NCBI GenBank assembly: GCA_018820925.1
Contig: JAHJNJ010000036.1
Coordinates: forward strand, 186,001 to 250,000
DNA from: Gammaproteobacteria bacterium
Lineage (GTDB): Bacteria; Pseudomonadota; Gammaproteobacteria; Burkholderiales; Gallionellaceae
DNA: 64,000 bases
Direction: 5' to 3'
A program made the translations under genes and the position numbers. This document shows positions 1 to 64,000 of this stretch, one piece after another. The first letter of the stretch is position 1. The number at the start of each line of letters is the position of its first letter. The notes beneath the pieces are model-generated. The model ran no database searches. It was not told where the DNA came from and saw nothing but the letters and a program-made list of their open reading frames with translations.

Positions 1-1
1 C

Positions 2-523
2 GCCGCCGCCGTGGCGGGCGCCACGCACATCAATACCACGGTGAACGGTCTGGGCGAACGCGCGGGCAATGCGCCGCTGGAAGAAGTCGCGCACGGTCTG
101 AAGAAACTTTACAACCTGGAAACCGGTGTCGACCTGCACCATTTCCCCGTGTTGTCGCAACTGGTTGCCGATGCATCCGGCCGCCCGGTGCCCTGGCAGA
201 AAAGTCTGGTGGGCGAGGGTGTGTTCTCGCACGAGGCGGGCATCCATGTCGACGGCCTGCTCAAGGATCCGAACACCTATCAGGGGTTCGATCCCGAAGA
301 AGTCGGCCGCCGCAACAAACTGGTGGTCGGCAAACATTCCGGCGCGCACGGCGTCATCGCCGCCTACGCCACCATGGGTCTCAACCTGAGTCAGGCTGAA
401 GCCCGTGCACTGTTGCCGGACATTCGCACCTTTTCCGAGCGCGCCAAGCGCTCACCAGCCGATCAGGAACTGCTGTTCCTCTACCAACGCTACATCGGGC
501 GTCAGCCCGGTGCGGCGCACTAG
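2..523 (+). CDS. nifV: Homocitrate synthase NifV, C-terminal part (5' end outside window)
   Basis: The reading frame is open from the first bases, so only the last ~173 residues are present. NifV condenses acetyl-CoA and 2-oxoglutarate to homocitrate, the organic ligand of the FeMo cofactor. The visible part has the family signature GxGERAGNA near its start, the HEAGIHVDG segment and the KLVVGKHSG motif of the isopropylmalate/homocitrate synthase family. A leuA-type enzyme is possible from sequence alone, but the downstream cysE, nifW, nifZ and nifM genes make NifV much more likely. The stop codon merges with the ribosome binding site of the next gene, indicating one operon. Confidence 0.93.
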   Translation, partial: AAAVAGATHINTTVNGLGERAGNAPLEEVAHGLKKLYNLETGVDLHHFPVLSQLVADASGRPVPWQKSLVGEGVFSHEAGIHVDGLLKDPNTYQGFDPEEVGRRNKLVVGKHSGAHGVIAAYATMGLNLSQAEARALLPDIRTFSERAKRSPADQELLFLYQRYIGRQPGAAH

Positions 524-532
524 GAGCGCATC

Positions 533-1315
533 ATGGAAGACGTGATCGACGATGCGAAAATCATACCCAAAGCGGCACAGCCCTCGCTGCTGAAACTGCT
601 GCGCGAGGATGTGAGCTGCGTGTTCCAGCGCGATCCTGCCGCGCGTTCCCGCTTCGAAGTGCTGACCACGTATCCCGGCGTACATGCCATCCTCATGCAA
701 CGCATTGCGCACCGTCTGTGGAAATTTGGTTTGCGCTATCTGGCGCGTCTGCTGTCCTGGATTGCGCGCTTCCTCACCAACATCGATATCCATCCGGGTG
801 CCACCATCGGCCGACGTTTTTTCATCGATCACGGCGCGGGCGTGGTGATCGGCGAAACGGCTGAGATCGGCGACGATGTCACGCTGTATCACGGCGTCAC
901 GCTGGGCGGAACCACTTGGAACAAGGGCAAGCGCCATCCCACGCTGGGCGACGGCGTGGTAGTCGGCGCGGGTGCCAAAATACTGGGCGCGATCACGTTG
1001 GGCGCACAAGTGCGCGTGGGCGCAAATTCGGTTGTCGTGAAAGACGTGCCGTCGCACCGCACCGTGGTCGGCATTCCCGCCAAGGTGGTGCTGCGCACCG
1101 AGGAAGCTAACGCCGACAACATCTACGGCATCAACCTCGACCATCACCTGATTCCCGACCCGGTGGGTCGCGCCATCGCCTGCCTCATGGAACGCATCGA
1201 AGTGCTGGAAGGGCAACTGCGCAAGCATGGCGAGCCGGTGGAAGGCCAATGCCGCATTTGCACTGCGGACGACTTGTGCGGCACGGAAGTGGCGCGCGTT
1301 GCCAGAAAGGAATGA
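533..1315 (+). CDS. cysE: Serine O-acetyltransferase of the nif cluster (CysE/NifP type)
   Basis: This enzyme acetylates serine to O-acetylserine, the precursor of cysteine, and in nif clusters it raises cysteine supply for iron-sulfur cluster assembly. The 260-residue protein has an N-terminal helical region, then left-handed beta-helix hexapeptide repeats from about residue 85 to 195, including [17 protein letters not shown] and the YHGVTLGGT segment typical of CysE. A GGAG site precedes the ATG. It lies 9 bp after nifV and 3 bp before the next gene. The symbol nifP would be equally suitable. Whether it is less sensitive to cysteine feedback, as reported for Azotobacter NifP, cannot be read here. 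Confidence 0.93.
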
Positions 1316-1318
1316 AGC

Positions 1319-1840
1319 GTGGACTTGCTGGATTTTGAACAAGCCGAGTTGTACTTCGACGAACCGCTGGCGCTGGATGTTGCGAACCTGCTTGCGGCCG
1401 CGGCGGACAAATACGGCAGCGAAGAGGCCGAAAGCCTGCTGTTGCGTGCCAGCCTGCTGGCGCCGCAGCATCTGACGGTACTGGTGGCGCTGTACCGCTA
1501 CTACTTCTACCAGCATCGTTTCGAAGATGCGCTGCTGGTGGGCGAGAGCACCCTGGCTGTGGTCGGTCGTCGCCTGGACTTTCCCGAGACCTGGATGTAC
1601 CTGAACGAAGCCAATCTGGGCGAAGGCGTGATGCGCTCGATGGGGCTGGTGCGTTTTTACCTCATGGTGCTCAAGGCGACCGGTTACATCAACCTGCGCC
1701 TCGGGTATTTCGATATCGGGCAAGCCATGCTGAAAAAACTGGTGGAGCTGGACAGCCACGACCGCATGGGCGGCAAAGCGCTGCTGGATGTGCTGTACCA
1801 GTCGATGAACACTGACGAAATGTTGCAAAGGAGAACGTGA
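1319..1840 (+). CDS. Conserved helical-repeat protein of the nifV-nifM operon, unknown function
   Basis: The 173-residue protein begins with a GTG codon 3 bp after cysE, with an AAAGGA site upstream. It is rich in Leu, Ala, Tyr and Glu and reads as three or four TPR-like helical pairs (for example LLLRASLLAPQHLTVLVALY, and later GYINLRLGYFDIGQAMLKKL). No signal peptide or membrane segment is visible. It overlaps nifW by one base, so it is translationally coupled to it. Position and fold type suggest a scaffold or chaperone-like role in nitrogenase maturation, but that is inference; I do not recognise a named family. Confidence 0.8.
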   Translation: MDLLDFEQAELYFDEPLALDVANLLAAAADKYGSEEAESLLLRASLLAPQHLTVLVALYRYYFYQHRFEDALLVGESTLAVVGRRLDFPETWMYLNEANLGEGVMRSMGLVRFYLMVLKATGYINLRLGYFDIGQAMLKKLVELDSHDRMGGKALLDVLYQSMNTDEMLQRRT

Positions 1841-2172
1841 TGGAAGAACTGACAATGGACGAGGCAATGGAAGACCTGGTTTCCGCCGAGGATTTCCTGG
1901 ATTATTTCGGTATCGAATACGACGCCTCGGTGGTGCAAGTGAATCGCCTGCATATCCTGCAGCGCTATCACAACTATCTCGCCAAGGCAGAGCTGCCGGA
2001 ACTGGAAGACGCGCGCCGTCTGATGTACACCACACTGTTGACCCAGGCGTACCAGGATTTTGTGAAGTCCGACGCGCTGACCGAAAAAGTGTTCAAGGTA
2101 TTCCACATGCACGAACCGCAGGTGAAGTTCGTGCCGCTCAGTTCGATTACGGTGAACAAAGCGGGGTCGTGA
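1840..2172 (+). CDS. nifW: Nitrogenase-stabilizing/protective protein NifW
   Basis: The 110-residue protein matches NifW in length and in features such as the DLVSAEDFLDYFGIEYD opening, the LHILQRYHNYL helix and the central DARRLMYTTLLTQAYQDF stretch. NifW associates with the MoFe protein and is linked to its maturation or protection from oxygen. An upstream in-frame GTG at 1837 would overlap the previous gene more, but AAGGAG is placed 6 bases before the ATG at 1840, which favours this start. It is followed by a palindromic repeat and then nifZ. Confidence 0.92.
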   Translation: MEELTMDEAMEDLVSAEDFLDYFGIEYDASVVQVNRLHILQRYHNYLAKAELPELEDARRLMYTTLLTQAYQDFVKSDALTEKVFKVFHMHEPQVKFVPLSSITVNKAGS

Positions 2173-2186
2173 TGAAATCTGAGTGT

Positions 2187-2328
2187 CTACCCCCATCCCA
2201 GCCTTCCACCCGCATGGAGTACGCCGGTGGGTGCCCGGCGGCTATGCCGCCACCCTTCCGCAGCCCCTGCAAGGGGGAAGGAGTTCTGTTCCCTCCCCCT
2301 TGCAGGGGGAGGGCTAGGGAGGGGGTAG
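2187..2328. repeat. Composite palindromic repeat between nifW and nifZ
   Basis: This block consists of two GC-rich palindromic units. One runs from CTACCCCCATCCCAGCC to GCCCCTGCAAGGGGGAAGGA, the other is CCCTCCCCCTTGCAGGGGGA followed by GGGCTAGGGAGGGGGTAG. Both units recur in inverted orientation at 33043-33196, so this is a dispersed intergenic element rather than a gene-specific structure. Because it sits inside the nif operon it may stabilise the upstream mRNA end or attenuate nifZ-nifM expression; that is inference. Confidence 0.8.
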
Positions 2329-2364
2329 ACTCCAAAAGTGATACGGTTATATTGAAGGTGTCCC

Positions 2365-2841
2365 ATGCTTCCTAAATACGAATTCGGCGACGAAGTCCGC
2401 ATCATTCGCAATGTGCGCAATGACGGTACTTATCCGGGCGTGCCCACCGGCACGCTGCTGATCCGTCGCGGTTCCACCGGCTTTGTCACCAACGTGGGGA
2501 CCTTTCTGCAGGACCAGTTGATCTACACCGTCAACTTTATCGATCAGAACAAGATCGTCGGTTTCCGCGAGGAAGAGCTCATCAGCATCAATGATCCGTG
2601 GGTTCCCAGCAAATACGAAAGCCGCGAAAAAGTGCGCAGCAAGATCACGCTCACCGTGCGCGGCGAAGTGCGCGTCACACCGGGTATGGAAGGCGAAATA
2701 CTGAAAGTGTTTCGCGATGAGAACAACGGCGTGCAGTACCATGTGATCTTCCACGATCAGGTACTGCAAGTGCCCGAGGCTTCACTGGAGGCAACAAAAG
2801 TCTATGACGACGAGGAAACCCAAAATGCCACAGCTCATTGA
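2365..2841 (+). CDS. nifZ: Nitrogenase maturation protein NifZ
   Basis: NifZ acts in formation of the second P-cluster of the MoFe protein. The 158-residue protein has the NifZ beta-rich core twice: residues ~1-70 (KYEFGDEVRIIRNVRNDGT, RRGSTGFVTNVG) and ~85-145 (VRGEVRVTPGMEGEILKVF, YHVIFHDQVLQVPE). Length is normal for the family. A GAAGGTG site lies 5 bases upstream of the ATG. The end of the frame overlaps the nifM start by 17 bases. Confidence 0.92.
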   Translation: MLPKYEFGDEVRIIRNVRNDGTYPGVPTGTLLIRRGSTGFVTNVGTFLQDQLIYTVNFIDQNKIVGFREEELISINDPWVPSKYESREKVRSKITLTVRGEVRVTPGMEGEILKVFRDENNGVQYHVIFHDQVLQVPEASLEATKVYDDEETQNATAH

Positions 2842-3673
2842 GTCGGATGTGGCCTACCTTGCCCTCAAGGCCGCGCAGAAACTCTACAGCAAGGCCACTG
2901 CCGCCCTGCAGCCGGAGGAGTTCGAGCGCGTGCAAGAGGTGGCGCAAAAACAGCACAATCTCGAAACCCGCGTCCTGTCGTCCCCCGAGGCGCGCGATGC
3001 CATGGTGCCCCCATCCACGGTAACAGCGGCGATGCAGGAGATACGCGGCCGCTACCAGAACGAGGAAGAGTTTACCGACGACCTTGCGCGCAACGGACTG
3101 GATGAAAGCAACTTTGCCGCCGCGCTGGAGCGCGAGCTCAAAGTCGAAGCCGTCATGGAAAAAGTCGGCACGCGCGCGGAAAGCGTGAGCGAGATGGATG
3201 TGGACCTGTATTACCAATACCACCCCGAACAATTCCGCCGCCCCGAAACACGGCTGGTGCGCCATATCCTCATAACCATCAACGACGCCATTCCGGAAAA
3301 CACGCGCGAGGCCGCGCGCAAACGTATCGCCGCAATTGCGGCACGGCTCGCAAAAGAACCGCAGCGCTTCGAAGAACAGGCACTCAAACACTCCGAGTGC
3401 CCCACCGCGCTGGACGGCGGCAAGCTGGGCGATCTGCCGCGCGGCAAACTGTTTCCGGAACTGGACAAGGCGCTGTTCGAAATGAAGGCGGGTGAGGTGG
3501 GCGGTGTGTTGGAATCCGAACTGGGTTTCCACGTGCTGCGTTGCGATGCGATCACCGAAGCCGGCGTACTCGGCTACGACTTGGCTAAACCGCATATTCG
3601 CAAGCTGCTGGAACAGAAACGCAAACGGGTTTGCCAGCAGGCGTGGGTGAAACAGCTGCTGGCGCTAAAGTAA
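2825..3673 (+). CDS. nifM: NifM, parvulin-type peptidyl-prolyl isomerase for nitrogenase Fe protein maturation
   Basis: NifM is required for folding of the NifH dimer. The protein (282 residues from this start) has an N-terminal SurA-like helical region, then a parvulin PPIase domain from about residue 130: RLVRHILITIND, GGKLGDLPRGKLFPELDKAL and ESELGFHVLRCDAI are the diagnostic strands. An ATG at 2804 would add seven residues, but GAGGAAA is correctly spaced (6 bases) before the ATG at 2825, so that start is preferred. This is the last gene of the plus-strand nif block and is followed by a terminator. Confidence 0.93.
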   Translation: MPQLIESDVAYLALKAAQKLYSKATAALQPEEFERVQEVAQKQHNLETRVLSSPEARDAMVPPSTVTAAMQEIRGRYQNEEEFTDDLARNGLDESNFAAALERELKVEAVMEKVGTRAESVSEMDVDLYYQYHPEQFRRPETRLVRHILITINDAIPENTREAARKRIAAIAARLAKEPQRFEEQALKHSECPTALDGGKLGDLPRGKLFPELDKALFEMKAGEVGGVLESELGFHVLRCDAITEAGVLGYDLAKPHIRKLLEQKRKRVCQQAWVKQLLALK

Positions 3674-3698
3674 ATAATTTCAGAGGTTGGAAATAGCA

Positions 3699-3725
3699 AA
3701 AAGCGCCTTCAACAAGGCGCCTTTT
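3699..3725 (+). terminator. Intrinsic terminator after nifM
   Basis: A perfect seven-base stem (GCGCCTT / AAGGCGC) with a four-base CAAC loop is flanked by AAAA upstream and CTTTT downstream, 26 bp past the nifM stop. The A/T flanks make it usable in both directions, which fits the convergent tusA-like gene beyond it. Confidence 0.85.
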
Positions 3726-3797
3726 GGGTTGATACAAAACAAAGATTGCTCATGAATCACGGGGATTGCGAATAGGGTGTACCCCCGCTAATCAAAT

Positions 3798-4031
3798 TTA
3801 CAATTTCTCGATATAGAAATGGAAACGCGCATTTTCTTCGAGTTGTTGCAGCAATTTATAGTCATTGTTGCTCACAAGTGTCCGGATATTTCTAATCGTT
3901 CCTTCCCTGGTCGTGACAACCTTCAGAACTTCACCGGCGCTCATTGTATCGAGCATTTCCTTTGTTTTAATTACCGGGATAGGACAATCATCCTGTGTGG
4001 CATCAAGCAGTACGTTGTAGTCAATATGCAT
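3798..4031 (-). CDS. TusA/SirA-family sulfur carrier-like protein
   Basis: The 77-residue protein carries the family motif DDCPIPVIKTKEML, in which the CPxP cysteine accepts persulfide sulfur in TusA proteins. Such proteins deliver sulfur to tRNA thiolation, molybdopterin or sulfur-oxidation pathways. The frame is open to 4088, but GGAGGAAAT directly precedes the ATG at 4031, which decides the start. It is convergent with nifM. The region upstream is markedly A+T rich, fitting its own promoter. Which TusA role it plays is not determinable here. Confidence 0.88.
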   Translation of the reverse strand: MHIDYNVLLDATQDDCPIPVIKTKEMLDTMSAGEVLKVVTTREGTIRNIRTLVSNNDYKLLQQLEENARFHFYIEKL

Positions 4032-4199
4032 ATTTCCTCCCATTGATGGCGATATATTTTTAAATATATATGACATTTTATATGACATCGGGGCGAAGCC
4101 AAATTATTTTAAACAAAATGGCATTCTTCCCCGTCTCACATGAGATGCGTACATCAAGGGTATTGAGGACAGCCAGAATTGACCGCGAGGCTGCGCGCT

Positions 4200-5486
4200 T
4201 CAGTTTGTTATCAGCACCAGCGACAGCGTCGGCCAGTAGGTGATGATCAGCACCGCGCACAGCAGGATCGCGACGAACGGCAGCACGGCGCGAAAGATTT
4301 CAAACATCGGTCTGTCGAAGCGGAACATGGAAATGAACAGGTTCATGCCCATCGGCGGCATCAGGTAGGCGATCTCCATGTTGGCGAGGAAGATGATGCC
4401 CAGATGCACGGGGTGGATGCCGTAGCCGACCGCAATCGGCAAAATCAGCGGCACCATGATCACCAGCGCGGAGAAGATGTCCAGCATCATGCCGAGCATG
4501 AGCAGGAACATGTTCAGCAGCAGCAGGAAGGTGAACGCGTTGTCCACATGGCTGCGGATGAAGCTGAACAGTTTGGCCGGGATTTCCGCGTCGAGCAGGT
4601 AGTTGGTCGATGCCAGTGACATGCCCAGCACGATCAGGATCGCGCCGACCAGCACCATCGATTCGCGCATGATCTTCGGCAGGTTGGTCCAGGTGATTTC
4701 GCGGTTGATGAGCACCTCGACGATGAACACGTAGATCGCCGTCACTGCGGCCGCCTCGGACACGGCGAAGTAGCCGCTGTAAATGCCGCCGAGCACGATG
4801 AACGGCAGCGGCAGTTCCCAGATCGCCTCGCGCAGTGCAGCGCCCGCCTCGCGCCAGCTGAACGGCTGGTGTCCGGCCTGCGGGCCGCGGTTTTGCCACA
4901 AGCCGTACAACGACAGCATGAACACGATCAGCAGGCCGGGCAGGATGCCGGCCAGGAACAGGTCGCTGATCGAGACCGGCGCGCCGATGTTGAGCTGCTG
5001 TGCCACCACACCGTACAGGATGAGCGGCAGCGACGGCGCGAACAGCAGGCCGATGCTGCCCGAGGTGGTGACCAGTCCCAGGCTGTAGCGTTCCGGATAA
5101 CCCGCCTGCTTGAGTGCCGGATACAGCATGCCACCCAGCGCCACGATGGTCACGCCGGAAGCGCCGGTGAAGGCGGTAAACATCGCACAGATGATCAGCG
5201 CGATTGCGGCCAGCCCGCCCGGCATCCAGCCCACGAACACATTGGTGATGCGCACCAGGCGCTTGGGTGCATTCGATTCGGCCAGCAGGTAACCGGCGAA
5301 AGTGAACAGCGGGATGGCGAGCAACACCGGCATTTCCGCGATGCGGTAGATTTCGATGATGACGACGGTGAGGTCAACGCCTTCGCGCGCAAAATTCAGC
5401 ATCACACTGGCGGCGATCACCGCGAACAACGGCGCGCCGAACAGCACCATGGCGATGAGCGCGATGCCGATCAGGATCATGGTCAT
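4200..5486 (-). CDS. dctM: TRAP transporter large permease subunit (DctM family)
   Basis: The 428-residue protein is a 12-helix membrane permease of normal DctM length. It has the typical glycine-rich segments TFAGYLLAESNAPKRLVR, GASGVTIVALGGMLYPALK and PPMGMNLFISMFRFDR. It translocates a substrate, usually an organic acid, with the Na+ gradient, together with the small permease. The start is set by the 4-bp ATGA overlap with the dctQ stop; the longer frame upstream would run through dctQ. Last gene of the tatT-dctP-dctQ-dctM operon. Confidence 0.93.
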   Translation of the reverse strand: MTMILIGIALIAMVLFGAPLFAVIAASVMLNFAREGVDLTVVIIEIYRIAEMPVLLAIPLFTFAGYLLAESNAPKRLVRITNVFVGWMPGGLAAIALIICAMFTAFTGASGVTIVALGGMLYPALKQAGYPERYSLGLVTTSGSIGLLFAPSLPLILYGVVAQQLNIGAPVSISDLFLAGILPGLLIVFMLSLYGLWQNRGPQAGHQPFSWREAGAALREAIWELPLPFIVLGGIYSGYFAVSEAAAVTAIYVFIVEVLINREITWTNLPKIMRESMVLVGAILIVLGMSLASTNYLLDAEIPAKLFSFIRSHVDNAFTFLLLLNMFLLMLGMMLDIFSALVIMVPLILPIAVGYGIHPVHLGIIFLANMEIAYLMPPMGMNLFISMFRFDRPMFEIFRAVLPFVAILLCAVLIITYWPTLSLVLITN

Positions 5487-6001
5487 TGCGGCAGTTCCTC
5501 GCGGCCGCGCGCCTGTCGCACATGATGCATGAAACGCAAACCGTAGCGCAGCGCAATCAGCGTGAATGCCAGCGGCAGGATGAGCATGGCGATCCACACC
5601 GGCAGCGAACCGAACGCCATTTCGCCGGATTCACGCGCGCTTTGCATGAAACGCAGCGACTGCCATGCCACCAGCAGGCACACGACCAGCGTGAAGAGAT
5701 CGGTAATCGCCACTACGCCCGCCTTGACCCGGCCCGGCAGCCAGCGCGCAATCGCGTCCACATGGATGTGTTTGCCTTCGCGGCTGGCGGCAACGGCACC
5801 GAGGAATGCCACCCACAGCACCAGCAGGCGCAACATCTGGTCGGCACCGTGGATGCTGATATCGAAGAAGTTGCGGAACAGGATTTGCGCGGCGGCCAGC
5901 CCCACCATCAGCGCCAGCATCGCGATGAGCAGCGCGTTCTCCGTCCAGGTGACGATCCTGATCAGGCGGGCAAGCGCGGGGGGCAGGTTGCGTGAAGGCA
6001 T
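5483..6001 (-). CDS. dctQ: TRAP transporter small permease subunit (DctQ family)
   Basis: The 172-residue protein has four predicted membrane helices, beginning with ALLIAMLALMVGLAAAQIL, and the DctQ hallmark region around DQMLRLLVLWVAFLGAVAASREGKH. DctQ forms the membrane complex with DctM. It starts 3 bp after dctP and overlaps dctM by 4 bp. Confidence 0.92.
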   Translation of the reverse strand: MPSRNLPPALARLIRIVTWTENALLIAMLALMVGLAAAQILFRNFFDISIHGADQMLRLLVLWVAFLGAVAASREGKHIHVDAIARWLPGRVKAGVVAITDLFTLVVCLLVAWQSLRFMQSARESGEMAFGSLPVWIAMLILPLAFTLIALRYGLRFMHHVRQARGREELPQ

Positions 6002-6004
6002 GCG

Positions 6005-7015
6005 TTAACGAGCGGTTTTTTTCTGGCTGCGGTACGCGTCGAGATTGCCGCGCAGTTCCTTGAGCAAGGCAGGCGAGAACACGCCCTTGTCGCTCAGGCG
6101 CTGAATGGTCTGGTCGGCGCCGGCGCGCAGCTTGGCGACTTCTTCCGGGGGCAGCGTAACGAACTGGATACCCTGTTTGCGCAATGCATCGCGTGCGCCG
6201 TTATCGTCGATGCGCGTCTGCCGGTTCATCGTTGCATACACACGCTCCATTATCTCGCGCATCACAGCTTGATCGGCCGCGCTCATTTTGCTGTAAGCGT
6301 TCTTGTCCACGACCAGCGCGCCGTAGATGGACATGGTGGGAATATCGGTCAGGAATTTCACTTTGGTATGCCACTGCAAGGCGATGGCACCCGATGCGGT
6401 TGCACCAATCGTGGTGATAAGCCCGGTCTGCAGTCCGGTGAGCACATCGGTAAGCGGCAACGGCAGCGACGGCGCGCCCAGCGTTTCGAACATGGCGCGG
6501 CTGATGTCGTCGCCTTCCGGCACCCAGATCTTCTGGTTTTTCAAATCGTCGACACGCTGCAATTGCGAACTCGAGAGCAGGTAGGCAAAACCGCCATCGG
6601 TAAAACCGAATGTTACGAAGTCATGATCTTCCAGGCTCTTTGCAATCTTCTTGTCCATGCGCGAGCGCACATAGTCCAGTTCATCGTAGGAGCGGAACAG
6701 CATCGGCAAACTGTAGATTTGCGCATCCGGGGAAATGTCGGCCATTGCCCCGCCGGTGAGCGCACCACCCTGCAACTGTCCCGCGCGAATCTTGCGCAGC
6801 ACCACGCGGTCGCTGCCCATACTGCCGCCCGGATAGTATTTGAGCGTGACCCGCCCCTCGGTGCGTTTGGCGATTTCTTCGCCGCCCTTGCGCAACTCCT
6901 GCATCCACATCGAGCCGTCCGGCGCGAACGTGGCGATCTTCAGCGTCACCGCATGGGCCGGCGCCCCCGCGACAGCCAGCAGTGCAGCAAATATCAACAA
7001 CAGTGAACGCATCAT
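6005..7015 (-). CDS. dctP: TRAP transporter periplasmic substrate-binding protein (DctP family)
   Basis: A 336-residue exported protein with a Sec signal peptide of about 22 residues ([18 protein letters not shown]). Typical DctP features follow: [14 protein letters not shown] at the mature start, [20 protein letters not shown], and [20 protein letters not shown] with the substrate-carboxylate-contacting region nearby. The ligand cannot be assigned. Because the operon also encodes a TatT lipoprotein, this belongs to the TatPT-type TRAP systems, whose natural substrates are poorly known. Confidence 0.92.
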
Positions 7016-7093
7016 TTCCCCTTTGGTATTCCTTAAATTTCAATTTCATCAGCAAGCGGCGCTTCAGGTTGAAGCCCATCTCCCGCCCGTGCG

Positions 7094-7948
7094 CTAAAAA
7101 TAACTATCCGCGCTCCCCAGCAGCACCTTCGCCTCGCGCTGGGCCAATACATTGCTCAACGTCAAACCGGGTTCCGCAGCATTCGCGTCAAGTACTTCCT
7201 GTAACAAACGGTCATGCAATTCCCGGTCATAAACGATGCGGGCGTAACGGCGCGCGTATTCTACCTTCGCCATCAAATCGCGTCCTGCCGATAGTTCGAT
7301 GGCGCGCTCGAAATGCATACGCCCCTGTTCCGGTTTCCCACCCAGCGCCGGCGGCAGCAAGGTATCGAACACGCCCAGATACAAATGCCCCTCGCCGTGA
7401 CTGTACGTCTCGTCCAGTTCCACCACGCGCGCCATCAGTGTCTTGACCTTGGGTAAAGTGGCAATCGCATTCCAGTCGCCGCTGTTGGCCTGAATCCATC
7501 CCGCCCAGGCCGTGCCACTGGTATACAGCAGCGGCACCTCAGCCACTTTCAGGGTGGCGATGACAGCGGCAAAATCGTCATAGGGTTTGTCCATCACCCC
7601 GCACAGCATCGCATCATGCATGCACAACGCCCTGTTGCTGTAATCGCGCGCCTTGCGCGCCAGGCGCTTCGCGCGTTCCGGCTCCCTGACAAACGCCGCC
7701 GCATACGCGCCATACAACTTGCTGCCCGCCAGCAACATCTTTTCGTCCTGCGGATCGCCCTCGACCAGGCTGTCCACCAGCAACAGATAGGAAGGCATGC
7801 CAGCCTCCACCGTTTCCGGGTCGTCCTGGTTGAGGATCGCGCTGGACAGGTTATTGGTGAGCTTGCCGGTGGCCGACGAAAACAGGCTGGCGCAGCCGCT
7901 CAGGCCAAGCAACGCGAGTAGCAGGGGGAACAGACGGAACAGGCGCAT
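7094..7948 (-). CDS. TatT-type TRAP-associated TPR lipoprotein
   Basis: The protein starts with a lipoprotein signal peptide ending in LSGC (lipid-attached Cys at about residue 19) and has about 284 residues of helical repeats. The sequence matches the TRAP transporter T-component family, first described as Tp0956 of Treponema pallidum, where a trimeric TPR lipoprotein partners the DctP subunit. The reading frame extends upstream to 8110, but only the ATG at 7948 gives a signal peptide. It lies 78 bp ahead of dctP on the same strand, so it is probably the first gene of the transporter operon. Confidence 0.85.
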   Translation of the reverse strand: MRLFRLFPLLLALLGLSGCASLFSSATGKLTNNLSSAILNQDDPETVEAGMPSYLLLVDSLVEGDPQDEKMLLAGSKLYGAYAAAFVREPERAKRLARKARDYSNRALCMHDAMLCGVMDKPYDDFAAVIATLKVAEVPLLYTSGTAWAGWIQANSGDWNAIATLPKVKTLMARVVELDETYSHGEGHLYLGVFDTLLPPALGGKPEQGRMHFERAIELSAGRDLMAKVEYARRYARIVYDRELHDRLLQEVLDANAAEPGLTLSNVLAQREAKVLLGSADSYF

Positions 7949-8263
7949 CGTTGAAAAGGACAACACGAATTGGGAAAGGGCATTTTCCTTGGTTTTATGC
8001 GGGAGCTCAACTGATTGTGTGAAGGGTGCGACGTGGCAAAATTGGCGAAGCAAAAAGGCAGTTTGCAATAAACCTGTCCTGGGCTTGTCGAACGGCGCAG
8101 CGCATTGCACCGGAAATTATTTCTTTCTTACCATGCGGCGCAATGCCCGTTGGTTATTGCGTCCTGCGCTTGCAGTCCGCATATGCAGTACGCAGGAAGG
8201 GCATCTGCGGGCACTCACCCAAAAAGGCCGGCGACTGTCCCAATCCCTCAACACCAGGAACCC
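7949..8263. other. Intergenic region upstream of the TRAP operon
   Basis: A gap of about 315 bp between the divergent ends of tatT and the ferredoxin-like gene. It must contain the tatT promoter, but I see no convincing -35/-10 or -24/-12 pair. A degraded fragment of the GTTCGCCCTGAGC-type repeat (CCTGTCCTGGGCTTGTCGAACGG) lies near 8070-8092. Confidence 0.5.
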
Positions 8264-8584
8264 TCACTCCATCGGCATATCCCACTCCAGCATATCCCAG
8301 CTGCTGCTCATTTCGCGGCGCTCGACGACCACATCGGATGTGGGTTTGGCGCAGCAGAACAGGGCCATGCCCGCGTCCCGGTCTGCCAAGGGCAACCCGA
8401 TTTCCGTCGACTTGCCGTGATCCACCGCGCCTTGCAGCACGTTGCCTTTGCACATGCCGCAGGCGCCATCGCCGCAACCGCGCGCCAGTTTGTGGCCATT
8501 CCTGGTTGCGGCTTCGAGGATGGTTTCACCGGCTTCGGCGGTGAAGGTGTCGTTGTCCGGCTGGAGCGTGATGCTGAATCCCAT
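8264..8584 (-). CDS. Free-standing 2Fe-2S ferredoxin domain protein
   Basis: The 106-residue protein has the plant-type 2Fe-2S pattern RGCGDGACGMCKGNV and a fourth Cys in ALFCCAKP. It closely resembles the N-terminal domain of the CDP-6-deoxy-delta-3,4-glucoseen reductase-like proteins common in Betaproteobacteria, which continue with FAD and NAD(P) domains. Here the frame stops right after VVVERREM plus a short tail, so only the electron-carrier domain is present. The start at 8584 (MGFSITLQP) is chosen by homology to that domain; the frame is open further upstream. It could be a truncated paralogue or a dedicated small carrier. Confidence 0.8.
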   Translation of the reverse strand: MGFSITLQPDNDTFTAEAGETILEAATRNGHKLARGCGDGACGMCKGNVLQGAVDHGKSTEIGLPLADRDAGMALFCCAKPTSDVVVERREMSSSWDMLEWDMPME

Positions 8585-8830
8585 GTCGTTTTCTGGTTGT
8601 TGGTTGATATGAAGTCCGATCGCAGGAATCCGGCGGCGGCAGTTTCTTGCTGGCCGCATTCTGCCCTTTCAATCCTGCAAACACCAGCGCCGATTGCGCG
8701 TCGTCACCACGCAGCCGGCTGTTGCCGGAAAGGTCGAAATGGGGTGTCAAAACAATGTACTGACAGATCAAATTAACCGGAGTAGCATGAAAATCGTAAT
8801 TTTTCCTTAACCATGATGAGGAGTTAAATT

Positions 8831-8977
8831 ATGTCCAAGTCCCAACATTCCACCCGGGAGGCCAAGAAGAAACCGTTGTTGTCGCCGAAGGAAAAGCGAA
8901 TGGCGAAACATGCGAAGAAGCACAGTCACGATACAGTTCCCCTGCTTCACGAGACGCCCCCTCTGGTCACCCACTAA
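8831..8977 (+). CDS. Small lysine-rich hypothetical protein (48 aa)
   Basis: An ATG preceded by GAGGAG seven bases upstream opens a 48-codon frame. The product begins MSKSQHSTREAKKKPLL and is strongly basic in its first 33 residues (KKK, KEKR, KHAKKHSH), with a hydrophobic tail. A strong inverted repeat followed by a T-rich run ends the unit at 9007-9041. The good ribosome site, compact gene-terminator arrangement and clear composition support a real gene. A nucleic-acid-binding or ribosome-associated role would fit the charge, but nothing proves it. Confidence 0.6.
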   Translation: MSKSQHSTREAKKKPLLSPKEKRMAKHAKKHSHDTVPLLHETPPLVTH

Positions 8978-9006
8978 TACTTCGTTCAAGTTGCAACTCA
9001 AGGTTC

Positions 9007-9041
9007 TTCGGGCCGCTCCCTGTTTCAGGTTGCGGCCCGAA
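9007..9041 (+). terminator. Putative terminator after the 48-aa gene
   Basis: Ten-base arms (TTCGGGCCGC / GCGGCCCGAA) pair perfectly around a 15-base loop and are followed by ATGTTTT. It lies 29 bp after the small gene and before the end of the convergent gene, so it may serve both. Confidence 0.7.
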
Positions 9042-9082
9042 ATGTTTTCGGCGTGCACCGCGATTGCGGCGGGCTGTCCGGA

Positions 9083-9769
9083 TCAAAGAAACAGGTAGCG
9101 GATTTCTTCGAGGGAGTCTTCGACCGAGTAAGGCAGCATTTTGGCGAGGATATCCAGTTGCACGACTGCATTGATGGCGGAGTCTTGTACGCTGACCGTG
9201 CGCAGGCGTGAAGTCATTGCCTTGTTGATGGTTTGAATTTCGCCGTATATCTTTTTCAGGTTCTCCAGTTCCATGTCAATGGTCAGCGCCTGTTTGTGCC
9301 GGAAGTATTGTCCCAGCAAGTAAGTTGATACCACCCTGAAAACGGTCTCTTCCTGCGTGGCAAACGGAAGGTGGTAACGCGCCATGGGCTTGAGGAATGC
9401 CATGTGCGGACAGCCGCTGGTCGCCATGACCAGCCCCATCAGCGAGCTCACCGCCCGCTGCGCCGTGGTGTTCTTTGTGACCATCCTTTCCGGGGTGGTG
9501 ACTTCCATTTTGACTTCGTCGTAGGAAAGCACGTTTTGGCATGCAGACATCAGTTTGACGAGTCGTGTTGCAAGGGGGCACCAGGTTTGGGGGACGGCGC
9601 GCAGAGGGCAATTCGGACATTGATGGAAATCGAGTTTGCACCAATCGGGAGGTGTGCCCGAATCCTCGGGAAGCGATTCCATGGTGAGTTTGTTTATGTT
9701 TACTTCGATCAGCTCTTCCCGGTTATTCGGGAAGACGAATCGATAGCGAATAGCCAAGGTCTCTTCCAT
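9083..9769 (-). CDS. Conserved hypothetical protein with N-terminal cysteine cluster
   Basis: A 228-residue soluble protein with a GGAGAAA ribosome site. It opens with a beta-rich stretch (LAIRYRFVFPNNREELIEV), then a cysteine cluster WCKLDFHQCPNCPL plus TWCPLA at about residues 43-66 that could bind a metal. The rest is helical, with CPHMAFLKPMARYHLPFATQEE in the middle. I believe similar proteins occur in iron-oxidising and sulfur-oxidising betaproteobacteria (DUF6901-like), but I cannot confirm the family name. No function can be assigned. Confidence 0.75.
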   Translation of the reverse strand: MEETLAIRYRFVFPNNREELIEVNINKLTMESLPEDSGTPPDWCKLDFHQCPNCPLRAVPQTWCPLATRLVKLMSACQNVLSYDEVKMEVTTPERMVTKNTTAQRAVSSLMGLVMATSGCPHMAFLKPMARYHLPFATQEETVFRVVSTYLLGQYFRHKQALTIDMELENLKKIYGEIQTINKAMTSRLRTVSVQDSAINAVVQLDILAKMLPYSVEDSLEEIRYLFL

Positions 9770-9905
9770 GAGTTTCTCCGGTTGGACGTCCGTGCCCGCG
9801 ATCTGGCATGCGGTCTATCCTATATCCAATACGGCCTGAATAGCCAATTGTTTTTATGGGGTACAGGACAACAAATCGTGAAACGATTCCGGACGGACGA
9901 ACTTG

Positions 9906-10682
9906 CTAATTGCGGCTGCCTGCGTCCCGGGCGGATACCCATTGTTTGACCTGGTGTGTCACCCATTCTCCGTCGTCCAACGGAATGTCGTGTCCCGCCG
10001 TCGGGTGCAATCTGATGTCGCAGTTCCAGCGTTGCGCCAGCGCGAGCGAACATTTGACGTTGACCAGCCGATCCTGCTGTGCGGCGAGCAGCAGCACCGG
10101 GACGGCGGGTGCAGTCGGCGCGGCGCGGCAAGTGATGGCGGCGCGCAGTTGGCGCAGGATGTTGGCGCGGCTGACGGGACATTCGCGCGCATAGATCACC
10201 CACTGTTCCAGCAGCGCCGCGCGTTGCAGCGGCGTGCGCTGTCTGGCGCTGGTAATGCGCAATATCGTCCTTTCGCGCCGCGCGACGGAGCCGTCGATCA
10301 GGAAGAACGACAGCGCGGCATAGTTGCGCGGGCGCATGCGCTGGTAAAACGGGTTGAACGGCGCCAGGCTGGTGTTGATCAGCACCATGCGTTCGATTTC
10401 CTCGGGATGCATTGCGCTCCAGGTCACGGCCACCATCGCGCCCAGCGACAACGCGAGCACGCGGTAAGGCGGCCGGTAGCCCATCTGTTCGAGTTGTGCG
10501 CGGCAGGACTGCACCATCTCTGCCACGCTGGCGGGGCTGGCTTGCGCATGCAGGCTGCCGTTGCCGGGAAAATCCAGCGCGACGACTTGCTGCCCGTCCA
10601 TCGCATTGCCGAACTGCCGCGTGAATTCGCCCCAGTGGCGCGACTCGCGCATCAGCCCGCGCAGCAGTACCCAGGTGGTCAT
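9906..10682 (-). CDS. Alpha/beta hydrolase
   Basis: A 258-residue protein starting MTTWVLLRGLMRESRHWG, which is the usual first strand and oxyanion loop of this fold. The nucleophile elbow is ALSLGA, with Ala replacing the first Gly of GxSxG; the acid is in AAQQDRLV and the histidine in TAGHDIPLDDG. The ATG at 10682 overlaps the stop of the upstream peptidase gene by 4 bp, which fixes the start. Its substrate is unknown; the tight pairing with an M14 carboxypeptidase suggests a shared peptide or ester-processing task. Confidence 0.85.
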   Translation of the reverse strand: MTTWVLLRGLMRESRHWGEFTRQFGNAMDGQQVVALDFPGNGSLHAQASPASVAEMVQSCRAQLEQMGYRPPYRVLALSLGAMVAVTWSAMHPEEIERMVLINTSLAPFNPFYQRMRPRNYAALSFFLIDGSVARRERTILRITSARQRTPLQRAALLEQWVIYARECPVSRANILRQLRAAITCRAAPTAPAVPVLLLAAQQDRLVNVKCSLALAQRWNCDIRLHPTAGHDIPLDDGEWVTHQVKQWVSARDAGSRN

Positions 10683-11689
10683 GAGCGATACCAGCGCGCG
10701 ACGGCGCGCTCCTGCAGACGTAATCGTGTCGGGCCGGTTGCCAGCCACTTGTCGTGACCGCTGGCGGCGCGCATCAGGAAGTCCATCCACACGGCATGTC
10801 GGCGCAACACGCGATGCAGTCTGTGTTCGACCAACGGGTTGAAAATGCCGTGCAGCGAAAAAAACTGGCGCGGGTTCTTTTTCACCCATAGCCAGGAACC
10901 CATTTCCAGCGTCAAAGGCAAGAAGGTCTTGTTCTGTTCCCGCTGCGCTTGCAGGTACAGGTAATCCCATACATCGCCGTGCGTGCGGTAATGCTTGCTT
11001 TGCGGCTCGAACAGGTAGCGACTGTTGGGGTAGGTCTGGTGGAACAACTCCTCCAGCGTGAGAATGTCGGCCAGGTGGTCAATGGGTTCGAAGCTGTGCG
11101 CATGCGGAAACCAGATGCGGTCGCGCGCGCCGAAGCCGGAATGGCAATCCACCGCGATGCTGAAGGGGCGCGTCAACAAATCCTCCGTCACGACACGGCA
11201 CAGCGCCTGGTTTTCATCTTCCATCGCCGCCCCGGTGGCACCGCGATACCAGGGCAAGCGCGGACTGATGCGCTGTCCGCCCAGCAGGAACGGGACCTCT
11301 CCTTCCGCTTCGATGGGCGCATTGCGCATCAGATCCACACCGCGCGGATTGCTGCGTGTCGCATTCCACATGCCGCCGGGATTGATGAGCGGCATGAACA
11401 CCAGTTGCATGTCCTGCAGCAGATGATGCAGGCTCTTGTCCCATTCCAGGCGCGAGAGCAGGCTGCGCATGAAATACAGCAGGACTTGCGTGCCAATGCG
11501 TTCCAGGCCGTGGACGCCGCCGAAGAATCCGATGGCAGGCAGCCGCGGATCGGGATTGCCCAGACTCACGCGATAGATCGGAAAACGCCGGTCGCCGACG
11601 CTGACCGTATGCACGACGCGCGATTCCAGACGGCCGCGGCCGAGTTCCAGAATGCGTTCCAGTTCGTTTAGTTCCGGCAGTTTGGGCAT
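10679..11689 (-). CDS. M14-family zinc carboxypeptidase
   Basis: The protein (336 residues from this start) shows the M14 metallopeptidase signature: GGVHGLERIG supplies the HxxE zinc ligands, SIAVDCHSGFG the third ligand, and LTLEMGSW the catalytic Glu. The asparagine-arginine substrate clamp is visible as NPRGVDLMRN. No signal peptide is present from the chosen ATG. The frame is open to 11881, so the start is uncertain; 11689 is taken because the conserved region begins soon after. Coupled to the downstream hydrolase by an ATGA overlap. Confidence 0.82.
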   Translation of the reverse strand: MPKLPELNELERILELGRGRLESRVVHTVSVGDRRFPIYRVSLGNPDPRLPAIGFFGGVHGLERIGTQVLLYFMRSLLSRLEWDKSLHHLLQDMQLVFMPLINPGGMWNATRSNPRGVDLMRNAPIEAEGEVPFLLGGQRISPRLPWYRGATGAAMEDENQALCRVVTEDLLTRPFSIAVDCHSGFGARDRIWFPHAHSFEPIDHLADILTLEELFHQTYPNSRYLFEPQSKHYRTHGDVWDYLYLQAQREQNKTFLPLTLEMGSWLWVKKNPRQFFSLHGIFNPLVEHRLHRVLRRHAVWMDFLMRAASGHDKWLATGPTRLRLQERAVARWYRS

Positions 11690-11956
11690 GGGGCGCTGGG
11701 CTGGTTTCCGGGGTTGCGTTCCTGTGGTTTGAAGCGTGACTTTGGGATTCTGCACCTCTTCACGCGGATTGTCCCTTGTAATACTTCGCCGGTATTCCCA
11801 CGCCATTGCTGCTGAGCCATGCGGAAGGGAACCGCTGGAGTCTGGTTTGTTTTTTGACGAAACGCCCCGGGCAGTGAACAATGACGCACCCGTTTCATTT
11901 CGCGCGCTCCGGGGCGACGCACCGCTTCGCGCTGACAGGAATTACCCGAAAAAAGC

Positions 11957-12307
11957 ATGGCCAAAGACCCGACAGATCGCAGCACCGTCGATTTCATCGC
12001 CCCCGGATTGCATGTGACTTGCGGCCAGGTATTGATGGACCGGCAGCGGCATATTGCAATCGTGGCAAAAAAAGGTCGGGCCAGCGCACATCTGGTGCGC
12101 GTGAAGTCGGGAATGCTGAAACTGACCAAACACACTGCCAAGGAACTGGTGGAGGAATGGACGGATGCGGATTACCCATTCGAACGGGCGGTGAGCAAGC
12201 TGCTTGATCTGGGCAAGCAGCACGGCATTACCGACGCGGCACGCCTTGCGCTGGAGAAGCTGGTCAAAACCGGGCGCGAACCGGTGCAACACCGTTTGTT
12301 CGGTTAG
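11957..12307 (+). CDS. Hypothetical protein
   Basis: A 116-residue soluble protein with no recognised domain. The first half is beta-rich (APGLHVTCGQVLMDRQRHIAIVAKKG), the second half helical and basic. It stands alone, divergent from the M14 peptidase and convergent with the nucleotidyltransferase pair. The ribosome site is weak. Codon use resembles the neighbours, so it is probably a real gene, but no role can be proposed. Confidence 0.6.
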   Translation: MAKDPTDRSTVDFIAPGLHVTCGQVLMDRQRHIAIVAKKGRASAHLVRVKSGMLKLTKHTAKELVEEWTDADYPFERAVSKLLDLGKQHGITDAARLALEKLVKTGREPVQHRLFG

Positions 12308-12360
12308 CGCGCCTGCCAAAGTTCGTGGACATCGCTTCGAGTTGTGCGATGACAATCCGG

Positions 12361-13194
12361 CTACAGCGTGATCAATCCCTCGGCAACGAGCAGTCCATCC
12401 AGTCCATCCAGCAGGTCGTTTACGCGCTTGAGCAGGAGCGAGCGGTCGCTTGCGCCGATGGCCGACAGCAGTTCATCTATTTGCATCCTGATTTCCGGCG
12501 GGCGCTTCGGGCATTTTGCCAGCACATAAGAAACAAGCCGCTTTTCACCCGGATGGGGAAAGCGGTTTATGGCAAAGAGAATGTCGAAGTAACTTGCCAG
12601 CAGTGCGGCAACACGGTGGTTTACGCTGACCCGATCATGCCGGTCCAGCGCCAGGGTGATCTGGTGTACATAGCAGGAATGCAGGCCGCGCAAGACCGGG
12701 TGGTTTTTGGCAACAATGGCGCGGCGCAGCGGCTCGGGATATGGTTGCGCCATTTTGGCCTGCAGCGATGCAAACCAGCCGTCGCGGTCATAAAGCAGTT
12801 GCGAATGCAGAACGTTATAAACAAAGCAGGTGCTGTAGCCGACGGACGCCTGATGCCGCTGCCACACGCGCTCGAGCTGCTCTTCTATCCAGGTCGGCGA
12901 ACGATACATGATGTCGATGACGGTGCCGCTGTGCGACGCGATCCATTCGTCGCCGGTTTCCCAGAAGTGATTGCCGATGCTTGCGCGGTTGCCGTACTTG
13001 CGTGCCAACCGCGTACGCCATGCTTCCGGCGGTTCGGTTTCTGCATAGACGCACAGATCGATATCCGAATTGCCATCCGACAATTCGCCCGTTCTTGATC
13101 CGGCAAAAGCCACCGCAGTCACTTCCGGCAGGGATGCGAATTCTGCGGCGACCTCTTTAAGAAATTTCTGTGTGCCGGTTTCGATTTTCGTCAT
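12361..13194 (-). CDS. Nucleotidyltransferase-fold protein (first of two tandem)
   Basis: The 277-residue protein has the polymerase-beta-type nucleotidyltransferase core: helix-turn AFAGSRTGELSDGNSDIDLCVY gives the GS motif and two catalytic Asp (DID), and TVIDIMY gives the third acid. A helical C-terminal half resembles the substrate-binding part of kanamycin/lincosamide-type transferases. The ATG at 13194 overlaps the preceding gene by 4 bp. It may modify a small molecule or tRNA; resistance activity is not implied. Confidence 0.8.
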   Translation of the reverse strand: MTKIETGTQKFLKEVAAEFASLPEVTAVAFAGSRTGELSDGNSDIDLCVYAETEPPEAWRTRLARKYGNRASIGNHFWETGDEWIASHSGTVIDIMYRSPTWIEEQLERVWQRHQASVGYSTCFVYNVLHSQLLYDRDGWFASLQAKMAQPYPEPLRRAIVAKNHPVLRGLHSCYVHQITLALDRHDRVSVNHRVAALLASYFDILFAINRFPHPGEKRLVSYVLAKCPKRPPEIRMQIDELLSAIGASDRSLLLKRVNDLLDGLDGLLVAEGLITL

Positions 13195-13979
13195 CTCGAA
13201 CCTCTTTCTTTGTTCGTGCACAAATCTTCTATCGCTCGCCGCATGGCCGGATTGACTTCAACATGACGCGCGAGGAAAGCCAGGATGGCCAATGCAGACT
13301 GGACATTGCGTTCATAACCCTGAATGAAATCCGGCAATGCCTGTGCGCTGGCAGGGTAGCGCTGCTCGAAACGCCGTTCGAAGGCAAAGCTATCGCGGGC
13401 TGCAGCAGTCCCTGTTTCAAACTTGGCAGAGAGCTCCAGCAGGCGGTCAACCGCATAGACCTGGATGAAACGCATGGCGGATAGTTTCTCGCCGCGGCTG
13501 TTGCGGCATAACCCCGAATAGAGGTTGGTGAGAACCTCTCCGGCGAGCCACTCGATGGAATGCTCCGCCGCCGCGCATTGATTTGGCTCGGGCAGCAGCA
13601 GCGTTTCCGGGGTGCCGTTGTTCTTCCAGACGATGCGTCCCGGCGCGAAAGGGATGTGGCGCAACTCCGGCATTTCAAAGACCGCAAACTCGCAGAACAC
13701 GCCATCCTGAAACAGCAGCTTGAAGCCATCGCGCGTATTGCGGTAGGCAAAGGCGATCGGACAAATCGAGGAGAGCCAGGCAAGGTTCTCGAGATAATTA
13801 TCTTTGTGCCCTGTCTCGACGATGGCGAAAAAATCCAGGTCGGAATATTGATCCAGCCGATCCAGTTCCAGTCCGGCCGAACCCAGTCCGATCAACGCCA
13901 GGCCGTGACCGGATCGGGCCAGTGACGTGCCTATCGCATCGAGTCGTGCCAGCAGAATTTCCTGTGTGCCAGTCGCCAT
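13191..13979 (-). CDS. Nucleotidyltransferase-fold protein (second of two tandem)
   Basis: A 262-residue protein with a diverged nucleotidyltransferase core: LIGLGSAGLELD is the GS loop, QYSDLDFFAIVE carries the DxD pair, and FCEFAVFEMPE replaces the third Asp by Glu. The remainder is helical, with conserved-looking FIQVYAVDRLLEL. It is the upstream member of the pair and overlaps the next gene by 4 bp, so the two are co-translated and may act on the same substrate or as a heterodimer. Confidence 0.78.
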   Translation of the reverse strand: MATGTQEILLARLDAIGTSLARSGHGLALIGLGSAGLELDRLDQYSDLDFFAIVETGHKDNYLENLAWLSSICPIAFAYRNTRDGFKLLFQDGVFCEFAVFEMPELRHIPFAPGRIVWKNNGTPETLLLPEPNQCAAAEHSIEWLAGEVLTNLYSGLCRNSRGEKLSAMRFIQVYAVDRLLELSAKFETGTAAARDSFAFERRFEQRYPASAQALPDFIQGYERNVQSALAILAFLARHVEVNPAMRRAIEDLCTNKERGSR

Positions 13980-14060
13980 GAATTTCCGCTCCCTGTTCAG
14001 GCCGAACCGGGGTCCATGATAATCCGATCCTGGCCACCTGCGTGGCAGGCGTGTGCGCCG

Positions 14061-14939
14061 CTAAATCTGCCCGACCCAATTGTCATCATGTTGGCGAAAG
14101 GATTGCCTGAGAGAATCGAAACGCGTCGCCGGCAACGGGCCTTGGTCGGCGAAGATCTTGTTTTGCAGCAGGTGAACCGGCGAGGCGGTGCCCACGATGG
14201 CGCAGCAGACGGCAGGGGCAAATGCAGCGAAGCGCAATGCCAACTCCTGCCAGTCCATGTCGTCCGCCGCAATTTCCATGGCCTGCCAGCGCGACCAGTA
14301 TTCCTCGCAATATTCGCCGACGGGTCTTTGCGCAAAGCGCCAAGGTGCATTGGCGAGCGGTCGCTTCGCGATCACGCCGATGCCGCGTTCTTGCGCCAGC
14401 GGCAAGAAATGCTCAAGGCAGCGCTGATCGAACAAATTCACGGAACATTCGACTCCGCCAAACTGGCCGCTCTCGATGGCCCAGTGCAGGGCTTCGTTTT
14501 CGCCGGAGTAGGCTGCCACACGCAGCTTGCCCTGGTCGCGCGCCTTGTGCAATGCGAGTATCGCATCGCCCTGCCGCAACGTTTCGAGCGGACAGGAATG
14601 CAGATGCACGATGTCCAGGCAATCGGTGCGCAGGCGTTTGAGTGCCGCATCTATGCCCGCGAGGATGCAGCCGTAAGTCCAGTCTGCATGGCCGGGAATG
14701 CCGTAGCCGACTTTGGTCGAGAGTATGAATTGCCGGCGCCGATGCGCGATATGTCGGCCGATTCGTTCTTCCGACAGCGCGTAGCTGCGGGCGCTATCGA
14801 TGAGCGTGATGCCCATGTCCAGCGCCGAATTGAGCAAAGCGTCAACACGCGTTTCATCCAGCGCGGGGTCGCCGAGGGATCCTGCCCCCAAACCCAGTGC
14901 CGGAACCGGGAAACCCTGTTTTCCGAATTCGCGCTCCAT
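14061..14939 (-). CDS. Aldo/keto reductase family oxidoreductase
   Basis: The 292-residue protein has the (beta/alpha)8 AKR sequence pattern: GLGAGSLGD at the first strand, GITLIDSARSYALSEERIG with the catalytic Asp and Tyr, STKVGYGIPGHADWTYG with the Lys, and DIVHLHSC for the catalytic His position. NADPH binding is expected at the C-terminal VGTASPVHL segment. The frame starts with TTG at 14963, but the ATG at 14939 has AAGGAG upstream and is preferred. The gene appears monocistronic; the substrate is unknown. Confidence 0.85.
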   Translation of the reverse strand: MEREFGKQGFPVPALGLGAGSLGDPALDETRVDALLNSALDMGITLIDSARSYALSEERIGRHIAHRRRQFILSTKVGYGIPGHADWTYGCILAGIDAALKRLRTDCLDIVHLHSCPLETLRQGDAILALHKARDQGKLRVAAYSGENEALHWAIESGQFGGVECSVNLFDQRCLEHFLPLAQERGIGVIAKRPLANAPWRFAQRPVGEYCEEYWSRWQAMEIAADDMDWQELALRFAAFAPAVCCAIVGTASPVHLLQNKIFADQGPLPATRFDSLRQSFRQHDDNWVGQI

Positions 14940-15041
14940 GCAATCGCCGCTCCTTGAAATCAATGTACCGGAGGCGGGCTGTTTTGACTATTTGGCGGTG
15001 GCTGCGGGCAAGCGGAACCAACGTTGACAAGAGTGTCATAG

Positions 15042-15070
15042 TTGACAGCGACAGTCGACTATAAGACAAT
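15042..15070 (+). promoter_or_regulatory. Possible sigma-70 promoter for the 15.1-16.1 kb genes
   Basis: TTGACA is followed after 17 bases by GACAAT, a fair -10 match. The -35 overlaps an inverted repeat TGTCA-TAGT-TGACA that could be an operator. It lies 73 bp upstream of the first small gene. Weakly supported. Confidence 0.35.
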
Positions 15071-15142
15071 TTATGCCCGATACGGCACCCGCCGTCCCGT
15101 CCGACGACGGGATGCCCCTCGAGATTTAACGAGGCGTAAATC

Positions 15143-15448
15143 ATGAAAAACCTCAATGTTCCCCAACCGCTTTCCGGCGGTTCCCCGGTTTCCCGTTTCC
15201 AGGCCGCGAAGGCGATGGCTTATATGCTTGCGCTGGCCGATCCCGAGTTGATAGGGCCAGAGCTTGAAGGTTGTTCCGGGCCATTCGTCAATATTCGCGA
15301 TGCCCTGGGCAACGAGAGAATTTGCCGGGTTGGAGGGCAAGGTTTGCATGCGGCCCGACGAATGGAGCAGCAAGCTCAACTGAATGCGGGTACGCATTTC
15401 TGCAGGAAAGGAGATCGACATGCTGGATATCAATCAAATCATCAATGA
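15143..15448 (+). CDS. Small hypothetical protein upstream of the DsrC-like gene
   Basis: A 101-codon frame with GAGG seven bases before the ATG. It begins MKNLNVPQPLSGGSPVSRF and has one helix-rich middle. Its last 29 bases overlap the next gene in another frame, and its final residues (RKGDRHAGYQSNHQ) look like read-through of that gene. The true product may be shorter or the gene may be frameshifted near 15400. No family recognised. Confidence 0.45.
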   Translation: MKNLNVPQPLSGGSPVSRFQAAKAMAYMLALADPELIGPELEGCSGPFVNIRDALGNERICRVGGQGLHAARRMEQQAQLNAGTHFCRKGDRHAGYQSNHQ

Positions 15449-15788
15449 CGAAGCGCGTGGACGTTTTGACCCGGAAGGCCATATGTCCGATCTGGATCAC
15501 TGGTCCCCGCTTGTCGCCACGAAACTGGCGATACAAGAGGGGATCGGCGAACTTACCGAAGCCCATTGGCACGTGATCTACGCGTTGCGCAATCAATATC
15601 GGGAAAACGGGCGTTCCGCGAGTGCGCGCAAAGTATTGCATATGCTGGAGCAGGATTTTGCGGATGAAGGCGGACGCCGCTATCTCTACGAACTGTTCCC
15701 GAAAGGCCCGATCAATCAGGGATCGCGTTTGGCCGGGGTACCGGTTCCTCCCTACGCCAGCGATCCCTCGTTCGGTTGGGCTGGCTGA
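15420..15788 (+). CDS. DsrC/TusE-family protein lacking all cysteines
   Basis: The 122-residue protein aligns with the DsrC/TusE fold: FDPEGHMSDLDHWSP, LTEAHWHVIYALRNQYRENG and LYELFPKGPINQGSRLAGVP are family landmarks. DsrC and TusE use one or two C-terminal cysteines to carry sulfur. Here the C-terminal arm (VPVPPYASDPSFGWAG) has none, and there is no Cys in the whole protein, so it cannot bind persulfide. It resembles the cysteine-less, presumed regulatory branch of the family. AAAGGAG precedes the ATG at 15420, which decides the start over an upstream ATG. Confidence 0.85.
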   Translation: MLDINQIINDEARGRFDPEGHMSDLDHWSPLVATKLAIQEGIGELTEAHWHVIYALRNQYRENGRSASARKVLHMLEQDFADEGGRRYLYELFPKGPINQGSRLAGVPVPPYASDPSFGWAG

Positions 15789-15901
15789 CGGAAAATGAGA
15801 ATTGGTTGTGCCATGGATCAGGGGCGCGCCAATATTATGTGAGCGGGAGTGTCGAGTTGTTCTTCACTGTCGCTGTTTCCCTGCAACGGAAGGAGAAGAT
15901 C

Positions 15902-16132
15902 ATGAACCAGGCAGATATGTTGATTTATGTGCATCCGGAACTGGATGAGCCAGGAAGGATCGCTTTGGAAAAAATGGTTGAAGGGCGAGCCGGGGTTGAT
16001 TGTGCGGAATTCGACCATCGTACACACCAGCATGCATTAATGGTGAGATACGATCCCGACGCGATTCAGGGCACGCAAATACTGGATGTGGTGCGCAGAA
16101 CCGACCCGGCGGCAAGCATGGTGGGACTTTAA
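15902..16132 (+). CDS. Small hypothetical protein, possible ferredoxin-like fold
   Basis: A 76-residue protein with AAGGAG six bases before the ATG. The pattern (MLIYVHPELD, a helix, GVDCAEFDHRTHQHALMVRYDP, a second helix) resembles a beta-alpha-beta-beta-alpha-beta small domain such as heavy-metal-associated proteins, but it has no CxxC. It follows the DsrC-like gene on the same strand. Function unknown. Confidence 0.65.
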   Translation: MNQADMLIYVHPELDEPGRIALEKMVEGRAGVDCAEFDHRTHQHALMVRYDPDAIQGTQILDVVRRTDPAASMVGL

Positions 16133-16184
16133 TTCAGCACAAGCAGCGTTCTGCTATGGATAAAACGCCGATTCGAGGTCGGCC

Positions 16185-17810
16185 TTATACCCGGAAGTGA
16201 CGGACACTTTCCTTGAGTGCATGCGAAAGATCGACCAGAACGCCCGAGCGCCGGCTTGAGGCGGCAGAGGCAGCGTGTGTCTGCTCGATACCTTGGGCAA
16301 TCATTTCGATACGTTGCGCGATATCGGTGCTGGCCGCAGTCTGTTCGCGCAAGGCATCGACGATGGACTCCACCGCCTTGCTGACTTCCAATGATGACCT
16401 TTCCATCAGCATTACTGCGTGGTGAACATTCTCCGTTTGGGCGGCACCATCCGATGCCAGTGTCCTGACGTGAGACAAAGCAGCAACTGCTTCATCGGTA
16501 GTCTGCCGGATTCCACCCACAATATTCGAAATTTCCTGCGTCGACTTGGTGGTGAGTTCTGCCAGCTTGCGAACTTCATCGGCGACCACCGCGAAGCCGC
16601 GTCCTTGTTCACCCGCGCGGGCAGCTTCAATGGCGGCGTTAAGTGCCAGCAAGTTGGTTTGATCCGCGATTTCCCGTATGGCCTGAACAATGCTGGTAAT
16701 GCTATTAACTTTTTGCGCCAACTCTCCCATCGTGGTGGTCGCTTTGGACATGCCGTCTGCTACTTTCTGGATTGTGTCCGTTGTCGTGGATACAACACTC
16801 AAGCCGTCCTTGGCCTGTTTTTCCGAAAGCGAGGTGAGTGATCCTGCTTCATTGGCATTTTCAGACACGACATTGATGCTGACGGTTAACTGCTCAACTG
16901 CTGCAGCAATAGCGGAAGCGGCTGAACTTTGTTCCTGCGCAGATTGCGACAATTGCGCTGCATCGTTTTGCATTCCTTCACTTTCATGTACAACCGATTC
17001 GGCGCTGGAAACAGTTCCTCCTATCAGTTGGCGCATTTGCAACTGCATGTCACGCATTGCGGCAATGATGCTTGTAGTGTCGCCGCCTCGAATGTTCACC
17101 TGCTGCGACAGGTCGCCACTGGAAATCCGCTGAAGTGTTGTGGCCGCGTAAGCAGGCTCACCGCCAACTTGCTTGAAAATGCCGCGCGCTATGAACACGG
17201 TAATTGCAGCAACCGAAATAAAACTTATCAGGCCAAGCACAATAGATAAGGTGTTCGAACTGTCGAGGCCATTAATGAGCTGGATCCGGTCATGGTCAGC
17301 ATCCGTCTCGGCGCTTTTAACGACGTCAAGCAAATCTGCCTTAACTGCACGCCACGCCGGCGTTTCTTTGGTTACGAGCAAATTCATTGCTTCAGCATTT
17401 TTGCCCGCTTTGACCAGTTCAATGATCTGTGTTTGGAGCGGTTGCCATTGGCCGATATTGCTTTGCAGGCGGGATGCGAGTTCACCGCCCCCCGCGCGCT
17501 TGGAAATCATCGAGTTCAGTTTGAAGGTTTCCTTGCTGAAGGTTGCATTTGCAGCATCGAAATTGATGTAGGCCTTGGGGTTCGCCGGGTCGAGCAGGAT
17601 GTTGCGAATTGCCTGTCCCATCTGTAAACCATTGGCATAAGATAAAGTGGCAACCCTACTGAGTGCAATTTTTTCATCTACAAAACCAATCAACGTTTCC
17701 TTGCTATGGTAGGCATGCCAAATTGACGAAAAGGCCAGAATCGCCACCCCCAGCGTACTGACAAGGCCAAGCAACCAGAGGCGTGCATTTAATGAGATGT
17801 TGTTGAGCAT
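16185..17810 (-). CDS. Methyl-accepting chemotaxis protein
   Basis: A 541-residue chemoreceptor. A first membrane helix ([19 protein letters not shown]), a periplasmic four-helix-bundle-type sensor of about 150 residues and a second membrane helix ([19 protein letters not shown]) are followed by a HAMP domain and the coiled-coil signalling domain, with the conserved tip [20 protein letters not shown]. It relays ligand state to CheA/CheW. The frame also allows a TTG start at 17888; the ATG at 17810 is preferred because it opens just before the first helix, although neither has a good ribosome site. No che genes are nearby. Confidence 0.92.
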
Positions 17811-17948
17811 GTCAGGGGGCAAATGGGTTGATGGGTATCCGGCCGCAATATTAATATTAACTTGCCCCTTTATCGGCTTGTTTCCCAACTTCTTGAGAAT
17901 ATGAGTTGTTAACTATTTCGCCGCTATGCTGCGGGCAGGATGTCGTGC

Positions 17949-19316
17949 CTACAGTACGTCATCATTCATCTTTTTGTATACATGCAACGCGCCATCGCTA
18001 TGCGGGCTATGCACGCGGCAGACGGAGAAAACCAGTTTGCTGCCAACTGCTTTGACCGCATCCTGACTGCCATTCAGGTAAACACCCGCCAGATCGAGGC
18101 GGCTGCGCGTTGCATTGAGGGCGATCACACCGGAGATGGTGCCATTGGTGATGGCCACATTGGAATTGACCGAAACCAGTCCTTCATCCTTGCCCACAAT
18201 GCCTGTGTCAAAAATGGCAACAACAGAATTGGTCACGCTCAGTTTGCCCACGCGGGCATTGCGGATAGTGATGTTGCCGCAGTCGCGCAGATCAATGCTG
18301 CGATAGTCGCCTTCGAATAGCAGGCCGGATTCGCCGGAACAGGTACCCACGCGCGCGCTCGAAAAATCGGGCAGGGGTGACGCCGCCTGATAATACCCGG
18401 CCAAATCCTGTGCGCTTGCCAGCAAGTGTTTTCTGATCCGGGCATTCGTTTGCCCGGTTTGATCCAGCATCGGCTCATGCCCGGCGTTGTCGATGATTTC
18501 CAGCCGTGCCTGCGGCATGCGGGCGGCCAGTATTTTGCCGGTACGCTGCGGCACCGTCATGTCGTTGTCGCCCCAGAGAATAAGGGTGGGCTCGGTGACC
18601 GAAACGATGTCGTTACTGAAATCGGCCCCGGCCAATTTGAGCGCCGCTATGCTTTGCGGGCCACCCATCAATACATAATCCCGCCCCAGCGGGGAATTGA
18701 CGACATCAAGGGGAGAAATGGGCATCCGGTCCACCTCTTCCAGCAACCTTCCGGACAGGCGTTCGGCGAAACTGCGTGTTTGATGTATGCCGCTGTTGCG
18801 CTCCAGCAGCGATCCGGCCTGAAACTTGGAAATCACCTGCGGATGAAGAATACCGGCCACGTCGATCAACACCAGCCTCTGGAACCGCGACGGCCGCTGT
18901 GCGGCGAAACGCAACGCGATGGCGCCACCCATCGAATGACCCACGATATGGTAGTTCTTGTTGCGGAAATAACGATCCGCCAGAAAGTGCGCAAGGCGTG
19001 CATAGCGGGCAGGGGAATACTCCTGGCTGCCTTTGTCGGATTTGCCGAATCCGGGCAAATCAAAAGCGACCACATGAAAATTCTCGGCCAAAGCCGGGAT
19101 TGTGTTCTTCCAGTCCTCGATGGAACCGCCGAGGCCGTGAATCAGGATCACACCGACCTCGGCGTCGGGATTGGCCTGCAGCGTGCAAACCCTGCCTTCA
19201 AATATCGGTTCCTCGATACATTCCTCAACAGCCCCGGCTACCGCATCGGCACTCCAGGCCGGCTGGAGCCACATGCATAGCGCCAGACCGAAAAAAAATC
19301 GGGTTGCGCGTTTCAT
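17949..19316 (-). CDS. Exported alpha/beta hydrolase with C-terminal beta-helix-like domain
   Basis: A signal peptide (cleavage near AWSA, residue 22) leads to an alpha/beta hydrolase domain of about residues 45-310: GVILIHGLGGSIEDW oxyanion loop, nucleophile elbow GHSMGGAI, acid in WGDNDMTVP, histidine in NAGHEPMLD. The last ~120 residues (from YRSIDLRDCGNITIRNARVG) consist of short repeating beta-strands rich in N, G, V and I, as in right-handed beta-helix domains. Hydrolases normally end near residue 310, so the tail is an addition. Probably periplasmic; substrate unknown. Confidence 0.82.
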   Translation of the reverse strand: MKRATRFFFGLALCMWLQPAWSADAVAGAVEECIEEPIFEGRVCTLQANPDAEVGVILIHGLGGSIEDWKNTIPALAENFHVVAFDLPGFGKSDKGSQEYSPARYARLAHFLADRYFRNKNYHIVGHSMGGAIALRFAAQRPSRFQRLVLIDVAGILHPQVISKFQAGSLLERNSGIHQTRSFAERLSGRLLEEVDRMPISPLDVVNSPLGRDYVLMGGPQSIAALKLAGADFSNDIVSVTEPTLILWGDNDMTVPQRTGKILAARMPQARLEIIDNAGHEPMLDQTGQTNARIRKHLLASAQDLAGYYQAASPLPDFSSARVGTCSGESGLLFEGDYRSIDLRDCGNITIRNARVGKLSVTNSVVAIFDTGIVGKDEGLVSVNSNVAITNGTISGVIALNATRSRLDLAGVYLNGSQDAVKAVGSKLVFSVCRVHSPHSDGALHVYKKMNDDVL

Positions 19317-19361
19317 TTCATGATCCCGTGGAAGACAGGCACCTGTCGCAAAGTCGTTACA

Positions 19362-19988
19362 TTAATGCTTTGGCATCCAGATCGCCAGCAATCCGATAAA
19401 CCCGAGCGCAAACAGGCTTTGTTCTATCCTGTTGCGCGCCTGTGCGATCAGGCTGGCGTTGGTTCTGTTTTTTTCTTCCCGCATATCTTCATTGGCTGAC
19501 TGGAGAATATCCAGCAGGGGACGGTCAATCCCCTTGACGGCGCTATCGGCCGGGCCGGGATAGTATTTGTTCTTGATCAGGAGGAAAACACTGCTTTTGT
19601 ATTGGTCGTAATTCGCCTTGTGCGCATCGGCAAAACTGGTCATTTTCTGATTGATGGAACGCACGTCATTGTTGGCGATAATGTCCTGTGCCGCCGAGGC
19701 AACTTTCCGATACTGGGCTTCATAACCGAGCCAGTTCCGGTTCAGGGTGTCCCTGCTGTTGCTGCGTAACAGCAGGTCTTTCCATTCCTGGATTTCGCTT
19801 TTGTACTCAATCAGGAGAGTATCGATTGCGGTATACCTGTCCGAAGCCGCATTGATTTTGTCATCCAGATCCTTGGTGCTGATCCCTATCCAGTAAAGCC
19901 AGAAAAAAAAGATGCCTGTAAAAGCAATGCGTGCGAGGGTGAGCCAGGGGGAACTGAAAAAACCAGTGCGTGCGGTACTTTTTGCCAT
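19362..19988 (-). CDS. Membrane-anchored helical protein resembling a chemoreceptor sensor domain
   Basis: A 208-residue protein with one membrane helix at about residues 17-36 (IAFTGIFFFWLYWIG), a ~150-residue helical extracytoplasmic region and a second helix at the C-terminus (LFALGFIGLLAIWM). The layout equals the periplasmic half of an MCP or histidine kinase with no signalling domain. AAGGAG eight bases before the ATG at 19988 sets the start. It follows the chemoreceptor and hydrolase genes on the same strand. Role unknown; it could be a co-sensor. Confidence 0.7.
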   Translation of the reverse strand: MAKSTARTGFFSSPWLTLARIAFTGIFFFWLYWIGISTKDLDDKINAASDRYTAIDTLLIEYKSEIQEWKDLLLRSNSRDTLNRNWLGYEAQYRKVASAAQDIIANNDVRSINQKMTSFADAHKANYDQYKSSVFLLIKNKYYPGPADSAVKGIDRPLLDILQSANEDMREEKNRTNASLIAQARNRIEQSLFALGFIGLLAIWMPKH

Positions 19989-20412
19989 TTTCCAATACTC
20001 CTTGGTTTGCAAAGTGGGACAGGGGGGTTGTGCGAAGCAACAAAAAATATCGCGCCGGATGTTACAACAAGCGACTTTTCCAGTTGTAGTGCGGGCTGGG
20101 AAATTAGGCAAAATGGATACAACGATTGCATATTGCGCGATCTTTTGCATTCGGGTTACGGTGCCGATTGTTCAAATCGGCATCGCTGTTGACGCTCATT
20201 TCAGGGGAAAGTTTCATCAGTCGGGCAATGAGGGCAAACATGCCCATACTTCATCCGCTTGTCAGGCTGACAACTGCAGGGCCGAACCGCCAATCAATGC
20301 AGCGGGACTTACATTATGCAAACATGGTGATAGACTGAACCAGTGATTGATACGTCTGTGTCCGGGCACGTGCCCGTGTCGGACATGAAATTTTCTTGGC
20401 TGGGGAGACATC
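19989..20412. other. Divergent intergenic region with a perfect palindrome
   Basis: This 424-bp gap separates the membrane sensor-like gene (minus) from the next gene (plus). It has a perfect 14-bp palindrome CGGGCACGTGCCCG at 20363-20376, 36 bp before the plus-strand ATG, a plausible operator. I see no gene with coding-like composition in the remainder. Confidence 0.5.
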
Positions 20413-21126
20413 ATGGATCATGACAGGGATGCTGAAGACGACGACGCGCCGCCACCGGAATTCGATATCCGCGCGAAACTGAAACATGCTGCACATTACG
20501 CGATGCTTGGCTTTGCGCCTGTTGTTTCGGTGCTGGCGCTGGGGGTCGCATTGTTCGCTACCGGCAATCACCCGGAACCGGCGCAGCCCGACAATCTCAA
20601 ATCAAACATTGAAATCCTGAACTTGAGCTTGTTGGCCACCAAGTCCGAACTGGAAAATCTCAAGTTCAGCGTGTCGCGCGAAAAGTCCCTGCGCGGGGAG
20701 GAACGCAAAAAGAAGGAAGAGATTGATGCAAGGATTATCCGGCACGTAACGCGGTTGCAGGAAAAATTGAAAATATCCCCCACACTGGAAGAACAGTTGC
20801 GTGCGGATGCCAAAGCCGCAGCTGCTGCCCAGGCTGCCATTCAGGCTTCTGCTGCAGTCCCGGCCCCGGTTATTTCGGACAAACAGCAAACCACAGCGCC
20901 GGTGCCGCCCGGCGCCGGGAAAAAATCTGCGGCAGAACCGGCGCCAACTGAAGCGAAGAAAGAATCTGCACCGGAAGGCGTTGCCGAAAAGACAATTCCT
21001 GTCGACGCTGCGAAGAATCCGGCTCCCAAAGAGCCTGCCAAAAAGCCCGAGCCGAAGCCAGCCCCGAAGCTGAGTCCCCAGGTGAAAGTCATCAAGGATG
21101 CAATCGACGAGTACAACAAACAATAG
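20413..21126 (+). CDS. Membrane-anchored Ala/Pro/Lys-rich hypothetical protein
   Basis: A 237-residue protein: acidic N-terminus (MDHDRDAEDDDAPPP), one membrane helix at about residues 30-50 (MLGFAPVVSVLALGVALFA), a coiled-coil region to residue 125 (LATKSELENLKFSVSREKS...), then a low-complexity stretch of Ala, Pro and Lys ending in a short helix (VKVIKDAIDEYNKQ). The plan is that of a TonB/TolA-like inner-membrane protein that spans the periplasm, but no binding domain is recognised. It stands alone, convergent with draG. Confidence 0.7.
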   Translation: MDHDRDAEDDDAPPPEFDIRAKLKHAAHYAMLGFAPVVSVLALGVALFATGNHPEPAQPDNLKSNIEILNLSLLATKSELENLKFSVSREKSLRGEERKKKEEIDARIIRHVTRLQEKLKISPTLEEQLRADAKAAAAAQAAIQASAAVPAPVISDKQQTTAPVPPGAGKKSAAEPAPTEAKKESAPEGVAEKTIPVDAAKNPAPKEPAKKPEPKPAPKLSPQVKVIKDAIDEYNKQ

Positions 21127-21192
21127 AATGCAGGTGTTACCCGGGGTGCTCAGGTTTGGATCTAGTGGCGAACGGATATCTGCGCCGACCCC

Positions 21193-22086
21193 TTATTGGG
21201 GAACGCAGCCCGACAGCCGGATCAGATGACGGGCTTGAGACTCGCACGCATGGCGGGTTTCGGCATTCAATGTTTTTAACCAAATACCGGGTATTGCTTC
21301 GAGTCCGTACAGCGCCCCGGCCAGCATCCCCGCAATCGCGCCGGTCGTGTCGGCATCGCCGCCGCGATTGACCACGTCGATCAGGCAGTCGCGGAAATCA
21401 TCCGTGTCGAAAAAACTCTGGAACACAGCCTGCACAGTATGGGCGACATAACCACTGGGGTTGGTGCTTTGTTTTATCGCGCGGAACCTGAATTCCGGGA
21501 ATTGTGCAGCGAGCGGGTGGGCGTGTTTGTGCAGCAGATGGTTTTTGTCCTTGCCGCGCAGCGCATCCTGCACCATGAATGCCAGGGTTTCGCAGGCGGC
21601 ATCCGAGGCGACGCAGTGATGGGTAATGTGCGCCTGCGCGCGGCAGGCAACTCGAACCGCCTCTGCGGTTTGTCCAAAGGTGGCAAGCGCTACGGGCAGC
21701 ACGCGCATCGCCGCACCGTTGCCCGCATCGTTGTCCGAGTAGGGCGCCTCGGGATTGCCAGTCTTGCGAAAATGCAGCAGGTTGCGCCGCACGGTGTTGC
21801 CGATATCGACCGGCTTGGCACGCATCCAGGCGTCGAACGCGTGCGCTGCCGCGAGCGCATCCACCTTGTCCTGCTCAATGATGGAATTGCCGAGTGCAAG
21901 CGACATGGTGGTGTCGTCGGTGACCTGGCCGGGTTTGAGGTGCAGCCAGCCGCCGCCGCGCAATGTGTCGTGTACACCGTACTTTGCCGCGATCTCGCGC
22001 GGCAGCATGAACTCCACCGTCGCACCCAGCGCGTCGCCGATGGCGAGGCCGAGGTAGGCGGCGGTGGCACGGTCTGCGGTGGGCAT
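21193..22086 (-). CDS. draG: ADP-ribosyl-[dinitrogenase reductase] hydrolase DraG
   Basis: DraG removes ADP-ribose from the arginine of NifH and so reactivates nitrogenase after ammonium or darkness shut-off. The 297-residue protein has both metal-site motifs of the ADP-ribosylglycohydrolase family: TDDTTM near residue 57 and GGDADTTGA near residue 243, plus AIGDALGATVEF at the N-terminus. It starts 7 bp after nifQ, as last gene of the nifB-led cluster. No draT is visible in the window; it must be elsewhere or absent. Membership of the wider family is certain; the NifH substrate is inferred from context. Confidence 0.9.
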   Translation of the reverse strand: MPTADRATAAYLGLAIGDALGATVEFMLPREIAAKYGVHDTLRGGGWLHLKPGQVTDDTTMSLALGNSIIEQDKVDALAAAHAFDAWMRAKPVDIGNTVRRNLLHFRKTGNPEAPYSDNDAGNGAAMRVLPVALATFGQTAEAVRVACRAQAHITHHCVASDAACETLAFMVQDALRGKDKNHLLHKHAHPLAAQFPEFRFRAIKQSTNPSGYVAHTVQAVFQSFFDTDDFRDCLIDVVNRGGDADTTGAIAGMLAGALYGLEAIPGIWLKTLNAETRHACESQARHLIRLSGCVPQ

Positions 22087-22093
22087 GGGTGGA

Positions 22094-22711
22094 TTAGTCT
22101 TCCGGCCCGAAACATTTCAGATAATCGGTGCAAACTTCGCAACTCGGTGCGCGGCAGGCATTGATCCCCTCTTTTTCGCACAATTGCTTGTAGAGGAATT
22201 TCTTCCATTTCATATCGCGCGTGTTTTTTGCCGCAAGCGCGGGAAAATTCTGCGTCATCAGCTTGCTGAGATAAACGCGCGACCACAGGCCCAGGTCTTG
22301 CCACAAGTGGTCGTTGGCCATGCAGGCCGCAGTGACAATTTCGGCCATCCATTGTTCCGACATGTTGCGGTTGGCGCGGTGCTCAAGCAACAGGCCGAGC
22401 ACATCGTCGCGCTCCAGCGCACGCGGATCGACGACGACTTGCACGTTGCGGATGACCAGTTCGATGCCGGGGAAATGGCATGCCATCAATTCGGAAAATT
22501 CCTTCTCGCCCAAGCCCAGACCAGGCGGCAGCGCGCCGACGCCACCGATCTGGCTGACGATCATCTGCGCGAAAATTTCATCGTTGGGCAATCCGGCCGC
22601 ATGCGCCATCAGTTCGGCATACAGGCCGGAGTTGTGATCAACGCGAAGCGGTGCCTTGTTCACGCTGGGTTGCGCCGGCATTTGTCGAACAAGCATGGCT
22701 TCGATTGGCAT
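22094..22711 (-). CDS. nifQ: NifQ, molybdenum donor for FeMo-cofactor synthesis
   Basis: The 205-residue protein ends with the NifQ cysteine motif C-x4-C-x2-C-x5-C (CRAPSCEVCTDYLKC), which holds the Mo-Fe-S cluster handed to NifEN/NifH. The middle has NRNMSEQWMAEIVTAACMAND and HLWQDLGLWSR, typical of NifQ. The frame is open far upstream but that part overlaps the ferredoxin gene; the ATG at 22711 lies 8 bp after the ferredoxin stop and is used. Confidence 0.92.
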   Translation of the reverse strand: MPIEAMLVRQMPAQPSVNKAPLRVDHNSGLYAELMAHAAGLPNDEIFAQMIVSQIGGVGALPPGLGLGEKEFSELMACHFPGIELVIRNVQVVVDPRALERDDVLGLLLEHRANRNMSEQWMAEIVTAACMANDHLWQDLGLWSRVYLSKLMTQNFPALAAKNTRDMKWKKFLYKQLCEKEGINACRAPSCEVCTDYLKCFGPED

Positions 22712-22719
22712 GCTGGCCT

Positions 22720-23079
22720 CTACTTGCTCGGATACTCGATCAGCAGGTCTTCGTCGCGCAACACCATCTGGCAGGCCAGACGCCATTCCGTGGTGACCAC
22801 GTCGTTGACCTTCATGGCTTCGATCTGGGCTGCGGTGATCCTGCCCGACTCGGAGAGCACCTTGATCTCGCGGTCGGTCAGCGGACCGGCCATGGGCCCC
22901 TTGTTGGACAGGTTGGTGACCTTTACCAGGCAAGTCGAGCACTCGCCGTCCCCGCAACCGAAATCGATGGGGATGTGGTTATCCTTGGCCAGGGTGAGCA
23001 CGGTCATGGTGTGGCTGCCCGCAACGGCGTAAACCGTTTTGTCCTTGTGCAGCGGGCTGGAAAAAGTGATGTTCGGCAT
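22720..23079 (-). CDS. 2Fe-2S ferredoxin of the nif cluster
   Basis: A 119-residue plant-type ferredoxin-like protein with DFGCGDGECSTCLVKV and a fourth ligand in WRLACQMVL. The C-terminal extension includes MAGPLTDREIKVLSESGRIT, as seen in nif-associated 2Fe-2S proteins. A GGAG site precedes the ATG at 23079. Together with the next two ferredoxin genes it probably supplies low-potential electrons to nitrogenase or to cofactor biosynthesis; which step is not known. Confidence 0.88.
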   Translation of the reverse strand: MPNITFSSPLHKDKTVYAVAGSHTMTVLTLAKDNHIPIDFGCGDGECSTCLVKVTNLSNKGPMAGPLTDREIKVLSESGRITAAQIEAMKVNDVVTTEWRLACQMVLRDEDLLIEYPSK

Positions 23080-23120
23080 TTCATTGCTCCATTGGTTGAT
23101 TAAATTCAATTTTCGCGCAA

Positions 23121-23164
23121 GGCGCGCTTGCGCACCGTTCCATCTGGTGCGCGAACGCACCCTA
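23121..23164. repeat. GGTGCGC-type palindromic repeat between two nif ferredoxin genes
   Basis: Imperfect arms GGCGCGCTTGCGCACC and GGTGCGCGAACGCACCCT surround a short loop. The same element is perfect at 38263-38312 and at 62688-62733. It lies in the 99-bp gap between the two 2Fe-2S ferredoxin genes. Confidence 0.75.
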
Positions 23165-23178
23165 CCTGTTGTCGCCGG

Positions 23179-23463
23179 TCACGCCTTGACGACGATGTCG
23201 CCGCCCAGCACTTGCGCCTGGCAGGCGAGACGGTCATTGCGTCCGGCCATGTTCTCCTGCAGTACCTTGTCCTCCAGTACCGAACGTTCGCTCATGTTTT
23301 CCATGCCGCTGACGACACCTACGGTGCACGAACAGCACTCGCCTTCGCGGCAACCGTAGGTGATGCCTGCGCCGATCTTTTCCGAGATCTCGATCAGGCG
23401 CGTACCGGCGGGAACGGTGACGGTGAGGCCGAGTTTTTCGAAGGTGACATTGGCTTTAGGCAT
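23179..23463 (-). CDS. 2Fe-2S ferredoxin of the nif cluster (second copy)
   Basis: A 94-residue protein with the ligand pattern YGCREGECCSCTVGV and DRLACQAQV, the plant-type 2Fe-2S signature. It differs clearly from the adjacent 119-residue ferredoxin, so it is not a recent duplicate. The ATG at 23463 overlaps the nifO stop by 8 bp. Role as electron donor in nitrogen fixation is inferred from position. Confidence 0.88.
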   Translation of the reverse strand: MPKANVTFEKLGLTVTVPAGTRLIEISEKIGAGITYGCREGECCSCTVGVVSGMENMSERSVLEDKVLQENMAGRNDRLACQAQVLGGDIVVKA

Positions 23464-23980
23464 GGCGGACTTCCTCGGGAGCAGGGCAGGGTTGCGATAG
23501 ATGTCCTTTGGGGCAAGCCTCAATGTCACCAGTGAAACAAAAGTCGCGTAGCGATTCGTTTGCCTCCTCGCCCGCTTGCGGGAGAGGATTGAGGAGAGGG
23601 AAACGGTCTAGACCGTTGGGTTTTGCATTGTTCAGGCCTATCCACGCGTTTACCGCTTCGGCATCGAAACCGACACGCAGATCGCCTTCCACTTCCATCA
23701 GCGGGCGGCGGATCAGCAGCGGTTCCGCAAGCATCATGTCGATTGCCGTTTGCGCATCCAGCACGGCAGGATTCACCTCGCCGGATTTCACGCGCGGTGC
23801 GCTGGGGTTGAACCACTGTGCGACAGGCAGTGTGCCGAAGAAAGGGCGCAAGCGTTCGGCTGTCCATTTTTCCGTCAACAGGCTTTTCGCAAGAACAGTG
23901 TGACCCGACGCAGCCAGCCACACCTTTTGTTTGGTGTTGTTGCCGCACCCGGGTTTCTCGTAAAAGACGACGGTTGCCAT
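23456..23980 (-). CDS. nifO: NifO, ArsC-like nitrogenase-associated protein, carrying an in-frame repeat insertion
   Basis: The 174-residue protein begins with an ArsC/Spx-type thioredoxin fold (VVFYEKPGCGNNTKQKVWL), as in NifO, which affects nitrate sensitivity and molybdenum use in Azotobacter. The family core runs to about residue 120, followed by a cysteine-containing tail (DIEACPKGHLSQPCPAPEE). Between them lies a ~20-residue stretch (LLNPLPQAGEEANESL) encoded by a palindromic repeat of the CCCGCTTGCGGG type (23562-23600). The insertion keeps the frame. It starts 1 bp after the upstream 4Fe-4S ferredoxin gene. Confidence 0.85.
   Translation of the reverse strand: MATVVFYEKPGCGNNTKQKVWLAASGHTVLAKSLLTEKWTAERLRPFFGTLPVAQWFNPSAPRVKSGEVNPAVLDAQTAIDMMLAEPLLIRRPLMEVEGDLRVGFDAEAVNAWIGLNNAKPNGLDRFPLLNPLPQAGEEANESLRDFCFTGDIEACPKGHLSQPCPAPEEVRHA
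23562..23600. repeat. Palindromic repeat inside the nifO coding sequence
   Basis: CCTCCTCGCCCGCTTGCGGG followed by AGAGGATTGAGGAGAGGG has the form of a common bacterial intergenic REP element. Read on the minus strand it encodes the PLPQAGEEANESL peptide in NifO without a stop codon. Confidence 0.75.
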
Positions 23981-23981
23981 G

Positions 23982-24236
23982 TCAGGCCGCCAGTTTTTGC
24001 AGCGGAATGTTGGTCAGCGAGCCGGGCGGATTCACCGGTTCGCCGTCCGCGTTGAGAATCGCGCCTTCGATGGGACAAATGCTGGCGCATTGCGAATCCT
24101 CGAAATCGCCGGAACATTCGTTGCACTTGTCCGGATCGATCAGGAAGTGCGGTTTCGCTTCGTAGATCGCCTTGCTCGGACACAGCGGTTCGCACGCCCA
24201 ACAACTGGTGCAGGATTCGATGATTTCGAGTGCCAT
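23982..24236 (-). CDS. fdxN: nif-type 2[4Fe-4S] ferredoxin (FdxN-like)
   Basis: An 84-residue bacterial ferredoxin with a regular cluster motif CTSCWACEPLCP and a second, longer one (CNECSGDFEDSQCASICP) whose C-x2-C-x8-C-x3-C spacing is typical of nif ferredoxins of the FdxN group. It follows nifB on the same strand, the same order as in Azotobacter nifB-fdxN-nifO-nifQ. Likely electron donor for NifB or nitrogenase reductase. The symbol is by analogy. Confidence 0.9.
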   Translation of the reverse strand: MALEIIESCTSCWACEPLCPSKAIYEAKPHFLIDPDKCNECSGDFEDSQCASICPIEGAILNADGEPVNPPGSLTNIPLQKLAA

Positions 24237-24256
24237 GCTAATTCCTTTCGACTATG

Positions 24257-24321
24257 CCGTTCGGCCTGAGCTTGTCGAAGGCCTGTCGTCGTTCATGTTT
24301 CGACAAGCTCAACACGAACGG
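24257..24321. repeat. GTTCGnCCTGAGC-type repeat pair
   Basis: CCGTTCGGCCTGAGCTTGTCGAAGG is followed by an inverted partner GTTTCGACAAGCTCAACACGAACGG. This belongs to the same family as 58973-59124 and 62651-62678. It fills the gap between nifB and the fdxN-like gene. Confidence 0.75.
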
Positions 24322-24325
24322 TTTG

Positions 24326-25828
24326 TTATGCGACTTTCTGTTGTTCGTCCAACTTCGCATCCAGCTTGCCCTCCACACGCATCTCTTCATACACCTTGAG
24401 AATCGCGTCCTCGATGGGTTCCATCGCGTGCTCGCCGTTGGGTTGTATGCCCGCGGCTTCCAGCGGCCCCCAGGGTTCGTAGCCGACCTTGCTGCACAGC
24501 ACGGCCTCGCAACCGGCCAGTACCTTCAGCGTCTTGTCCAGTACGCTTTCGCCATCGCCGCAGCTGATGTCGCCTTCGCAGTACGGCGTGGTCTTGCGGT
24601 GGCCGATGAAGCGCACGCCTTCCGAAGAGGCTTCATAGATCAGGAACTCGCCCGCGTGGCCGAAGTGTTCGTTGATCACGCCGCCGCCCTTGGTGGCGAC
24701 CGCCATCAGTACCGCTCGCGTGGCTTCTTTCTTCTTGAGTCCCTGGATGTTGACGATCTGCACCTTGGCTTCCTTGGCCAGACGTTTGCTTTCCAGTTCT
24801 TCGTTGATGGCCGCATGCACCTGTGCGCGCATCTTCATCGCTTCCGGATAATTGATCTCCATCTGCTCGATCTTGTCCATGGTGAACTCGGAACCTCTAT
24901 CCTCGCCCAGCAAGCCCACCGCATCGGCGCGGCACTGGCGGCAGTGGCGCATCATGTTCATGTCGCCCGCGCAGGCGTCCTGCAAGGCTTGCAGTTCCTC
25001 GTTGGTCGGACCGCGCTGGCCGGTGAGGCCGTAATAAGTGCCGTGCTCCGCTTCCGAGATCAGCGGCATCACGTTGTGCAGGAAAGCGCCCTTGGCTTTC
25101 ACGATCTTCGACACTTCTTCCAGATGCTTGTCGTTCACGCCGGGGATCATCACCGAATTCACTTTCACCAGGATGCCCTTGGCGACCAGCATCTCCAGCC
25201 CCTTCTGCTGCTGCTCGATGAGGATGGCGGCGGCTTCGCGGCCCTTGATGCGCTTGTTCTTCCAGAAAATCCACGGATAGATTTGCGCGCCCACATCGGG
25301 ATCGACGCAGTTGATGGTGATGGTCACGTGGTCGATGTTGTACTGCGACAATTGCTCGACCTGCTCGGGCAGCGACAGGCCGTTGGTCGACACGCACAGC
25401 TTGATGTCCGGCGCCTGCTCGGACAACATGCGGAACGTCTCGAAGGTGCGCTCCGGGTTGGCCAAAGGATCGCCGGGGCCGGCGATGCCCAGCACCGTCA
25501 TTTGCGGAATGGTCGCCGCAACGGCCAATACTTTCTTTACTGCCTGCACCGGATGGTGCAACTCGGATACCACGCCGGGGCGCGACTCGTTGGCGCAGTC
25601 GTATTTGCGGTTGCAGTAATTACATTGGATGTTGCAGGCCGGGGCTACCGCCACATGCATGCGTGCGAAGTAATGGTGCGCTTCTTCGGAATAGCAGGGA
25701 TGGTTGAATACTTTCTGGCGGATGTGCTCCGGCAGGTGGCTCATTTGTTCATCCTTCGATCCGCATGATCCGGCGGAACACCCACCCTGCTTGGGGGCTT
25801 CGGCGACTGCGATGTTGATGACGGGCAT
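24326..25828 (-). CDS. nifB: NifB, radical SAM FeMo-cofactor precursor (NifB-co) synthase
   Basis: NifB fuses two [4Fe-4S] clusters with a SAM-derived carbide and a sulfur to give the 8Fe core of FeMo-co. The 500-residue protein has the SAM-cluster motif CNIQCNYC near residue 65, further NifB cysteines in CRQCRAD, and a C-terminal NifX-like domain from about residue 385 (KGGGVINEHFGHAGEFLIY). Only the two-domain form is expected in proteobacteria. GGAGG lies 14 bases before the ATG at 25828 but 8 bases before an in-frame GTG at 25834, so translation may begin two codons earlier. Transcription is predicted from the sigma-54 promoter at 25871-25885. Confidence 0.96.
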   Translation of the reverse strand: MPVINIAVAEAPKQGGCSAGSCGSKDEQMSHLPEHIRQKVFNHPCYSEEAHHYFARMHVAVAPACNIQCNYCNRKYDCANESRPGVVSELHHPVQAVKKVLAVAATIPQMTVLGIAGPGDPLANPERTFETFRMLSEQAPDIKLCVSTNGLSLPEQVEQLSQYNIDHVTITINCVDPDVGAQIYPWIFWKNKRIKGREAAAILIEQQQKGLEMLVAKGILVKVNSVMIPGVNDKHLEEVSKIVKAKGAFLHNVMPLISEAEHGTYYGLTGQRGPTNEELQALQDACAGDMNMMRHCRQCRADAVGLLGEDRGSEFTMDKIEQMEINYPEAMKMRAQVHAAINEELESKRLAKEAKVQIVNIQGLKKKEATRAVLMAVATKGGGVINEHFGHAGEFLIYEASSEGVRFIGHRKTTPYCEGDISCGDGESVLDKTLKVLAGCEAVLCSKVGYEPWGPLEAAGIQPNGEHAMEPIEDAILKVYEEMRVEGKLDAKLDEQQKVA

Positions 25829-25870
25829 TTGCACGGTTTTATCCTCCGACTGACGTTTGGCTGGATATGA

Positions 25871-25885
25871 GCAAACTGCGTGCCT
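25871..25885 (-). promoter_or_regulatory. Sigma-54 (-24/-12) promoter of nifB
   Basis: On the minus strand the sequence is AGGCAC-GCAGT-TTGC, one mismatch from TGGCAC-N5-TTGC, with the essential GG and GC dinucleotides correctly spaced. The predicted start point is about 25859, giving a 25-31 base leader that contains the GGAGG ribosome site of nifB. Confidence 0.82.
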
Positions 25886-25946
25886 GTCCAAAACCGTCAG
25901 ATAACCCATTGTTTTATAGAGACGCAAAATCCGGGCGGGCATTGAC

Positions 25947-25962
25947 TGTTGCAAACTACACA
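25947..25962. promoter_or_regulatory. NifA upstream activator sequence 1
   Basis: TGT-TGCAAACTAC-ACA exactly matches the NifA site TGT-N10-ACA. It is centred about 95 bp upstream of the predicted nifB start point, a standard distance for looping activation. Confidence 0.75.
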
Positions 25963-25979
25963 TGAAACTTGCGGGCGCT

Positions 25980-25995
25980 TGTGGTGAAGCCGACA
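25980..25995. promoter_or_regulatory. NifA upstream activator sequence 2
   Basis: TGT-GGTGAAGCCG-ACA is a second exact TGT-N10-ACA match. Its centre is 33 bp from site 1, close to three helical turns, so two NifA dimers could bind on the same DNA face. It lies about 150 bp from the divergent plus-strand start point. Confidence 0.7.
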
Positions 25996-26112
25996 AAATT
26001 CCGGGGCACATTGTTTGCGGGTGAGAGGTAGGGCTTGAAAGGCATTTTGTGCGAGCGTTAAACGTGCATTGCGTCAGTGAGTTAGTTAAATCCCGCCACG
26101 ATTGCTTTGCAC

Positions 26113-26127
26113 TGGCACTGTAATTGC
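26113..26127 (+). promoter_or_regulatory. Sigma-54 (-24/-12) promoter of the divergent Fe-S protein gene
   Basis: TGGCAC-TGTAA-TTGC is a perfect match to the -24/-12 consensus. The predicted start point is about 26139, only three bases before the first ATG of the downstream gene. Confidence 0.85.
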
Positions 26128-26141
26128 CTCTGCAATAAACC

Positions 26142-27524
26142 ATGAAGAAACATCATCTCGACTGGTCCGCCTACGAAACCGCCGGACAGGGCGACGCCTA
26201 TGCGGGCATTCCCGCCACCGGCGGGGATTTTGCCAAGGCGGTGGCGGTGTGCATCAGCGACAAGCTGTGCCAGCGCACGCCGAAGGGTGTCATGTGCCCG
26301 AGCTTTCGCGCCACAGACGATGCCGCGCACTCGCCGGGCGGCAGGGTGACGGTACTCAAGGCCGCATTGAACGGCGAACTCGGCGAGAATCCTTTTGCCG
26401 ATCCAGGATTGGCCGAGGTCATGGATCTTTGCGTCGGTTGCAAAGGCTGCAAGCGCGAGTGCGCCAACCAGGTGGATATGGCCGCGATCAAGATCGAGTA
26501 CCAGGCGCAGCGCAATGAACAACTGGGCGTGCCGCTGCGCGACCGGCTGGTGGCGGGTTTGCCCAAATGGCTGCGTCATCGCCGCCTGTTGCGCAGCCTG
26601 ATCCGCTGGCGCAATCGCACACCTTGGCTGGCGAAACTGGGCGAAAGATTTCTCGGCATCTCGGCCAAACGAAAACTTCCCGAGCCGTCCACCACTCCGT
26701 TCGTACTGAGTAGCGAAGCGTATCGAAGTATGAACGATGGCGAAGCACAGGCCGAGGCAGATAGCAAAGAAGTCATCCTGTTCGTCGATACTTTCGCCCT
26801 GCACTTCGAACCGGAAATTGCACAGGCCGCGCATCAGGTGCTGACTGCCGCAGGTTATCGCGTCAGCACCCTGCAAGCGCTGCCGGATGACAAGGAGCCG
26901 GAGCGCGCCCTGTGTTGCGGGCGCACGTATCTTTCGCTGGGGCAAGTGGAAGCCGCGCGCTACGAGGCTCAACGCTTGCAAAGCGCATTGCGTCCGGCAC
27001 TGGCCGCAGGCACGCCCATCGTCGGGCTGGAACCCTCGTGCATTTTGTCGCTGCGCGACGATCACCTGAAACTCGGTCTGGGCGAGGAAGCGCTGGCGCT
27101 GTCAAAGCAGGTTTACCTGCTCGAAGAATTCATCGCGCGCGAACATGACCGCAAACGTTTTAATCTCGAATTCAAACCGCTGGCCCGCAGCAAGACGCTG
27201 GTACACGGACATTGCCATCAGAAAGCGGTCGGCGCGATGAAGTCGTTGCGCAAAGTGTTGCGTTTGATTCCCGGGTTCGAGTTTGAATTTATCGAGGCGA
27301 GTTGTTGCGGCATGTCGGGCAGCTTCGGGCTGGAGGCGGAGCATGCCGACATTTCCATGCAAATGGCGGAAATCGATTTGCTGCCCGCGCTGCGTGCCGC
27401 GCCCGCCGACGCCACCATTCTCGCCAACGGATTTTCCTGCCGCCACCAGATCCGCGAAGGCGCGGAGCGCAAACCGATACACGTCGCCTTGCTGTTGCGC
27501 GACGCACTTTTTACAAAGGAATAA
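26142..27524 (+). CDS. (Fe-S)-binding CCG-domain oxidoreductase subunit, predicted NifA-regulated
   Basis: The 460-residue protein has an N-terminal pair of 4Fe-4S motifs (CISDKLCQRTPKGVMCPSF and CVGCKGCKRECANQVDM) and two CCG-type cysteine domains (ALCCGRTYLS..., SCILSLRDDH, HGHCHQKAVG, EASCCGMSGSFG). It matches the iron-sulfur half of D-lactate/2-hydroxyglutarate dehydrogenase-type fusion proteins, here without the FAD domain. Such proteins pass electrons from a flavin enzyme or form heterodisulfide-type clusters. The sigma-54 promoter ends so close to the ATG that the mRNA would be almost leaderless; a downstream GTG (26241 or 26247) is an alternative start. A role in electron supply to nitrogenase is inferred from regulation. 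Confidence 0.87.
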   Translation: MKKHHLDWSAYETAGQGDAYAGIPATGGDFAKAVAVCISDKLCQRTPKGVMCPSFRATDDAAHSPGGRVTVLKAALNGELGENPFADPGLAEVMDLCVGCKGCKRECANQVDMAAIKIEYQAQRNEQLGVPLRDRLVAGLPKWLRHRRLLRSLIRWRNRTPWLAKLGERFLGISAKRKLPEPSTTPFVLSSEAYRSMNDGEAQAEADSKEVILFVDTFALHFEPEIAQAAHQVLTAAGYRVSTLQALPDDKEPERALCCGRTYLSLGQVEAARYEAQRLQSALRPALAAGTPIVGLEPSCILSLRDDHLKLGLGEEALALSKQVYLLEEFIAREHDRKRFNLEFKPLARSKTLVHGHCHQKAVGAMKSLRKVLRLIPGFEFEFIEASCCGMSGSFGLEAEHADISMQMAEIDLLPALRAAPADATILANGFSCRHQIREGAERKPIHVALLLRDALFTKE

Positions 27525-27526
27525 AT

Positions 27527-27877
27527 ATGCTGACCGCTGCCATGCTGGGAATCATTGAAAAGATCGGGCTGGACATCATGATCCTGACCGACGAAGTCGA
27601 CGCGGACGAATTTTTCGCCAGCCGCATGACGCGGGCGCGCACGCTGCAACTCATGCGCAGTCTGGTGCAGACCGTTTCCAACTTGCCCGCCGGAACGTGC
27701 GAACGTTTGCCGCAAATCGATTGGGCCGCCTGGGCGGCATTGCGAATCGTGCTCACCAATCCGGCGCGGCACAAATTCCAGATCTGGGTGGCGATCCGGG
27801 AGCTCACCCCGCTGACCGTGCAGCAACTCAAAAGCTACAGGAAAATACAACCGCAGCTGTTTGCCATGGTGCTGTGA
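27527..27877 (+). CDS. Small conserved-looking protein coupled to the Fe-S protein gene
   Basis: A 116-residue helical soluble protein starting 2 bp after the Fe-S protein stop, with AAAGGA seven bases before the ATG. It has an acidic first half (EKIGLDIMILTDEVDADEFF) and several tryptophans (DWAAWAALRIVL). No cysteine cluster or domain is recognised. Joint transcription from the sigma-54 promoter implies a nitrogen-fixation role, perhaps as partner of the Fe-S protein, but this is inference. Confidence 0.75.
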   Translation: MLTAAMLGIIEKIGLDIMILTDEVDADEFFASRMTRARTLQLMRSLVQTVSNLPAGTCERLPQIDWAAWAALRIVLTNPARHKFQIWVAIRELTPLTVQQLKSYRKIQPQLFAMVL

Positions 27878-27892
27878 GTCGTCGCCTGCCGT

Positions 27893-29671
27893 TCACGAAT
27901 ACAGGCCGGCCAATTTCATTCCGCTTGGCGCAGCCGGCTTTTCCCGGGCGGGCAGGGTTTTCAATTCCAGCAATGCTGCGCCCTGCCATTTGCCGTCGGT
28001 ATAGCAGGCGCGGTCGAGCTGGTGCAGCAAGGGTTTGAATGTTTCATCGTCCAGCCGTTCTGCCAGGGCTTTGAGACCGGTGGGCGGATCCTGCGGCCAG
28101 GTTGCGTGTGCCCAGTCGAGCAGGCGGCGGCGCGCGGCGGGCGCGTCGTTGTTCCGGCACGCCTGCTGGAAAGCCTTGCGCGCTTCGGCCACGCGCGGGG
28201 CGGAGACAGCAGGCATCATCGGCTCGCTACTCCGGGCGGGAGGTTGCTTTGCATGCCGCCGGCTGCTCAGCCACCAGGCCGAGAGCGTGCCCAGCCAGAG
28301 GATGGCGAAAACGAGACTGATCCAGTTCCAGCGATCGTTCGTACTGGAATTTTCCGTGGCGTTGAGTGAGGTTGAAACTGTGGGTCGCCCGGAAGAATCG
28401 ATATTCTGGTTTGGCGGCGCCGTGCTGATGGCAACGCCGCCCGAACCGGGCAGCACATCCAGCGTGCGTGCGGGCAGGTTGATTTCGCGCTGGGTATTCT
28501 TCTCGGTATCCCACCACACCAGATGCAGTGCGGGAATTTCATAACGACCCGGCGTGTTGGCGATGATGGCGATGTCCTGATCGCGTGTGCCGACGATGCC
28601 GTTGCCGCGCGCATCATTGTTCAAGCGCGGCTGATCCGGATAGGCGCGCAAACCGTCCGGCAATTGCATGAGCTGGCCCAGGTCGGGCAGTTGCGCTGCG
28701 GTCAGTCCCTGCGCGCTCAGATGCAAATGGCGGGTGACGGGGTCGCCCGCGTGAATCGGTCCGTTGCCGGGTTGCCAGCTTTCTTCCAGCGTCACATTTT
28801 GCGCCGGCAGCCAGTCGCCGCCGTTGAAACCGGCCGGGCGCGGGCGCACGTTCAACACCACCGGGTCGCTCTGGATGCGAATCGGTCTTGTCGCATTCAT
28901 CATGCCGGCAAAAGGATTGCGTCCGAAGATACTGCCAAAGTTGCCGAACGGATCGTTGTTGTTGCGCGTGTCCTGCACCTGCGCATTGAGCACGGCCCCG
29001 TCCAGTTGCACCTTGCCGCTACGTTGCGGAAACAGCAGGTACTTGCGTTCGATGACCTGGTAGCTTGTGCCGTTGCGCGTCTCGTTGGTCTGCCTGTCCT
29101 GCCCCAATTGCTGCACCAGCACATCGTTGTTCGGCTGCAGGTCGAGGCTGGCCTGGTACAGCGGCTGGTCGGTATAAATGCGCACCGTCAGCGGAATGGC
29201 CGCCTGCACGTACGGCTGCTTCTGTTCCGGTGTCGCGGTAACGAATACATGCGCGGCATTTCCCGTCGGCGCGTTTCCTGCGGACGCATTTCCGGATGGG
29301 CCGGATACGCCACTGCTGCTCACTTCCAGCGGCAGGAAGGGCGTGGACTCCCCGTCCCATTGCAATGCGGGGATGTGCAGCTTGCCGCTGCGTTTCGGCA
29401 ACAGCATGAGACTGATCTGCACCTGCGACTTCATTTTGCCGTTGATGATCTGGATGTTGGAACCCGAACTGCGCCCCACGATCTGGAAATCCTGCTTGAG
29501 CGGGCCCAGGTCGGGCTGGCTGTCGGTCTGGCCGTCGTGTTGCAATGTGAGCTGCACCGTTTCACCCGGGCCGACCTGGTCATGATCCAGTTGCGCGGTG
29601 ACCGTTGCGGTGGCGGGCAGGCTCAGGCCTAAAAATATGAACGCGAAAAAAATGCGGAATGCGTATTTCAT
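27893..29671 (-). CDS. batD: BatD, membrane-anchored protein of the MoxR/Bat (oxygen tolerance) operon
   Basis: A 592-residue protein with signal peptide (LGLSLPATATVTAQLD), several Ig-like beta domains (ETVQLTLQHDG..., the BatD region VGRSSGSNIQIINGKM), and a membrane helix near residue 450 (WISLVFAILWLGTLSAWWL) followed by a cytoplasmic helical tail. This is the BatD layout: large periplasmic part held by one C-proximal helix. The start is chosen at the signal peptide; it overlaps batC by 4 bp. Last gene of the operon. Exact function in the Bat complex is unknown. Confidence 0.88.
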   Translation of the reverse strand: MKYAFRIFFAFIFLGLSLPATATVTAQLDHDQVGPGETVQLTLQHDGQTDSQPDLGPLKQDFQIVGRSSGSNIQIINGKMKSQVQISLMLLPKRSGKLHIPALQWDGESTPFLPLEVSSSGVSGPSGNASAGNAPTGNAAHVFVTATPEQKQPYVQAAIPLTVRIYTDQPLYQASLDLQPNNDVLVQQLGQDRQTNETRNGTSYQVIERKYLLFPQRSGKVQLDGAVLNAQVQDTRNNNDPFGNFGSIFGRNPFAGMMNATRPIRIQSDPVVLNVRPRPAGFNGGDWLPAQNVTLEESWQPGNGPIHAGDPVTRHLHLSAQGLTAAQLPDLGQLMQLPDGLRAYPDQPRLNNDARGNGIVGTRDQDIAIIANTPGRYEIPALHLVWWDTEKNTQREINLPARTLDVLPGSGGVAISTAPPNQNIDSSGRPTVSTSLNATENSSTNDRWNWISLVFAILWLGTLSAWWLSSRRHAKQPPARSSEPMMPAVSAPRVAEARKAFQQACRNNDAPAARRRLLDWAHATWPQDPPTGLKALAERLDDETFKPLLHQLDRACYTDGKWQGAALLELKTLPAREKPAAPSGMKLAGLYS

Positions 29672-30546
29672 TGTTGTCTTCCTTGCTGTCGGATCATATG
29701 CTCGATCATGAATTTGCGCCTTAACAAACCGCCCGGATCGTCGGGAATGGCGCGCAGCCATTGCTCTTGCGCAAGTTGCTGTTCGCTGACGGGGGCATCC
29801 GAGGGTGCGCGTGCATTGCCTGCAGGCGCCTTGCCCAGCGCGGCGGCCGCATCGCGTCTGGCTTGTTCCGCGTCGTTGGCCTGGGCTTGATTCTGTTGCC
29901 CGGACGGGTTGGGCTGGTTTGAATCGGGTTGTCCGGTTTGCTGTTGATCCTTGTTTCCTTCCTTGCCTTGTCCGCTCTTGCCTTGTTGCTGTTTGCCGTC
30001 CTGATTCTGGCCGGACGAATCCTGCTTGTCCGAATTATTCTGGGCGTCGTCCTGCTTGCTGCCGTTCTTGTCGCCGGATTGCCCCGACTGTTTCTGGTCG
30101 CCGTTCTTGTCGTCTTTGGAAGACACGTCCTTATCCGGTGCAGATTTGTTTTGCGGCGGTTGCTGTTGCAACGCCTTGGCCACCAGGTCGCGATTGTGGC
30201 GCGCATCCTTGTCGTTGGGATCCTGTGCCAGCGCCGCATCGTAGGCCTTGAGCGCTTCCTCGAGTTGTCCCGCCTGTGCCAGCGCGTTGCCACGGTTGTA
30301 GTTGGCGTTGCTGTCGTCGAAGGCGGAGAAATGATTTGCCGCATTGGCATAATCGCCGGCCTGCAGCTCGGCGTACGCCTTGCGCCGCGGGTCGCTGTAG
30401 GTTTGCGCGGCCGCCGCCGCATCGCCTTTTTGCATCAGCCGCTCGCCCTGCTGGTCGGCGTTGTGCCACAGCTTGTCCCAGAAGTTGCCTGCCTGCGCAT
30501 TGGCAGTCCACAGCAACAGCATGAATAGAAAAAGTCCGCGTTTCAT
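29668..30546 (-). CDS. batC: BatC-like TPR protein with Gln/Asn/Lys-rich linker
   Basis: A 292-residue exported protein: signal peptide (FLFMLLLWTANAQA), two TPR units (about residues 55-130: ELQAGDYANAANHFSAFDDS, NALAQAGQLEEALKAYDAAL), then ~90 residues of extreme Gln, Asn, Lys, Ser and Gly content, then a short helical end (WLRAIPDDPGGLLRRKFMIEH). BatC is the TPR partner of the VWA proteins BatA and BatB. ATGA overlaps join it to batB and batD. The low-complexity linker is probably disordered. Confidence 0.85.
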   Translation of the reverse strand: MKRGLFLFMLLLWTANAQAGNFWDKLWHNADQQGERLMQKGDAAAAAQTYSDPRRKAYAELQAGDYANAANHFSAFDDSNANYNRGNALAQAGQLEEALKAYDAALAQDPNDKDARHNRDLVAKALQQQPPQNKSAPDKDVSSKDDKNGDQKQSGQSGDKNGSKQDDAQNNSDKQDSSGQNQDGKQQQGKSGQGKEGNKDQQQTGQPDSNQPNPSGQQNQAQANDAEQARRDAAAALGKAPAGNARAPSDAPVSEQQLAQEQWLRAIPDDPGGLLRRKFMIEHMIRQQGRQQ

Positions 30547-31538
30547 AACCACCCCCGCCGCGCCAGCAGTGCCGCCGCCAACAGCAACAGCGGCAATAGC
30601 CACACGCCACCGTCCAGACGGTGCGCCACGCGGATGTCCTTGTTCTCGGTGGCGCGGCTGCTGCGGTCCGCACTGGCTTGCAGATAACCGATCAGGCCCG
30701 GCAGTTGCGCGATCTCCGCATAACGTCCGCCACCGCTCGCCGCCAATTGTTGCAGACGCTCCGTATCCAGCCGCGCCAGATTCAATTGTCCTTTTGCATT
30801 CTGCACAAAGCCGCCGCCCGCCGCGCTTAGCGGCGCGCCGCTACTGGTGCCGATGCCCACGACACTCACCGTGATGTCCTGTGTTTGCAGTTTTTTCGCG
30901 GCGGCGAAGGCGGCGGCCGGATCGCTGAAGCCGTCGGTCAGCACCACCACTTGCGCATTCTTGCCGCCGCCTTGCCTGAGCAACGTGCCCGCCTGTTGCA
31001 GCGCCGGAGCCAGGTTGTCGCCCGCGCTGGGCATGATGTCGGGAGCCAGCGCTGGCAACATCGCGCGTATGGTGGCGACGTCGTCTGTCAGCGGTGTGAC
31101 GGTGTACGGCTCGTCGCTGAAGGCCACCAGTCCCACGCGCGCATCCTGTGCGCCATTGAGCAAATCGTCCAGCGCATAGCGCGCGCGCGTGACGCGGTTG
31201 GGCGTGAGGTCGGCTGCCGTCATGGAGGGCGACAAGTCCAGCACCAGCATCCACGCGCTGCTGCCGCGATAGGCGAGCGAAGGCGCCTGCTGCCAACTGG
31301 GCCCGGCCAGCGCCAGCACCGCGAGTGTCCACGCCAGCGCCAGCCATGGCCAGGGCGACCTGCCGCGTTTGCCGCCGCCGTCGAGGCGCAGGCTGGCCAG
31401 CAATTCCGCATCGATGAGCTGTGCCCAGCCGCCTTCGCCGTTGCGGCGCCGCGCCAGCCACAGGGTCATTCCCCACAGCAGCGGCAGCGCCAGCAGCCAG
31501 GCTGGACGCAAAAATAGAAAATCCCGGATCAACTCCAT
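30543..31538 (-). CDS. batB: BatB, von Willebrand factor A-domain membrane protein
   Basis: A 331-residue protein with two N-terminal membrane helices (FLRPAWLLALPLLWGMTLWL; WPWLALAWTLAVLALAG), a VWA domain whose metal site shows as LDLSPSM, and a C-terminal helix (LLPLLLLAAALLARRGW). The VWA domain binds a divalent metal and a partner acidic residue, probably in the other Bat proteins. GGAG is correctly placed before the ATG at 31538, which overlaps the batA end by 10 bp. Confidence 0.88.
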   Translation of the reverse strand: MELIRDFLFLRPAWLLALPLLWGMTLWLARRRNGEGGWAQLIDAELLASLRLDGGGKRGRSPWPWLALAWTLAVLALAGPSWQQAPSLAYRGSSAWMLVLDLSPSMTAADLTPNRVTRARYALDDLLNGAQDARVGLVAFSDEPYTVTPLTDDVATIRAMLPALAPDIMPSAGDNLAPALQQAGTLLRQGGGKNAQVVVLTDGFSDPAAAFAAAKKLQTQDITVSVVGIGTSSGAPLSAAGGGFVQNAKGQLNLARLDTERLQQLAASGGGRYAEIAQLPGLIGYLQASADRSSRATENKDIRVAHRLDGGVWLLPLLLLAAALLARRGWL

Positions 31539-32503
31539 TTTCTTGTGCTCCATAACACGGCGGGCAAGCTCAACAGCAGGGCTGCACCCAGCGGCCAAGG
31601 AAACCACTCATCACGCGGGCGGTACCACTGCTGCCGCGCATCGCTGGGTTCCAACTGGTCGATGCGCGCGTAAACCTTCTCCAGATTTTTGACATCCGTG
31701 GCGCGGAAATATTCGCCGCCCGTTGTCTTGGCGATGAACTTGAGCGTGTCTTCATCCAGGTCGCTATTGCCGACACTCATGCCGAAGAAGCCGGTCTGAT
31801 CGTTCGAACCCACGCCAATGGTGTAGATGCGCAGTCCGGCGGTCGCGGCCATTTTGGCGGCTTCCTGCGGCGGCATGGCACCGGCGTTGCTGCTGCCGTC
31901 GGTGAGCAGGATCAGCACCATTTCACCTTTGTGTCCCGCCTTGTCCGTGTCATCACGCAAGCGTTTGAGTGCCAGGCCGATGGCATCGCCGATGGCGGTT
32001 TGCTGTCCGGCGATACCAACCATGGCCTCGTTCAGGAATTTGCCCACCGTGTTCAGGTCGGGCGTGAGCGGCGCCTGCAAATACGGCTGGGTGCCGAACA
32101 GGATGAGTCCCACCTGGTCGCCGCTGCGGCGGCGAATGAAATCGCCCGCGACTTTTTGCACCACCTGCAGACGGTTGGCATTGCCGGCCATGTCCTGCGT
32201 GGACATGGAGCCGGAGACATCCACCGCCAGCAACAGGCGGCGTCCTGTTGTCGGCACCGGCAACGGATCGCCCAGCCATTGCGGACGTACTGCGGCGAGC
32301 AGGAGCAGCAGCCAGATCAGCGCGAACAGTACTTTGCGCGCGCGCGACAGACCGTGCGCCTCGGGTGCCGCCGCACCGGCGACCGCGTCGGCGAAAGGCA
32401 GGAACAGCGCCGCACCTTGCGGCCGCGCGGGCGGCATCATCCTGGCAAGCAACCACGGCAGCGGCAACACCAGCAGCATCCACGGCCATTCGAAATGAAT
32501 CAT
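31529..32503 (-). CDS. batA: BatA, von Willebrand factor A-domain membrane protein
   Basis: A 324-residue paralogue of BatB: two N-terminal membrane helices (WMLLVLPLPWLLARM; VLFALIWLLLLLAAV), VWA domain with a canonical MIDAS (AVDVSGSMS, TDGSSNAGAMPP) and a C-terminal helix (WPLGAALLLSLPAVLW). The MIDAS is intact, so metal-dependent ligand binding is expected. It overlaps the DUF4381 gene stop by 4 bp. Confidence 0.9.
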   Translation of the reverse strand: MIHFEWPWMLLVLPLPWLLARMMPPARPQGAALFLPFADAVAGAAAPEAHGLSRARKVLFALIWLLLLLAAVRPQWLGDPLPVPTTGRRLLLAVDVSGSMSTQDMAGNANRLQVVQKVAGDFIRRRSGDQVGLILFGTQPYLQAPLTPDLNTVGKFLNEAMVGIAGQQTAIGDAIGLALKRLRDDTDKAGHKGEMVLILLTDGSSNAGAMPPQEAAKMAATAGLRIYTIGVGSNDQTGFFGMSVGNSDLDEDTLKFIAKTTGGEYFRATDVKNLEKVYARIDQLEPSDARQQWYRPRDEWFPWPLGAALLLSLPAVLWSTRKWS

Positions 32504-32952
32504 CGCCGCCCCCGCAAGAAATTCTGTGCGCCCTGCAACCACGGTGCGCGGTCATACAACATCAAGCCGCCATAGGCTGCACGCAACAAATTTTGTCCTG
32601 CTTCGCCGTCCAGTTCCTTGCCGCCATGCGCGGTGAGAAAAGCCAGCCATTGGTCACCGCTCAGGTTGGCCACCGTCTCGCGGCCATAAGCCGCAATGGC
32701 ATAACGGCGCAGCAAATCCTGCAGTTCGCTTGCGAGTTGAAAATCGTCGTGCACACGGGTTTCCAGTTGCGCGAGTTCGCGCAAGGCGATGCGGCGCAGG
32801 CGTCGCGACGGACGTAAGTACCAGTAGATCAGACCCGCAACAATCAAGACGAGCAGCAGCAACAGCAACCACCAACCCAATGCAGGCGGCCACCAGCCGG
32901 GCGGTAGCGGAGCATGGGGCGGGGCGAGTTGTTTTAGAAATTCGTTGTTCAT
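32500..32952 (-). CDS. DUF4381 membrane protein of the MoxR/Bat operon
   Basis: A 150-residue protein: short proline-rich N-terminus (LAPPHAPLPPGWWPPALGWW), one membrane helix (LLLLLLVLIVAGLIYWYL) and a cytoplasmic helical domain containing LLRRYAIAAYGRETVANLSG and WLAFLTAHGG. This is the DUF4381 pattern found between DUF58 and batA in proteobacterial operons. Its role is unknown. Confidence 0.85.
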   Translation of the reverse strand: MNNEFLKQLAPPHAPLPPGWWPPALGWWLLLLLLVLIVAGLIYWYLRPSRRLRRIALRELAQLETRVHDDFQLASELQDLLRRYAIAAYGRETVANLSGDQWLAFLTAHGGKELDGEAGQNLLRAAYGGLMLYDRAPWLQGAQNFLRGRR

Positions 32953-33042
32953 TTTAAAACCTGAAATTCTAGCCACAGAGCAATAAGTGGGTATTCAACA
33001 TGGTGACGCTTTTAACCCGGATAGTTCATTTGAGCCGAACCT

Positions 33043-33196
33043 GTTCCTTCCCCCGTGCAGGGGCTGCGCCAAGACCGACCGAAGGTCGAGCGTCTGGCGG
33101 CGTACTCCTTGCGGGTGGAAGGTTAGGATGGGGGTAGAGTCGTGGAGTGCTACCATTTCTACCCCCTCCCTAGCCCTCCCCCTGCATGGGGGAGGG
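33043..33196. repeat. Composite palindromic repeat inside the Bat operon
   Basis: The same two units as at 2187-2328 occur here in inverted orientation and changed order: CCTTCCCCCGTGCAGGGGCTGCG ... GGTGGAAGGTTAGGATGGGGGTAG, then a ~20-bp spacer, then CTACCCCCTCCCTAGCCC and TCCCCCTGCATGGGGGAGGG. It fills the gap between the DUF58 and DUF4381 genes. Confidence 0.8.
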
Positions 33197-33220
33197 AATA
33201 AGTGGCTAATGTTCTTGAAT

Positions 33221-34174
33221 TCATGCTGTCCATAACGGCTCCCGCAACAATGGAGGTAATGACTCGGTCACCGGATCCGGCGTGTTCAAGCGGATCAGCG
33301 GCAAGTTGAGGCGACGGGTCATTTCGTTCAGGCGTGTTTCGCGTGCAGTCCATTTCTCCTGCCACGCGCTGCGGCTGCGCGCGCCGTCCAGCCACCACAA
33401 ACGGTCGGGCAATCCGGCGCGGTAACTGCCGTCCGGCAGCCCGGCGTGTTCCAGCGGGTCGGTCATCCACAACAAACGGCAATCGCAGCGCAAGGAAATG
33501 CTCGCCAGCAGATTTTCGGTGAAGTCGTCCAGCCCGCTGAAGTCGCTCAGGATCAGCACCAGACTGCCCGGTTGCAGCAACGGTCTCAGTGAAGTCAACA
33601 GCGTATTCAAGCTGTCCGCTTTGGGCACATCGGGACGGGTGGGCTGCGCCTCGACCAGCGCTTCGAGTATGGGCAGCACACCCGCTTCGCGTGCGCGCGG
33701 ACGGAAAATGCGCTCGTGCGCGTTGCCGCCGATTTCCGCGCCCAGGCGGTCGCCATCCATGGACGCAACCCACGCCAGCAATGCCGCCGCGCGCAACAGC
33801 AGTGCCGACTTCAATTGGTGGCGGCTGCCGAAATACAAACCCGGATGCAGGTCGGCGACCAGCCACACCGGGCGCTCGCGTTCCTCGCGGAACAGTTTGG
33901 TGTGCGGCTGGCCGCGCCGCGCGGTGACGCGCCAGTCGATATTGCGCGCGTCGTCGCCGGGGGTGTACAGGCGCACTTCCTCAAACTCCAGGCCGCGGCC
34001 GCGTTGCGCGCTGCGGTGTGAACCCTGCAGGCGCGCCAGCACCGGACGGCGTGCATGCAGGTTGAGATCGTGGGCGGTTCCGCGCAAGGCAATGAGTTCT
34101 GCCAGGTCGGGCAGAATCCTGGAAACCGCAGCTGACCGCTCCACTGAGTCCGCGTGAGAATGGCTTGATGACAT
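33221..34174 (-). CDS. DUF58 family protein of the MoxR/Bat operon
   Basis: A 317-residue soluble protein with the DUF58 signature GLEFEEVRLYTPGDDARNIDWRVTAR near residue 60, followed by a degenerate VWA-like fold (PVWLVADLHPGLYFGS, SLVLILSDFSGLDDF). DUF58 proteins always accompany MoxR ATPases and BatA/B-type proteins. It lies between moxR and the DUF4381 gene; the 182-bp gap to moxR shows no clear signal. Confidence 0.88.
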   Translation of the reverse strand: MSSSHSHADSVERSAAVSRILPDLAELIALRGTAHDLNLHARRPVLARLQGSHRSAQRGRGLEFEEVRLYTPGDDARNIDWRVTARRGQPHTKLFREERERPVWLVADLHPGLYFGSRHQLKSALLLRAAALLAWVASMDGDRLGAEIGGNAHERIFRPRAREAGVLPILEALVEAQPTRPDVPKADSLNTLLTSLRPLLQPGSLVLILSDFSGLDDFTENLLASISLRCDCRLLWMTDPLEHAGLPDGSYRAGLPDRLWWLDGARSRSAWQEKWTARETRLNEMTRRLNLPLIRLNTPDPVTESLPPLLREPLWTA

Positions 34175-34356
34175 TTTATTGATCTATCCCGCGCACTCTT
34201 TGTGTGAAGTCGCTACAAAGCGTATTGCACGTCCCTCGCAGCACATGGCGGCGTTGCTTCTCCTCGCAATGGAACGACCATTCCTCGTCGTCGCGCCTTG
34301 CCCTGCGCAGCGATGAACGCACACTACGCTTTGTTCAGCTACGGTTTCCAGGATCA

Positions 34357-35346
34357 TCATGGCGTGGGCACCTGCCGCAACAATTCTTCGACACAATCCT
34401 GCGCCGATACGCCGTGCGCCTGCGCGGTGTAATCCAGCAACAGGCGATGGCGCAACGCGTCCGGCGCAATGGCCTGCACGTCGTCGGGGCTCACATAGTC
34501 GCGCCCGTCCAGCCAGGCCAACGCCCGCGCGCCGCGTTCCATGGCGATGGCGGCGCGCGGGCTGGCGCCCCAGCGCAGCCACTCTTTAAGTTTGCTGCTG
34601 TATTTGTCCGGCATACGCGTGGCTTCGACCAGTGCGGCAATGTATTCGGCTACCGAATCGGCCAACATGAGCTCCAGCACTTCACGCCGTGCAGCGAACA
34701 CCTGCTCCTGCCGCAACGTGACGCGCGGCGGCGCCAGCTCGCGCGCTTCCTTCGCCTCGTTGCGCGACAGCTCCATGATGCGCAATGTCGTTGCACGGTC
34801 GGGGTAGTCCACCAGCGTGTGCAGCATGAAGCGGTCGAGCTGCGCTTCCGGCAGCGGATAAGTGCCTTCGTGCTCGATCGGGTTTTGCGTGGCCATCACC
34901 AGGAACAGGCGCGGCAGCGGATAAGTGGCGGAACCGACGCTGATCTGGCGTTCGGCCATGGCTTCCAGCAAAGCGGACTGCACCTTGGCCGGTGCGCGGT
35001 TGATCTCGTCGGCGAGGATCAGGTTGTGGAACAAAGGCCCGCGCTGGAAATGGAAACCGCCTTCCTCGGGGCGGTAGATGTCGGAACCGGTGAGGTCGGC
35101 CGGGAGCATGTCGGGCGTGAATTGCAGGCGCTGGAAATTGCCTTCGATGCCCTGCGCCAGTGCCTTGATCGCGCGCGTTTTGGCCAGTCCGGGCGGGCCT
35201 TCCACCAGCAGGTGGCCATCCGCCAGCAATGCCAGCAGCAGGCGTTCCACCAGATTGTCCTGGCCCAGTATTTGTTCGTTAAGATATGCACGCAGTTCGC
35301 TGAATGCAGAAATCGCCGTGCTGGCACGGGGAGCGTTGACTTCCAT
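34357..35346 (-). CDS. moxR: MoxR-family AAA+ ATPase
   Basis: A 329-residue AAA+ protein with Walker A GPPGLAKT near residue 50, Walker B LILADEIN, sensor 1 ATQNPIEHEGTYPLPEAQLDRF, and a C-terminal lid domain (GASPRAAIAMERGARALA). MoxR ATPases act as chaperones that load or activate VWA proteins, here presumably BatA/BatB. AAAGGA six bases before the ATG supports the start. First gene of the seven-gene operon. Confidence 0.92.
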   Translation of the reverse strand: MEVNAPRASTAISAFSELRAYLNEQILGQDNLVERLLLALLADGHLLVEGPPGLAKTRAIKALAQGIEGNFQRLQFTPDMLPADLTGSDIYRPEEGGFHFQRGPLFHNLILADEINRAPAKVQSALLEAMAERQISVGSATYPLPRLFLVMATQNPIEHEGTYPLPEAQLDRFMLHTLVDYPDRATTLRIMELSRNEAKEARELAPPRVTLRQEQVFAARREVLELMLADSVAEYIAALVEATRMPDKYSSKLKEWLRWGASPRAAIAMERGARALAWLDGRDYVSPDDVQAIAPDALRHRLLLDYTAQAHGVSAQDCVEELLRQVPTP

Positions 35347-35686
35347 TGGGAATCCTTTCTGTCTGTTTTACTTCTTGTGGCATACAGAAAGAAATTTCTC
35401 CACAAAGTTCCCGGTGGAAATTTTCCGGATGCAAATGAAATGGCGCCACCCGGAAAGAAATGGCAGTTTCGGCGCAGGCCAAATATGGACAGCAATCGAG
35501 TTCTGCTATCGAAGGCTCACGTTGAATAGTTGACAGGATTGCTCGCGGTAGCGGAGATCAATTTGAGACCGTTCAATTTCCTGTTCTTGCAGGCTCCCGC
35601 TTGGAGTATGATTGTCATAAGCCTGTGAAATCGGGCATCAAGCTTGAGAGCAACGATCATAAAGTTGCCGTTTCTCCGGAGGAGAT
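35347..35686. other. Divergent intergenic region, moxR / PAS-GGDEF gene
   Basis: This 340-bp gap must hold promoters for both genes. A weak -10 candidate TATGAT preceded at 17 bp by TTCTTG lies about 35590-35620 on the plus strand. A ~38-bp segment near 35406-35443 (CCCGGTGGAAATTTTCCGG...) resembles one upstream of the small gene at 38095. No coding sequence seen. Confidence 0.4.
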
Positions 35687-37777
35687 GTGCCGCCATTTCA
35701 TGCAGTGGCTAAAGTGCCCCCGTCGCTATTGCTTCGGCAATTTGCGCTGATCTATCTGTTTGTGGCGGCAATTCTCACTGTTGCAATCATGGTCAATGTT
35801 CGCCTTGAGACACAGAACCGCCTGGATAGCACCAGGGTAAGAGAAGCGGCGCGGGTAGAGATTGCCAGGAACCTGGTCGCGAAGGATTTTTCGCTGGTCA
35901 CTTCCGATTTGCGCCTGCTTGCCGAGATTCCTTCGTTGCGCCGCTATCTGGATAGCGGCAGCGCGGCACATGCAACGGAGCTGGCCAATTTGTTTCTGCA
36001 CGTGGCCAAAACAACCGCGCGATATGACCAGGTGCGTTATCTGGATGCATCCGGTCGCGAAGTCGTCCGCATCAATTTCGCGGCGGGCAAGGCATCTGTT
36101 GTTCCGCGCGCTCAATTGCAGGACAAATCCAAACGCTACTTTTTCCGCGATGCCATCAAGCTGGACCGCAACGAAATATTCATCTCGCCGCTGGATCTGA
36201 ACATCGAGCACGATCGGTTGGAGATTCCCTACAAGCCGATGATCCGTTTTGGCACACCGGTGTTCGACAGTGCCGGGCGCAAACGCGGAATAATCCTGCT
36301 CAATTATTTTGGCGAAGAATTGCTGCAACACTTTCGCGAAGCCCTGCTGGGAGGCGATCAGCGCAGCGGCATGCTGCTCAATCGCGATGGCTACTGGTTG
36401 AGCAGCGTCAAGCGCGAGGATGAATGGGGATTCATGCTGGGCAAACCGGAGCGCACTTTCGGATACGATTTCGCCGAAGAATGGAACTCGATATCCGCCC
36501 GCGAAAGCGGCGCGTTGCAAACGAAAAACGGACTGTTCGTCTACGCCACAGTTTACCCGCTGGAAGCCGGCCAGCGTTCTTCCACCGGCTCGTCCATGCC
36601 GCAGTCATCCAGCCTGCATGAGCTGGCGGGCCGCGAATACTACTGGAAACTTGTCTCGTTCATTCCCTCAGAAAATATATCTGCATCTTCGCCCGACAAC
36701 CGGACAGGCAGCCGCATCCTGTTTGCAGTTGCCTATATTTTGCTCGCGCTCGGGTCGCTGTCGATCGCCTACTTCAGACTGAGCCGCAGGCAAGTGCGCC
36801 TCAGGCTTGAAGAAGACGAAGCGCATCTGCGCGAGATCACCGGTACCATGAGCGATGGATTGCTGGTCACCGACGGAAACGGAAAGATAACTTTTTCCAA
36901 CCCCGAAGCCCGTTCTTTGCTGGGTTATGGCGAGAACGAACTCGCCGGCTCGGACATGCACGATTTGCTGCACGTGCTGGCTGACGGCACGCCTTGCTCC
37001 AAGGGTGATTGCAACCTGCTGCGGGTGGCGCAGACCGGAATAACCTACCGCGGCGTGGAGGAAACTTTCAAATGCAGGAATGGAACGTTATTGCCGGTGG
37101 CGGTGAGCGCGTCGGCCCTTGTCAGGAAGCCGGGAGCGGCAGGCATTGTAGTGGCGTTCCATGACATCACCGAAAGAAAGAAATTTCAGTTCGAGCTGGA
37201 GCGGCGCGCGCAAGTCGATGCCTTGACCGGCCTGAATAACCGGCGCCGTTTCTATGAATTGGCCGAACAGGAAATAGTGCGCGCTCGGCGTTACGGCAAA
37301 CCGGTGGCGCTCATGATGGTGGATGCGGATCACTTCAAAGCCATCAACGACACCCACGGCCACCATATCGGCGATGCCGTGTTGCAGAAGCTGGGCGCAG
37401 TGTGTCGACAGACCATGCGCGAAATCGACATCATCGGGCGTCTGGGTGGTGAAGAATTCGCCATTCTCCTGCCGGAAGCAAATGCCGCACAGGCGCAGGA
37501 GGCCGCCGAACGTCTGTGCGCGGCGGTTGCAGCCACGGCCGTGCCGACACAGGGGGAATCTGTCTTCTTCACCGTATCGATTGGAGTCACAGGCCTGAGG
37601 GAGACCGATCACGACGCGACATCAATACTTAAACGTGCCGACGCGGCCATGTACGAGGCCAAGCAGGCAGGGCGCAACCGGGTGTGTGTCCGGGACGCGG
37701 TGCCTTGCGTGGAGCTTGACGGAATTGTTGCCACGAACAACCTCATGTCGAACCGCCAGGTTAAGACAGGGTGCTGA
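35687..37777 (+). CDS. Membrane PAS-GGDEF diguanylate cyclase
   Basis: A 696-residue sensor enzyme making cyclic di-GMP. Order: membrane helix (FALIYLFVAAILTVAIMV), a periplasmic Cache-like sensor of about 270 residues, second helix (ILFAVAYILLALGSLSIAYF), PAS domain (~380-500, GTMSDGLLVTDGNGKITFSN) and GGDEF domain from ~515 (DALTGLNNRRRF). The active site is GGEEF, and the inhibitory RxxD site (REID) is placed five residues before it, so product inhibition is expected. It starts with GTG behind a close GGAGGAG; a later GTG cannot be excluded. Confidence 0.92.
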   Translation: MPPFHAVAKVPPSLLLRQFALIYLFVAAILTVAIMVNVRLETQNRLDSTRVREAARVEIARNLVAKDFSLVTSDLRLLAEIPSLRRYLDSGSAAHATELANLFLHVAKTTARYDQVRYLDASGREVVRINFAAGKASVVPRAQLQDKSKRYFFRDAIKLDRNEIFISPLDLNIEHDRLEIPYKPMIRFGTPVFDSAGRKRGIILLNYFGEELLQHFREALLGGDQRSGMLLNRDGYWLSSVKREDEWGFMLGKPERTFGYDFAEEWNSISARESGALQTKNGLFVYATVYPLEAGQRSSTGSSMPQSSSLHELAGREYYWKLVSFIPSENISASSPDNRTGSRILFAVAYILLALGSLSIAYFRLSRRQVRLRLEEDEAHLREITGTMSDGLLVTDGNGKITFSNPEARSLLGYGENELAGSDMHDLLHVLADGTPCSKGDCNLLRVAQTGITYRGVEETFKCRNGTLLPVAVSASALVRKPGAAGIVVAFHDITERKKFQFELERRAQVDALTGLNNRRRFYELAEQEIVRARRYGKPVALMMVDADHFKAINDTHGHHIGDAVLQKLGAVCRQTMREIDIIGRLGGEEFAILLPEANAAQAQEAAERLCAAVAATAVPTQGESVFFTVSIGVTGLRETDHDATSILKRADAAMYEAKQAGRNRVCVRDAVPCVELDGIVATNNLMSNRQVKTGC

Positions 37778-37858
37778 TGGTTCGCCCGGCACTTCTCCAA
37801 CAATCAACAGGCGACGATGGCCAGAATTCAGCGGGGGTGCTCACACTTTGCGGCATCG

Positions 37859-38095
37859 TCAGAAATAATCATCCCCGACATCATGTCTGCATGGCATTTC
37901 TCTATCGGCAGCATCCGGATTGCCCAAAAGAGCGTAGTTGAAAACGACATTGCCAAGAAACGATTCAACGTCGATTTGAGCAAGCTCCTCCCGACTGAAG
38001 GCTTCCGTGACGTCAACAACCTGGTGTTTACCGGTATCCGCTGTCACAACAACATAGGATGTGCCATCCGGCAGTTCAAATATTGAGTTGGTCAT
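37859..38095 (-). CDS. Small hypothetical protein (78 aa)
   Basis: The ATG at 38095 is preceded by AAAGGGGAT. The protein opens MTNSIFELPDGTSYVVVTADTGKHQVVDVTEA in effect (beta-strand-like N-terminus), then an acidic middle and a polar end with CRHDVGDDYF. No domain is recognised. It is convergent with the diguanylate cyclase gene. Probably real given the ribosome site and composition, function unknown. Confidence 0.55.
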   Translation of the reverse strand: MTNSIFELPDGTSYVVVTADTGKHQVVDVTEAFSREELAQIDVESFLGNVVFNYALLGNPDAADREMPCRHDVGDDYF

Positions 38096-38478
38096 TTGGA
38101 TATCCCCTTTACAGTAGAAGCTGGGCGGCGATCTGGAATTGGGTATTGCTCCCGGTAGAAATGTACCGGGTGAAAATGAAATTTTTGCTACCAACAAAAA
38201 CTATTGATCCGGCACGGTGAAGTCTTGACTCAATCGGTCTAAACGGATGTCGCAAGTTTCAAGTAGGGTGCGCTTGCGCACCATCTTGCTCTGGTGCGCA
38301 AGCGCACCCTACAACTGCCGAATTCAAACTTCACCTGGCCGGATCAATAATAAGCAGCTATTTCAGCCCGGCGCCGTCATATCCGGCTGCTGACGGTAAT
38401 CATTCCATCAGTTGCATTCATATTGCTGTAACCAGTTATTGCTATTAATGGCAGCCCTTACAAGAAAGGACTTCCAGG
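38096..38478. other. Intergenic region carrying a perfect GGTGCGC-type palindrome
   Basis: The only distinct structure in this 383-bp gap is the palindromic repeat at 38263-38312. Upstream of the plus-strand gene, AAGAAAGGACTTCCAGG supplies its ribosome site. No further coding sequence seen. Confidence 0.5.
38263..38312. repeat. Perfect palindromic repeat (GGTGCGC family)
   Basis: Twenty-base arms GTAGGGTGCGCTTGCGCACC and its exact complement flank a ten-base loop. Related copies lie at 23121-23164 and 62688-62733. Confidence 0.9.
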
Positions 38479-38697
38479 ATGAGCCAGGATCAACCACTGT
38501 ATGGGGAGCTGGTCATCCCCTTTAATACCGAGAATCCATCAGAAAGCCATGCGGCAGCAGCGCTCAAGGCGGAAGAGATGCGCTCCAGGATAGAAGAGGC
38601 GGCCTACCGCCTGGCGGAAAAACGCGGGTTTATTCCAGGCTATGAGCTGGATGATTGGCTTGAGGCTGAAATACAAGTATTACGCTCGCTGAAATAG
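38479..38697 (+). CDS. DUF2934 domain small protein
   Basis: A 72-residue protein with the DUF2934 helical pattern: RIEEAAYRLAEKRGFIPGYELDDWLEAEIQVL. Such proteins are small, acidic and of unknown function, often near stress or membrane genes in betaproteobacteria. The ribosome site is AAGGACTTCCAGG. It stands alone. Confidence 0.8.
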   Translation: MSQDQPLYGELVIPFNTENPSESHAAAALKAEEMRSRIEEAAYRLAEKRGFIPGYELDDWLEAEIQVLRSLK

Positions 38698-38810
38698 CGT
38701 GGCCGGCACGCCCGAACGGCCAGGCGGCAAACTGTTACACCACTGAAAATCCAGTCAGTCGCTGGTGTCGGAGCAAAACACCTCCGAGAAAGTGCGAAAA
38801 AGTATCGATA

Positions 38811-38927
38811 TCAATTTCCTCTCCCTGCATGATCTGGCGCAACCGGCGCGCGGTTGAACGGGCACGTTTCGGTATGGCATCGCTTGCAGACGCAAAGCCG
38901 TTGACCGAGATACTATCCCGCAAGGTA
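38811..38927 (-). pseudogene. 3' fragment of a paralogue of the 42848-43360 membrane protein gene
   Basis: On the minus strand this segment matches the 3' end of the gene at 42848-43360. The codons read YLGQRLCVCKRCHTETCPFN in the same frame as YLGQWLYFCKRCRVEACPFN of the intact gene, then stop at TGA (38811-38813). A TAG precedes the homologous part and nothing upstream matches, so it is a truncated remnant of a duplicated gene. Confidence 0.75.
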
Positions 38928-39072
38928 CCGGAGTCGAATTGATATTGAAGGAAGGCGGCGGACCAGGTTTCCAGGGTGTTATGCTATGTCCATCCGCCAC
39001 TTGCCAATATTCGGCGCGACTCTCGCGAGTGCCTTCCCGGCTTGCCCGGACTTCAACGAAACGTACACAATC

Positions 39073-39738
39073 ATGGGCAGTCGCGACAACGCACTCTGGC
39101 AGCAATGCTGGCTTGACCAGCAGATCGACTTTCACCAGAAAGAAGTCAACCGGCTCCTCACGCGCTTCTGGTGCGGCCTCGATCTCGCGCCAGGCAGCAG
39201 GGTATTCGTTCCGCTGTGCGGCAAAAGCCTGGACATGATCTGGCTGGCACAGCAGGGACATGAGGTGATCGGCATTGAATTGAGTCCCCTCGCAGTGCGC
39301 GCATTCTTTCGCGAAAACCGCATACAGCCAAGCCGGCGCAAAGTCGGCAAATTCACGCTGTGGCAATACAACAACATCAGCATCCTGTGTGGCGATTACT
39401 TCTCACTCACCCAGGCAGACCTGGGCAGCATCGATGTCGTCTACGACCGGGCCGCACTCACGGCACTGCCCGAAAACATCCGCCGCCTCTATGTCGCCCA
39501 CCTCAAACTGATCCTTCCGCCAGCCTGCAAAGTGTTCCTGTTGACTGTGGAAGATGCCGATGAAGGCGAGACGCGGGAAGTCACACTGGGAACGTCCGCG
39601 GAGATTACTGCGCTATATTCGGAAGCGTTCGCAATCGAGCTGGCCCATGTAGAGAGTGTTCTGGAACCGGCCGCGGGCCACCCGGGCGGAAGCACAAAAT
39701 GCTCCGAGCACAAGGTATACCGGCTTATCCCGCGTTAG
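39073..39738 (+). CDS. tpm: Thiopurine S-methyltransferase family protein (TPMT)
   Basis: A 221-residue SAM-dependent methyltransferase. The family start pattern LWQQCWLDQQIDFHQKEVN, the SAM-binding loop VFVPLCGKSLDMIWLAQQGHEVIGIELS and DVVYDRAALTALPENIR identify TPMT. Bacterial members methylate thiopurines and selenite/tellurite. An upstream ATG at 38986 would add 29 residues unlike the family; the ATG at 39073 fits the normal length although its ribosome site is poor. Confidence 0.88.
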   Translation: MGSRDNALWQQCWLDQQIDFHQKEVNRLLTRFWCGLDLAPGSRVFVPLCGKSLDMIWLAQQGHEVIGIELSPLAVRAFFRENRIQPSRRKVGKFTLWQYNNISILCGDYFSLTQADLGSIDVVYDRAALTALPENIRRLYVAHLKLILPPACKVFLLTVEDADEGETREVTLGTSAEITALYSEAFAIELAHVESVLEPAAGHPGGSTKCSEHKVYRLIPR

Positions 39739-39828
39739 ACTCTCCGGCAGTGGGGCATCGCGAATCAATGCCGTCTGTCCCGGGGTTTCATTGGGTTATG
39801 ATGCGGCTCATCTATCCGGAGCGAACTG

Positions 39829-41133
39829 ATGACTAACGCGCAATGGTTCATGCTTGTCGGCGGCCTGCTGCTGGTCATGGGGCTCACTGTTTCTCTCCTC
39901 AAGCGTTCGCCGATCACCTCCGCCATCATCTATCTGGCGGTGGGCGTGCTGGTCGGGCCCACCGTGCTTGATCTGTTTCACTTCAATCCGCTCAAGGAAT
40001 CCGCGCTGCTGCAATCGCTGACAGAGGTCGCGGTATTGATCTCCCTGTTTTCTGCCGGCGTCAAAATGCCGGTGCCATTTTCATTTGCCCGCTGGCGCGC
40101 ACCCATGCTGCTTGCGACAGTATCCATGATCGTCACTGTCGTCATGGTTGCCGAATTCGCCTATTTCGTACTGGGTTTGCCATTGGGTGCCGGCGTGCTG
40201 CTGGGTGCGATCCTGGCACCGACCGATCCGGTGCTGGCAACCGATGTGCAAACACGCCATCCCGGAGACAAGGATCAACTGCGTTTCACGCTGACTTGCG
40301 AGGCGGGAATGAACGACGGCAGCGCGTTTCCGTTTGTGATGCTGGGGATGGGCATGCTGGGCTTGCACGACCTTGGCGATTTCGGACTCGGCTGGCTGTT
40401 CGTCGATGTGCTGTGGGCAACCCTGGCGGGCATTGCCATCGGCGTCGTCGCGGGAGTGGCGCTCGCGCGACTGGGCTGGAAAATGCGCAGCAAGCCGCAC
40501 AAACATGAGCTGCTGGACGACTTCCTCGGCCTCGGCCTGATCGGTGTCGTATACGGTTTGACGATGACGGTTCACGGCTGGGGATTCCTGGCGGTATTTT
40601 TTGCCGCCGTTGCCCTGCGCCAGACCGAACTCAAATTGGCCAATGCGGCGCAGGCTGCCTTTGACGGAAGCAAGACCCGGCAATCCGCGCGCGCTGCCGG
40701 AAAGGCGCAAGCTGAACTGGAACCGGCGGAAACAGTCAGCGAAGGCTCCCTGATATTCAAGGAGCATCTGGAAAGGTTATCGGAAGTGATCCTGGTCCTC
40801 CTGATCGGCGGATCGCTATTCCTGAATTCATGGACCTGGGAAGCGGTGTGGCTGGCGCTGTTCCTGTTCGTGATTGCGCGCCCGGCCAGCGTCGTCGTCG
40901 GCCTGCTGGGCACGAAAACCGCGTGGCGCATACGCGGCTTGACGGGCTGGTTCGGTGTGCGCGGCATCGGCTCGCTCTATTACCTCATGTACGCCATACA
41001 ACACGGCCTGCCCGAGCCACTGGCGCTGCAATTGATACAGATGACACTGATCGTCGTCACGCTCTCCATCCTTTTGCACGGTACCAGCGTCAAACCGTTA
41101 ATGGGATTTTTCTGGCGGCGCGGCAAGCAATGA
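39829..41133 (+). CDS. CPA1-type Na+/H+ antiporter (NhaP-like)
   Basis: A 434-residue membrane protein with about 12-13 helices. The ion-site region is LGAILAPTDPVLATDVQ followed by EAGMNDGSAFPFVML, the CPA1 ND motif. A charged cytoplasmic insert (residues ~275-310, KTRQSARAAGKAQAELEPAET) precedes the last helices. It exchanges cytoplasmic Na+ or K+ for H+. Single gene, ended by the terminator at 41185-41224. Confidence 0.9.
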   Translation: MTNAQWFMLVGGLLLVMGLTVSLLKRSPITSAIIYLAVGVLVGPTVLDLFHFNPLKESALLQSLTEVAVLISLFSAGVKMPVPFSFARWRAPMLLATVSMIVTVVMVAEFAYFVLGLPLGAGVLLGAILAPTDPVLATDVQTRHPGDKDQLRFTLTCEAGMNDGSAFPFVMLGMGMLGLHDLGDFGLGWLFVDVLWATLAGIAIGVVAGVALARLGWKMRSKPHKHELLDDFLGLGLIGVVYGLTMTVHGWGFLAVFFAAVALRQTELKLANAAQAAFDGSKTRQSARAAGKAQAELEPAETVSEGSLIFKEHLERLSEVILVLLIGGSLFLNSWTWEAVWLALFLFVIARPASVVVGLLGTKTAWRIRGLTGWFGVRGIGSLYYLMYAIQHGLPEPLALQLIQMTLIVVTLSILLHGTSVKPLMGFFWRRGKQ

Positions 41134-41184
41134 TCGACAGCCCGGATTACCCGCAGCAATGAAAAACGAAGTTGAGCTGATGCA

Positions 41185-41224
41185 GGTTAGGGTTGTTGCA
41201 TACAACCCGAACCCGCCCCTTTTG
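41185..41224 (+). terminator. Intrinsic terminator after the antiporter gene
   Basis: GGTTAGGGTTGT pairs with ACAACCCGAACC (11 of 12 bases) around a five-base loop, followed by CGCCCCTTTT. Confidence 0.75.
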
Positions 41225-41269
41225 ATTGCCAAACTGCCTTAAAATTAACCATCTGAAGCTCTTTCGATA

Positions 41270-42223
41270 ATGGAAATGAAAACCACAGATCTCGCCCTGA
41301 TAGAAAAGAACGATTTGTTCAGCGATATCGATTTTGAGAGTGTGAAGTACATGCTGGAACACTGCATCCTGCGCACCCTGAAAGCCGGCGAAAGACTGAT
41401 AGAGCCGGATTCGCAGAATGAGCATCTCCACCTCATACTCGAAGGCTCCCTGAATGTGTATCTGCTCGAAAAGGAATCGCAGCAGTACACGGTGCTCAGC
41501 GCCGGCGAGTGCGTGGGGGAGATTTCAATCGTTGACGGCAAGTATCCTTCAGCGCTGGTCATTGCTGCCGAAGCGTCGCGCATCCTGTCCATTCCCATCG
41601 ACACGGTCTGGTCGTTGCTCAACAACTCGCACCAGGTGGCGGGCAATCTGCTGGGCATTCTTGTCAGCCGCATGCGCAACGACAACAAGGCCATCATCAA
41701 TTCGACGATCCGCGAAAAGTTATTCGAGCAGCAGGCCTATATCGACGCATTGACAGGCGTGTACAACCGGCACTGGATGAACAAGGCCTTTCCGCGCACC
41801 ATACAGCGCTGCATGCGCAACAAAAAACCGTTCGGGGTCATGGTGCTCGATATCGACCATTTCAAGAAAATCAACGATGCCCACGGGCACCTGGTCGGGG
41901 ATGCCGCACTGAAAAGCATTGCCAGATGCGTGCAGGAGAACCTGCGTCCGCAGGACTTGCTGGTTCGCTACGGCGGCGAGGAATTTGCCGTGCTCCTGGC
42001 CGAGGCCAATCTGGCGGAAGCCACCATGGTTGCCGAACGGCTGCGCAGCAAGGTCGAGAAAAATGAAATTCGTTCGCGCGCGATCGAGGTACGCGCCACC
42101 CTGTCGATCGGCATCACCATGACGCAAAACACGGATGACCTTGACCATCTCATTCACGAAGCGGATCAGGCGCTTTATCTTGCCAAACAGCGGGGACGTA
42201 ACCGCATTGAGATATATCAATGA
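41270..42223 (+). CDS. Cyclic-nucleotide-binding domain / GGDEF diguanylate cyclase
   Basis: A 317-residue soluble protein. Residues ~12-140 form a cNMP-binding-type beta roll (LRTLKAGERLIEPDSQNEHLHLILEGSL, GECVGEISIVDG), linked to a GGDEF domain (DALTGVYNRHWMNKAF). The active site is GGEEF, and RPQD five residues upstream is the inhibitory site. The PBC-like loop lacks the Arg of the canonical cAMP pocket as far as I can see (GEISIVDGKYPSA), so the ligand is uncertain. Single gene. Confidence 0.9.
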   Translation: MEMKTTDLALIEKNDLFSDIDFESVKYMLEHCILRTLKAGERLIEPDSQNEHLHLILEGSLNVYLLEKESQQYTVLSAGECVGEISIVDGKYPSALVIAAEASRILSIPIDTVWSLLNNSHQVAGNLLGILVSRMRNDNKAIINSTIREKLFEQQAYIDALTGVYNRHWMNKAFPRTIQRCMRNKKPFGVMVLDIDHFKKINDAHGHLVGDAALKSIARCVQENLRPQDLLVRYGGEEFAVLLAEANLAEATMVAERLRSKVEKNEIRSRAIEVRATLSIGITMTQNTDDLDHLIHEADQALYLAKQRGRNRIEIYQ

Positions 42224-42414
42224 TCTGCTGCGGGAACAAATACAAAAGCCGGCAATGCAGTGGAGGGAAAATAACGGCCATTTCCGGCCTGCGCAACGGG
42301 GCAGTCGGCCGCACGATTCGTCAGCTGATGAATTTCGTTTGCGCACACCGCAGAATCGGGATGAATACCATTTGGCTGGCGTCTTCAGGGGAACCGTGAT
42401 CCACGATCGAGCGT

Positions 42415-42843
42415 TCAGTTCATGAATGCGGCAAATACAGGCACTGCATAAGCAATTGCATTAACCGCAAAGATGGCGATAAGCGCTATATGGAGGGACA
42501 ACAGCCGCGACCCCGGCTTCAGTTTGCGATAGGGAAAATACAATATTTGCCAGATCAACCGCCAAACCCAGAATAGCAAACACAGGACAAGAAAACAGAC
42601 TTGAAACCTGTCAAATTGGAAATCACTGCCAACCAGGAATAATGTCGACGCGCCAAGTGCGACGAGGGCAAGACAAAGAGCGATAAATACCGTATTAACC
42701 AATTTGCGATTCAGGAGGCTCAGGCTGTTGATCTCCGCATGCCACGTGGTAAATACGATTCCCCAAATTCCGGGGATGTGAAAGATGCCAAGCACTATCG
42801 AAGAAATGCCGGCAAACACCAGTCCGTACATCATCATATTCAT
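42415..42843 (-). CDS. Small four-helix membrane protein
   Basis: A 142-residue integral membrane protein with four hydrophobic segments (MYGLVFAGISSIVLGIFHIP, NTVFIALCLALVALGA, FQVCFLVLCLLFWVWRLIW, LHIALIAIFAVNAIAYAVPVF). The ATG at 42843 lies 4 bp after the preceding gene's stop, so the two form an operon. No family recognised with confidence. Confidence 0.7.
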   Translation of the reverse strand: MNMMMYGLVFAGISSIVLGIFHIPGIWGIVFTTWHAEINSLSLLNRKLVNTVFIALCLALVALGASTLFLVGSDFQFDRFQVCFLVLCLLFWVWRLIWQILYFPYRKLKPGSRLLSLHIALIAIFAVNAIAYAVPVFAAFMN

Positions 42844-42847
42844 CGAA

Positions 42848-43360
42848 TCAATTTCCCTGTCTGGATGAATCAACTGAAACCGGCGTGAGATTGAACGGGC
42901 ACGCTTCTACCCGGCATCGTTTGCAGAAGTAAAGCCATTGACCGAGATACCACAAACCCGCAGCCGAAACAAAGACGAACAGCAGGGCCGGCTGGGTGCG
43001 CAACCAATAGAGCGGGTACAGGGGTATCAGCAGAAAAATCAGATAAAACACCCGTCTCTCGGTTGCACTGAAAGGCGTTGTCTTGCGTTGCTTCACCAGC
43101 CACTTTGTCCAGGCTGGCGGGAACTGGAGACAATCTCCGTAGACAAACAAATGCGGGCATCTCGGGCACGACAAATGCCGCATGACAATTCCCGGCACAC
43201 CATACCCATAGACAAAAAGGTAGGGCACCAGCCAGGGCCAATCCGCCCGCGCAATGCCGATCATGCCGACAATGCCCATCGCGAAAAATGAGAATTGTGC
43301 ATAGATCTTTTCCCGCAGACTGAAGCCATTGGAAAGCGCGCACTGAACCGGATCACCCAT
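42848..43360 (-). CDS. Membrane protein with two cysteine pairs
   Basis: A 170-residue protein with about four membrane segments. Between and after them lie CxxC pairs: HLSCPRCPHLFVYGDC at about residues 63-78 and FCKRCRVEACPFN near the C-terminus, which suggests zinc-ribbon-type or metal-binding loops. A TTG two codons upstream is possible; GAAGG favours the ATG at 43360. A decayed copy of its 3' end exists at 38811-38927. Function unknown. Confidence 0.7.
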   Translation of the reverse strand: MGDPVQCALSNGFSLREKIYAQFSFFAMGIVGMIGIARADWPWLVPYLFVYGYGVPGIVMRHLSCPRCPHLFVYGDCLQFPPAWTKWLVKQRKTTPFSATERRVFYLIFLLIPLYPLYWLRTQPALLFVFVSAAGLWYLGQWLYFCKRCRVEACPFNLTPVSVDSSRQGN

Positions 43361-43520
43361 AGCCAACCTTCAAAAAAGAGAGCAAATGAAATGTACCGCA
43401 GTTGAATTGAATCTGTTGACCTTGATAAGCCCGAAGGATTTGGTTGTTAAAAAATGCGAACCTTTGGCGCTGAGCCGCTGCGCACCGTGGCGGGCGGGTG
43501 CCCCACTCCTGAGTTTCGGA

Positions 43521-44069
43521 TCAGGCGGGTGCTGGTGATTGTTCCGGTACTGTGTTGGAATCCAATTTGGCGCGGCGCGGAACACAATTGTCGTCGAGCA
43601 GCGCTTCGATGCGGAAGAACAGCTCTTCGCGCGAGAAGGGTTTTTTCATGAAGTCGTCGGCGCCGATGCGCAAACCGTAAAACTGCTCCATGGCCTGCTC
43701 GTTTCCGCTCATCATGATCACCGGAATGTCGCGGGTCAGCGGATCGCGTCTGATCATGCGCAGCGCAGCGAAGCCGTTCATGCCGGGCAACATGATGTCA
43801 AGAAAGATAAGCTCCGGCGCTTTTTCGTGGATGATGCTCAGGCCGGTTTCGGCATCGAACGCTTCAAAGGTTTCGTAGCCGACAGAGCGCAGGAATTTCT
43901 TGATTGCCATGACGACAGTTTTCGAGTCATCAATGATGAGCACGCGCGTTCCCTCCTGCGCATTGATCCGTTCCTTGCCGCGGCGTTCCGGTTCCCAGGA
44001 TCGGGGCTGGTCGGAAAGCGGCTCGGGTTCACGTCTGAATAGCGCGCTGAATTGATCGAATATGCCCAC
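43521..44069 (-). CDS. Response regulator receiver protein
   Basis: A 182-residue single-domain regulator. The receiver domain spans about residues 42-160: acidic pocket IIDDSKTV, phosphoacceptor Asp in FLDIMLPGMNG, Ser/Thr in IMMSGN, Lys in MKKPFS. A 40-residue charged N-terminal extension precedes it and there is no output domain, as in CheY/PilG-type or scaffolded regulators. No kinase gene adjoins it. Confidence 0.88.
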   Translation of the reverse strand: MGIFDQFSALFRREPEPLSDQPRSWEPERRGKERINAQEGTRVLIIDDSKTVVMAIKKFLRSVGYETFEAFDAETGLSIIHEKAPELIFLDIMLPGMNGFAALRMIRRDPLTRDIPVIMMSGNEQAMEQFYGLRIGADDFMKKPFSREELFFRIEALLDDNCVPRRAKLDSNTVPEQSPAPA

Positions 44070-44370
44070 GAATTCTCCCTAAAAAAATTTCGAAAACAAC
44101 ATGAACAGGCCAGAATTGTCTGGCCAGCTTAAAGTATGTTCAGTGAAATTTGCAATCAAGTGCTTACCCATTTGACGAACAAGTTGCGCTACCGGCGACA
44201 ATTCCCGCCGGTGCGGGAATCTATCCTTGCGCCAGCCATCCTGTTCTGGATATTCCGCCGTGAGCCTCTCACCGTTCGTGCGGTGCGATGTGCGTATGGC
44301 GGAACTGCAAGTGGGACGAACTGTAGGGGAAGGGTGCGGGTAATGTCAATCGCACTGAGGAGTTAACTTC
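44070..44370. other. Non-coding stretch with a REP-like hairpin
   Basis: No supported gene. A perfect hairpin ATTCCCGC-CGGT-GCGGGAAT lies at 44201-44220. A GAGGAG site at 44357-44362 belongs to the decayed antitoxin gene that follows. Confidence 0.5.
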
Positions 44371-44516
44371 ATGGCAAACTATGAGGTCAGCCTCACGACA
44401 GTTTTGGAAGGAAGCCCCAATCGTTTTCGAAGCCCCCTTTGATTGCTGCGACCATCCTCAAGGTGGTGACGGCGACGGGGATCAAATTGCATGCGGAGAA
44501 GGCGTACGTGGCGTAG
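44371..44516 (+). pseudogene. Decayed HigA-type antitoxin gene
   Basis: A start codon with GAGGAG opens MANYEVSLTTVLEGSPN but stops after 23 codons. In another frame the last 23 codons (ATILKVVTATGIKLHAEKAYVA) match the C-terminus of the intact antitoxin at 49596-49898 (ATILKVMTALGIKLHAEKARVA). The central part is lost. It is therefore a remnant of a related toxin-antitoxin locus. Confidence 0.7.
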
Positions 44517-44550
44517 CAAACCGGTGCTTGTCGATTTTGAAAAGCCCGAC

Positions 44551-44590
44551 GGATTTGGTTGCTGGAGATATCTCGACGCTGACCCGTTTC
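44551..44590. repeat. Direct repeat copy A (GGATTTGGTTGCTGG)
   Basis: GGATTTGGTTGCTGGAGATATC and following bases recur imperfectly at 46029-46068; a shorter match (CCGAAGGATTTGGTTG) is at 43431-43446. The copies bracket the lipoprotein gene. Confidence 0.5.
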
Positions 44591-44741
44591 GTTCGGTATG
44601 CAAGTCTGCGAAAAGTAATATGCCCACTTTTTTGTCGATGGTTTTCTCCAAACAAAGAAATCGACTCCAGTATTTTTCGTTTATCCTTCGCGTACCAGCC
44701 GACGTTGGTGGTCGTTTTTTTCATTGAGTTCGGGATAGTGT

Positions 44742-45968
44742 ATGCGTGTTGGTTTCTTGCTGTTGGTTCTGATTTTGTCTGCTTGCGGGGGAGGGAGCGT
44801 TGGTTCATCGGAAAGTAGCGATCCCCCCATGGATTTCAGTGTGAGCACGACACCAGCCAACGCTACGCTGAGTACGCCTTTCATGGGGCATACCAAGGTG
44901 ATGGTGGGTTTCTCGGGGGGCAGCAGTTCTGGCGACTTGGCACCCTTCGACATGCAGTACCAATATCTGAATTCAGGCAGCTTCAGCACCTATGATCACG
45001 CAGGGTGCCTGGCTGGCACAGTGGCCACAACATCGTGCTCCGGTTGGATTGCCTGGCAGGAGAATATTGCAGAGCGCGGCTTGTTCGCCACGCGCTTCAT
45101 CGACACGGCCAAGGCGCGCACCTGGAACACCGCGCCCCGTGCACAGATCCCCTATTTCACCTATTACATGGTGTTGCCTGCTTCCGGGCTGAGCGAAGGG
45201 CCATCCCTCACCGGAGAAACGGCTGCGCTGAACGACCAGACGTTCTTGAACACCTACTTCAATGATTGGCGTTTCCTGTTGCAGAAAATCGGCACCGAAC
45301 AAGCCATGCTGCACATCGAGCCCGACCTGTTCGGCTATCTGAAAGCTCGAGCCGCAGCGACCACGGGCCTGCCCAGCGCCATTCCCGCCCAGGTGGCGCT
45401 GAGCAACCCGACCGACTGCGCCACGGGCTACACCGACGATGCCGCCGGCTATGCCAAGTGCATGATCCACATGGTGCGCGTCTATGCGCCCAACGCCACG
45501 GTGGGCCTGCATGTATCACCCTGGAACCACGCCAGTGCGGGCGATGCTGCATCGTGGGCCAGCTTCATGCTCGCCTTGGGTGCCGATCAGGGCGACTTTC
45601 TGGTGACAGACCCCAGCGACCGCGACGCCGATTGGTACCGCCTGGTGCAAGGGCAGCCGGGGCATGACTGGGATGTCGCCAAGATGACCACCTTCTTGCA
45701 GTGGACCAAGGATGTCTCGACAACAGTGGGCAAACCATTCTTCCTCTGGCAACTGCCACTGGGCAATTCCTACCAGAACAACACCTACCAGCACTACGTA
45801 GATCATCGTGTGGAACTGCTTTTTTCCCACATCGCCGAAGTGCGTGATGCCAATGTGCTGGGCATGCTGTTTGGCAGCGGCGAAACCGCGCAAACCCATA
45901 TCGGGACGGATGGAGGCCTGCTGATTGGAAAGACAAAGCAGCACTACATCAGCCGAGGCGGCGACTAG
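44742..45968 (+). CDS. Lipoprotein of unknown function, possible glycoside-hydrolase-like fold
   Basis: A 408-residue protein with a lipoprotein signal (LLLVLILSAC, lipid Cys at residue 15) and a Gly/Ser-rich linker. The rest reads like an alternating alpha/beta barrel rich in aromatic and acidic residues (AMLHIEPDLFGYLKARA, ATVGLHVSPWNHASAGD, KPFFLWQLPLGNS), with HIEPD and ending VLGMLFGSGE resembling catalytic strands of TIM-barrel glycosidases. This is a fold guess, not a family assignment. It is bracketed by direct repeats at 44551 and 46029 and by antitoxin remnants, so it may have been acquired. Confidence 0.72.
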   Translation: MRVGFLLLVLILSACGGGSVGSSESSDPPMDFSVSTTPANATLSTPFMGHTKVMVGFSGGSSSGDLAPFDMQYQYLNSGSFSTYDHAGCLAGTVATTSCSGWIAWQENIAERGLFATRFIDTAKARTWNTAPRAQIPYFTYYMVLPASGLSEGPSLTGETAALNDQTFLNTYFNDWRFLLQKIGTEQAMLHIEPDLFGYLKARAAATTGLPSAIPAQVALSNPTDCATGYTDDAAGYAKCMIHMVRVYAPNATVGLHVSPWNHASAGDAASWASFMLALGADQGDFLVTDPSDRDADWYRLVQGQPGHDWDVAKMTTFLQWTKDVSTTVGKPFFLWQLPLGNSYQNNTYQHYVDHRVELLFSHIAEVRDANVLGMLFGSGETAQTHIGTDGGLLIGKTKQHYISRGGD

Positions 45969-46028
45969 TTCACCGAGACCAAGTGATGGGATGGTTGGCG
46001 CAGCCAGACCTTGAGCGCATCAAACCAT

Positions 46029-46068
46029 GGATTTGGTTGCTGGGAATATTCCGCTTCTGGCCCGTTTA
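46029..46068. repeat. Direct repeat copy B (GGATTTGGTTGCTGG)
   Basis: Imperfect second copy of the 44551-44590 segment, 61 bp after the lipoprotein gene. Confidence 0.5.
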
Positions 46069-46081
46069 ACTCAATTGGCGG

Positions 46082-46103
46082 CTGTAGCACCGCTGTGCTA
46101 CAG
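46082..46103. promoter_or_regulatory. Palindromic operator upstream of the RHH antitoxin gene
   Basis: CTGTAGCAC and GTGCTACAG are exact inverted repeats separated by CGCT. Position 33 bp before the antitoxin ATG fits autoregulation by the ribbon-helix-helix protein. Confidence 0.65.
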
Positions 46104-46135
46104 TGGGCGCATACCGTTAATTTTTGGAGACCGCC

Positions 46136-46420
46136 ATGTCCACGACCACCATACGTTTGCCGGAAGACCTGAAAGCCCGCGTTGCAGCGGCTGCGAAACG
46201 TGCCGGTACAACAACACACGGCTTCATACTTGATGCCATTGCAGAAAAGGCAGAGCAGGAAGATAAGCGCGCCGCTTTCGATGCGGAAGCCGAAGATCGT
46301 TATGCAAAAATTGTAGCCACCGGCAAGACGATCCCCTGGCAGGAAATGCGCGGCTATCTGGAAGAGCGTCTTGCCGGTAAAGAAGTAAAACGCCCGGCAG
46401 CCCGCAAACTGGCGCGCTGA
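46136..46420 (+). CDS. Ribbon-helix-helix antitoxin
   Basis: A 94-residue protein starting MSTTTIRLPEDLKARVAAAAKR, a CopG/ribbon-helix-helix DNA-binding fold, followed by a charged C-terminus (EDRYAKIVATGKTIPWQEMRGYLEERL) that would wrap the toxin. GGAG six bases before the ATG at 46136 sets the start. It precedes a ParE-type toxin by 2 bp. Confidence 0.88.
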   Translation: MSTTTIRLPEDLKARVAAAAKRAGTTTHGFILDAIAEKAEQEDKRAAFDAEAEDRYAKIVATGKTIPWQEMRGYLEERLAGKEVKRPAARKLAR

Positions 46421-46422
46421 AA

Positions 46423-46719
46423 ATGTCGCGCATCGAACTGGCACCGGAAGTGGGTGACGATTTTGATCGCATCCTCAATCACCTTGCCCAATACCAGGTC
46501 GAGAATCCGGCATTGCGCATTCGGGAGATCATTGAAGCGTTCAACGTGCTGGAGTACAACCCCATGATTGGTCGCCCCGCAAATAACGACAAACGAGAGC
46601 TGGTGATCGGGCATCGCTCGCACGGCTACGTGGCTTTGTATCGTTACGTCGTCGAGGTCGATACTGTTTTTATCCTTGCAGTACGCAGCCAGCAAGAGGC
46701 TGGCTATGCGGGGTTATAA
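46423..46719 (+). CDS. ParE/RelE-superfamily toxin
   Basis: A 98-residue protein with the ParE-type pattern: IELAPEVGDDFDRILNHLAQYQ, NPMIGRPANNDKRELVIG and YVALYRYVVEVDTVFILAVRSQQEAGY. In this family the target is DNA gyrase (ParE branch) or ribosome-bound mRNA (RelE branch). The order antitoxin-toxin and RHH partner favour the ParE branch. Translationally linked to the antitoxin. Confidence 0.86.
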   Translation: MSRIELAPEVGDDFDRILNHLAQYQVENPALRIREIIEAFNVLEYNPMIGRPANNDKRELVIGHRSHGYVALYRYVVEVDTVFILAVRSQQEAGYAGL

Positions 46720-46737
46720 AAAAGGATGTCTCCACTC

Positions 46738-47292
46738 ATGACAAATCTACTGATGTTCATCCTGCTGGCGCTGGGGGGGTGGGCCGTGGTGCTCTACAAC
46801 CTGCTGGTGCGCGACAGGAACCGCGTGCTGGCGGGCTGGAGCGATATCTCGGTACAGCTCAAGCGCCGCCACGACCTGATCCCCAAACTGGTGGAGGCGG
46901 TGAAGCAATACGCAGACTATGAGCAGGCGACGCTGGAGATGGTGGTGTCGCTGCGCAGCCGAAGCGAACAAACCGGCGACGTTGCGCAAAAGGGCGACCT
47001 GGAGTCCCGCCTGAATGGCGAACTGCGCCGCCTGATCGCGGTGGCAGAGCGCTATCCCGATCTCAAGGCGAGCGCGAATTTTCTGGAGCTGCAACGGGAG
47101 ATCAGCAGCATCGAGGATCACATCCAGTATGCGCGCCGCTATTACAACGGTGCGGTGCGCAACCTCAACACCCGCATCGATTCCTTTCCCGACCTGTTGG
47201 TGGCGCGCCTGTTCGGCTATCGCCATGCGGAATATTTTCAGCTCGACGATGCGGCGCAGGGGCAGCCGGCCGAGCTTGGCATGGGAGATTGA
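46738..47292 (+). CDS. lemA: LemA family protein
   Basis: A 184-residue protein with one N-terminal membrane helix ([20 protein letters not shown]) and the LemA coiled helical domain: [35 protein letters not shown], ending with [26 protein letters not shown]. An ATG at 46726 is too close to AAAGG; the one at 46738 is preferred. The gene is directly followed by DUF2207, a common pair. Confidence 0.92.
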
Positions 47293-47293
47293 G

Positions 47294-49192
47294 ATGGCGC
47301 TGGTGAGAATTCTGCTGGTATTCCTGACATGCTGGGCCGGCGCTGCCCAGGCTGACGAGCGCATCCTGTCGTTCGACAGCTACATCTCGGTTCATGCCGA
47401 CGGCTCGATGGTCGTGGAAGAGACCATAGCCGTGAGCGCCGAGGGGCGCGAGATCAAACGCGGCATCTACCGCGATTTCCCGACAGACTACAAGGACCGC
47501 TACGGCAACCGTTACCGTGTCGGCTTCGAAGTGCAGCAGGTGTTGCGCGATGGCGAACGCGAGGATTATCACAGCCAGCCTCTCGACAACGGGGTGCGCG
47601 TGTACATCGGCAACAAGGACCGTTATCTCCAGCCGGGAAAGTACAGCTACACCCTGCGTTACCGCACCGATCGCCAGCTCGGCTTCTTCGAGGATCATGA
47701 CGAGCTCTACTGGAATGTCACCGGCAATGGCTGGGCATTCCCGATCGATACGGCGCGCGCCTGGGTGAAGCTGCCGGATGTGCCGACCGGCAGCATCACG
47801 CAGGAGGCCTACACCGGCTACAGCGGCGCGAAAGACAAAAATTACCGCGCCGAAATTGACGCTGAAGGGCTGGCGTATTTCGAAACCACGCAGCCCCTGC
47901 GCCCCAACGCGGGGCTGACCATCGTGGCGATGTGGCCCAAGGGCTACGTCACCGCCCCGACCGGCGAGCAACTATTGCGCTATTTCCTGGCGGATAACCG
48001 CGCAGCATTGCTGGGCCTGCTGGGGCTGGCGATCCTGCTGGGCTACTACGCGTGGATCTGGTCGCGCGTTGGGCGCGACCCCGAAACCGGCGTGATCATT
48101 CCGCGCTACGAGCCGCCGGCAAAGGCATCGCCCGCCGCGATGCGCTATGTCGATCGCATGGGCTACGACAACAAGGCGTTTGCCACGGCCATCGTCAATC
48201 TTGCGGTGAAGGGGCTGGTGGAGATCACCGAGGATGACAAGATCTACACGCTCACGCGCACCAACACGCAGGCCGCGGAAATGTCGCCCGGCGAGCGCGC
48301 CATACTCGATACCCTCACGTCACACCGCACACTGGAGCTGAAGCAGGAGAACCATAGCACCGTTCGTTTGATGATCGAGAAACACAAGCAGGCGCTGAAG
48401 AAAGACTACGAGAAGACCTATTTCCTGACCAACAGCGGCTGGCTGGTGCCCGGAATCTTGCTGACGATCCTGACGCTGCTGGCCATGGCGTGGTCGTTGC
48501 CGGCAGGCGATGCGCAACAGTTCGGGATGTTCATGCTGGTGTGGCTGTCGTTCTGGTCGCTCGGCGTGATCATGCTCAGCAAGATGGTATGGAGCGCCTG
48601 GCGGCTGGTCGGTGCGGGCGGCAGCATCGTGGCGGCACTGTTCATCACGCTGTTCTCCCTGCCCTTCATCGGCGGCGAAGTCGGCGGATTGATCGCGCTG
48701 TATGTCAAGTCAGGCGTGGCGCTGCCGGTTGCGCTGATCGTTGCGGTCGCGATCAATTTTGCTTTCTATCACTGGCTCAAGGCGCCGACGATGCGCGGCA
48801 GAAAATTCCTCGACGAGGCGGAAGGGCTGCGCATGTATCTCGACGTGGCGGAAAAGGAAGAACTCAATCTCAGACATCCGCCGGAAAAGACCCCCGAGCT
48901 TTTCGAGCGTCTGCTGCCTTATGCGATGGCACTCGATGTCGAGCAACGCTGGGCGGAAAAGTTCTCATCCGTGTTCAGCCGCATCGGCGCGGAAGAGCAG
49001 CGCTATCACCCGGCCTGGTATCACGGCCCGCACTGGAACACCGCCAACATCGGAGCGTTCGCCGGCGCGGTGGGTGGCGCCCTCAGCAGCGCGATCGCTT
49101 CATCATCGACCGCGCCGGGCTCGTCGAGCGGCGGCGGGGGTGGTGGATCATCCGGAGGCGGTGGGGGTGGCGGAGGTGGTGGGGGGTGGTGA
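47294..49192 (+). CDS. DUF2207 membrane protein with glycine-rich C-terminus
   Basis: A 632-residue protein: signal peptide ([14 protein letters not shown]), extracytoplasmic beta domain (residues ~20-230, [17 protein letters not shown]), helix at ~245 ([18 protein letters not shown]), cytoplasmic helical domain, three more helices at ~390-480, a second domain ([23 protein letters not shown]) and a Gly/Ser tail ending GGW. This is the complete DUF2207 layout. It starts 1 bp after lemA. Function is unknown; LemA/DUF2207 pairs are thought to act in envelope maintenance. Confidence 0.92.
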
Positions 49193-49295
49193 GGCGGATT
49201 GCTTGATAACTGACGGAATTAGTCGCTGAGGATATTCCGAGCCAGGCTCCTTATACTCATTGACGCGACGTATCCCAAATAATACACTCTCTCAC

Positions 49296-49586
49296 ATGAG
49301 TACGATTCAAACAACGGAAGTGTTTGATGCGTGGTTCGCCGGTCTGAAAGACCGGCAGGCAATGCGGCGTGTTCAGGTGCGCATCGACCGTGCCGAAGAC
49401 GGCAACTTTGGTGATTGCGCGCCGGTTGGCGAAGGCGTATCCGAGATGCGCATCCACTACGGGCCGGGGTACCGGGTGTATTTCGTGCAGCGCGGCATGG
49501 AGATCGTCATCCTGCTGGCGGGCGGCGACAAATCCACACAACAAAAAGACATCAAGACCGCGCTAGAGATCGCGCGGCAGATATAG
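49296..49586 (+). CDS. RelE/HigB-type toxin (addiction module killer protein)
   Basis: A 96-residue protein with the killer-protein family pattern: FDAWFAGLKDRQAMRRVQVRIDRAEDGNFGDCAPVGEGVSEMRIHYGPGYRVYFVQRG, of which the RIHYGPGYRVYF strand is diagnostic. It would be an mRNA interferase of the RelE superfamily. The ATG is chosen at MSTIQTTEV. TATACT at 49252-49257 is a plausible -10. It precedes its HigA-type antitoxin by 9 bp. Confidence 0.88.
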   Translation: MSTIQTTEVFDAWFAGLKDRQAMRRVQVRIDRAEDGNFGDCAPVGEGVSEMRIHYGPGYRVYFVQRGMEIVILLAGGDKSTQQKDIKTALEIARQI

Positions 49587-49595
49587 GAGGCTGAA

Positions 49596-49898
49596 ATGGC
49601 AAAGATCAAACTGAAAAAATGGGACAGTGCCGAACATCTCAAGACAGATGAAGACATGGTGCAGTATCTGGAAGCCTGCCTGGACGAAGCAGGCGATGAC
49701 GCGGCCTTCATTGCTAAAGCCCTCGGCAACATCGCCCGCGCGAAAGGCATGACACAACTCGCCAACGAAACCGGGCTGGGGCGCGAAAGTCTTTACAAGG
49801 CATTATCCGGCGAAGGCAATCCGAGCTTCGCGACCATCCTCAAGGTCATGACTGCGCTGGGTATCAAGTTGCATGCTGAGAAGGCGCGCGTCGCATAG
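49596..49898 (+). CDS. HigA-type HTH antitoxin
   Basis: A 100-residue partner of the upstream toxin. The N-terminus (WDSAEHLKTDEDMVQYLEACLDEAGDD) and the XRE-like helix-turn-helix (GMTQLANETGLGRESLYKALSGEGNPSFATILKVM) match the addiction-module antidote family. It is expected to bind the toxin and repress the operon. The C-terminus is near-identical to the decayed copy at 44371-44516. Confidence 0.9.
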   Translation: MAKIKLKKWDSAEHLKTDEDMVQYLEACLDEAGDDAAFIAKALGNIARAKGMTQLANETGLGRESLYKALSGEGNPSFATILKVMTALGIKLHAEKARVA

Positions 49899-49945
49899 CA
49901 ATCCGTTGGCTGCGTATCAATGAGTATGATCAGATGGGGCGTGTA

Positions 49946-50149
49946 ATGGAATACATTGAACTGATCAGCAAGCTGAAATCGCTGCCGCGCGAGAAGCAGG
50001 CGGAGGTTTTAGAATTCGTCGAATTTCTCTCCGAGCGCTGCGGCGCACCGGCAGATAAACCGCTCAAGCGCGCAGATGTCGCCGCAAAAACCTGGAACTC
50101 TTTCAACGAGTGCCACGGCTCGTTCGCCGATCAACACTCCACGCTGTAG
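49946..50149 (+). CDS. Chimeric antitoxin: DUF2281-like N-terminus with CcdA-like C-terminus
   Basis: A 67-residue protein. The first half (MEYIELISKLKSLPREKQAEVLEFVEFLSER) is the DUF2281 helical module found in antitoxin-like proteins. The last part (WNSFNECHGSFADQHSTL) matches the toxin-binding tail of CcdA. The stop codon overlaps the start of a ccdB remnant, the usual ccdAB arrangement. An ATG four codons upstream is possible. Probably a hybrid antitoxin whose toxin has decayed. Confidence 0.65.
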   Translation: MEYIELISKLKSLPREKQAEVLEFVEFLSERCGAPADKPLKRADVAAKTWNSFNECHGSFADQHSTL

Positions 50150-50313
50150 TGGCGCTATTCGACGTTCACCGGAATATCGGAAAACAAAGGGAAGCTAGTC
50201 CCTACGTTGTCGTCGTCCAATCATCCCTGCTCGATAGTCACCGCCGCCGAGTCGTCGAAGGGCCACCCAACACCGCAATCATCATGGTTTATGCAGCGGC
50301 AGAAGTCCGTTAA
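50149..50313 (+). pseudogene. ccdB: Truncated ccdB toxin gene
   Basis: From a GTG overlapping the upstream stop, the frame reads VALFDVHRNIGKQREASPYVVVVQ and then SLLDSHRRRVVEGPP, which matches the first ~35 residues of CcdB (gyrase poison, ~100 residues). After residue 38 the similarity ends and the frame closes at 50313. The C-terminal gyrase-poisoning end is missing, so the product should be inactive. Confidence 0.75.
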
Positions 50314-50338
50314 ACTGCGACCAACTGAAAGGCGGGAA

Positions 50339-50821
50339 ATGACAATTTACACAATCGGCTATGAGGGCATTGATATTGAGCAGTTTTTCATGCTTCTCAA
50401 GGCGCACGGTATTGAGACCGTGGTTGATGTTCGCGAGCTGCCTCTTTCGCGCAAGCCTGGTTTTTCCAAGAAATCACTGGCGGGCGCACTTAACTTGAGT
50501 GGGTTGGAATATACGCATCTGGCTGATCTTGGTTGCCCGAAACAGATTCGCGACCGCTACAAAGCAGATGCAGACTGGAAGCGCTATAAAGAGGATTTCT
50601 TGAAATACCTCAAAACTCAAAATGAATCGATTGATGAACTGACGTTGCTGGCAAGTTCGTCGAATTGTGCGTTGCTTTGCTTTGAAGCCGATTTCAACTA
50701 CTGCCATCGTTCGATGGTGGCCGATGCGGTCAAACAGAAATGTGGAGCCAAGATCTCTCACATACGAGCTGACGCGGTTAGAACAAAGATATCTGCGGAT
50801 TCTGGATTGGCCTTTGCATAG
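50339..50821 (+). CDS. DUF488 family protein
   Basis: A 160-residue protein with the DUF488 hallmarks: TIYTIGYEGIDIEQFFMLLKAHGIETVVDVRELPLSRKPGFSKKSL near the start and LLCFEADFNYCHRSMVADAV near the end, containing a conserved Cys-His site. The structure is related to small nucleases or phosphatases; biochemical function is unknown. The ATG at 50339 follows GGCGGGA. DUF488 genes are frequent in mobile and defence regions. Confidence 0.87.
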   Translation: MTIYTIGYEGIDIEQFFMLLKAHGIETVVDVRELPLSRKPGFSKKSLAGALNLSGLEYTHLADLGCPKQIRDRYKADADWKRYKEDFLKYLKTQNESIDELTLLASSSNCALLCFEADFNYCHRSMVADAVKQKCGAKISHIRADAVRTKISADSGLAFA

Positions 50822-50872
50822 GCGGGTAGATCAAACTGATGATCAGCCATTGATCCTGGAAGCGGTGCGAAT

Positions 50873-51325
50873 CTACTGAATTGTTGGTGTCGCTGCAGGT
50901 GGAGCAATACGAATGCGTAGAGCTGATGAGCCGCGTAATTCATCACGTTCAGTAATCGCTTTAACTCTAAGGACGGTTTCTTCGACGATTTGGAATGGGG
51001 ACAACACAAAATTCATTTGTGCCATAAGGACGGTAGAGCCATCTTCCGCGCTTGGAAGTTCGGAAGGAAGGGTTATGGGGCCTGAGGACACCAATTCGGT
51101 TTCTTCTTCTCCTTTAACCGACACTATGCGCACCTCAAGGGACTCAAATGGATCGTCGAGATCCGTTGTTATCCTGGCTGAAATGCACAGCTTTGGCAGC
51201 ATCACTGGAGCATTGGGTACTGTTAGTTGACCAGAGTAAACGCCCATATAGGAAAACTTGTTTCCCAACTCTCCACGGATGTCGTCACAGTACATAACTT
51301 CTAGGTGGCGAACGCAATTCTTCAT
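50873..51325 (-). CDS. Conserved hypothetical beta-rich protein (DUF6941-like)
   Basis: A 150-residue protein beginning with VRHLEVMYCDDIRGELGNKFSYMGVYSGQL, a pattern I associate with a small family of phage/island-borne hypothetical proteins (DUF6941), although I cannot confirm the name. It is predicted mostly beta with no catalytic motif. It begins 4 bp inside the end of the upstream HTH gene, so it belongs to that operon. Confidence 0.7.
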   Translation of the reverse strand: MKNCVRHLEVMYCDDIRGELGNKFSYMGVYSGQLTVPNAPVMLPKLCISARITTDLDDPFESLEVRIVSVKGEEETELVSSGPITLPSELPSAEDGSTVLMAQMNFVLSPFQIVEETVLRVKAITERDELRGSSALRIRIAPPAATPTIQ

Positions 51326-51816
51326 GATGCTTGCTCTTGTGTATTCGCCAATGCGATTGCTAGTTCATCGCGAGAAACATGCAGAATGGCAGCCAGTTTT
51401 TCAAAGGTTGAGTGGAGAATATCTCGCCGACCAGACTCAATGAGAGAGTAACTCGACTGAGAATTACCAAGCAACTCGGCTATTTTGGCTTGCGATAAGC
51501 CGGCCTTCAAACGTAATGAAGCAACAGTAGTCGTTTGAGACTCGCTTTCAACCTGCACTGCTAATCGTTGACGAGCACGAGCCAAGGCTGCGGCATGCCT
51601 AGGATTGGTTTCGCGTGAACTTACGATGTCATCAATCTCACGGTAACCAGTCGGCAGTGGGGCATGCACAACACGGTCGACCAGAACCAGCACATTTTCA
51701 GCTTTGCTTTCTGGATTTACGACGTTAAAAGGGTATACAAAACTCTTAATAACGGGGGATGTTGAGGGCGTCGTAAGCAGTGAAGATCTTCTTTGAACGT
51801 TCATGGTTTGGGTCAT
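51322..51816 (-). CDS. XRE-family HTH regulator, probable antitoxin
   Basis: A 164-residue protein with a ~90-residue variable N-terminus and a C-terminal XRE helix-turn-helix (TTTVASLRLKAGLSQAKIAELLGNSQSSYSLIESGRR). It follows a RelE-like gene and overlaps its 3' end by about 70 bp in another frame (less if the ATG at 51804 is used). The toxin-then-HTH order fits HigBA-type modules. Confidence 0.78.
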   Translation of the reverse strand: MTQTMNVQRRSSLLTTPSTSPVIKSFVYPFNVVNPESKAENVLVLVDRVVHAPLPTGYREIDDIVSSRETNPRHAAALARARQRLAVQVESESQTTTVASLRLKAGLSQAKIAELLGNSQSSYSLIESGRRDILHSTFEKLAAILHVSRDELAIALANTQEQAS

Positions 51817-52180
51817 ATTTAAAATCCCGGGTTACGATTCCAAGAATATAGTAGCGAAACTCGACAGGGTGAAACGCATACACGACTCGATACTTTGCAG
51901 CGGTACCTGTAAGCCACATAAGCTTGAGACGCCATAGGTTATATTTATATCTGGAATTTTTTGTTTCTTGCCATTCATCAACGCTATAGGGCCACTCACC
52001 ATACTCAACGTGCCCTCGGCGCGTGAGGTTATCTAACGTTTCCTGGTTATTTTTGGCTTCTTCCAGAAATGCTTCGATATCTGCACCTACGTCTTCATCT
52101 TCAACGTATATACGCTCAAGGTCATCCTCGGCATCACTATGCAGCGCAAGCGAATAAGAACGACCCGGTGAATATCTCAT
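51746..52180 (-). CDS. RelE-like toxin candidate
   Basis: A 144-residue protein with RelE/HigB-superfamily traits: LALHSDAEDDLERIYVED, an inserted acidic helical section, and the C-terminal strands AAKYRVVYAFHPVEFRYYILGIVTRDFKYD. It is longer than usual (about 100 residues) because of an internal insertion around residues 30-75. The basic catalytic residues of RelE are only partly evident. Likely toxin of the module with the following HTH protein. Confidence 0.72.
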   Translation of the reverse strand: MRYSPGRSYSLALHSDAEDDLERIYVEDEDVGADIEAFLEEAKNNQETLDNLTRRGHVEYGEWPYSVDEWQETKNSRYKYNLWRLKLMWLTGTAAKYRVVYAFHPVEFRYYILGIVTRDFKYDPNHERSKKIFTAYDALNIPRY

Positions 52181-52424
52181 ATCTCGGAAGGTATGACAAG
52201 CAAATGAAAGACCTTCAACATATAGGGGAAATCGCCAAAAAATGCAAGTTTGATGCGCTGATTTCGCTTACTTCAGGACAAATGCCGACAAAATGTGCTG
52301 GATTTTGACCTAATCAAAAGCGCGGCCCCGATTATTCTTAAACATATTGCGATGCTTACGCCTTTGATTTCCAATTTGATTTGGGGGCAGGGTGCCCCAT
52401 TAATTCAACTATGATTTGCAGTGA

Positions 52425-53396
52425 CTAACCGCTGACACCAAACGCTTTGTAAATGATCTGTCGAAGTTCATCATCACAAGCTCCGTACTCGTCTATGAGT
52501 TCGATAATACGATCTACCTGTTTCCGGCTCCTATTTGGCAGGGCGTTTACTTCGTCCAATTCTTCCTTCGTAAGCTGCTGATCCAAATAGGTGTAGGGGT
52601 CACGCTTTCTCGCAATAACAACCTGCTGGAGGATGAGGTTCCACATAGAGCGAGAATTTACAGCCTTAATCTGCCTCGTGCATCGTTGGTAGTCAGTGAT
52701 CAATGGCCCAACTTCGGTATCGATGCTTTGAAGTAGCCACTCGTGAAACTCACGCACTTCGCTTGTGTAAACAGCAATCAAGCGCCCGATGTCGATGCCA
52801 TCAGGATGTTCATTTACGAACTGTCGTGCGTGGGCATTGTACTTAGGCAATCGTGTCAACTGTTTCGGCCAGATCATGAACTTCGATGTCGAATCTTCGC
52901 CGCCACCAGATGTTAATTGCCAGCCAGGGCTGTGTAGAGTGACGTGTATCACGTCGACTCGAAGTTCTTGGATGAATCGATGCTTTGGGTTCGTCCCAAA
53001 AACTGCGTTTACGCGCGACTCATAGTCTGCCAGCTGGGCCTTCCGACTGATGGTGCGCGCTTGGTCCACCAACGACATGGCGGACGATGCAAAGATATAA
53101 AGAAGCTCTTGGAAGCGTTGTTCATACGCATTGAGGTCAGATCGTCGATTCCGGCGGAACAAACGCCCGTCTTGTGCTTCTGTATGGAAGCGAATCAGCC
53201 ACTCATCAAACTGCTTCGCGCTGCCTTCAAAAATACGTTGGACAGCTTTAAGGGAGTCTAGCTGCGAAGCAAAGGTGTGACCGGGATGTTCATTGACCCA
53301 GTCTTGTGCTTGGCTGTAGTTTCTCCATGCCGCAGCAACAAGGTCATCATCATTCCACGGAAGTGGCCCGAGGTTGTAGTGGGTGTGCAATTTCAT
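52425..53396 (-). CDS. Hypothetical protein with HEPN-like motif region
   Basis: A 323-residue, mainly helical soluble protein. Residues 139-151 (HRFIQELRVDVIH) keep the R-x4-H spacing of HEPN nucleases but have Val instead of the usual Asn after Arg, so activity is doubtful. It is followed by KFMIWPKQLTRLPKYNAHARQF and a helical tail with EEVREFHEWL-like pattern. It lies 45 bp downstream of another HEPN-like gene. AT-richer than the core genes of this window. Function unknown. Confidence 0.7.
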   Translation of the reverse strand: MKLHTHYNLGPLPWNDDDLVAAAWRNYSQAQDWVNEHPGHTFASQLDSLKAVQRIFEGSAKQFDEWLIRFHTEAQDGRLFRRNRRSDLNAYEQRFQELLYIFASSAMSLVDQARTISRKAQLADYESRVNAVFGTNPKHRFIQELRVDVIHVTLHSPGWQLTSGGGEDSTSKFMIWPKQLTRLPKYNAHARQFVNEHPDGIDIGRLIAVYTSEVREFHEWLLQSIDTEVGPLITDYQRCTRQIKAVNSRSMWNLILQQVVIARKRDPYTYLDQQLTKEELDEVNALPNRSRKQVDRIIELIDEYGACDDELRQIIYKAFGVSG

Positions 53397-53441
53397 CGAT
53401 TGTTTAGTTACCCCAAATTTGCGCGCGGTCGCTGGGAATAG

Positions 53442-54188
53442 CTAGGGGCCAAGTGGCGGCAATGTGGATAGACCACTCATATTCTGCTCAGGTAAATAGG
53501 TCGAGAACGAACCGAGTTTTGTTTCGATCGACTGTGCGGCCCTGTAAAAGTAGAGCATTGCTTCATCACCATAAAACTTCGAATGGAAATCGTGAATATT
53601 TCTCAAGTTTATATCGAGGTTTTCAATTATGCCCGCCAGCTTCAAGCGCTCAGCGGGTTTCTGAAGTGGGTTACGGTCTAACGTGCCCTTAAAAGAGTTC
53701 AGGTCCTCACCATCCTCAAAATCCATGATGAGGTTTCGGCCGTGCGCAAACACGTTACGGATCGCACCTAGCGCGAGCATATCCTTGGAAAGTTCCGAAC
53801 CCAGGATATCTTGGAGATTCTCTGGAAATACTCGGCTGAAAATATCTATCAGTCTTAATAAAGGTGCCGATTCGACCTCTGCCTCCAATTTCTCCGCCAT
53901 TTGGCGTATGGAAGCAGCAAGCGGGCCATTAGAGCACTCTTGGTCTGTTCCATTGTCACTGTGTATCACAGGAGGCGCATCTTCCCAATTGACCCCTCGA
54001 CGAATGAAAAACAAACGTAAACAAATAACTTTGGACAGTTCAGACTCAATGTGGCCACATAGCGTCAAATAGAAAAACTGTGCAAAGCCGCGCTTCTCCT
54101 TATCAAGGAGTTCCTTGCGCGCTTCCCATGCTTTTGCAAGAAAGGATTTGCTGTTTGAAATAGTGGGAGAGCTCGTGCGTGCTGCCAT
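53442..54188 (-). CDS. HEPN-domain-like protein
   Basis: A 248-residue protein with the HEPN ribonuclease motif RNVFAHG at residues 144-150 (R144, N145, H149: RNxxxH). The rest is helical, with a possible dimer helix (KGFAQFFYLTLCGHIESELSKVI, approximately residues 33-56) that is common in MAE_28990/MAE_18760-type HEPN proteins. Such proteins are often toxins or abortive-infection RNases. It lies directly upstream of the second HEPN-like gene. Confidence 0.72.
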   Translation of the reverse strand: MAARTSSPTISNSKSFLAKAWEARKELLDKEKRGFAQFFYLTLCGHIESELSKVICLRLFFIRRGVNWEDAPPVIHSDNGTDQECSNGPLAASIRQMAEKLEAEVESAPLLRLIDIFSRVFPENLQDILGSELSKDMLALGAIRNVFAHGRNLIMDFEDGEDLNSFKGTLDRNPLQKPAERLKLAGIIENLDINLRNIHDFHSKFYGDEAMLYFYRAAQSIETKLGSFSTYLPEQNMSGLSTLPPLGP

Positions 54189-54690
54189 AATGGCCTCAGA
54201 TATCTATAAGTGAAAATTGACCGCATCGAAAAGAAATCGACTCCGGTACATATCGATATTAGTTACGACGGCAACGGCAAGCCCGGAATAAGGGGTCTGG
54301 CGCAGAACCATGAGTCTGAATGGGATGTCGTATGCCGTCGCCCGGGCAACAAAACGGATCGCCTGCAACGCGAGCCAGCAAGGGGTTGGCATCGGAGAAG
54401 ATAGCCATGAATCTGTGCAACATCAATTGGACGCGAAGCGGCACCAACAATCTTCTGGGGCGGTAAAGACCGCCAGGGCGAAAGCAGAACACCGCTGATC
54501 GCTTGATCCTGATGGGTGACTGGCGCGATTCGTTCGCAGCCATGAATGAAGAAACGGGTGCGATTTATTAGTTGAACGGGGATTGGAATTGAAAAAACTG
54601 GCGGCTGATGCCGCCATGGAATTGTTTACTCGCTTGACGAAGGTCGGCTAATGGGCGACCCCTTTGGCTACGACCCCTTTGGCTACGCGT
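54189..54690. other. Degenerate region without a supported gene
   Basis: About 500 bp with only short broken frames (for example a piece encoding MGDWRDSFAAMNEETGAIY near 54510-54565 and one encoding AADAAMELFTRLTKVG near 54600-54650). It looks like decayed coding sequence. A tandem 15-bp duplication (ACCCCTTTGGCTACG twice) is at 54658-54688. Confidence 0.45.
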
Positions 54691-55125
54691 TTAACCATTG
54701 TCTGGGCGCTTCATCGCCAGGACTGATACGCCATATAGCGCACCGTCTACTACCTCTGGGTTCAGATGCTCTATATCGAATGAATTCCCCAACTTGCTAG
54801 CCCACCTTCCGTCAACCAGTTGGCGTGCCATATGTGTTGGTTTTCCGTTAACTGCGTACAATGCCACTTTCTCGAAACCCTGCTCTTTGTCATAGTCTGC
54901 ACACAATTCATAGCCAAGGGTAGCAAAAGCATCCTTAAAAGAATCGATAGTCTCTTGTCGAGAAATACCATTAGGCCAGTAATAACCAGGTGCCGGCCAC
55001 CACCAATGGCTAGCATCGCCAGCCGCCCAAGCAATGCAATTGTACTCAGGCGTACGAGGGCTCGTTATCTTGTGATTGTTATCTGAAAAATAGGGGAATG
55101 CTGTGCTAGGAGGTAAAAATGCCAT
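54691..55125 (-). CDS. DUF7689-like protein with cysteine-peptidase-type NC/H motif
   Basis: A 144-residue protein with the pattern EYNCIAWAAGD (Asn29-Cys30), then THMARQLVDGRWASKLG with His98 and FDIEHLNPE. The Cys, His and Asp order resembles a compact papain-like/NlpC-type fold, which would make it a cysteine peptidase or transamidase-like enzyme; no activity is established. The frame is open to 55203, but the ATG at 55125 fits the family start. It lies 10 bp after the next gene's stop; these two genes probably act together. Confidence 0.75.
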   Translation of the reverse strand: MAFLPPSTAFPYFSDNNHKITSPRTPEYNCIAWAAGDASHWWWPAPGYYWPNGISRQETIDSFKDAFATLGYELCADYDKEQGFEKVALYAVNGKPTHMARQLVDGRWASKLGNSFDIEHLNPEVVDGALYGVSVLAMKRPDNG

Positions 55126-55135
55126 GGTGTTCGAC

Positions 55136-55663
55136 TTATATGTATCCTTCCGTCTTGCCCCAAGCAAGCCAAGCTTTGGCCATCTTAGATACGTCGCCTG
55201 CATCCTGTTCGTTGACCGGATTATGTCTTGTTATTGCTTTAAGGGCCCAAAACCAATGATCAGAGGATTTCGCTAAATCCTGCAGAATTAGGGGAACAAC
55301 AGATTCGCCAAGTCCAATGATTTGCTGATATGACTCATTCATAGCCATTTCATAGGGTGAAGACAAAAATTCAGTTTCGTCTCGCCACTGAGTTCTCAGC
55401 GTATTGAAAGTCTCTTCTATTGCGATAGGCATAGACTTTCTTGATACTGAATAAACTGCGCACCCAAGCTTTTCTACAAAAACGCGTTTGTACTCACCAG
55501 CAGCACTTCCTGGTGTCACATACCAAGTTTCTCTTGCATCAAATATCAAATCATTGCTTTTCTCTGCCACATACTTCGGGGCGTCCAAAAGAAAACCTTT
55601 GATGGCGCCAAACCCTCTTACCGGCTTAGGTTCAAAATAGCATGTTGGTGAAAAAGTGGTCAT
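55136..55663 (-). CDS. Hypothetical protein paired with the DUF7689-like gene
   Basis: A 175-residue protein in two parts. The N-terminal ~90 residues (CYFEPKPVRGFGAIKGFLL...) are beta-rich. The C-terminal part (ESYQQIIGLGESVVPLILQDL, WFWALKAITRHNPV, MAKAWLAWGKTEGYI) is a helical module I have seen linked with DUF7689 genes in other bacteria. Together they may form a two-gene system, possibly toxin-immunity or defence; this is inference. Confidence 0.7.
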   Translation of the reverse strand: MTTFSPTCYFEPKPVRGFGAIKGFLLDAPKYVAEKSNDLIFDARETWYVTPGSAAGEYKRVFVEKLGCAVYSVSRKSMPIAIEETFNTLRTQWRDETEFLSSPYEMAMNESYQQIIGLGESVVPLILQDLAKSSDHWFWALKAITRHNPVNEQDAGDVSKMAKAWLAWGKTEGYI

Positions 55664-55679
55664 GTCTGTTCAACTGAAT

Positions 55680-56351
55680 CTAGTTATCTATATAGGGGAG
55701 TTTATCCACAGTGACAATTGCCTTAATTGCTTTGGCCTTCTTTTGCGAGCGCTGGAGTGTTTCTATGAGGCTCTCAATATCTTCGTCATCCAGAGCGACA
55801 AATAACTCTCTTTCCTCTCCGTTTTCAAAGTATTCAAGCTTTAAATTATGTGAAACGAAAAGCGCACTAATTTGCGACTCGTTGGAGCCAAACACAGGCC
55901 GAATATCCGTTAAGACTCTTGAGCCAGTGAAAATACGCGAATGTTCAGAAACAATATCAACCGCTTTCGATAAACATAACAGCGAATCTATACTGAAAAG
56001 CTTTTCGAGAATACTGCGGAACTTAGTCCAATCTGTCTTCGAAAACTGTTTGCCAAATTCGTCATTCTCTTTGAGGGCTTTTATTACATCGTCCAAAAAG
56101 GTATCTAGCTTTCGATTCGAGTAACTATAAGTGACATGTAGGGAAAAAACAGTTCTTAACAATATTTGAAGATCGGTTAGTGCAATCAATTTGACTTCTT
56201 GCTGCACTGCGGAGAAGAATTTTTCTCTATCAAATGACAAAGGGACTCGAATCAGTGCAGATATAAGTTCTTGCAGCCCATCGGGCTGAAGTCCTTGAAG
56301 TATGTCTAGACCTTTAAAACCTTCGGCTGGAATTCGAAGCTTTTCACTCAT
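55680..56351 (-). CDS. Hypothetical protein
   Basis: A 223-residue soluble protein, helical in its first ~150 residues (LQELISALIRVPLSFDREKFFSAVQQEV) and ending in a possible beta sheet (NLKLEYFENGEERELFVALDDEDI plus KAIKAIVTVDKLPYIDN). It is the first gene of the three-gene run with the DUF7689-like pair. The base composition is AT-rich relative to nif and par genes, which suggests acquisition. No family recognised. Confidence 0.68.
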   Translation of the reverse strand: MSEKLRIPAEGFKGLDILQGLQPDGLQELISALIRVPLSFDREKFFSAVQQEVKLIALTDLQILLRTVFSLHVTYSYSNRKLDTFLDDVIKALKENDEFGKQFSKTDWTKFRSILEKLFSIDSLLCLSKAVDIVSEHSRIFTGSRVLTDIRPVFGSNESQISALFVSHNLKLEYFENGEERELFVALDDEDIESLIETLQRSQKKAKAIKAIVTVDKLPYIDN

Positions 56352-56554
56352 TAATTTGCCTTTGCATATTTAACGACAATAAATCATGCGGTTACTGATG
56401 TGAGACGCTGTTGATAATTTCCTTCATTGACTTATAACAAATGTTGGCCATATGAGCAACCAGTAGACAGGAGCCTCATTCGCCATGCATCAATGCAGGC
56501 CATACAAAAATTGGACCAAGGGATGCGGCAACCAAAATCAAAGGAAACTAATTT

Positions 56555-58912
56555 CTATTCAAACCTCAACCCCTTCAACTTAGTCTCAACCACCTTCCCA
56601 GCCCTCGCCCTAGCCCCAAAGTACCCCTGCAATTCCTTCCCGCCAATCTTCAACTGCTGCACCTTGCTACCCGCCGTACCGCTCAACGTCACTGCCGGTT
56701 GATTCACCACCGTGCAAGCCGTCAGCTCGTCGCCTTCCTTCAGGTCGATGAGCATCATGCCCTTGCCGCCGCCTTGCAGCAGCTTCAGTTCCGAGAGCAT
56801 GAACACCAGCAGCCGGTTCTGCTTGCTCACCACGGCGACCAGTGAATTCTGCGTCGGGGTCACGATGACCGGCGGCAGGATGGTTTCTTCTTTCACGCTG
56901 ATGAACTGTTTGCCCGCCTTGGTGCGGCCGACCATGTCGCCGATGAAGCAGGGGAAGCCGTAACCCGCGCTGGTGGAGATGAGCACGGGCGTCTCTGCCT
57001 TGCCGCACAGCGCCTGCACGATCTTCGCACCGGGCGCGATCTCGATGAAGGTGGCGAGCGGTGCGCCGTCGCCGCGGCCGGTGGGCAGCGACGAGACGGG
57101 GATGCTGCACACGCGGCCGTTGCTGCAGATGACGATGACGTTGTCGGTGGTGCGCACCTCGTAGGTGGCGGCGATGCTGTCGCCGTCCTTGAAGGCGATG
57201 CTGCTGGCGTCGATGCCGTGGCCCAGTCTTGTGCGCACCCAGAAGCGTTGCGAGATGAACACTGTCACGGGTTCGTCGCTCACTTGCGCGGTCACCTTGG
57301 TCACCTGCGCTTCTTCGATCAGCGTGCGGCGCTCGTCGCCGTAGGTCTTGGCGTCGGCTTCGATCTCGCTCACCACCAGTTCGCGCAGCGCATCTTCGCT
57401 GCCCAATACTCGTTTGAGTTCCTTGGCTTCGGACTTCAGTTCCTTGATCTCTTTTTCGATCTTGATGCCTTCCAGTCGCGCCAACTGGCGCAGGCGGATT
57501 TCGAGGATGTCTTCGGCCTGGCGTTCGCTCAGGTCGAACTTCTTCATCAGGTCTTCCTTCGGGTTGTCTGAATTGCGGATGAGCTTGATCACTGCGTCCA
57601 CGTTCAGGTACACCACCATGCGGCCGTCGAGGATGTGCAGGCGGTCGTTGACCTGGCCGAGGCGGAAATCGCAGCGGCGCGTGACGGTGCGCAGGCGGAA
57701 TTCCACCCACTCGCGCAGCACCTGCGCCAGCGACTTCTGCTGCGGGCGGCTGTCGAGGCCGATCATGGTGAGGTTGACCGACACCGAGTTCTGCAAACTG
57801 GTGTGGGTGAGCAGCACCGCCATCATGTCGTCCGGGTTCAGCTTCGAGGTCTTGGGCTGGAACACCAGACGGATCTTCTGCGACTTGTCCGATTCGTCGG
57901 CCACCGCATCCAGCACCGAAAGGATGAGCTGCTTGTTCTGCGTCTGTTCCGGCGTGAGCGATTTCTTGTTGGCCTTGACCTTGGGGTTGGTCAGCTCGTC
58001 GATCTCTTCCAGCACCTTCTGCGCCGAAACGCCATGCGGGAATTCGCTTACCACCACCTGCCACTGGCCGCGCGCCAGTTGCTCGATGCTCCAGCGTGCG
58101 CGCATCTTCAGCGAGCCGCGTCCGCTGGAGTAAGCATCGCGGATGTCGGCAGCGGACGAGATGATCTGCCCGCCGCCGGGAAAGTCCGGCCCGCTGATGT
58201 AAGACAGCAGCTTGTCGTCCTTGAGGTTGGGGTTCTTCGCCAGCATGACGGCGGCCTTGGCGACTTCTTTCAGGTTATGCGAAGGAATCTCGGTCGCCAT
58301 GCCCACCGCAATGCCGGATGCGCCATTGAGCAGCACCATCGGCAGGCGTGCGGGTAGCATCGCCGGTTCCTGGAATGCGCCGTCGTAGTTGGGGATGAAA
58401 TCCACCGTGCCCTTGTCCAGCTCGGACAGCAGCAGACCGGCGATGGGCGTGAGCCGCGCCTCGGTGTAACGCATCGCCGCTGCGTTGTCGCCATCGCGCG
58501 AACCGAAGTTGCCCTGGCCGTCGACCAGCGGATAACGCATCGCAAAATCCTGCGCCAACCGCACCATCGCCTCATAAGCGGAAGAGTCGCCGTGCGGGTG
58601 ATACTTACCCAGCACGTCGCCCACCACGCGCGCCGACTTCACATGCTTGTTGCCATGCGTGAGGCCCATGCGCAGCATGGAGAACAGGATGCGGCGCTGT
58701 ACGGGTTTCTGCCCGTCGCAGACTTCGGGCAGCGCGCGGCCCTTGACCACGGAGACGGCATATTCGAGATAGGCGCGCTCGGCGTAGTTGGCGATGAGCA
58801 CTTCGTCACCGTCGGGGACGGGGGCGAGCGGGGCGAATTGGGGCTTGCCTCCTGCTTGGGCGGGGGCTTCTGGTTCTGGGGTGTCTTGTGGTTCGTTTTC
58901 GTTCGTTGTCAT
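56555..58912 (-). CDS. parC: DNA topoisomerase IV subunit A (ParC)
   Basis: The 785-residue protein decatenates replicated chromosomes together with ParE. The breakage-reunion domain (residues ~40-500) has [20 protein letters not shown] and the active-site Tyr149 in [11 protein letters not shown]. The quinolone-determining positions corresponding to E. coli Ser80 and Glu84 are Ser110 and Glu114, both wild type. A coiled-coil and a short six-blade-type C-terminal domain follow; there is no GyrA box. A 30-residue Pro/Glu-rich N-terminus precedes the fold. parE lies upstream on the same strand. Confidence 0.96.
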
Positions 58913-58972
58913 TCTTGTACTTGCCGTATTGATTCGTTATTCAAACATCCGTTTGCTCTGCGTCCTTTAATC

Positions 58973-59124
58973 CCGTTCGCCCTGAGCTTGTCGAAGGGTT
59001 GAACGGCACTCGGTCCGTACTTATCAAAGTGCTGGCCAAATGTTTTGCTTCATTTGAAACAATTCTATTAGTTCCGATCCTGTCGGCGCGCCGTTCAACC
59101 CTTCGACAGGCTCAGGGCGAACGG
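58973..59124. repeat. Inverted pair of GTTCGCCCTGAGC-type repeats between parE and parC
   Basis: CCGTTCGCCCTGAGCTTGTCGAAGGG plus TTGAACGG at 58973-59006 and its near-exact inverse at 59091-59124, separated by 84 bp. Such paired REP sequences form long hairpins. Related single copies occur near 24257 and 62651. Confidence 0.85.
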
Positions 59125-59180
59125 AGGAAAGAGTTGGCTGGTATTCCATTTATGGTTCGAACGGAATTAATGATGTCATC

Positions 59181-61139
59181 TCAAATATCCGCCTCAACCT
59201 CATTCCCGTGATACTCCAGCCACGCCCGACGAGTAGAAGCTTCCTGCTTCCCCATCAGCATGTTGAATATCCCCATCGTCGCCTTGAACGATTTCAAATC
59301 CGCCTTCACGCACAGCGCACGCCGCGTATCCGGATTCAGCGTCGTATCCCATAACTGCTCGGGGCTCATCTCGCCCAATCCTTTAAAGCGCGAGATCGTC
59401 CAGCTACCTTCGCGCACCTTCTCCTTGCGCAACCTGTCCTGAATGGCCGTCAGCTCCGCTTCATTCAGCGCATAAATCTTGCTCGCCTGCTTCTTGCCAT
59501 GCGCGGGCACATCCACGCGGAACAGCGGCGGTTGTGCGATGTAGATCTTGCCCGCTTCCACCAGCTTGTAGAAATGGCGGTAGAACAAGGTGAGCAGCAA
59601 GGTGGAGATGTGCGAACCGTCCACGTCGGCATCGGCCATGATCAGGATGGCGTTGTAGCGCAGGCCGGAAAGGTCGGCGTCGTCGCCGGGCGCATGCGGG
59701 TCGACGCCGATGGCGACGGCGATGTCGTGAATTTCGTTATTCGCAAACAGGCGATCCTTTTCCACTTCGAAGGTGTTCAGCACCTTGCCGCGCAGCGGCA
59801 GCACGGCCTGGAATTCCTTGTCGCGTCCCTGCTTGGCAGAGCCGCCGGCGGAATCGCCCTCGACCAGGAATAGTTCGGTGCGGCTGGCATCGCTGGAGCT
59901 GCAATCGGTGAGCTTGCCCGGCAGCACGGCGACGCTGGAGCCTTTTTTCTTTTCCACCTTCTGCGCCGAGCGCATGCGCGCCTGCGCCTGCTGGATGGCG
60001 AGCTCGACGATCTTCTTCGCCGGATCCAGGTGTTCGTTGAGCCACAGTTCGAGCGGGTCTTTCATCATCGAAGAGACCAGGCGCAGCGCATCGCGCGACA
60101 CCAGCTTCTCCTTGGTCTGGCCCTGGAACTGCGGGTCGAGCACCTTGGCCGAGAGCACGAAGCTCGCGCGCGAGAACACGTCCTCGGGCACCAGCTTCAC
60201 GCCCTTGGGCAACAGGCTGTGGATCTCGGCGAAGGCTTTTACCGCGCTGAACACGCCGTCGCGCAGGCCCGCTTCATGTGTGCCGCCGGAGGGTGTGGGG
60301 ATGAGGTTGACGTAGGACTCGCGCACCACGTCGCCTTCGGCGCTCCAGGTGAGCGCCCAGGTGGCGCCTTCGCCTTCGGCAAAGCCGCTGTTGTCGTCCT
60401 TGCGCGCGAACTTCTCCTGCAACAGGATGGGCGTGGCAAGTTCGAATGCGGACAACGATTCGGCCAGGTAGCCGCGCAAGCCGTCGGGGTAGGACCACGA
60501 TTTCGTTTCGCCGCTCTTTTCCAGATTCAGCGTGATCGTCACGCCGGGTAACAGCACCGCCTTGGAGCGCAGCGAGTGTTCGAACTGCGCGAGGTTGATG
60601 TTGGGTGCGTCGAAATATTTCGGGTTGGGCCAGGCACGCACGGCAGTGCCGGTCTGGTTCTTGGGGCAAGTGCCGACTTTCTTCAGCGGCTTTTCTGCGG
60701 TGCCGTCGAGGAAGCGCACTTCGTGCTGGCCGCCTTCGCGGTACACGGTGACCTCCACTTTCTTCGACAGCGCATTGGTTACCGCCACGCCCACGCCGTG
60801 CAGACCGCCCGCAAACTGATACGCGCCGCCTTTCTCCTTTTCGAACTTGCCGCCGGAGTGCAGCACGGTGAACGCAACTTCGACCACCGAGCGGCCTTCT
60901 TCTTTATGTATGCCCACCGGTATGCCGCGCCCGTCGTCCAGCACCGACACCGAGCCATCACTGTGCGCCGTGACATAAATATTCTTGGCAAAGCCTGCGA
61001 GCGCTTCGTCGCACGCGTTATCCACCACCTCGGCGATGATGTGATTGGGCGATTCCAGGTTGGTATACATGCCCGGACGCTGCCGCACCGGGTCGAGGCC
61101 GCGCAGGACTTTGAAACTTGCTTCGTTATATGTAGCCAT
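59181..61139 (-). CDS. parE: DNA topoisomerase IV subunit B (ParE)
   Basis: The 652-residue ATPase subunit of topoisomerase IV. GHKL motifs are VVDNACDEALAG (N-box), DDGRGIPVG and the ATP lid GGLHGVGVAVTNAL; the TOPRIM domain has EGDSAGGSA and ADADVDGSH. Length and domain order are normal (E. coli 630). It is transcribed ahead of parC across a 268-bp gap that contains the REP pair. Confidence 0.96.
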   Translation of the reverse strand: MATYNEASFKVLRGLDPVRQRPGMYTNLESPNHIIAEVVDNACDEALAGFAKNIYVTAHSDGSVSVLDDGRGIPVGIHKEEGRSVVEVAFTVLHSGGKFEKEKGGAYQFAGGLHGVGVAVTNALSKKVEVTVYREGGQHEVRFLDGTAEKPLKKVGTCPKNQTGTAVRAWPNPKYFDAPNINLAQFEHSLRSKAVLLPGVTITLNLEKSGETKSWSYPDGLRGYLAESLSAFELATPILLQEKFARKDDNSGFAEGEGATWALTWSAEGDVVRESYVNLIPTPSGGTHEAGLRDGVFSAVKAFAEIHSLLPKGVKLVPEDVFSRASFVLSAKVLDPQFQGQTKEKLVSRDALRLVSSMMKDPLELWLNEHLDPAKKIVELAIQQAQARMRSAQKVEKKKGSSVAVLPGKLTDCSSSDASRTELFLVEGDSAGGSAKQGRDKEFQAVLPLRGKVLNTFEVEKDRLFANNEIHDIAVAIGVDPHAPGDDADLSGLRYNAILIMADADVDGSHISTLLLTLFYRHFYKLVEAGKIYIAQPPLFRVDVPAHGKKQASKIYALNEAELTAIQDRLRKEKVREGSWTISRFKGLGEMSPEQLWDTTLNPDTRRALCVKADLKSFKATMGIFNMLMGKQEASTRRAWLEYHGNEVEADI

Positions 61140-61328
61140 TATTCAGATAGTTGTAGATGTGCTGCGAGTATTTTGGTTGTTGAGTCGCGGGCTATTTTAC
61201 CGGACAGAACCGCAGAGAAACGAATCCTGTGATTGCAAGCCGAAATAAACAGCCTTCATTCACGACCGCGCAGCTCGGGAAATCATATCTGGTAGCATCG
61301 GCACTTCTATTGATAGGGGAATACCTTC

Positions 61329-62633
61329 ATGGCAGACCAGGATCGCTTCGCGGCCGACACCGGTTCGACTTTCACGCCTTTCTGGCGCAGGTTACCCAGC
61401 TTCTTTGTCTATCCCCTGCAGATGGGTTCGATGTTGCGCATCGCCGGATATTCCTTTCTCGGCGGTTTTGCGATGCTGCTGCCGTCGCTGTTTGGCGGGA
61501 TCGTGACCATCATTCTCTGGATCGTTTTTCTCAAGTACGCCTTTGTGGTGATGGAGCGCACGGCCAACGGCCAATTCGACGAGCCGGGCGGATTGCGGGA
61601 CAAGGAAGAAGGCGACGCGGGGCAGGTCATGCGCCAATACGGGCTGTTCCTGATTTTGGGCGTGATTGTCGGGGTGTGCGCAGTCCTGTTCGGCAAGGTC
61701 GGGTTCGGTATCGGTTGGATGCTGATGAATATCGTGATACCGGCGGGCATCATGATCATTGCGGTGGAGCGCAGTCTCGGCAAGGCGCTCAATCCGGGAC
61801 AGATTCTGTTCTACATGAAAACCATCGGCTCGCCCTATCTGGCACTGTGCGCTTTCCTGTTCAGCTTGCTTGAAAGCAGCCAGTGGCTGCAGGGATTCCT
61901 GTACGAGCATATGGATTCGTGGCTGGCGATGCCGTTGCTGAACTTCGTCGACTTCTATTTCGTGCTCATCATTTATCACATGATGGGATATGCGATCTAC
62001 CAGTATCACGAGCCGCTGGGTGTATATGCGGCGGTCGGTTTCGAGGAAGCCGAAGCCAAACTGTCGCCCGGCAAGGGGGCCGATCCGGTGTTGTCCAAAC
62101 TTGGCACGCTGATCGCGAACGGCCAGCAGGATGAGGCGCTGGAACTGTTGCGCAACGAATTGCGCACGCGCTGGGAAGACAACGACCTGCACGAACGCTA
62201 CCAGAAACTCCTGGTGGCATCGGGCAAACAAACGGAGGCGCTGCATCATGCGCGCGAATTCATCGTCAAGCTGGTCAATGAAAAACGCCTGTTCCAGGCG
62301 CTGGACCTGTGCGAGCAGTGCCTGAAGGCCGATGCGGAATTTCAACTGCAGGACTCCTACCAGGTGCAGGACCTGGCCGTTGCGGCACGCATCGGGAGGC
62401 GTTCCAGACTGGCGCTCGACCTGATGCGCCGCTTCGACCGGCGCTATCCCGATCATCCGCATATTCCGGCGGTGTATCTGCTCTCGGCACAGATACTCAG
62501 CGAACACTACAAGATGGACAAGGAGGCGATGCAGATACTGCAGGCGCTGCAGGCCAAGTTCCCCGATCACGCCCTGGCCAAAGAGGCCGGGCAATATCTG
62601 CAAGCGCTCAGCAAAGTTGCCGCGCTGGGCTAA
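61329..62633 (+). CDS. Membrane protein with DUF4013-like domain and C-terminal TPR repeats
   Basis: A 434-residue protein. Residues ~25-240 contain five or six membrane segments (SFLGGFAMLLPSLFGGIVTIILWIVFL, LFLILGVIVGVCAVLFG, YLALCAFLFSLLES) of DUF4013 type. From about 255 to 430 it forms cytoplasmic TPR-like helices (LIANGQQDEALELLRNELRTRW, LLVASGKQTEALHHAREFIVKLV, ALQAKFPDHALAKEAGQYLQALS). A scaffolding role is plausible. It is convergent with the rhomboid gene, separated by REP elements. Confidence 0.82.
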   Translation: MADQDRFAADTGSTFTPFWRRLPSFFVYPLQMGSMLRIAGYSFLGGFAMLLPSLFGGIVTIILWIVFLKYAFVVMERTANGQFDEPGGLRDKEEGDAGQVMRQYGLFLILGVIVGVCAVLFGKVGFGIGWMLMNIVIPAGIMIIAVERSLGKALNPGQILFYMKTIGSPYLALCAFLFSLLESSQWLQGFLYEHMDSWLAMPLLNFVDFYFVLIIYHMMGYAIYQYHEPLGVYAAVGFEEAEAKLSPGKGADPVLSKLGTLIANGQQDEALELLRNELRTRWEDNDLHERYQKLLVASGKQTEALHHAREFIVKLVNEKRLFQALDLCEQCLKADAEFQLQDSYQVQDLAVAARIGRRSRLALDLMRRFDRRYPDHPHIPAVYLLSAQILSEHYKMDKEAMQILQALQAKFPDHALAKEAGQYLQALSKVAALG

Positions 62634-62650
62634 GGATGCGCTGATTTATT

Positions 62651-62678
62651 CCGTTCGCCCTGGGCCAGTCGAAGGGCA
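62651..62678. repeat. Single GTTCGCCCTGAGC-type repeat
   Basis: CCGTTCGCCCTGGGCCAGTC followed by GAAGGGC; same family as 58973-59124. Confidence 0.7.
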
Positions 62679-62682
62679 AGCA

Positions 62683-62741
62683 GTTGCAGGGTGCGCTTGC
62701 GCACCAGAGCGAATTGGTGCGCAAGCGCACCCTAGCTGCAA
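62683..62741. repeat. GGTGCGC-type palindrome between convergent genes, likely bidirectional terminator
   Basis: Arms AGGGTGCGCTTGCGCACC (62688-62705) and its exact complement (62716-62733) are extended by GTTGC/GCAAC at the outer ends. It sits midway between the ends of two convergent genes and no other terminator is visible there. Confidence 0.82.
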
Positions 62742-62777
62742 CACCCTGGATACCATGAGCAACTTGAGTCGGGAGCG

Positions 62778-64000
62778 TTAACCCATGCGCAACATGCTGG
62801 CGGCGGTTTCGGCTTCGACCGACTGCGGGTATTTGCTGATCAACCCCTGTAGCGTTGCCTCAAATTTGTCTCTGCGTTCTTCGCGATAATGGCCGCGCGC
62901 CAGTGCCAGCAGCACGCCGGGCAGCGCGATATGCTGCGGCGCCATGCGCTGCAGCAAACCGGCCAGTTTCTCCGCATCGTCGCAATGGTTGCTGCCGGCA
63001 AAACGCTTGGCCAGTTTGGCGATGAGGTCCTGTCCGAGGCGCGGCGCGGGTTTGGCGCTATTCAGGTATTCCTGAAAGATGGCATGCGTGCTGTTTGAGG
63101 TGGCGCTGTCCATTGCGGTCGACGCCAGCAGCTTCAGCGCGGCGGAGTGGAAATCCTCGCTGGCCGGGTCTGCTTTTGCCGCACGGAAAATAAGGCGCGT
63201 CAGGTTGGCGTCGTCCGGATGGTGTTCCTGCAGTTCCTTGAATACGCCCAGCGCTTTTCTGAATTCCATTTCGCCCAGAAAATCCATGCCGCGCTGGAAT
63301 GCCTTGCCGTCCATCTCCTTGCTTTCTGCTTCCTTGTGGTGGCTTTCGATCAGCGCCGGCCGCTGCCAGCGGTACAGCGCGCCCATGACCGCGCCGCCCA
63401 GCAAGCCGCCGAAGTGTGCCATGTAGGCGATGTGTGCGCCATCTTTGGTGAAGTACTGAAACAACTCGTTGCCCAGCCATAGCGGCAGCAGCGCAATCGC
63501 CGGCGCCTTGACGTAGTCGAAATAGAATCCCAGCGAATAGAAGAAATCGATCTTCCGGAACCCGAAGATGACCGTGTACAAACCCATCACGCCCGCAATG
63601 GCCCCGGACGCCCCCAGGCAACTGCCGCCGTCAGCGGTCAGGGTATACATGAAGACCGCCGCATAAATCGCGACGAAGTAGGCGAGCGCGTACAACGCCT
63701 TGCCGATCACCGATTCAACCAGGAAACCGACCAGGAACAACACCAGCATATTGCCGAACAAATGGCTGAAGCTGCCGTGCATGAAGGCGGAGAGGAATGC
63801 CTTGAACATGTTGCGCTCGTCCACCCGGTACACATAATGGTCGGTGAAGGAACGCTTCGATTCGAATTCGGCGCGCTGTGCCTGCCAGGATTCAAACACC
63901 GGATCCTGCGCCGTGATGATGTTCCCCGCATGCAACTCGCGCATGAACTGGTCATCGTTTTCCATGAACCGCAGCGTGGCAGTTTCTTTTTTGCTTAGCA
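62778..64000 (-). CDS. Rhomboid-family intramembrane serine protease with C-terminal TPR region (N-terminus outside window)
   Basis: The visible part has about 407 codons and the frame remains open to the window edge, so the N-terminal residues (first membrane helix) are missing; an ATG at 63965 is unlikely to be the true start. Rhomboid core: FMHGSFSHLFGNMLVLF, catalytic Ser in GASGAIAGVMG and catalytic His in AHFGGLLGGAVMG. The last ~190 residues are helical TPR-like (RGMDFLGEMEFRKALGVFKELQEHHPD...). It cleaves membrane proteins within the bilayer; the TPR tail may recruit partners. Confidence 0.88.
   Translation of the reverse strand, partial: LSKKETATLRFMENDDQFMRELHAGNIITAQDPVFESWQAQRAEFESKRSFTDHYVYRVDERNMFKAFLSAFMHGSFSHLFGNMLVLFLVGFLVESVIGKALYALAYFVAIYAAVFMYTLTADGGSCLGASGAIAGVMGLYTVIFGFRKIDFFYSLGFYFDYVKAPAIALLPLWLGNELFQYFTKDGAHIAYMAHFGGLLGGAVMGALYRWQRPALIESHHKEAESKEMDGKAFQRGMDFLGEMEFRKALGVFKELQEHHPDDANLTRLIFRAAKADPASEDFHSAALKLLASTAMDSATSNSTHAIFQEYLNSAKPAPRLGQDLIAKLAKRFAGSNHCDDAEKLAGLLQRMAPQHIALPGVLLALARGHYREERRDKFEATLQGLISKYPQSVEAETAASMLRMG

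Follow-up and report, generated by a model that had tools for sequence, protein, structure and literature searches.

The 307-bp region between nifB and a divergently transcribed gene for an Fe-S protein, here called fes, is best explained as a divergent NifA/σ54 control region that fires nifB in one direction and fes, with its small partner gene, in the other, with fes being translated as a leaderless mRNA. We put the probability of this reading at roughly 0.7. The window analysed is a 64,000-nucleotide stretch of a Gallionellaceae genome, and coordinates refer to it. In the proposed mechanism, NifA would bind both of its upstream activator sequences (UASs), and a bend at an IHF-like site would help NifA to contact the σ54-polymerase at the nifB promoter. 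A second putative σ54 promoter, which comes and goes with fes, faces the opposite way and would fire fes and the partner gene under the same nitrogen-fixation signal. Transcription would start at about the fes AUG, the predicted leader in the window being 3 nt, and fes would be translated from this 5'-terminal AUG, without a Shine-Dalgarno (SD) sequence.

Promoters of the σ54 class have GG at -24 and GC at -12 at a fixed spacing, with the consensus TGGCAC-N5-TTGC, and the NifA UAS is TGT-N10-ACA, placed at looping distance from the promoter. The nifB/fes intergenic region runs from 25835 to 26141. On the minus strand, nifB (24326-25834; TIGR01290, 650.8 bits against a cut-off of 343.65) starts with GTG at 25834. 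A start at the ATG at 25828, 6 bases further in, was ruled out by the GTG being common to the relatives, and the nifB start of L029 also reads GTG in the alignment. Upstream lie the SD GGAGGA (25842-25847) and the σ54-type promoter AGGCACGCAGTTTGC (25871-25885, minus strand), which matches 9 of 10 core positions; with a predicted +1 at 25859 the nifB leader is an ordinary one of 25 nt that includes this SD. The IHF-like site TAACCCATTGTTT (25902-25914), flanked by the nifB promoter and the UAS pair, matches 8 of the 9 specified positions of the IHF consensus. A motif scan together with conservation defines the two NifA-type UASs, UAS 1, TGTTGCAAACTACACA (25947-25962), and UAS 2, TGTGGTGAAGCCGACA (25980-25995). 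On the plus strand, the fes promoter TGGCACTGTAATTGC (26113-26127) matches all 10 core positions. Its predicted +1, at 26139, leaves a 3-nt leader without an SD (26139-26141) before fes (26142-27524), which encodes 460 aa with a 4Fe-4S dicluster and two CCG motifs. The partner gene (27527-27877, plus strand), for a helical protein of 116 aa, has its own SD, AAAGGA. The initial annotation had reported both promoters and both exact TGT-N10-ACA sites, and all are found where it placed them; the 33-bp spacing of the UAS centres, which it described as near three helical turns, corresponds to 3.1 turns at 10.5 bp.

Control regions of proteobacterial nifB genes are made up of NifA UASs, an IHF site and a -24/-12 promoter. 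The present region is like them in its TGT-N10-ACA sites, IHF-like site, GG/GC promoter and downstream nif genes, and unlike them in having a second, divergent σ54 promoter for a gene without a nif name.

How much weight can such motifs bear? TGT-N10-ACA occurs 9 times in the window, against 10.65 occurrences expected. This is the chance level, so the bare motif proves nothing, and its rarity was dropped as evidence. Combinations of elements are scarcer: in 20,000 samples of the 307-bp region from a first-order Markov model, a UAS pair 28-34 bp apart arose in 0.04%, a perfect plus-strand site in 0.17%, and a perfect plus-strand site together with a 9/10 minus-strand site in 0.005%. The main support for the predicted control elements is conservation across relatives. 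When 18 nifB-fes regions are aligned, conserved blocks fall at the nifB SD, the nifB -12/-24 elements, the IHF-like TAA-N4-TTGTTT, both UAS sites and the plus-strand -24/-12 elements, most of the remaining sequence having drifted. TAA-N4-TTGTTT is invariant in all 18, and the pattern is matched in 24 of the 27 fes loci of the window's family.

Relatives of fes were taken from 150 genomes of the same family, from the best 80 of 584 contig matches, and from 199 genomes of a second family of the same order (f202), which was picked through an order-wide pattern (399 genomes, 21 with a match). A locus was fetched for 27 of the 28 family genomes with fes, G131 being left out. Seven duplicate loci were dropped, leaving 31; several window-family loci duplicate records named Sideroxydans, Sideroxyarcus, Gallionella or Gallionellaceae. 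The set for the analysis of leaders comprised 89 de-duplicated rows, the window included; it was assembled by similarity to the protein of the window and is rich in near relatives. Rows without a [MV]-x2-4-LDW start, near-duplicates and matches below 250 bits were left out.

What stands out in this region is that the promoter keeps a fixed position at the start codon, and because the initial annotation missed this near-zero leader, its interpretation is incomplete. The +1 was predicted by counting the C of the -12 GC as -12; σ54 start sites vary by a few bases. Judged by the best σ54 site, the predicted leader is 1-4 nt long in 32 of the 89 rows and 13-28 nt long in 25, and in none does it measure 5-12 nt. 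The other rows are five in which nafY precedes fes, two with other insertions, and 25 with no site of at least 8/10 within 110 nt or with a site that gives a leader of 49-74 nt, this count including L068, a row with a predicted leader of -1 and a weak 8/10 site that was set aside from the short-leader class by hand. The two main classes differ in their predicted pairing with the anti-SD. The median duplex energy is +0.9 kcal/mol for leaders of 1-4 nt versus -6.6 kcal/mol for those of 13-28 nt (Mann-Whitney p 7e-6, with relatedness ignored and the rows not independent). Of the 32 short-leader rows, 31 have energies above -4; L048 has an SD-like GGAGG ahead of the start predicted for it. An SD is present in 18 of the 25 longer-leader rows. 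All 32 short-leader genes start with ATG, versus 23 of the 25 with longer leaders. In six short-leader rows, including the lone alphaproteobacterial one (L062), the promoter match is only 8/10.

On a tree of 88 Fes proteins (L183, too short for the tree, was kept in the leader statistics) the short-leader class forms two deep clades plus L180. The first, the window's family, has a short leader in 20 of 27 rows; the second, made up of Dechloromonas, Rhodocyclus, Rhodoblastus and kin, has one of 1-3 nt in all 11. The Azoarcus/Zoogloea-type genes, with a leader of 13-17 nt and an SD, sit beside the window-family clade, and well-supported branches force at least five changes of leader state. In the 20 family loci the distance from promoter to ATG is fixed at 1-4 nt, while across the nifB-adjacent fes loci the promoter lies anywhere from 80 to 211 bp from UAS 2. 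We consider it somewhat better than an even bet that two or more separated lineages have kept a NifA/σ54 promoter 1-4 nt ahead of the start codon, with the result that a leaderless mRNA yields a nif Fe-S protein.

Might translation begin elsewhere? In the family short-leader rows, pN/pS is 0.05 over the 24 codons that follow the LDW anchor, which argues that translation starts upstream of these codons, at or very near Met1. A downstream start, such as at the GTGs near codon 35, was ruled out by this protein-level constraint on the preceding codons. Upstream of the fes ATG the window has an in-frame stop directly. An in-frame start codon occurs before any stop in 22 of the 32 short-leader rows, and all 22 precede the predicted +1 and thus lie outside the predicted transcript. 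The exact start site of fes and its leaderless translation are predictions from promoter position and comparison, and should be read as such.

The window's own genome provides a further comparison. It holds 31 exact TGGCAC-N5-TTGC sites, and for 30 of them the loci were read, gene names being taken from protein N-termini and not from a family search. Many of these sites fall within long open frames, where they probably arose by chance. Predicted leaders with an SD were found for a likely nifH (55 nt), rnfA (16 nt), amtB (25 nt), rpoH (28 nt) and a pilin-like gene (56 nt). Among the 30 sites fes is the only clear short-leader case. At locus L144 the open frame starts 6 nt from the predicted +1; in the relative of this gene behind L128 the frame begins about 80 nt down, a hint that L144, too, starts later. 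A likely NifE gene has a leader of 24 nt with a weak SD, and seven of the 25 longer-leader relatives of fes, all from methylotroph-named records, lack a good SD, so that the lack of an SD is by itself no proof of leaderless translation.

One might suppose that the plus-strand promoter is real and NifA-dependent, and yet that the main fes transcript starts further upstream, at a σ70 promoter or another σ54-like site, and has an ordinary leader. There is a second plus-strand σ54-like site in the window, GGGCACATTGTTTGC at 26004-26018, which the initial annotation overlooked, and several relatives have extra, weaker plus-strand sites, for example with leaders of 106-107, 58 or 238 nt. However, the other 17 aligned regions show no counterpart of GGGCACATTGTTTGC at this position, and in the 18-region alignment the stretch between the UASs and the plus-strand promoter is poorly conserved. 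With its position not conserved, the site was ruled out as the real fes promoter and is probably a chance match. Moreover, the scarcity of good SDs before the ATG in the short-leader rows holds whatever the start site. On these grounds, drawn from a scan for σ54-type sites, an upstream start appears unlikely.

The exceptions within the family raise a different issue. The leaderless arrangement is missing from seven of the 27 fes loci of the family. Five of these (L002, L008, L009, L010 and L014) have nafY and a gene of 87 aa (91 aa in L008) between the same promoter and fes, and two (L013 and L016) have 166-178 nt of other sequence there. For the nafY-led loci we predict a leader 31-45 nt in length, with an SD of the GGAG or GGGG type; the 87-aa gene overlaps the fes ATG. 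In L002, the inserted nafY has DIMCO_N plus Nitro_FeMo-Co domains, and the 87-aa gene has no Pfam match. All 15 genomes searched carry a NafY-like gene elsewhere, so that the inserted nafY is a second one in these five genomes. Since the nafY-led loci are scattered among short-leader rows on the fes tree, the short leader could be a by-product of repeated loss and gain of a nafY cassette, with no selection for leaderless translation and with fes poorly translated. We think this quite improbable, as the Dechloromonas/Rhodocyclus/Rhodoblastus clade keeps its 1-3 nt spacing in every row and the start of the protein is under strong constraint in the family short-leader rows. Leaderless translation of fes is still the reading we favor.

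Is fes a nif gene at all? The initial annotation held that the plus-strand genes are bona fide nif genes, and the comparison supports this. A TGGC-type σ54 site scoring 9 or 10 of 10 is present in all 27 fetched family fes loci. By contrast, in 19 nifB regions of genomes lacking a fes orthologue no such site of at least 9/10 lies within 700 bp, nor does one in the region of G003. Of the 150 family genomes, 28 have a fes orthologue (77-90% identity) and 49 have nifB, which is present in 26 of the 28 with fes (Fisher p 1.6e-13, relatedness ignored). In the two fes genomes without a nifB match, G031 and G101, the contigs end beside fes, and one of these contigs (L020) still shows a partial nifB. 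Many fes genes that lie apart from nifB possess a σ54 site of their own, several with a UAS also, and a NifA scoring above the curated cut-off is encoded in the window's genome. Where relatives share the gene order, they have kept the sites as well. The presence and absence of the promoter with fes, together with the co-occurrence with nifB, make fes very probably a NifA/σ54 gene and a member of the nif regulon. No fes orthologue was found in 23 of the 49 nifB genomes of the family, so fes is probably dispensable for nitrogen fixation.

A related question is to which gene the UAS pair belongs. Of the 46 family genomes examined, 43 keep it, with a spacing of 33 bp in 41 and 32 bp in two (L003 and L225). 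In 26 of 27 family genomes the pair is inside the fes locus; in G003 it is about 2 kb away, before nifB. The control set comprised 20 nifB upstream regions, namely that of G003 and 19 from the 23 nifB genomes without a fes orthologue (G002, G009, G087 and G107 being absent); one region, L231, has only 801 bases, being ended by the contig end. Of the 20 regions, 17 have a nifB promoter of at least 9/10. G003 and 16 of the 19 from fes-less genomes carry the UAS pair, and the other three (G010, G065 and G088) have a single site. As these regions have no plus-strand promoter, conservation of the pair is explained by nifB alone. The spacings point the same way. The starts of the nifB promoter and of the first UAS lie 68-78 bp apart in the fes loci, and 76-77 bp apart in 14 of 16 control regions, those with a 9/10 nifB promoter, compared with the wide range noted above between UAS 2 and the plus-strand promoter. 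From retention without fes and from these spacings, we infer that the UAS pair belongs to nifB: the predicted pair and the IHF-like site go with nifB, and fes with its putative promoter is a module docked beside them. It is plausible that in the window one pair, if bound by NifA as predicted, serves both promoters.

Could the UAS pair and the σ54 machinery then serve nifB only, with the plus-strand site fortuitous or a relic and fes not nitrogen-regulated, as retention of the pair where fes is absent might suggest? This is highly improbable in view of the strict association of the promoter with fes, the σ54 sites, several with UASs, of many fes genes away from nifB, and the co-occurrence of fes with nifB.

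In several fes genes a UAS-type site of their own lies 72-101 nt upstream of the ATG. In L018, a 1-kb insertion parts the UAS pair from the fes promoter, and a new TGT-N10-ACA resembling UAS 2 is found near the promoter, 72 nt upstream of the fes ATG.

What would it mean if fes is made from a leaderless mRNA? Leaderless mRNAs of Campylobacter are preceded by σ70 promoter sequence, and the σ54 sites of that organism lie 8-13 nt upstream of mapped starts (PMC3847290). Those of Bradyrhizobium have the extended -10 motif TGnTA (PMC4842269), those of Deinococcus have σ70-type -10 or extended -10 motifs (PMC12340547), and leaderless starts in S. meliloti are all AUG (PMC3616915); these statements reflect the available portions of the four reports. 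The fes gene is like the Campylobacter, Bradyrhizobium and Deinococcus cases in having a (predicted) promoter directly before the start codon and no ribosome binding site. It is unlike them, as far as those portions describe them, in that its promoter is of the -24/-12 type and would require an activator. The available text of PMC4842269, PMC3616915, PMC12340547, PMC3847290, PMC12403871 and PMC5243855 ties no leaderless mRNA to σ54, although a case may be in print elsewhere. If the proposal is true, transcription of fes would be all-or-none through NifA and its translation would bypass the SD pathway, and leaderless fes might be favored when 30S subunits or initiation factors are limiting in nitrogen starvation. 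Should the start site be confirmed, fes would provide a conserved leaderless mRNA driven by an activator-dependent polymerase, joining an all-or-none transcription switch to a translation route that the portions cited report for σ70 genes. Whatever the outcome, parts of the control region can now be assigned to their respective gene, nifB or fes, and an unnamed gene pair very probably joins the nif regulon in Gallionella/Sideroxydans-type and other betaproteobacteria. The fes genes also form a natural single-gene series for the study of leaderless translation, with leaders of 1-4 nt without an SD, leaders of 13-17 nt with one, and the nafY-led operon.

The likeliest role of the Fes protein is electron transfer in the cytoplasm, in the service of nitrogen fixation. 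It matches Fer4_8, Fer4_17 and CCG. In its 4Fe-4S dicluster and CCG cysteine motifs it is like GlpC and the C-terminal module of YdiJ, but it falls far below the equivalog cut-offs of both (160.7 bits against 278 for GlpC, 138.1 against 1350 for YdiJ), and there is no flavin subunit among the neighboring proteins scanned. The structural model (pLDDT 86.6) matches LutA, EtfD and HdrB, with Foldseek E values of 5.9e-8 for LutA and 3.8e-7 for EtfD; PDB sequences searched with a profile of the Fes alignment yielded no match at E 0.001. An orthologue of Fes is not identifiable from the available parts of two papers on Azoarcus BH72 (PMC3916325 and PMC9769520).

The 116-aa partner gene follows fes in all 27 family loci, in some of which it is cut. 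Active sites of HEPN/HepT RNases have a conserved R-x4-6-H. The partner, modeled as helical (pLDDT 93.6), may share the fold of these proteins, its top Foldseek matches being HEPN toxins with a probability of 0.94-0.99 but E values of only 0.2-0.6. It is unlike them in that a 20-row alignment shows no conserved R-x4-6-H, and it has no Pfam match.

Some features of the neighborhood may be mentioned. Behind nifB and in the same direction (21193-24236, minus strand) are genes for a YfhL-like ferredoxin, an ArsC-like nitrogenase-associated protein (TIGR01616), two 2Fe-2S ferredoxin-type proteins, NifQ and a DraG-type hydrolase. In Dechloromonas, a gene with a hemerythrin domain by family match is convergent to fes (L040, 5316-5756, minus strand), and a gene for a similar protein, also convergent to fes, is found in L044 (5277-5819, minus strand).
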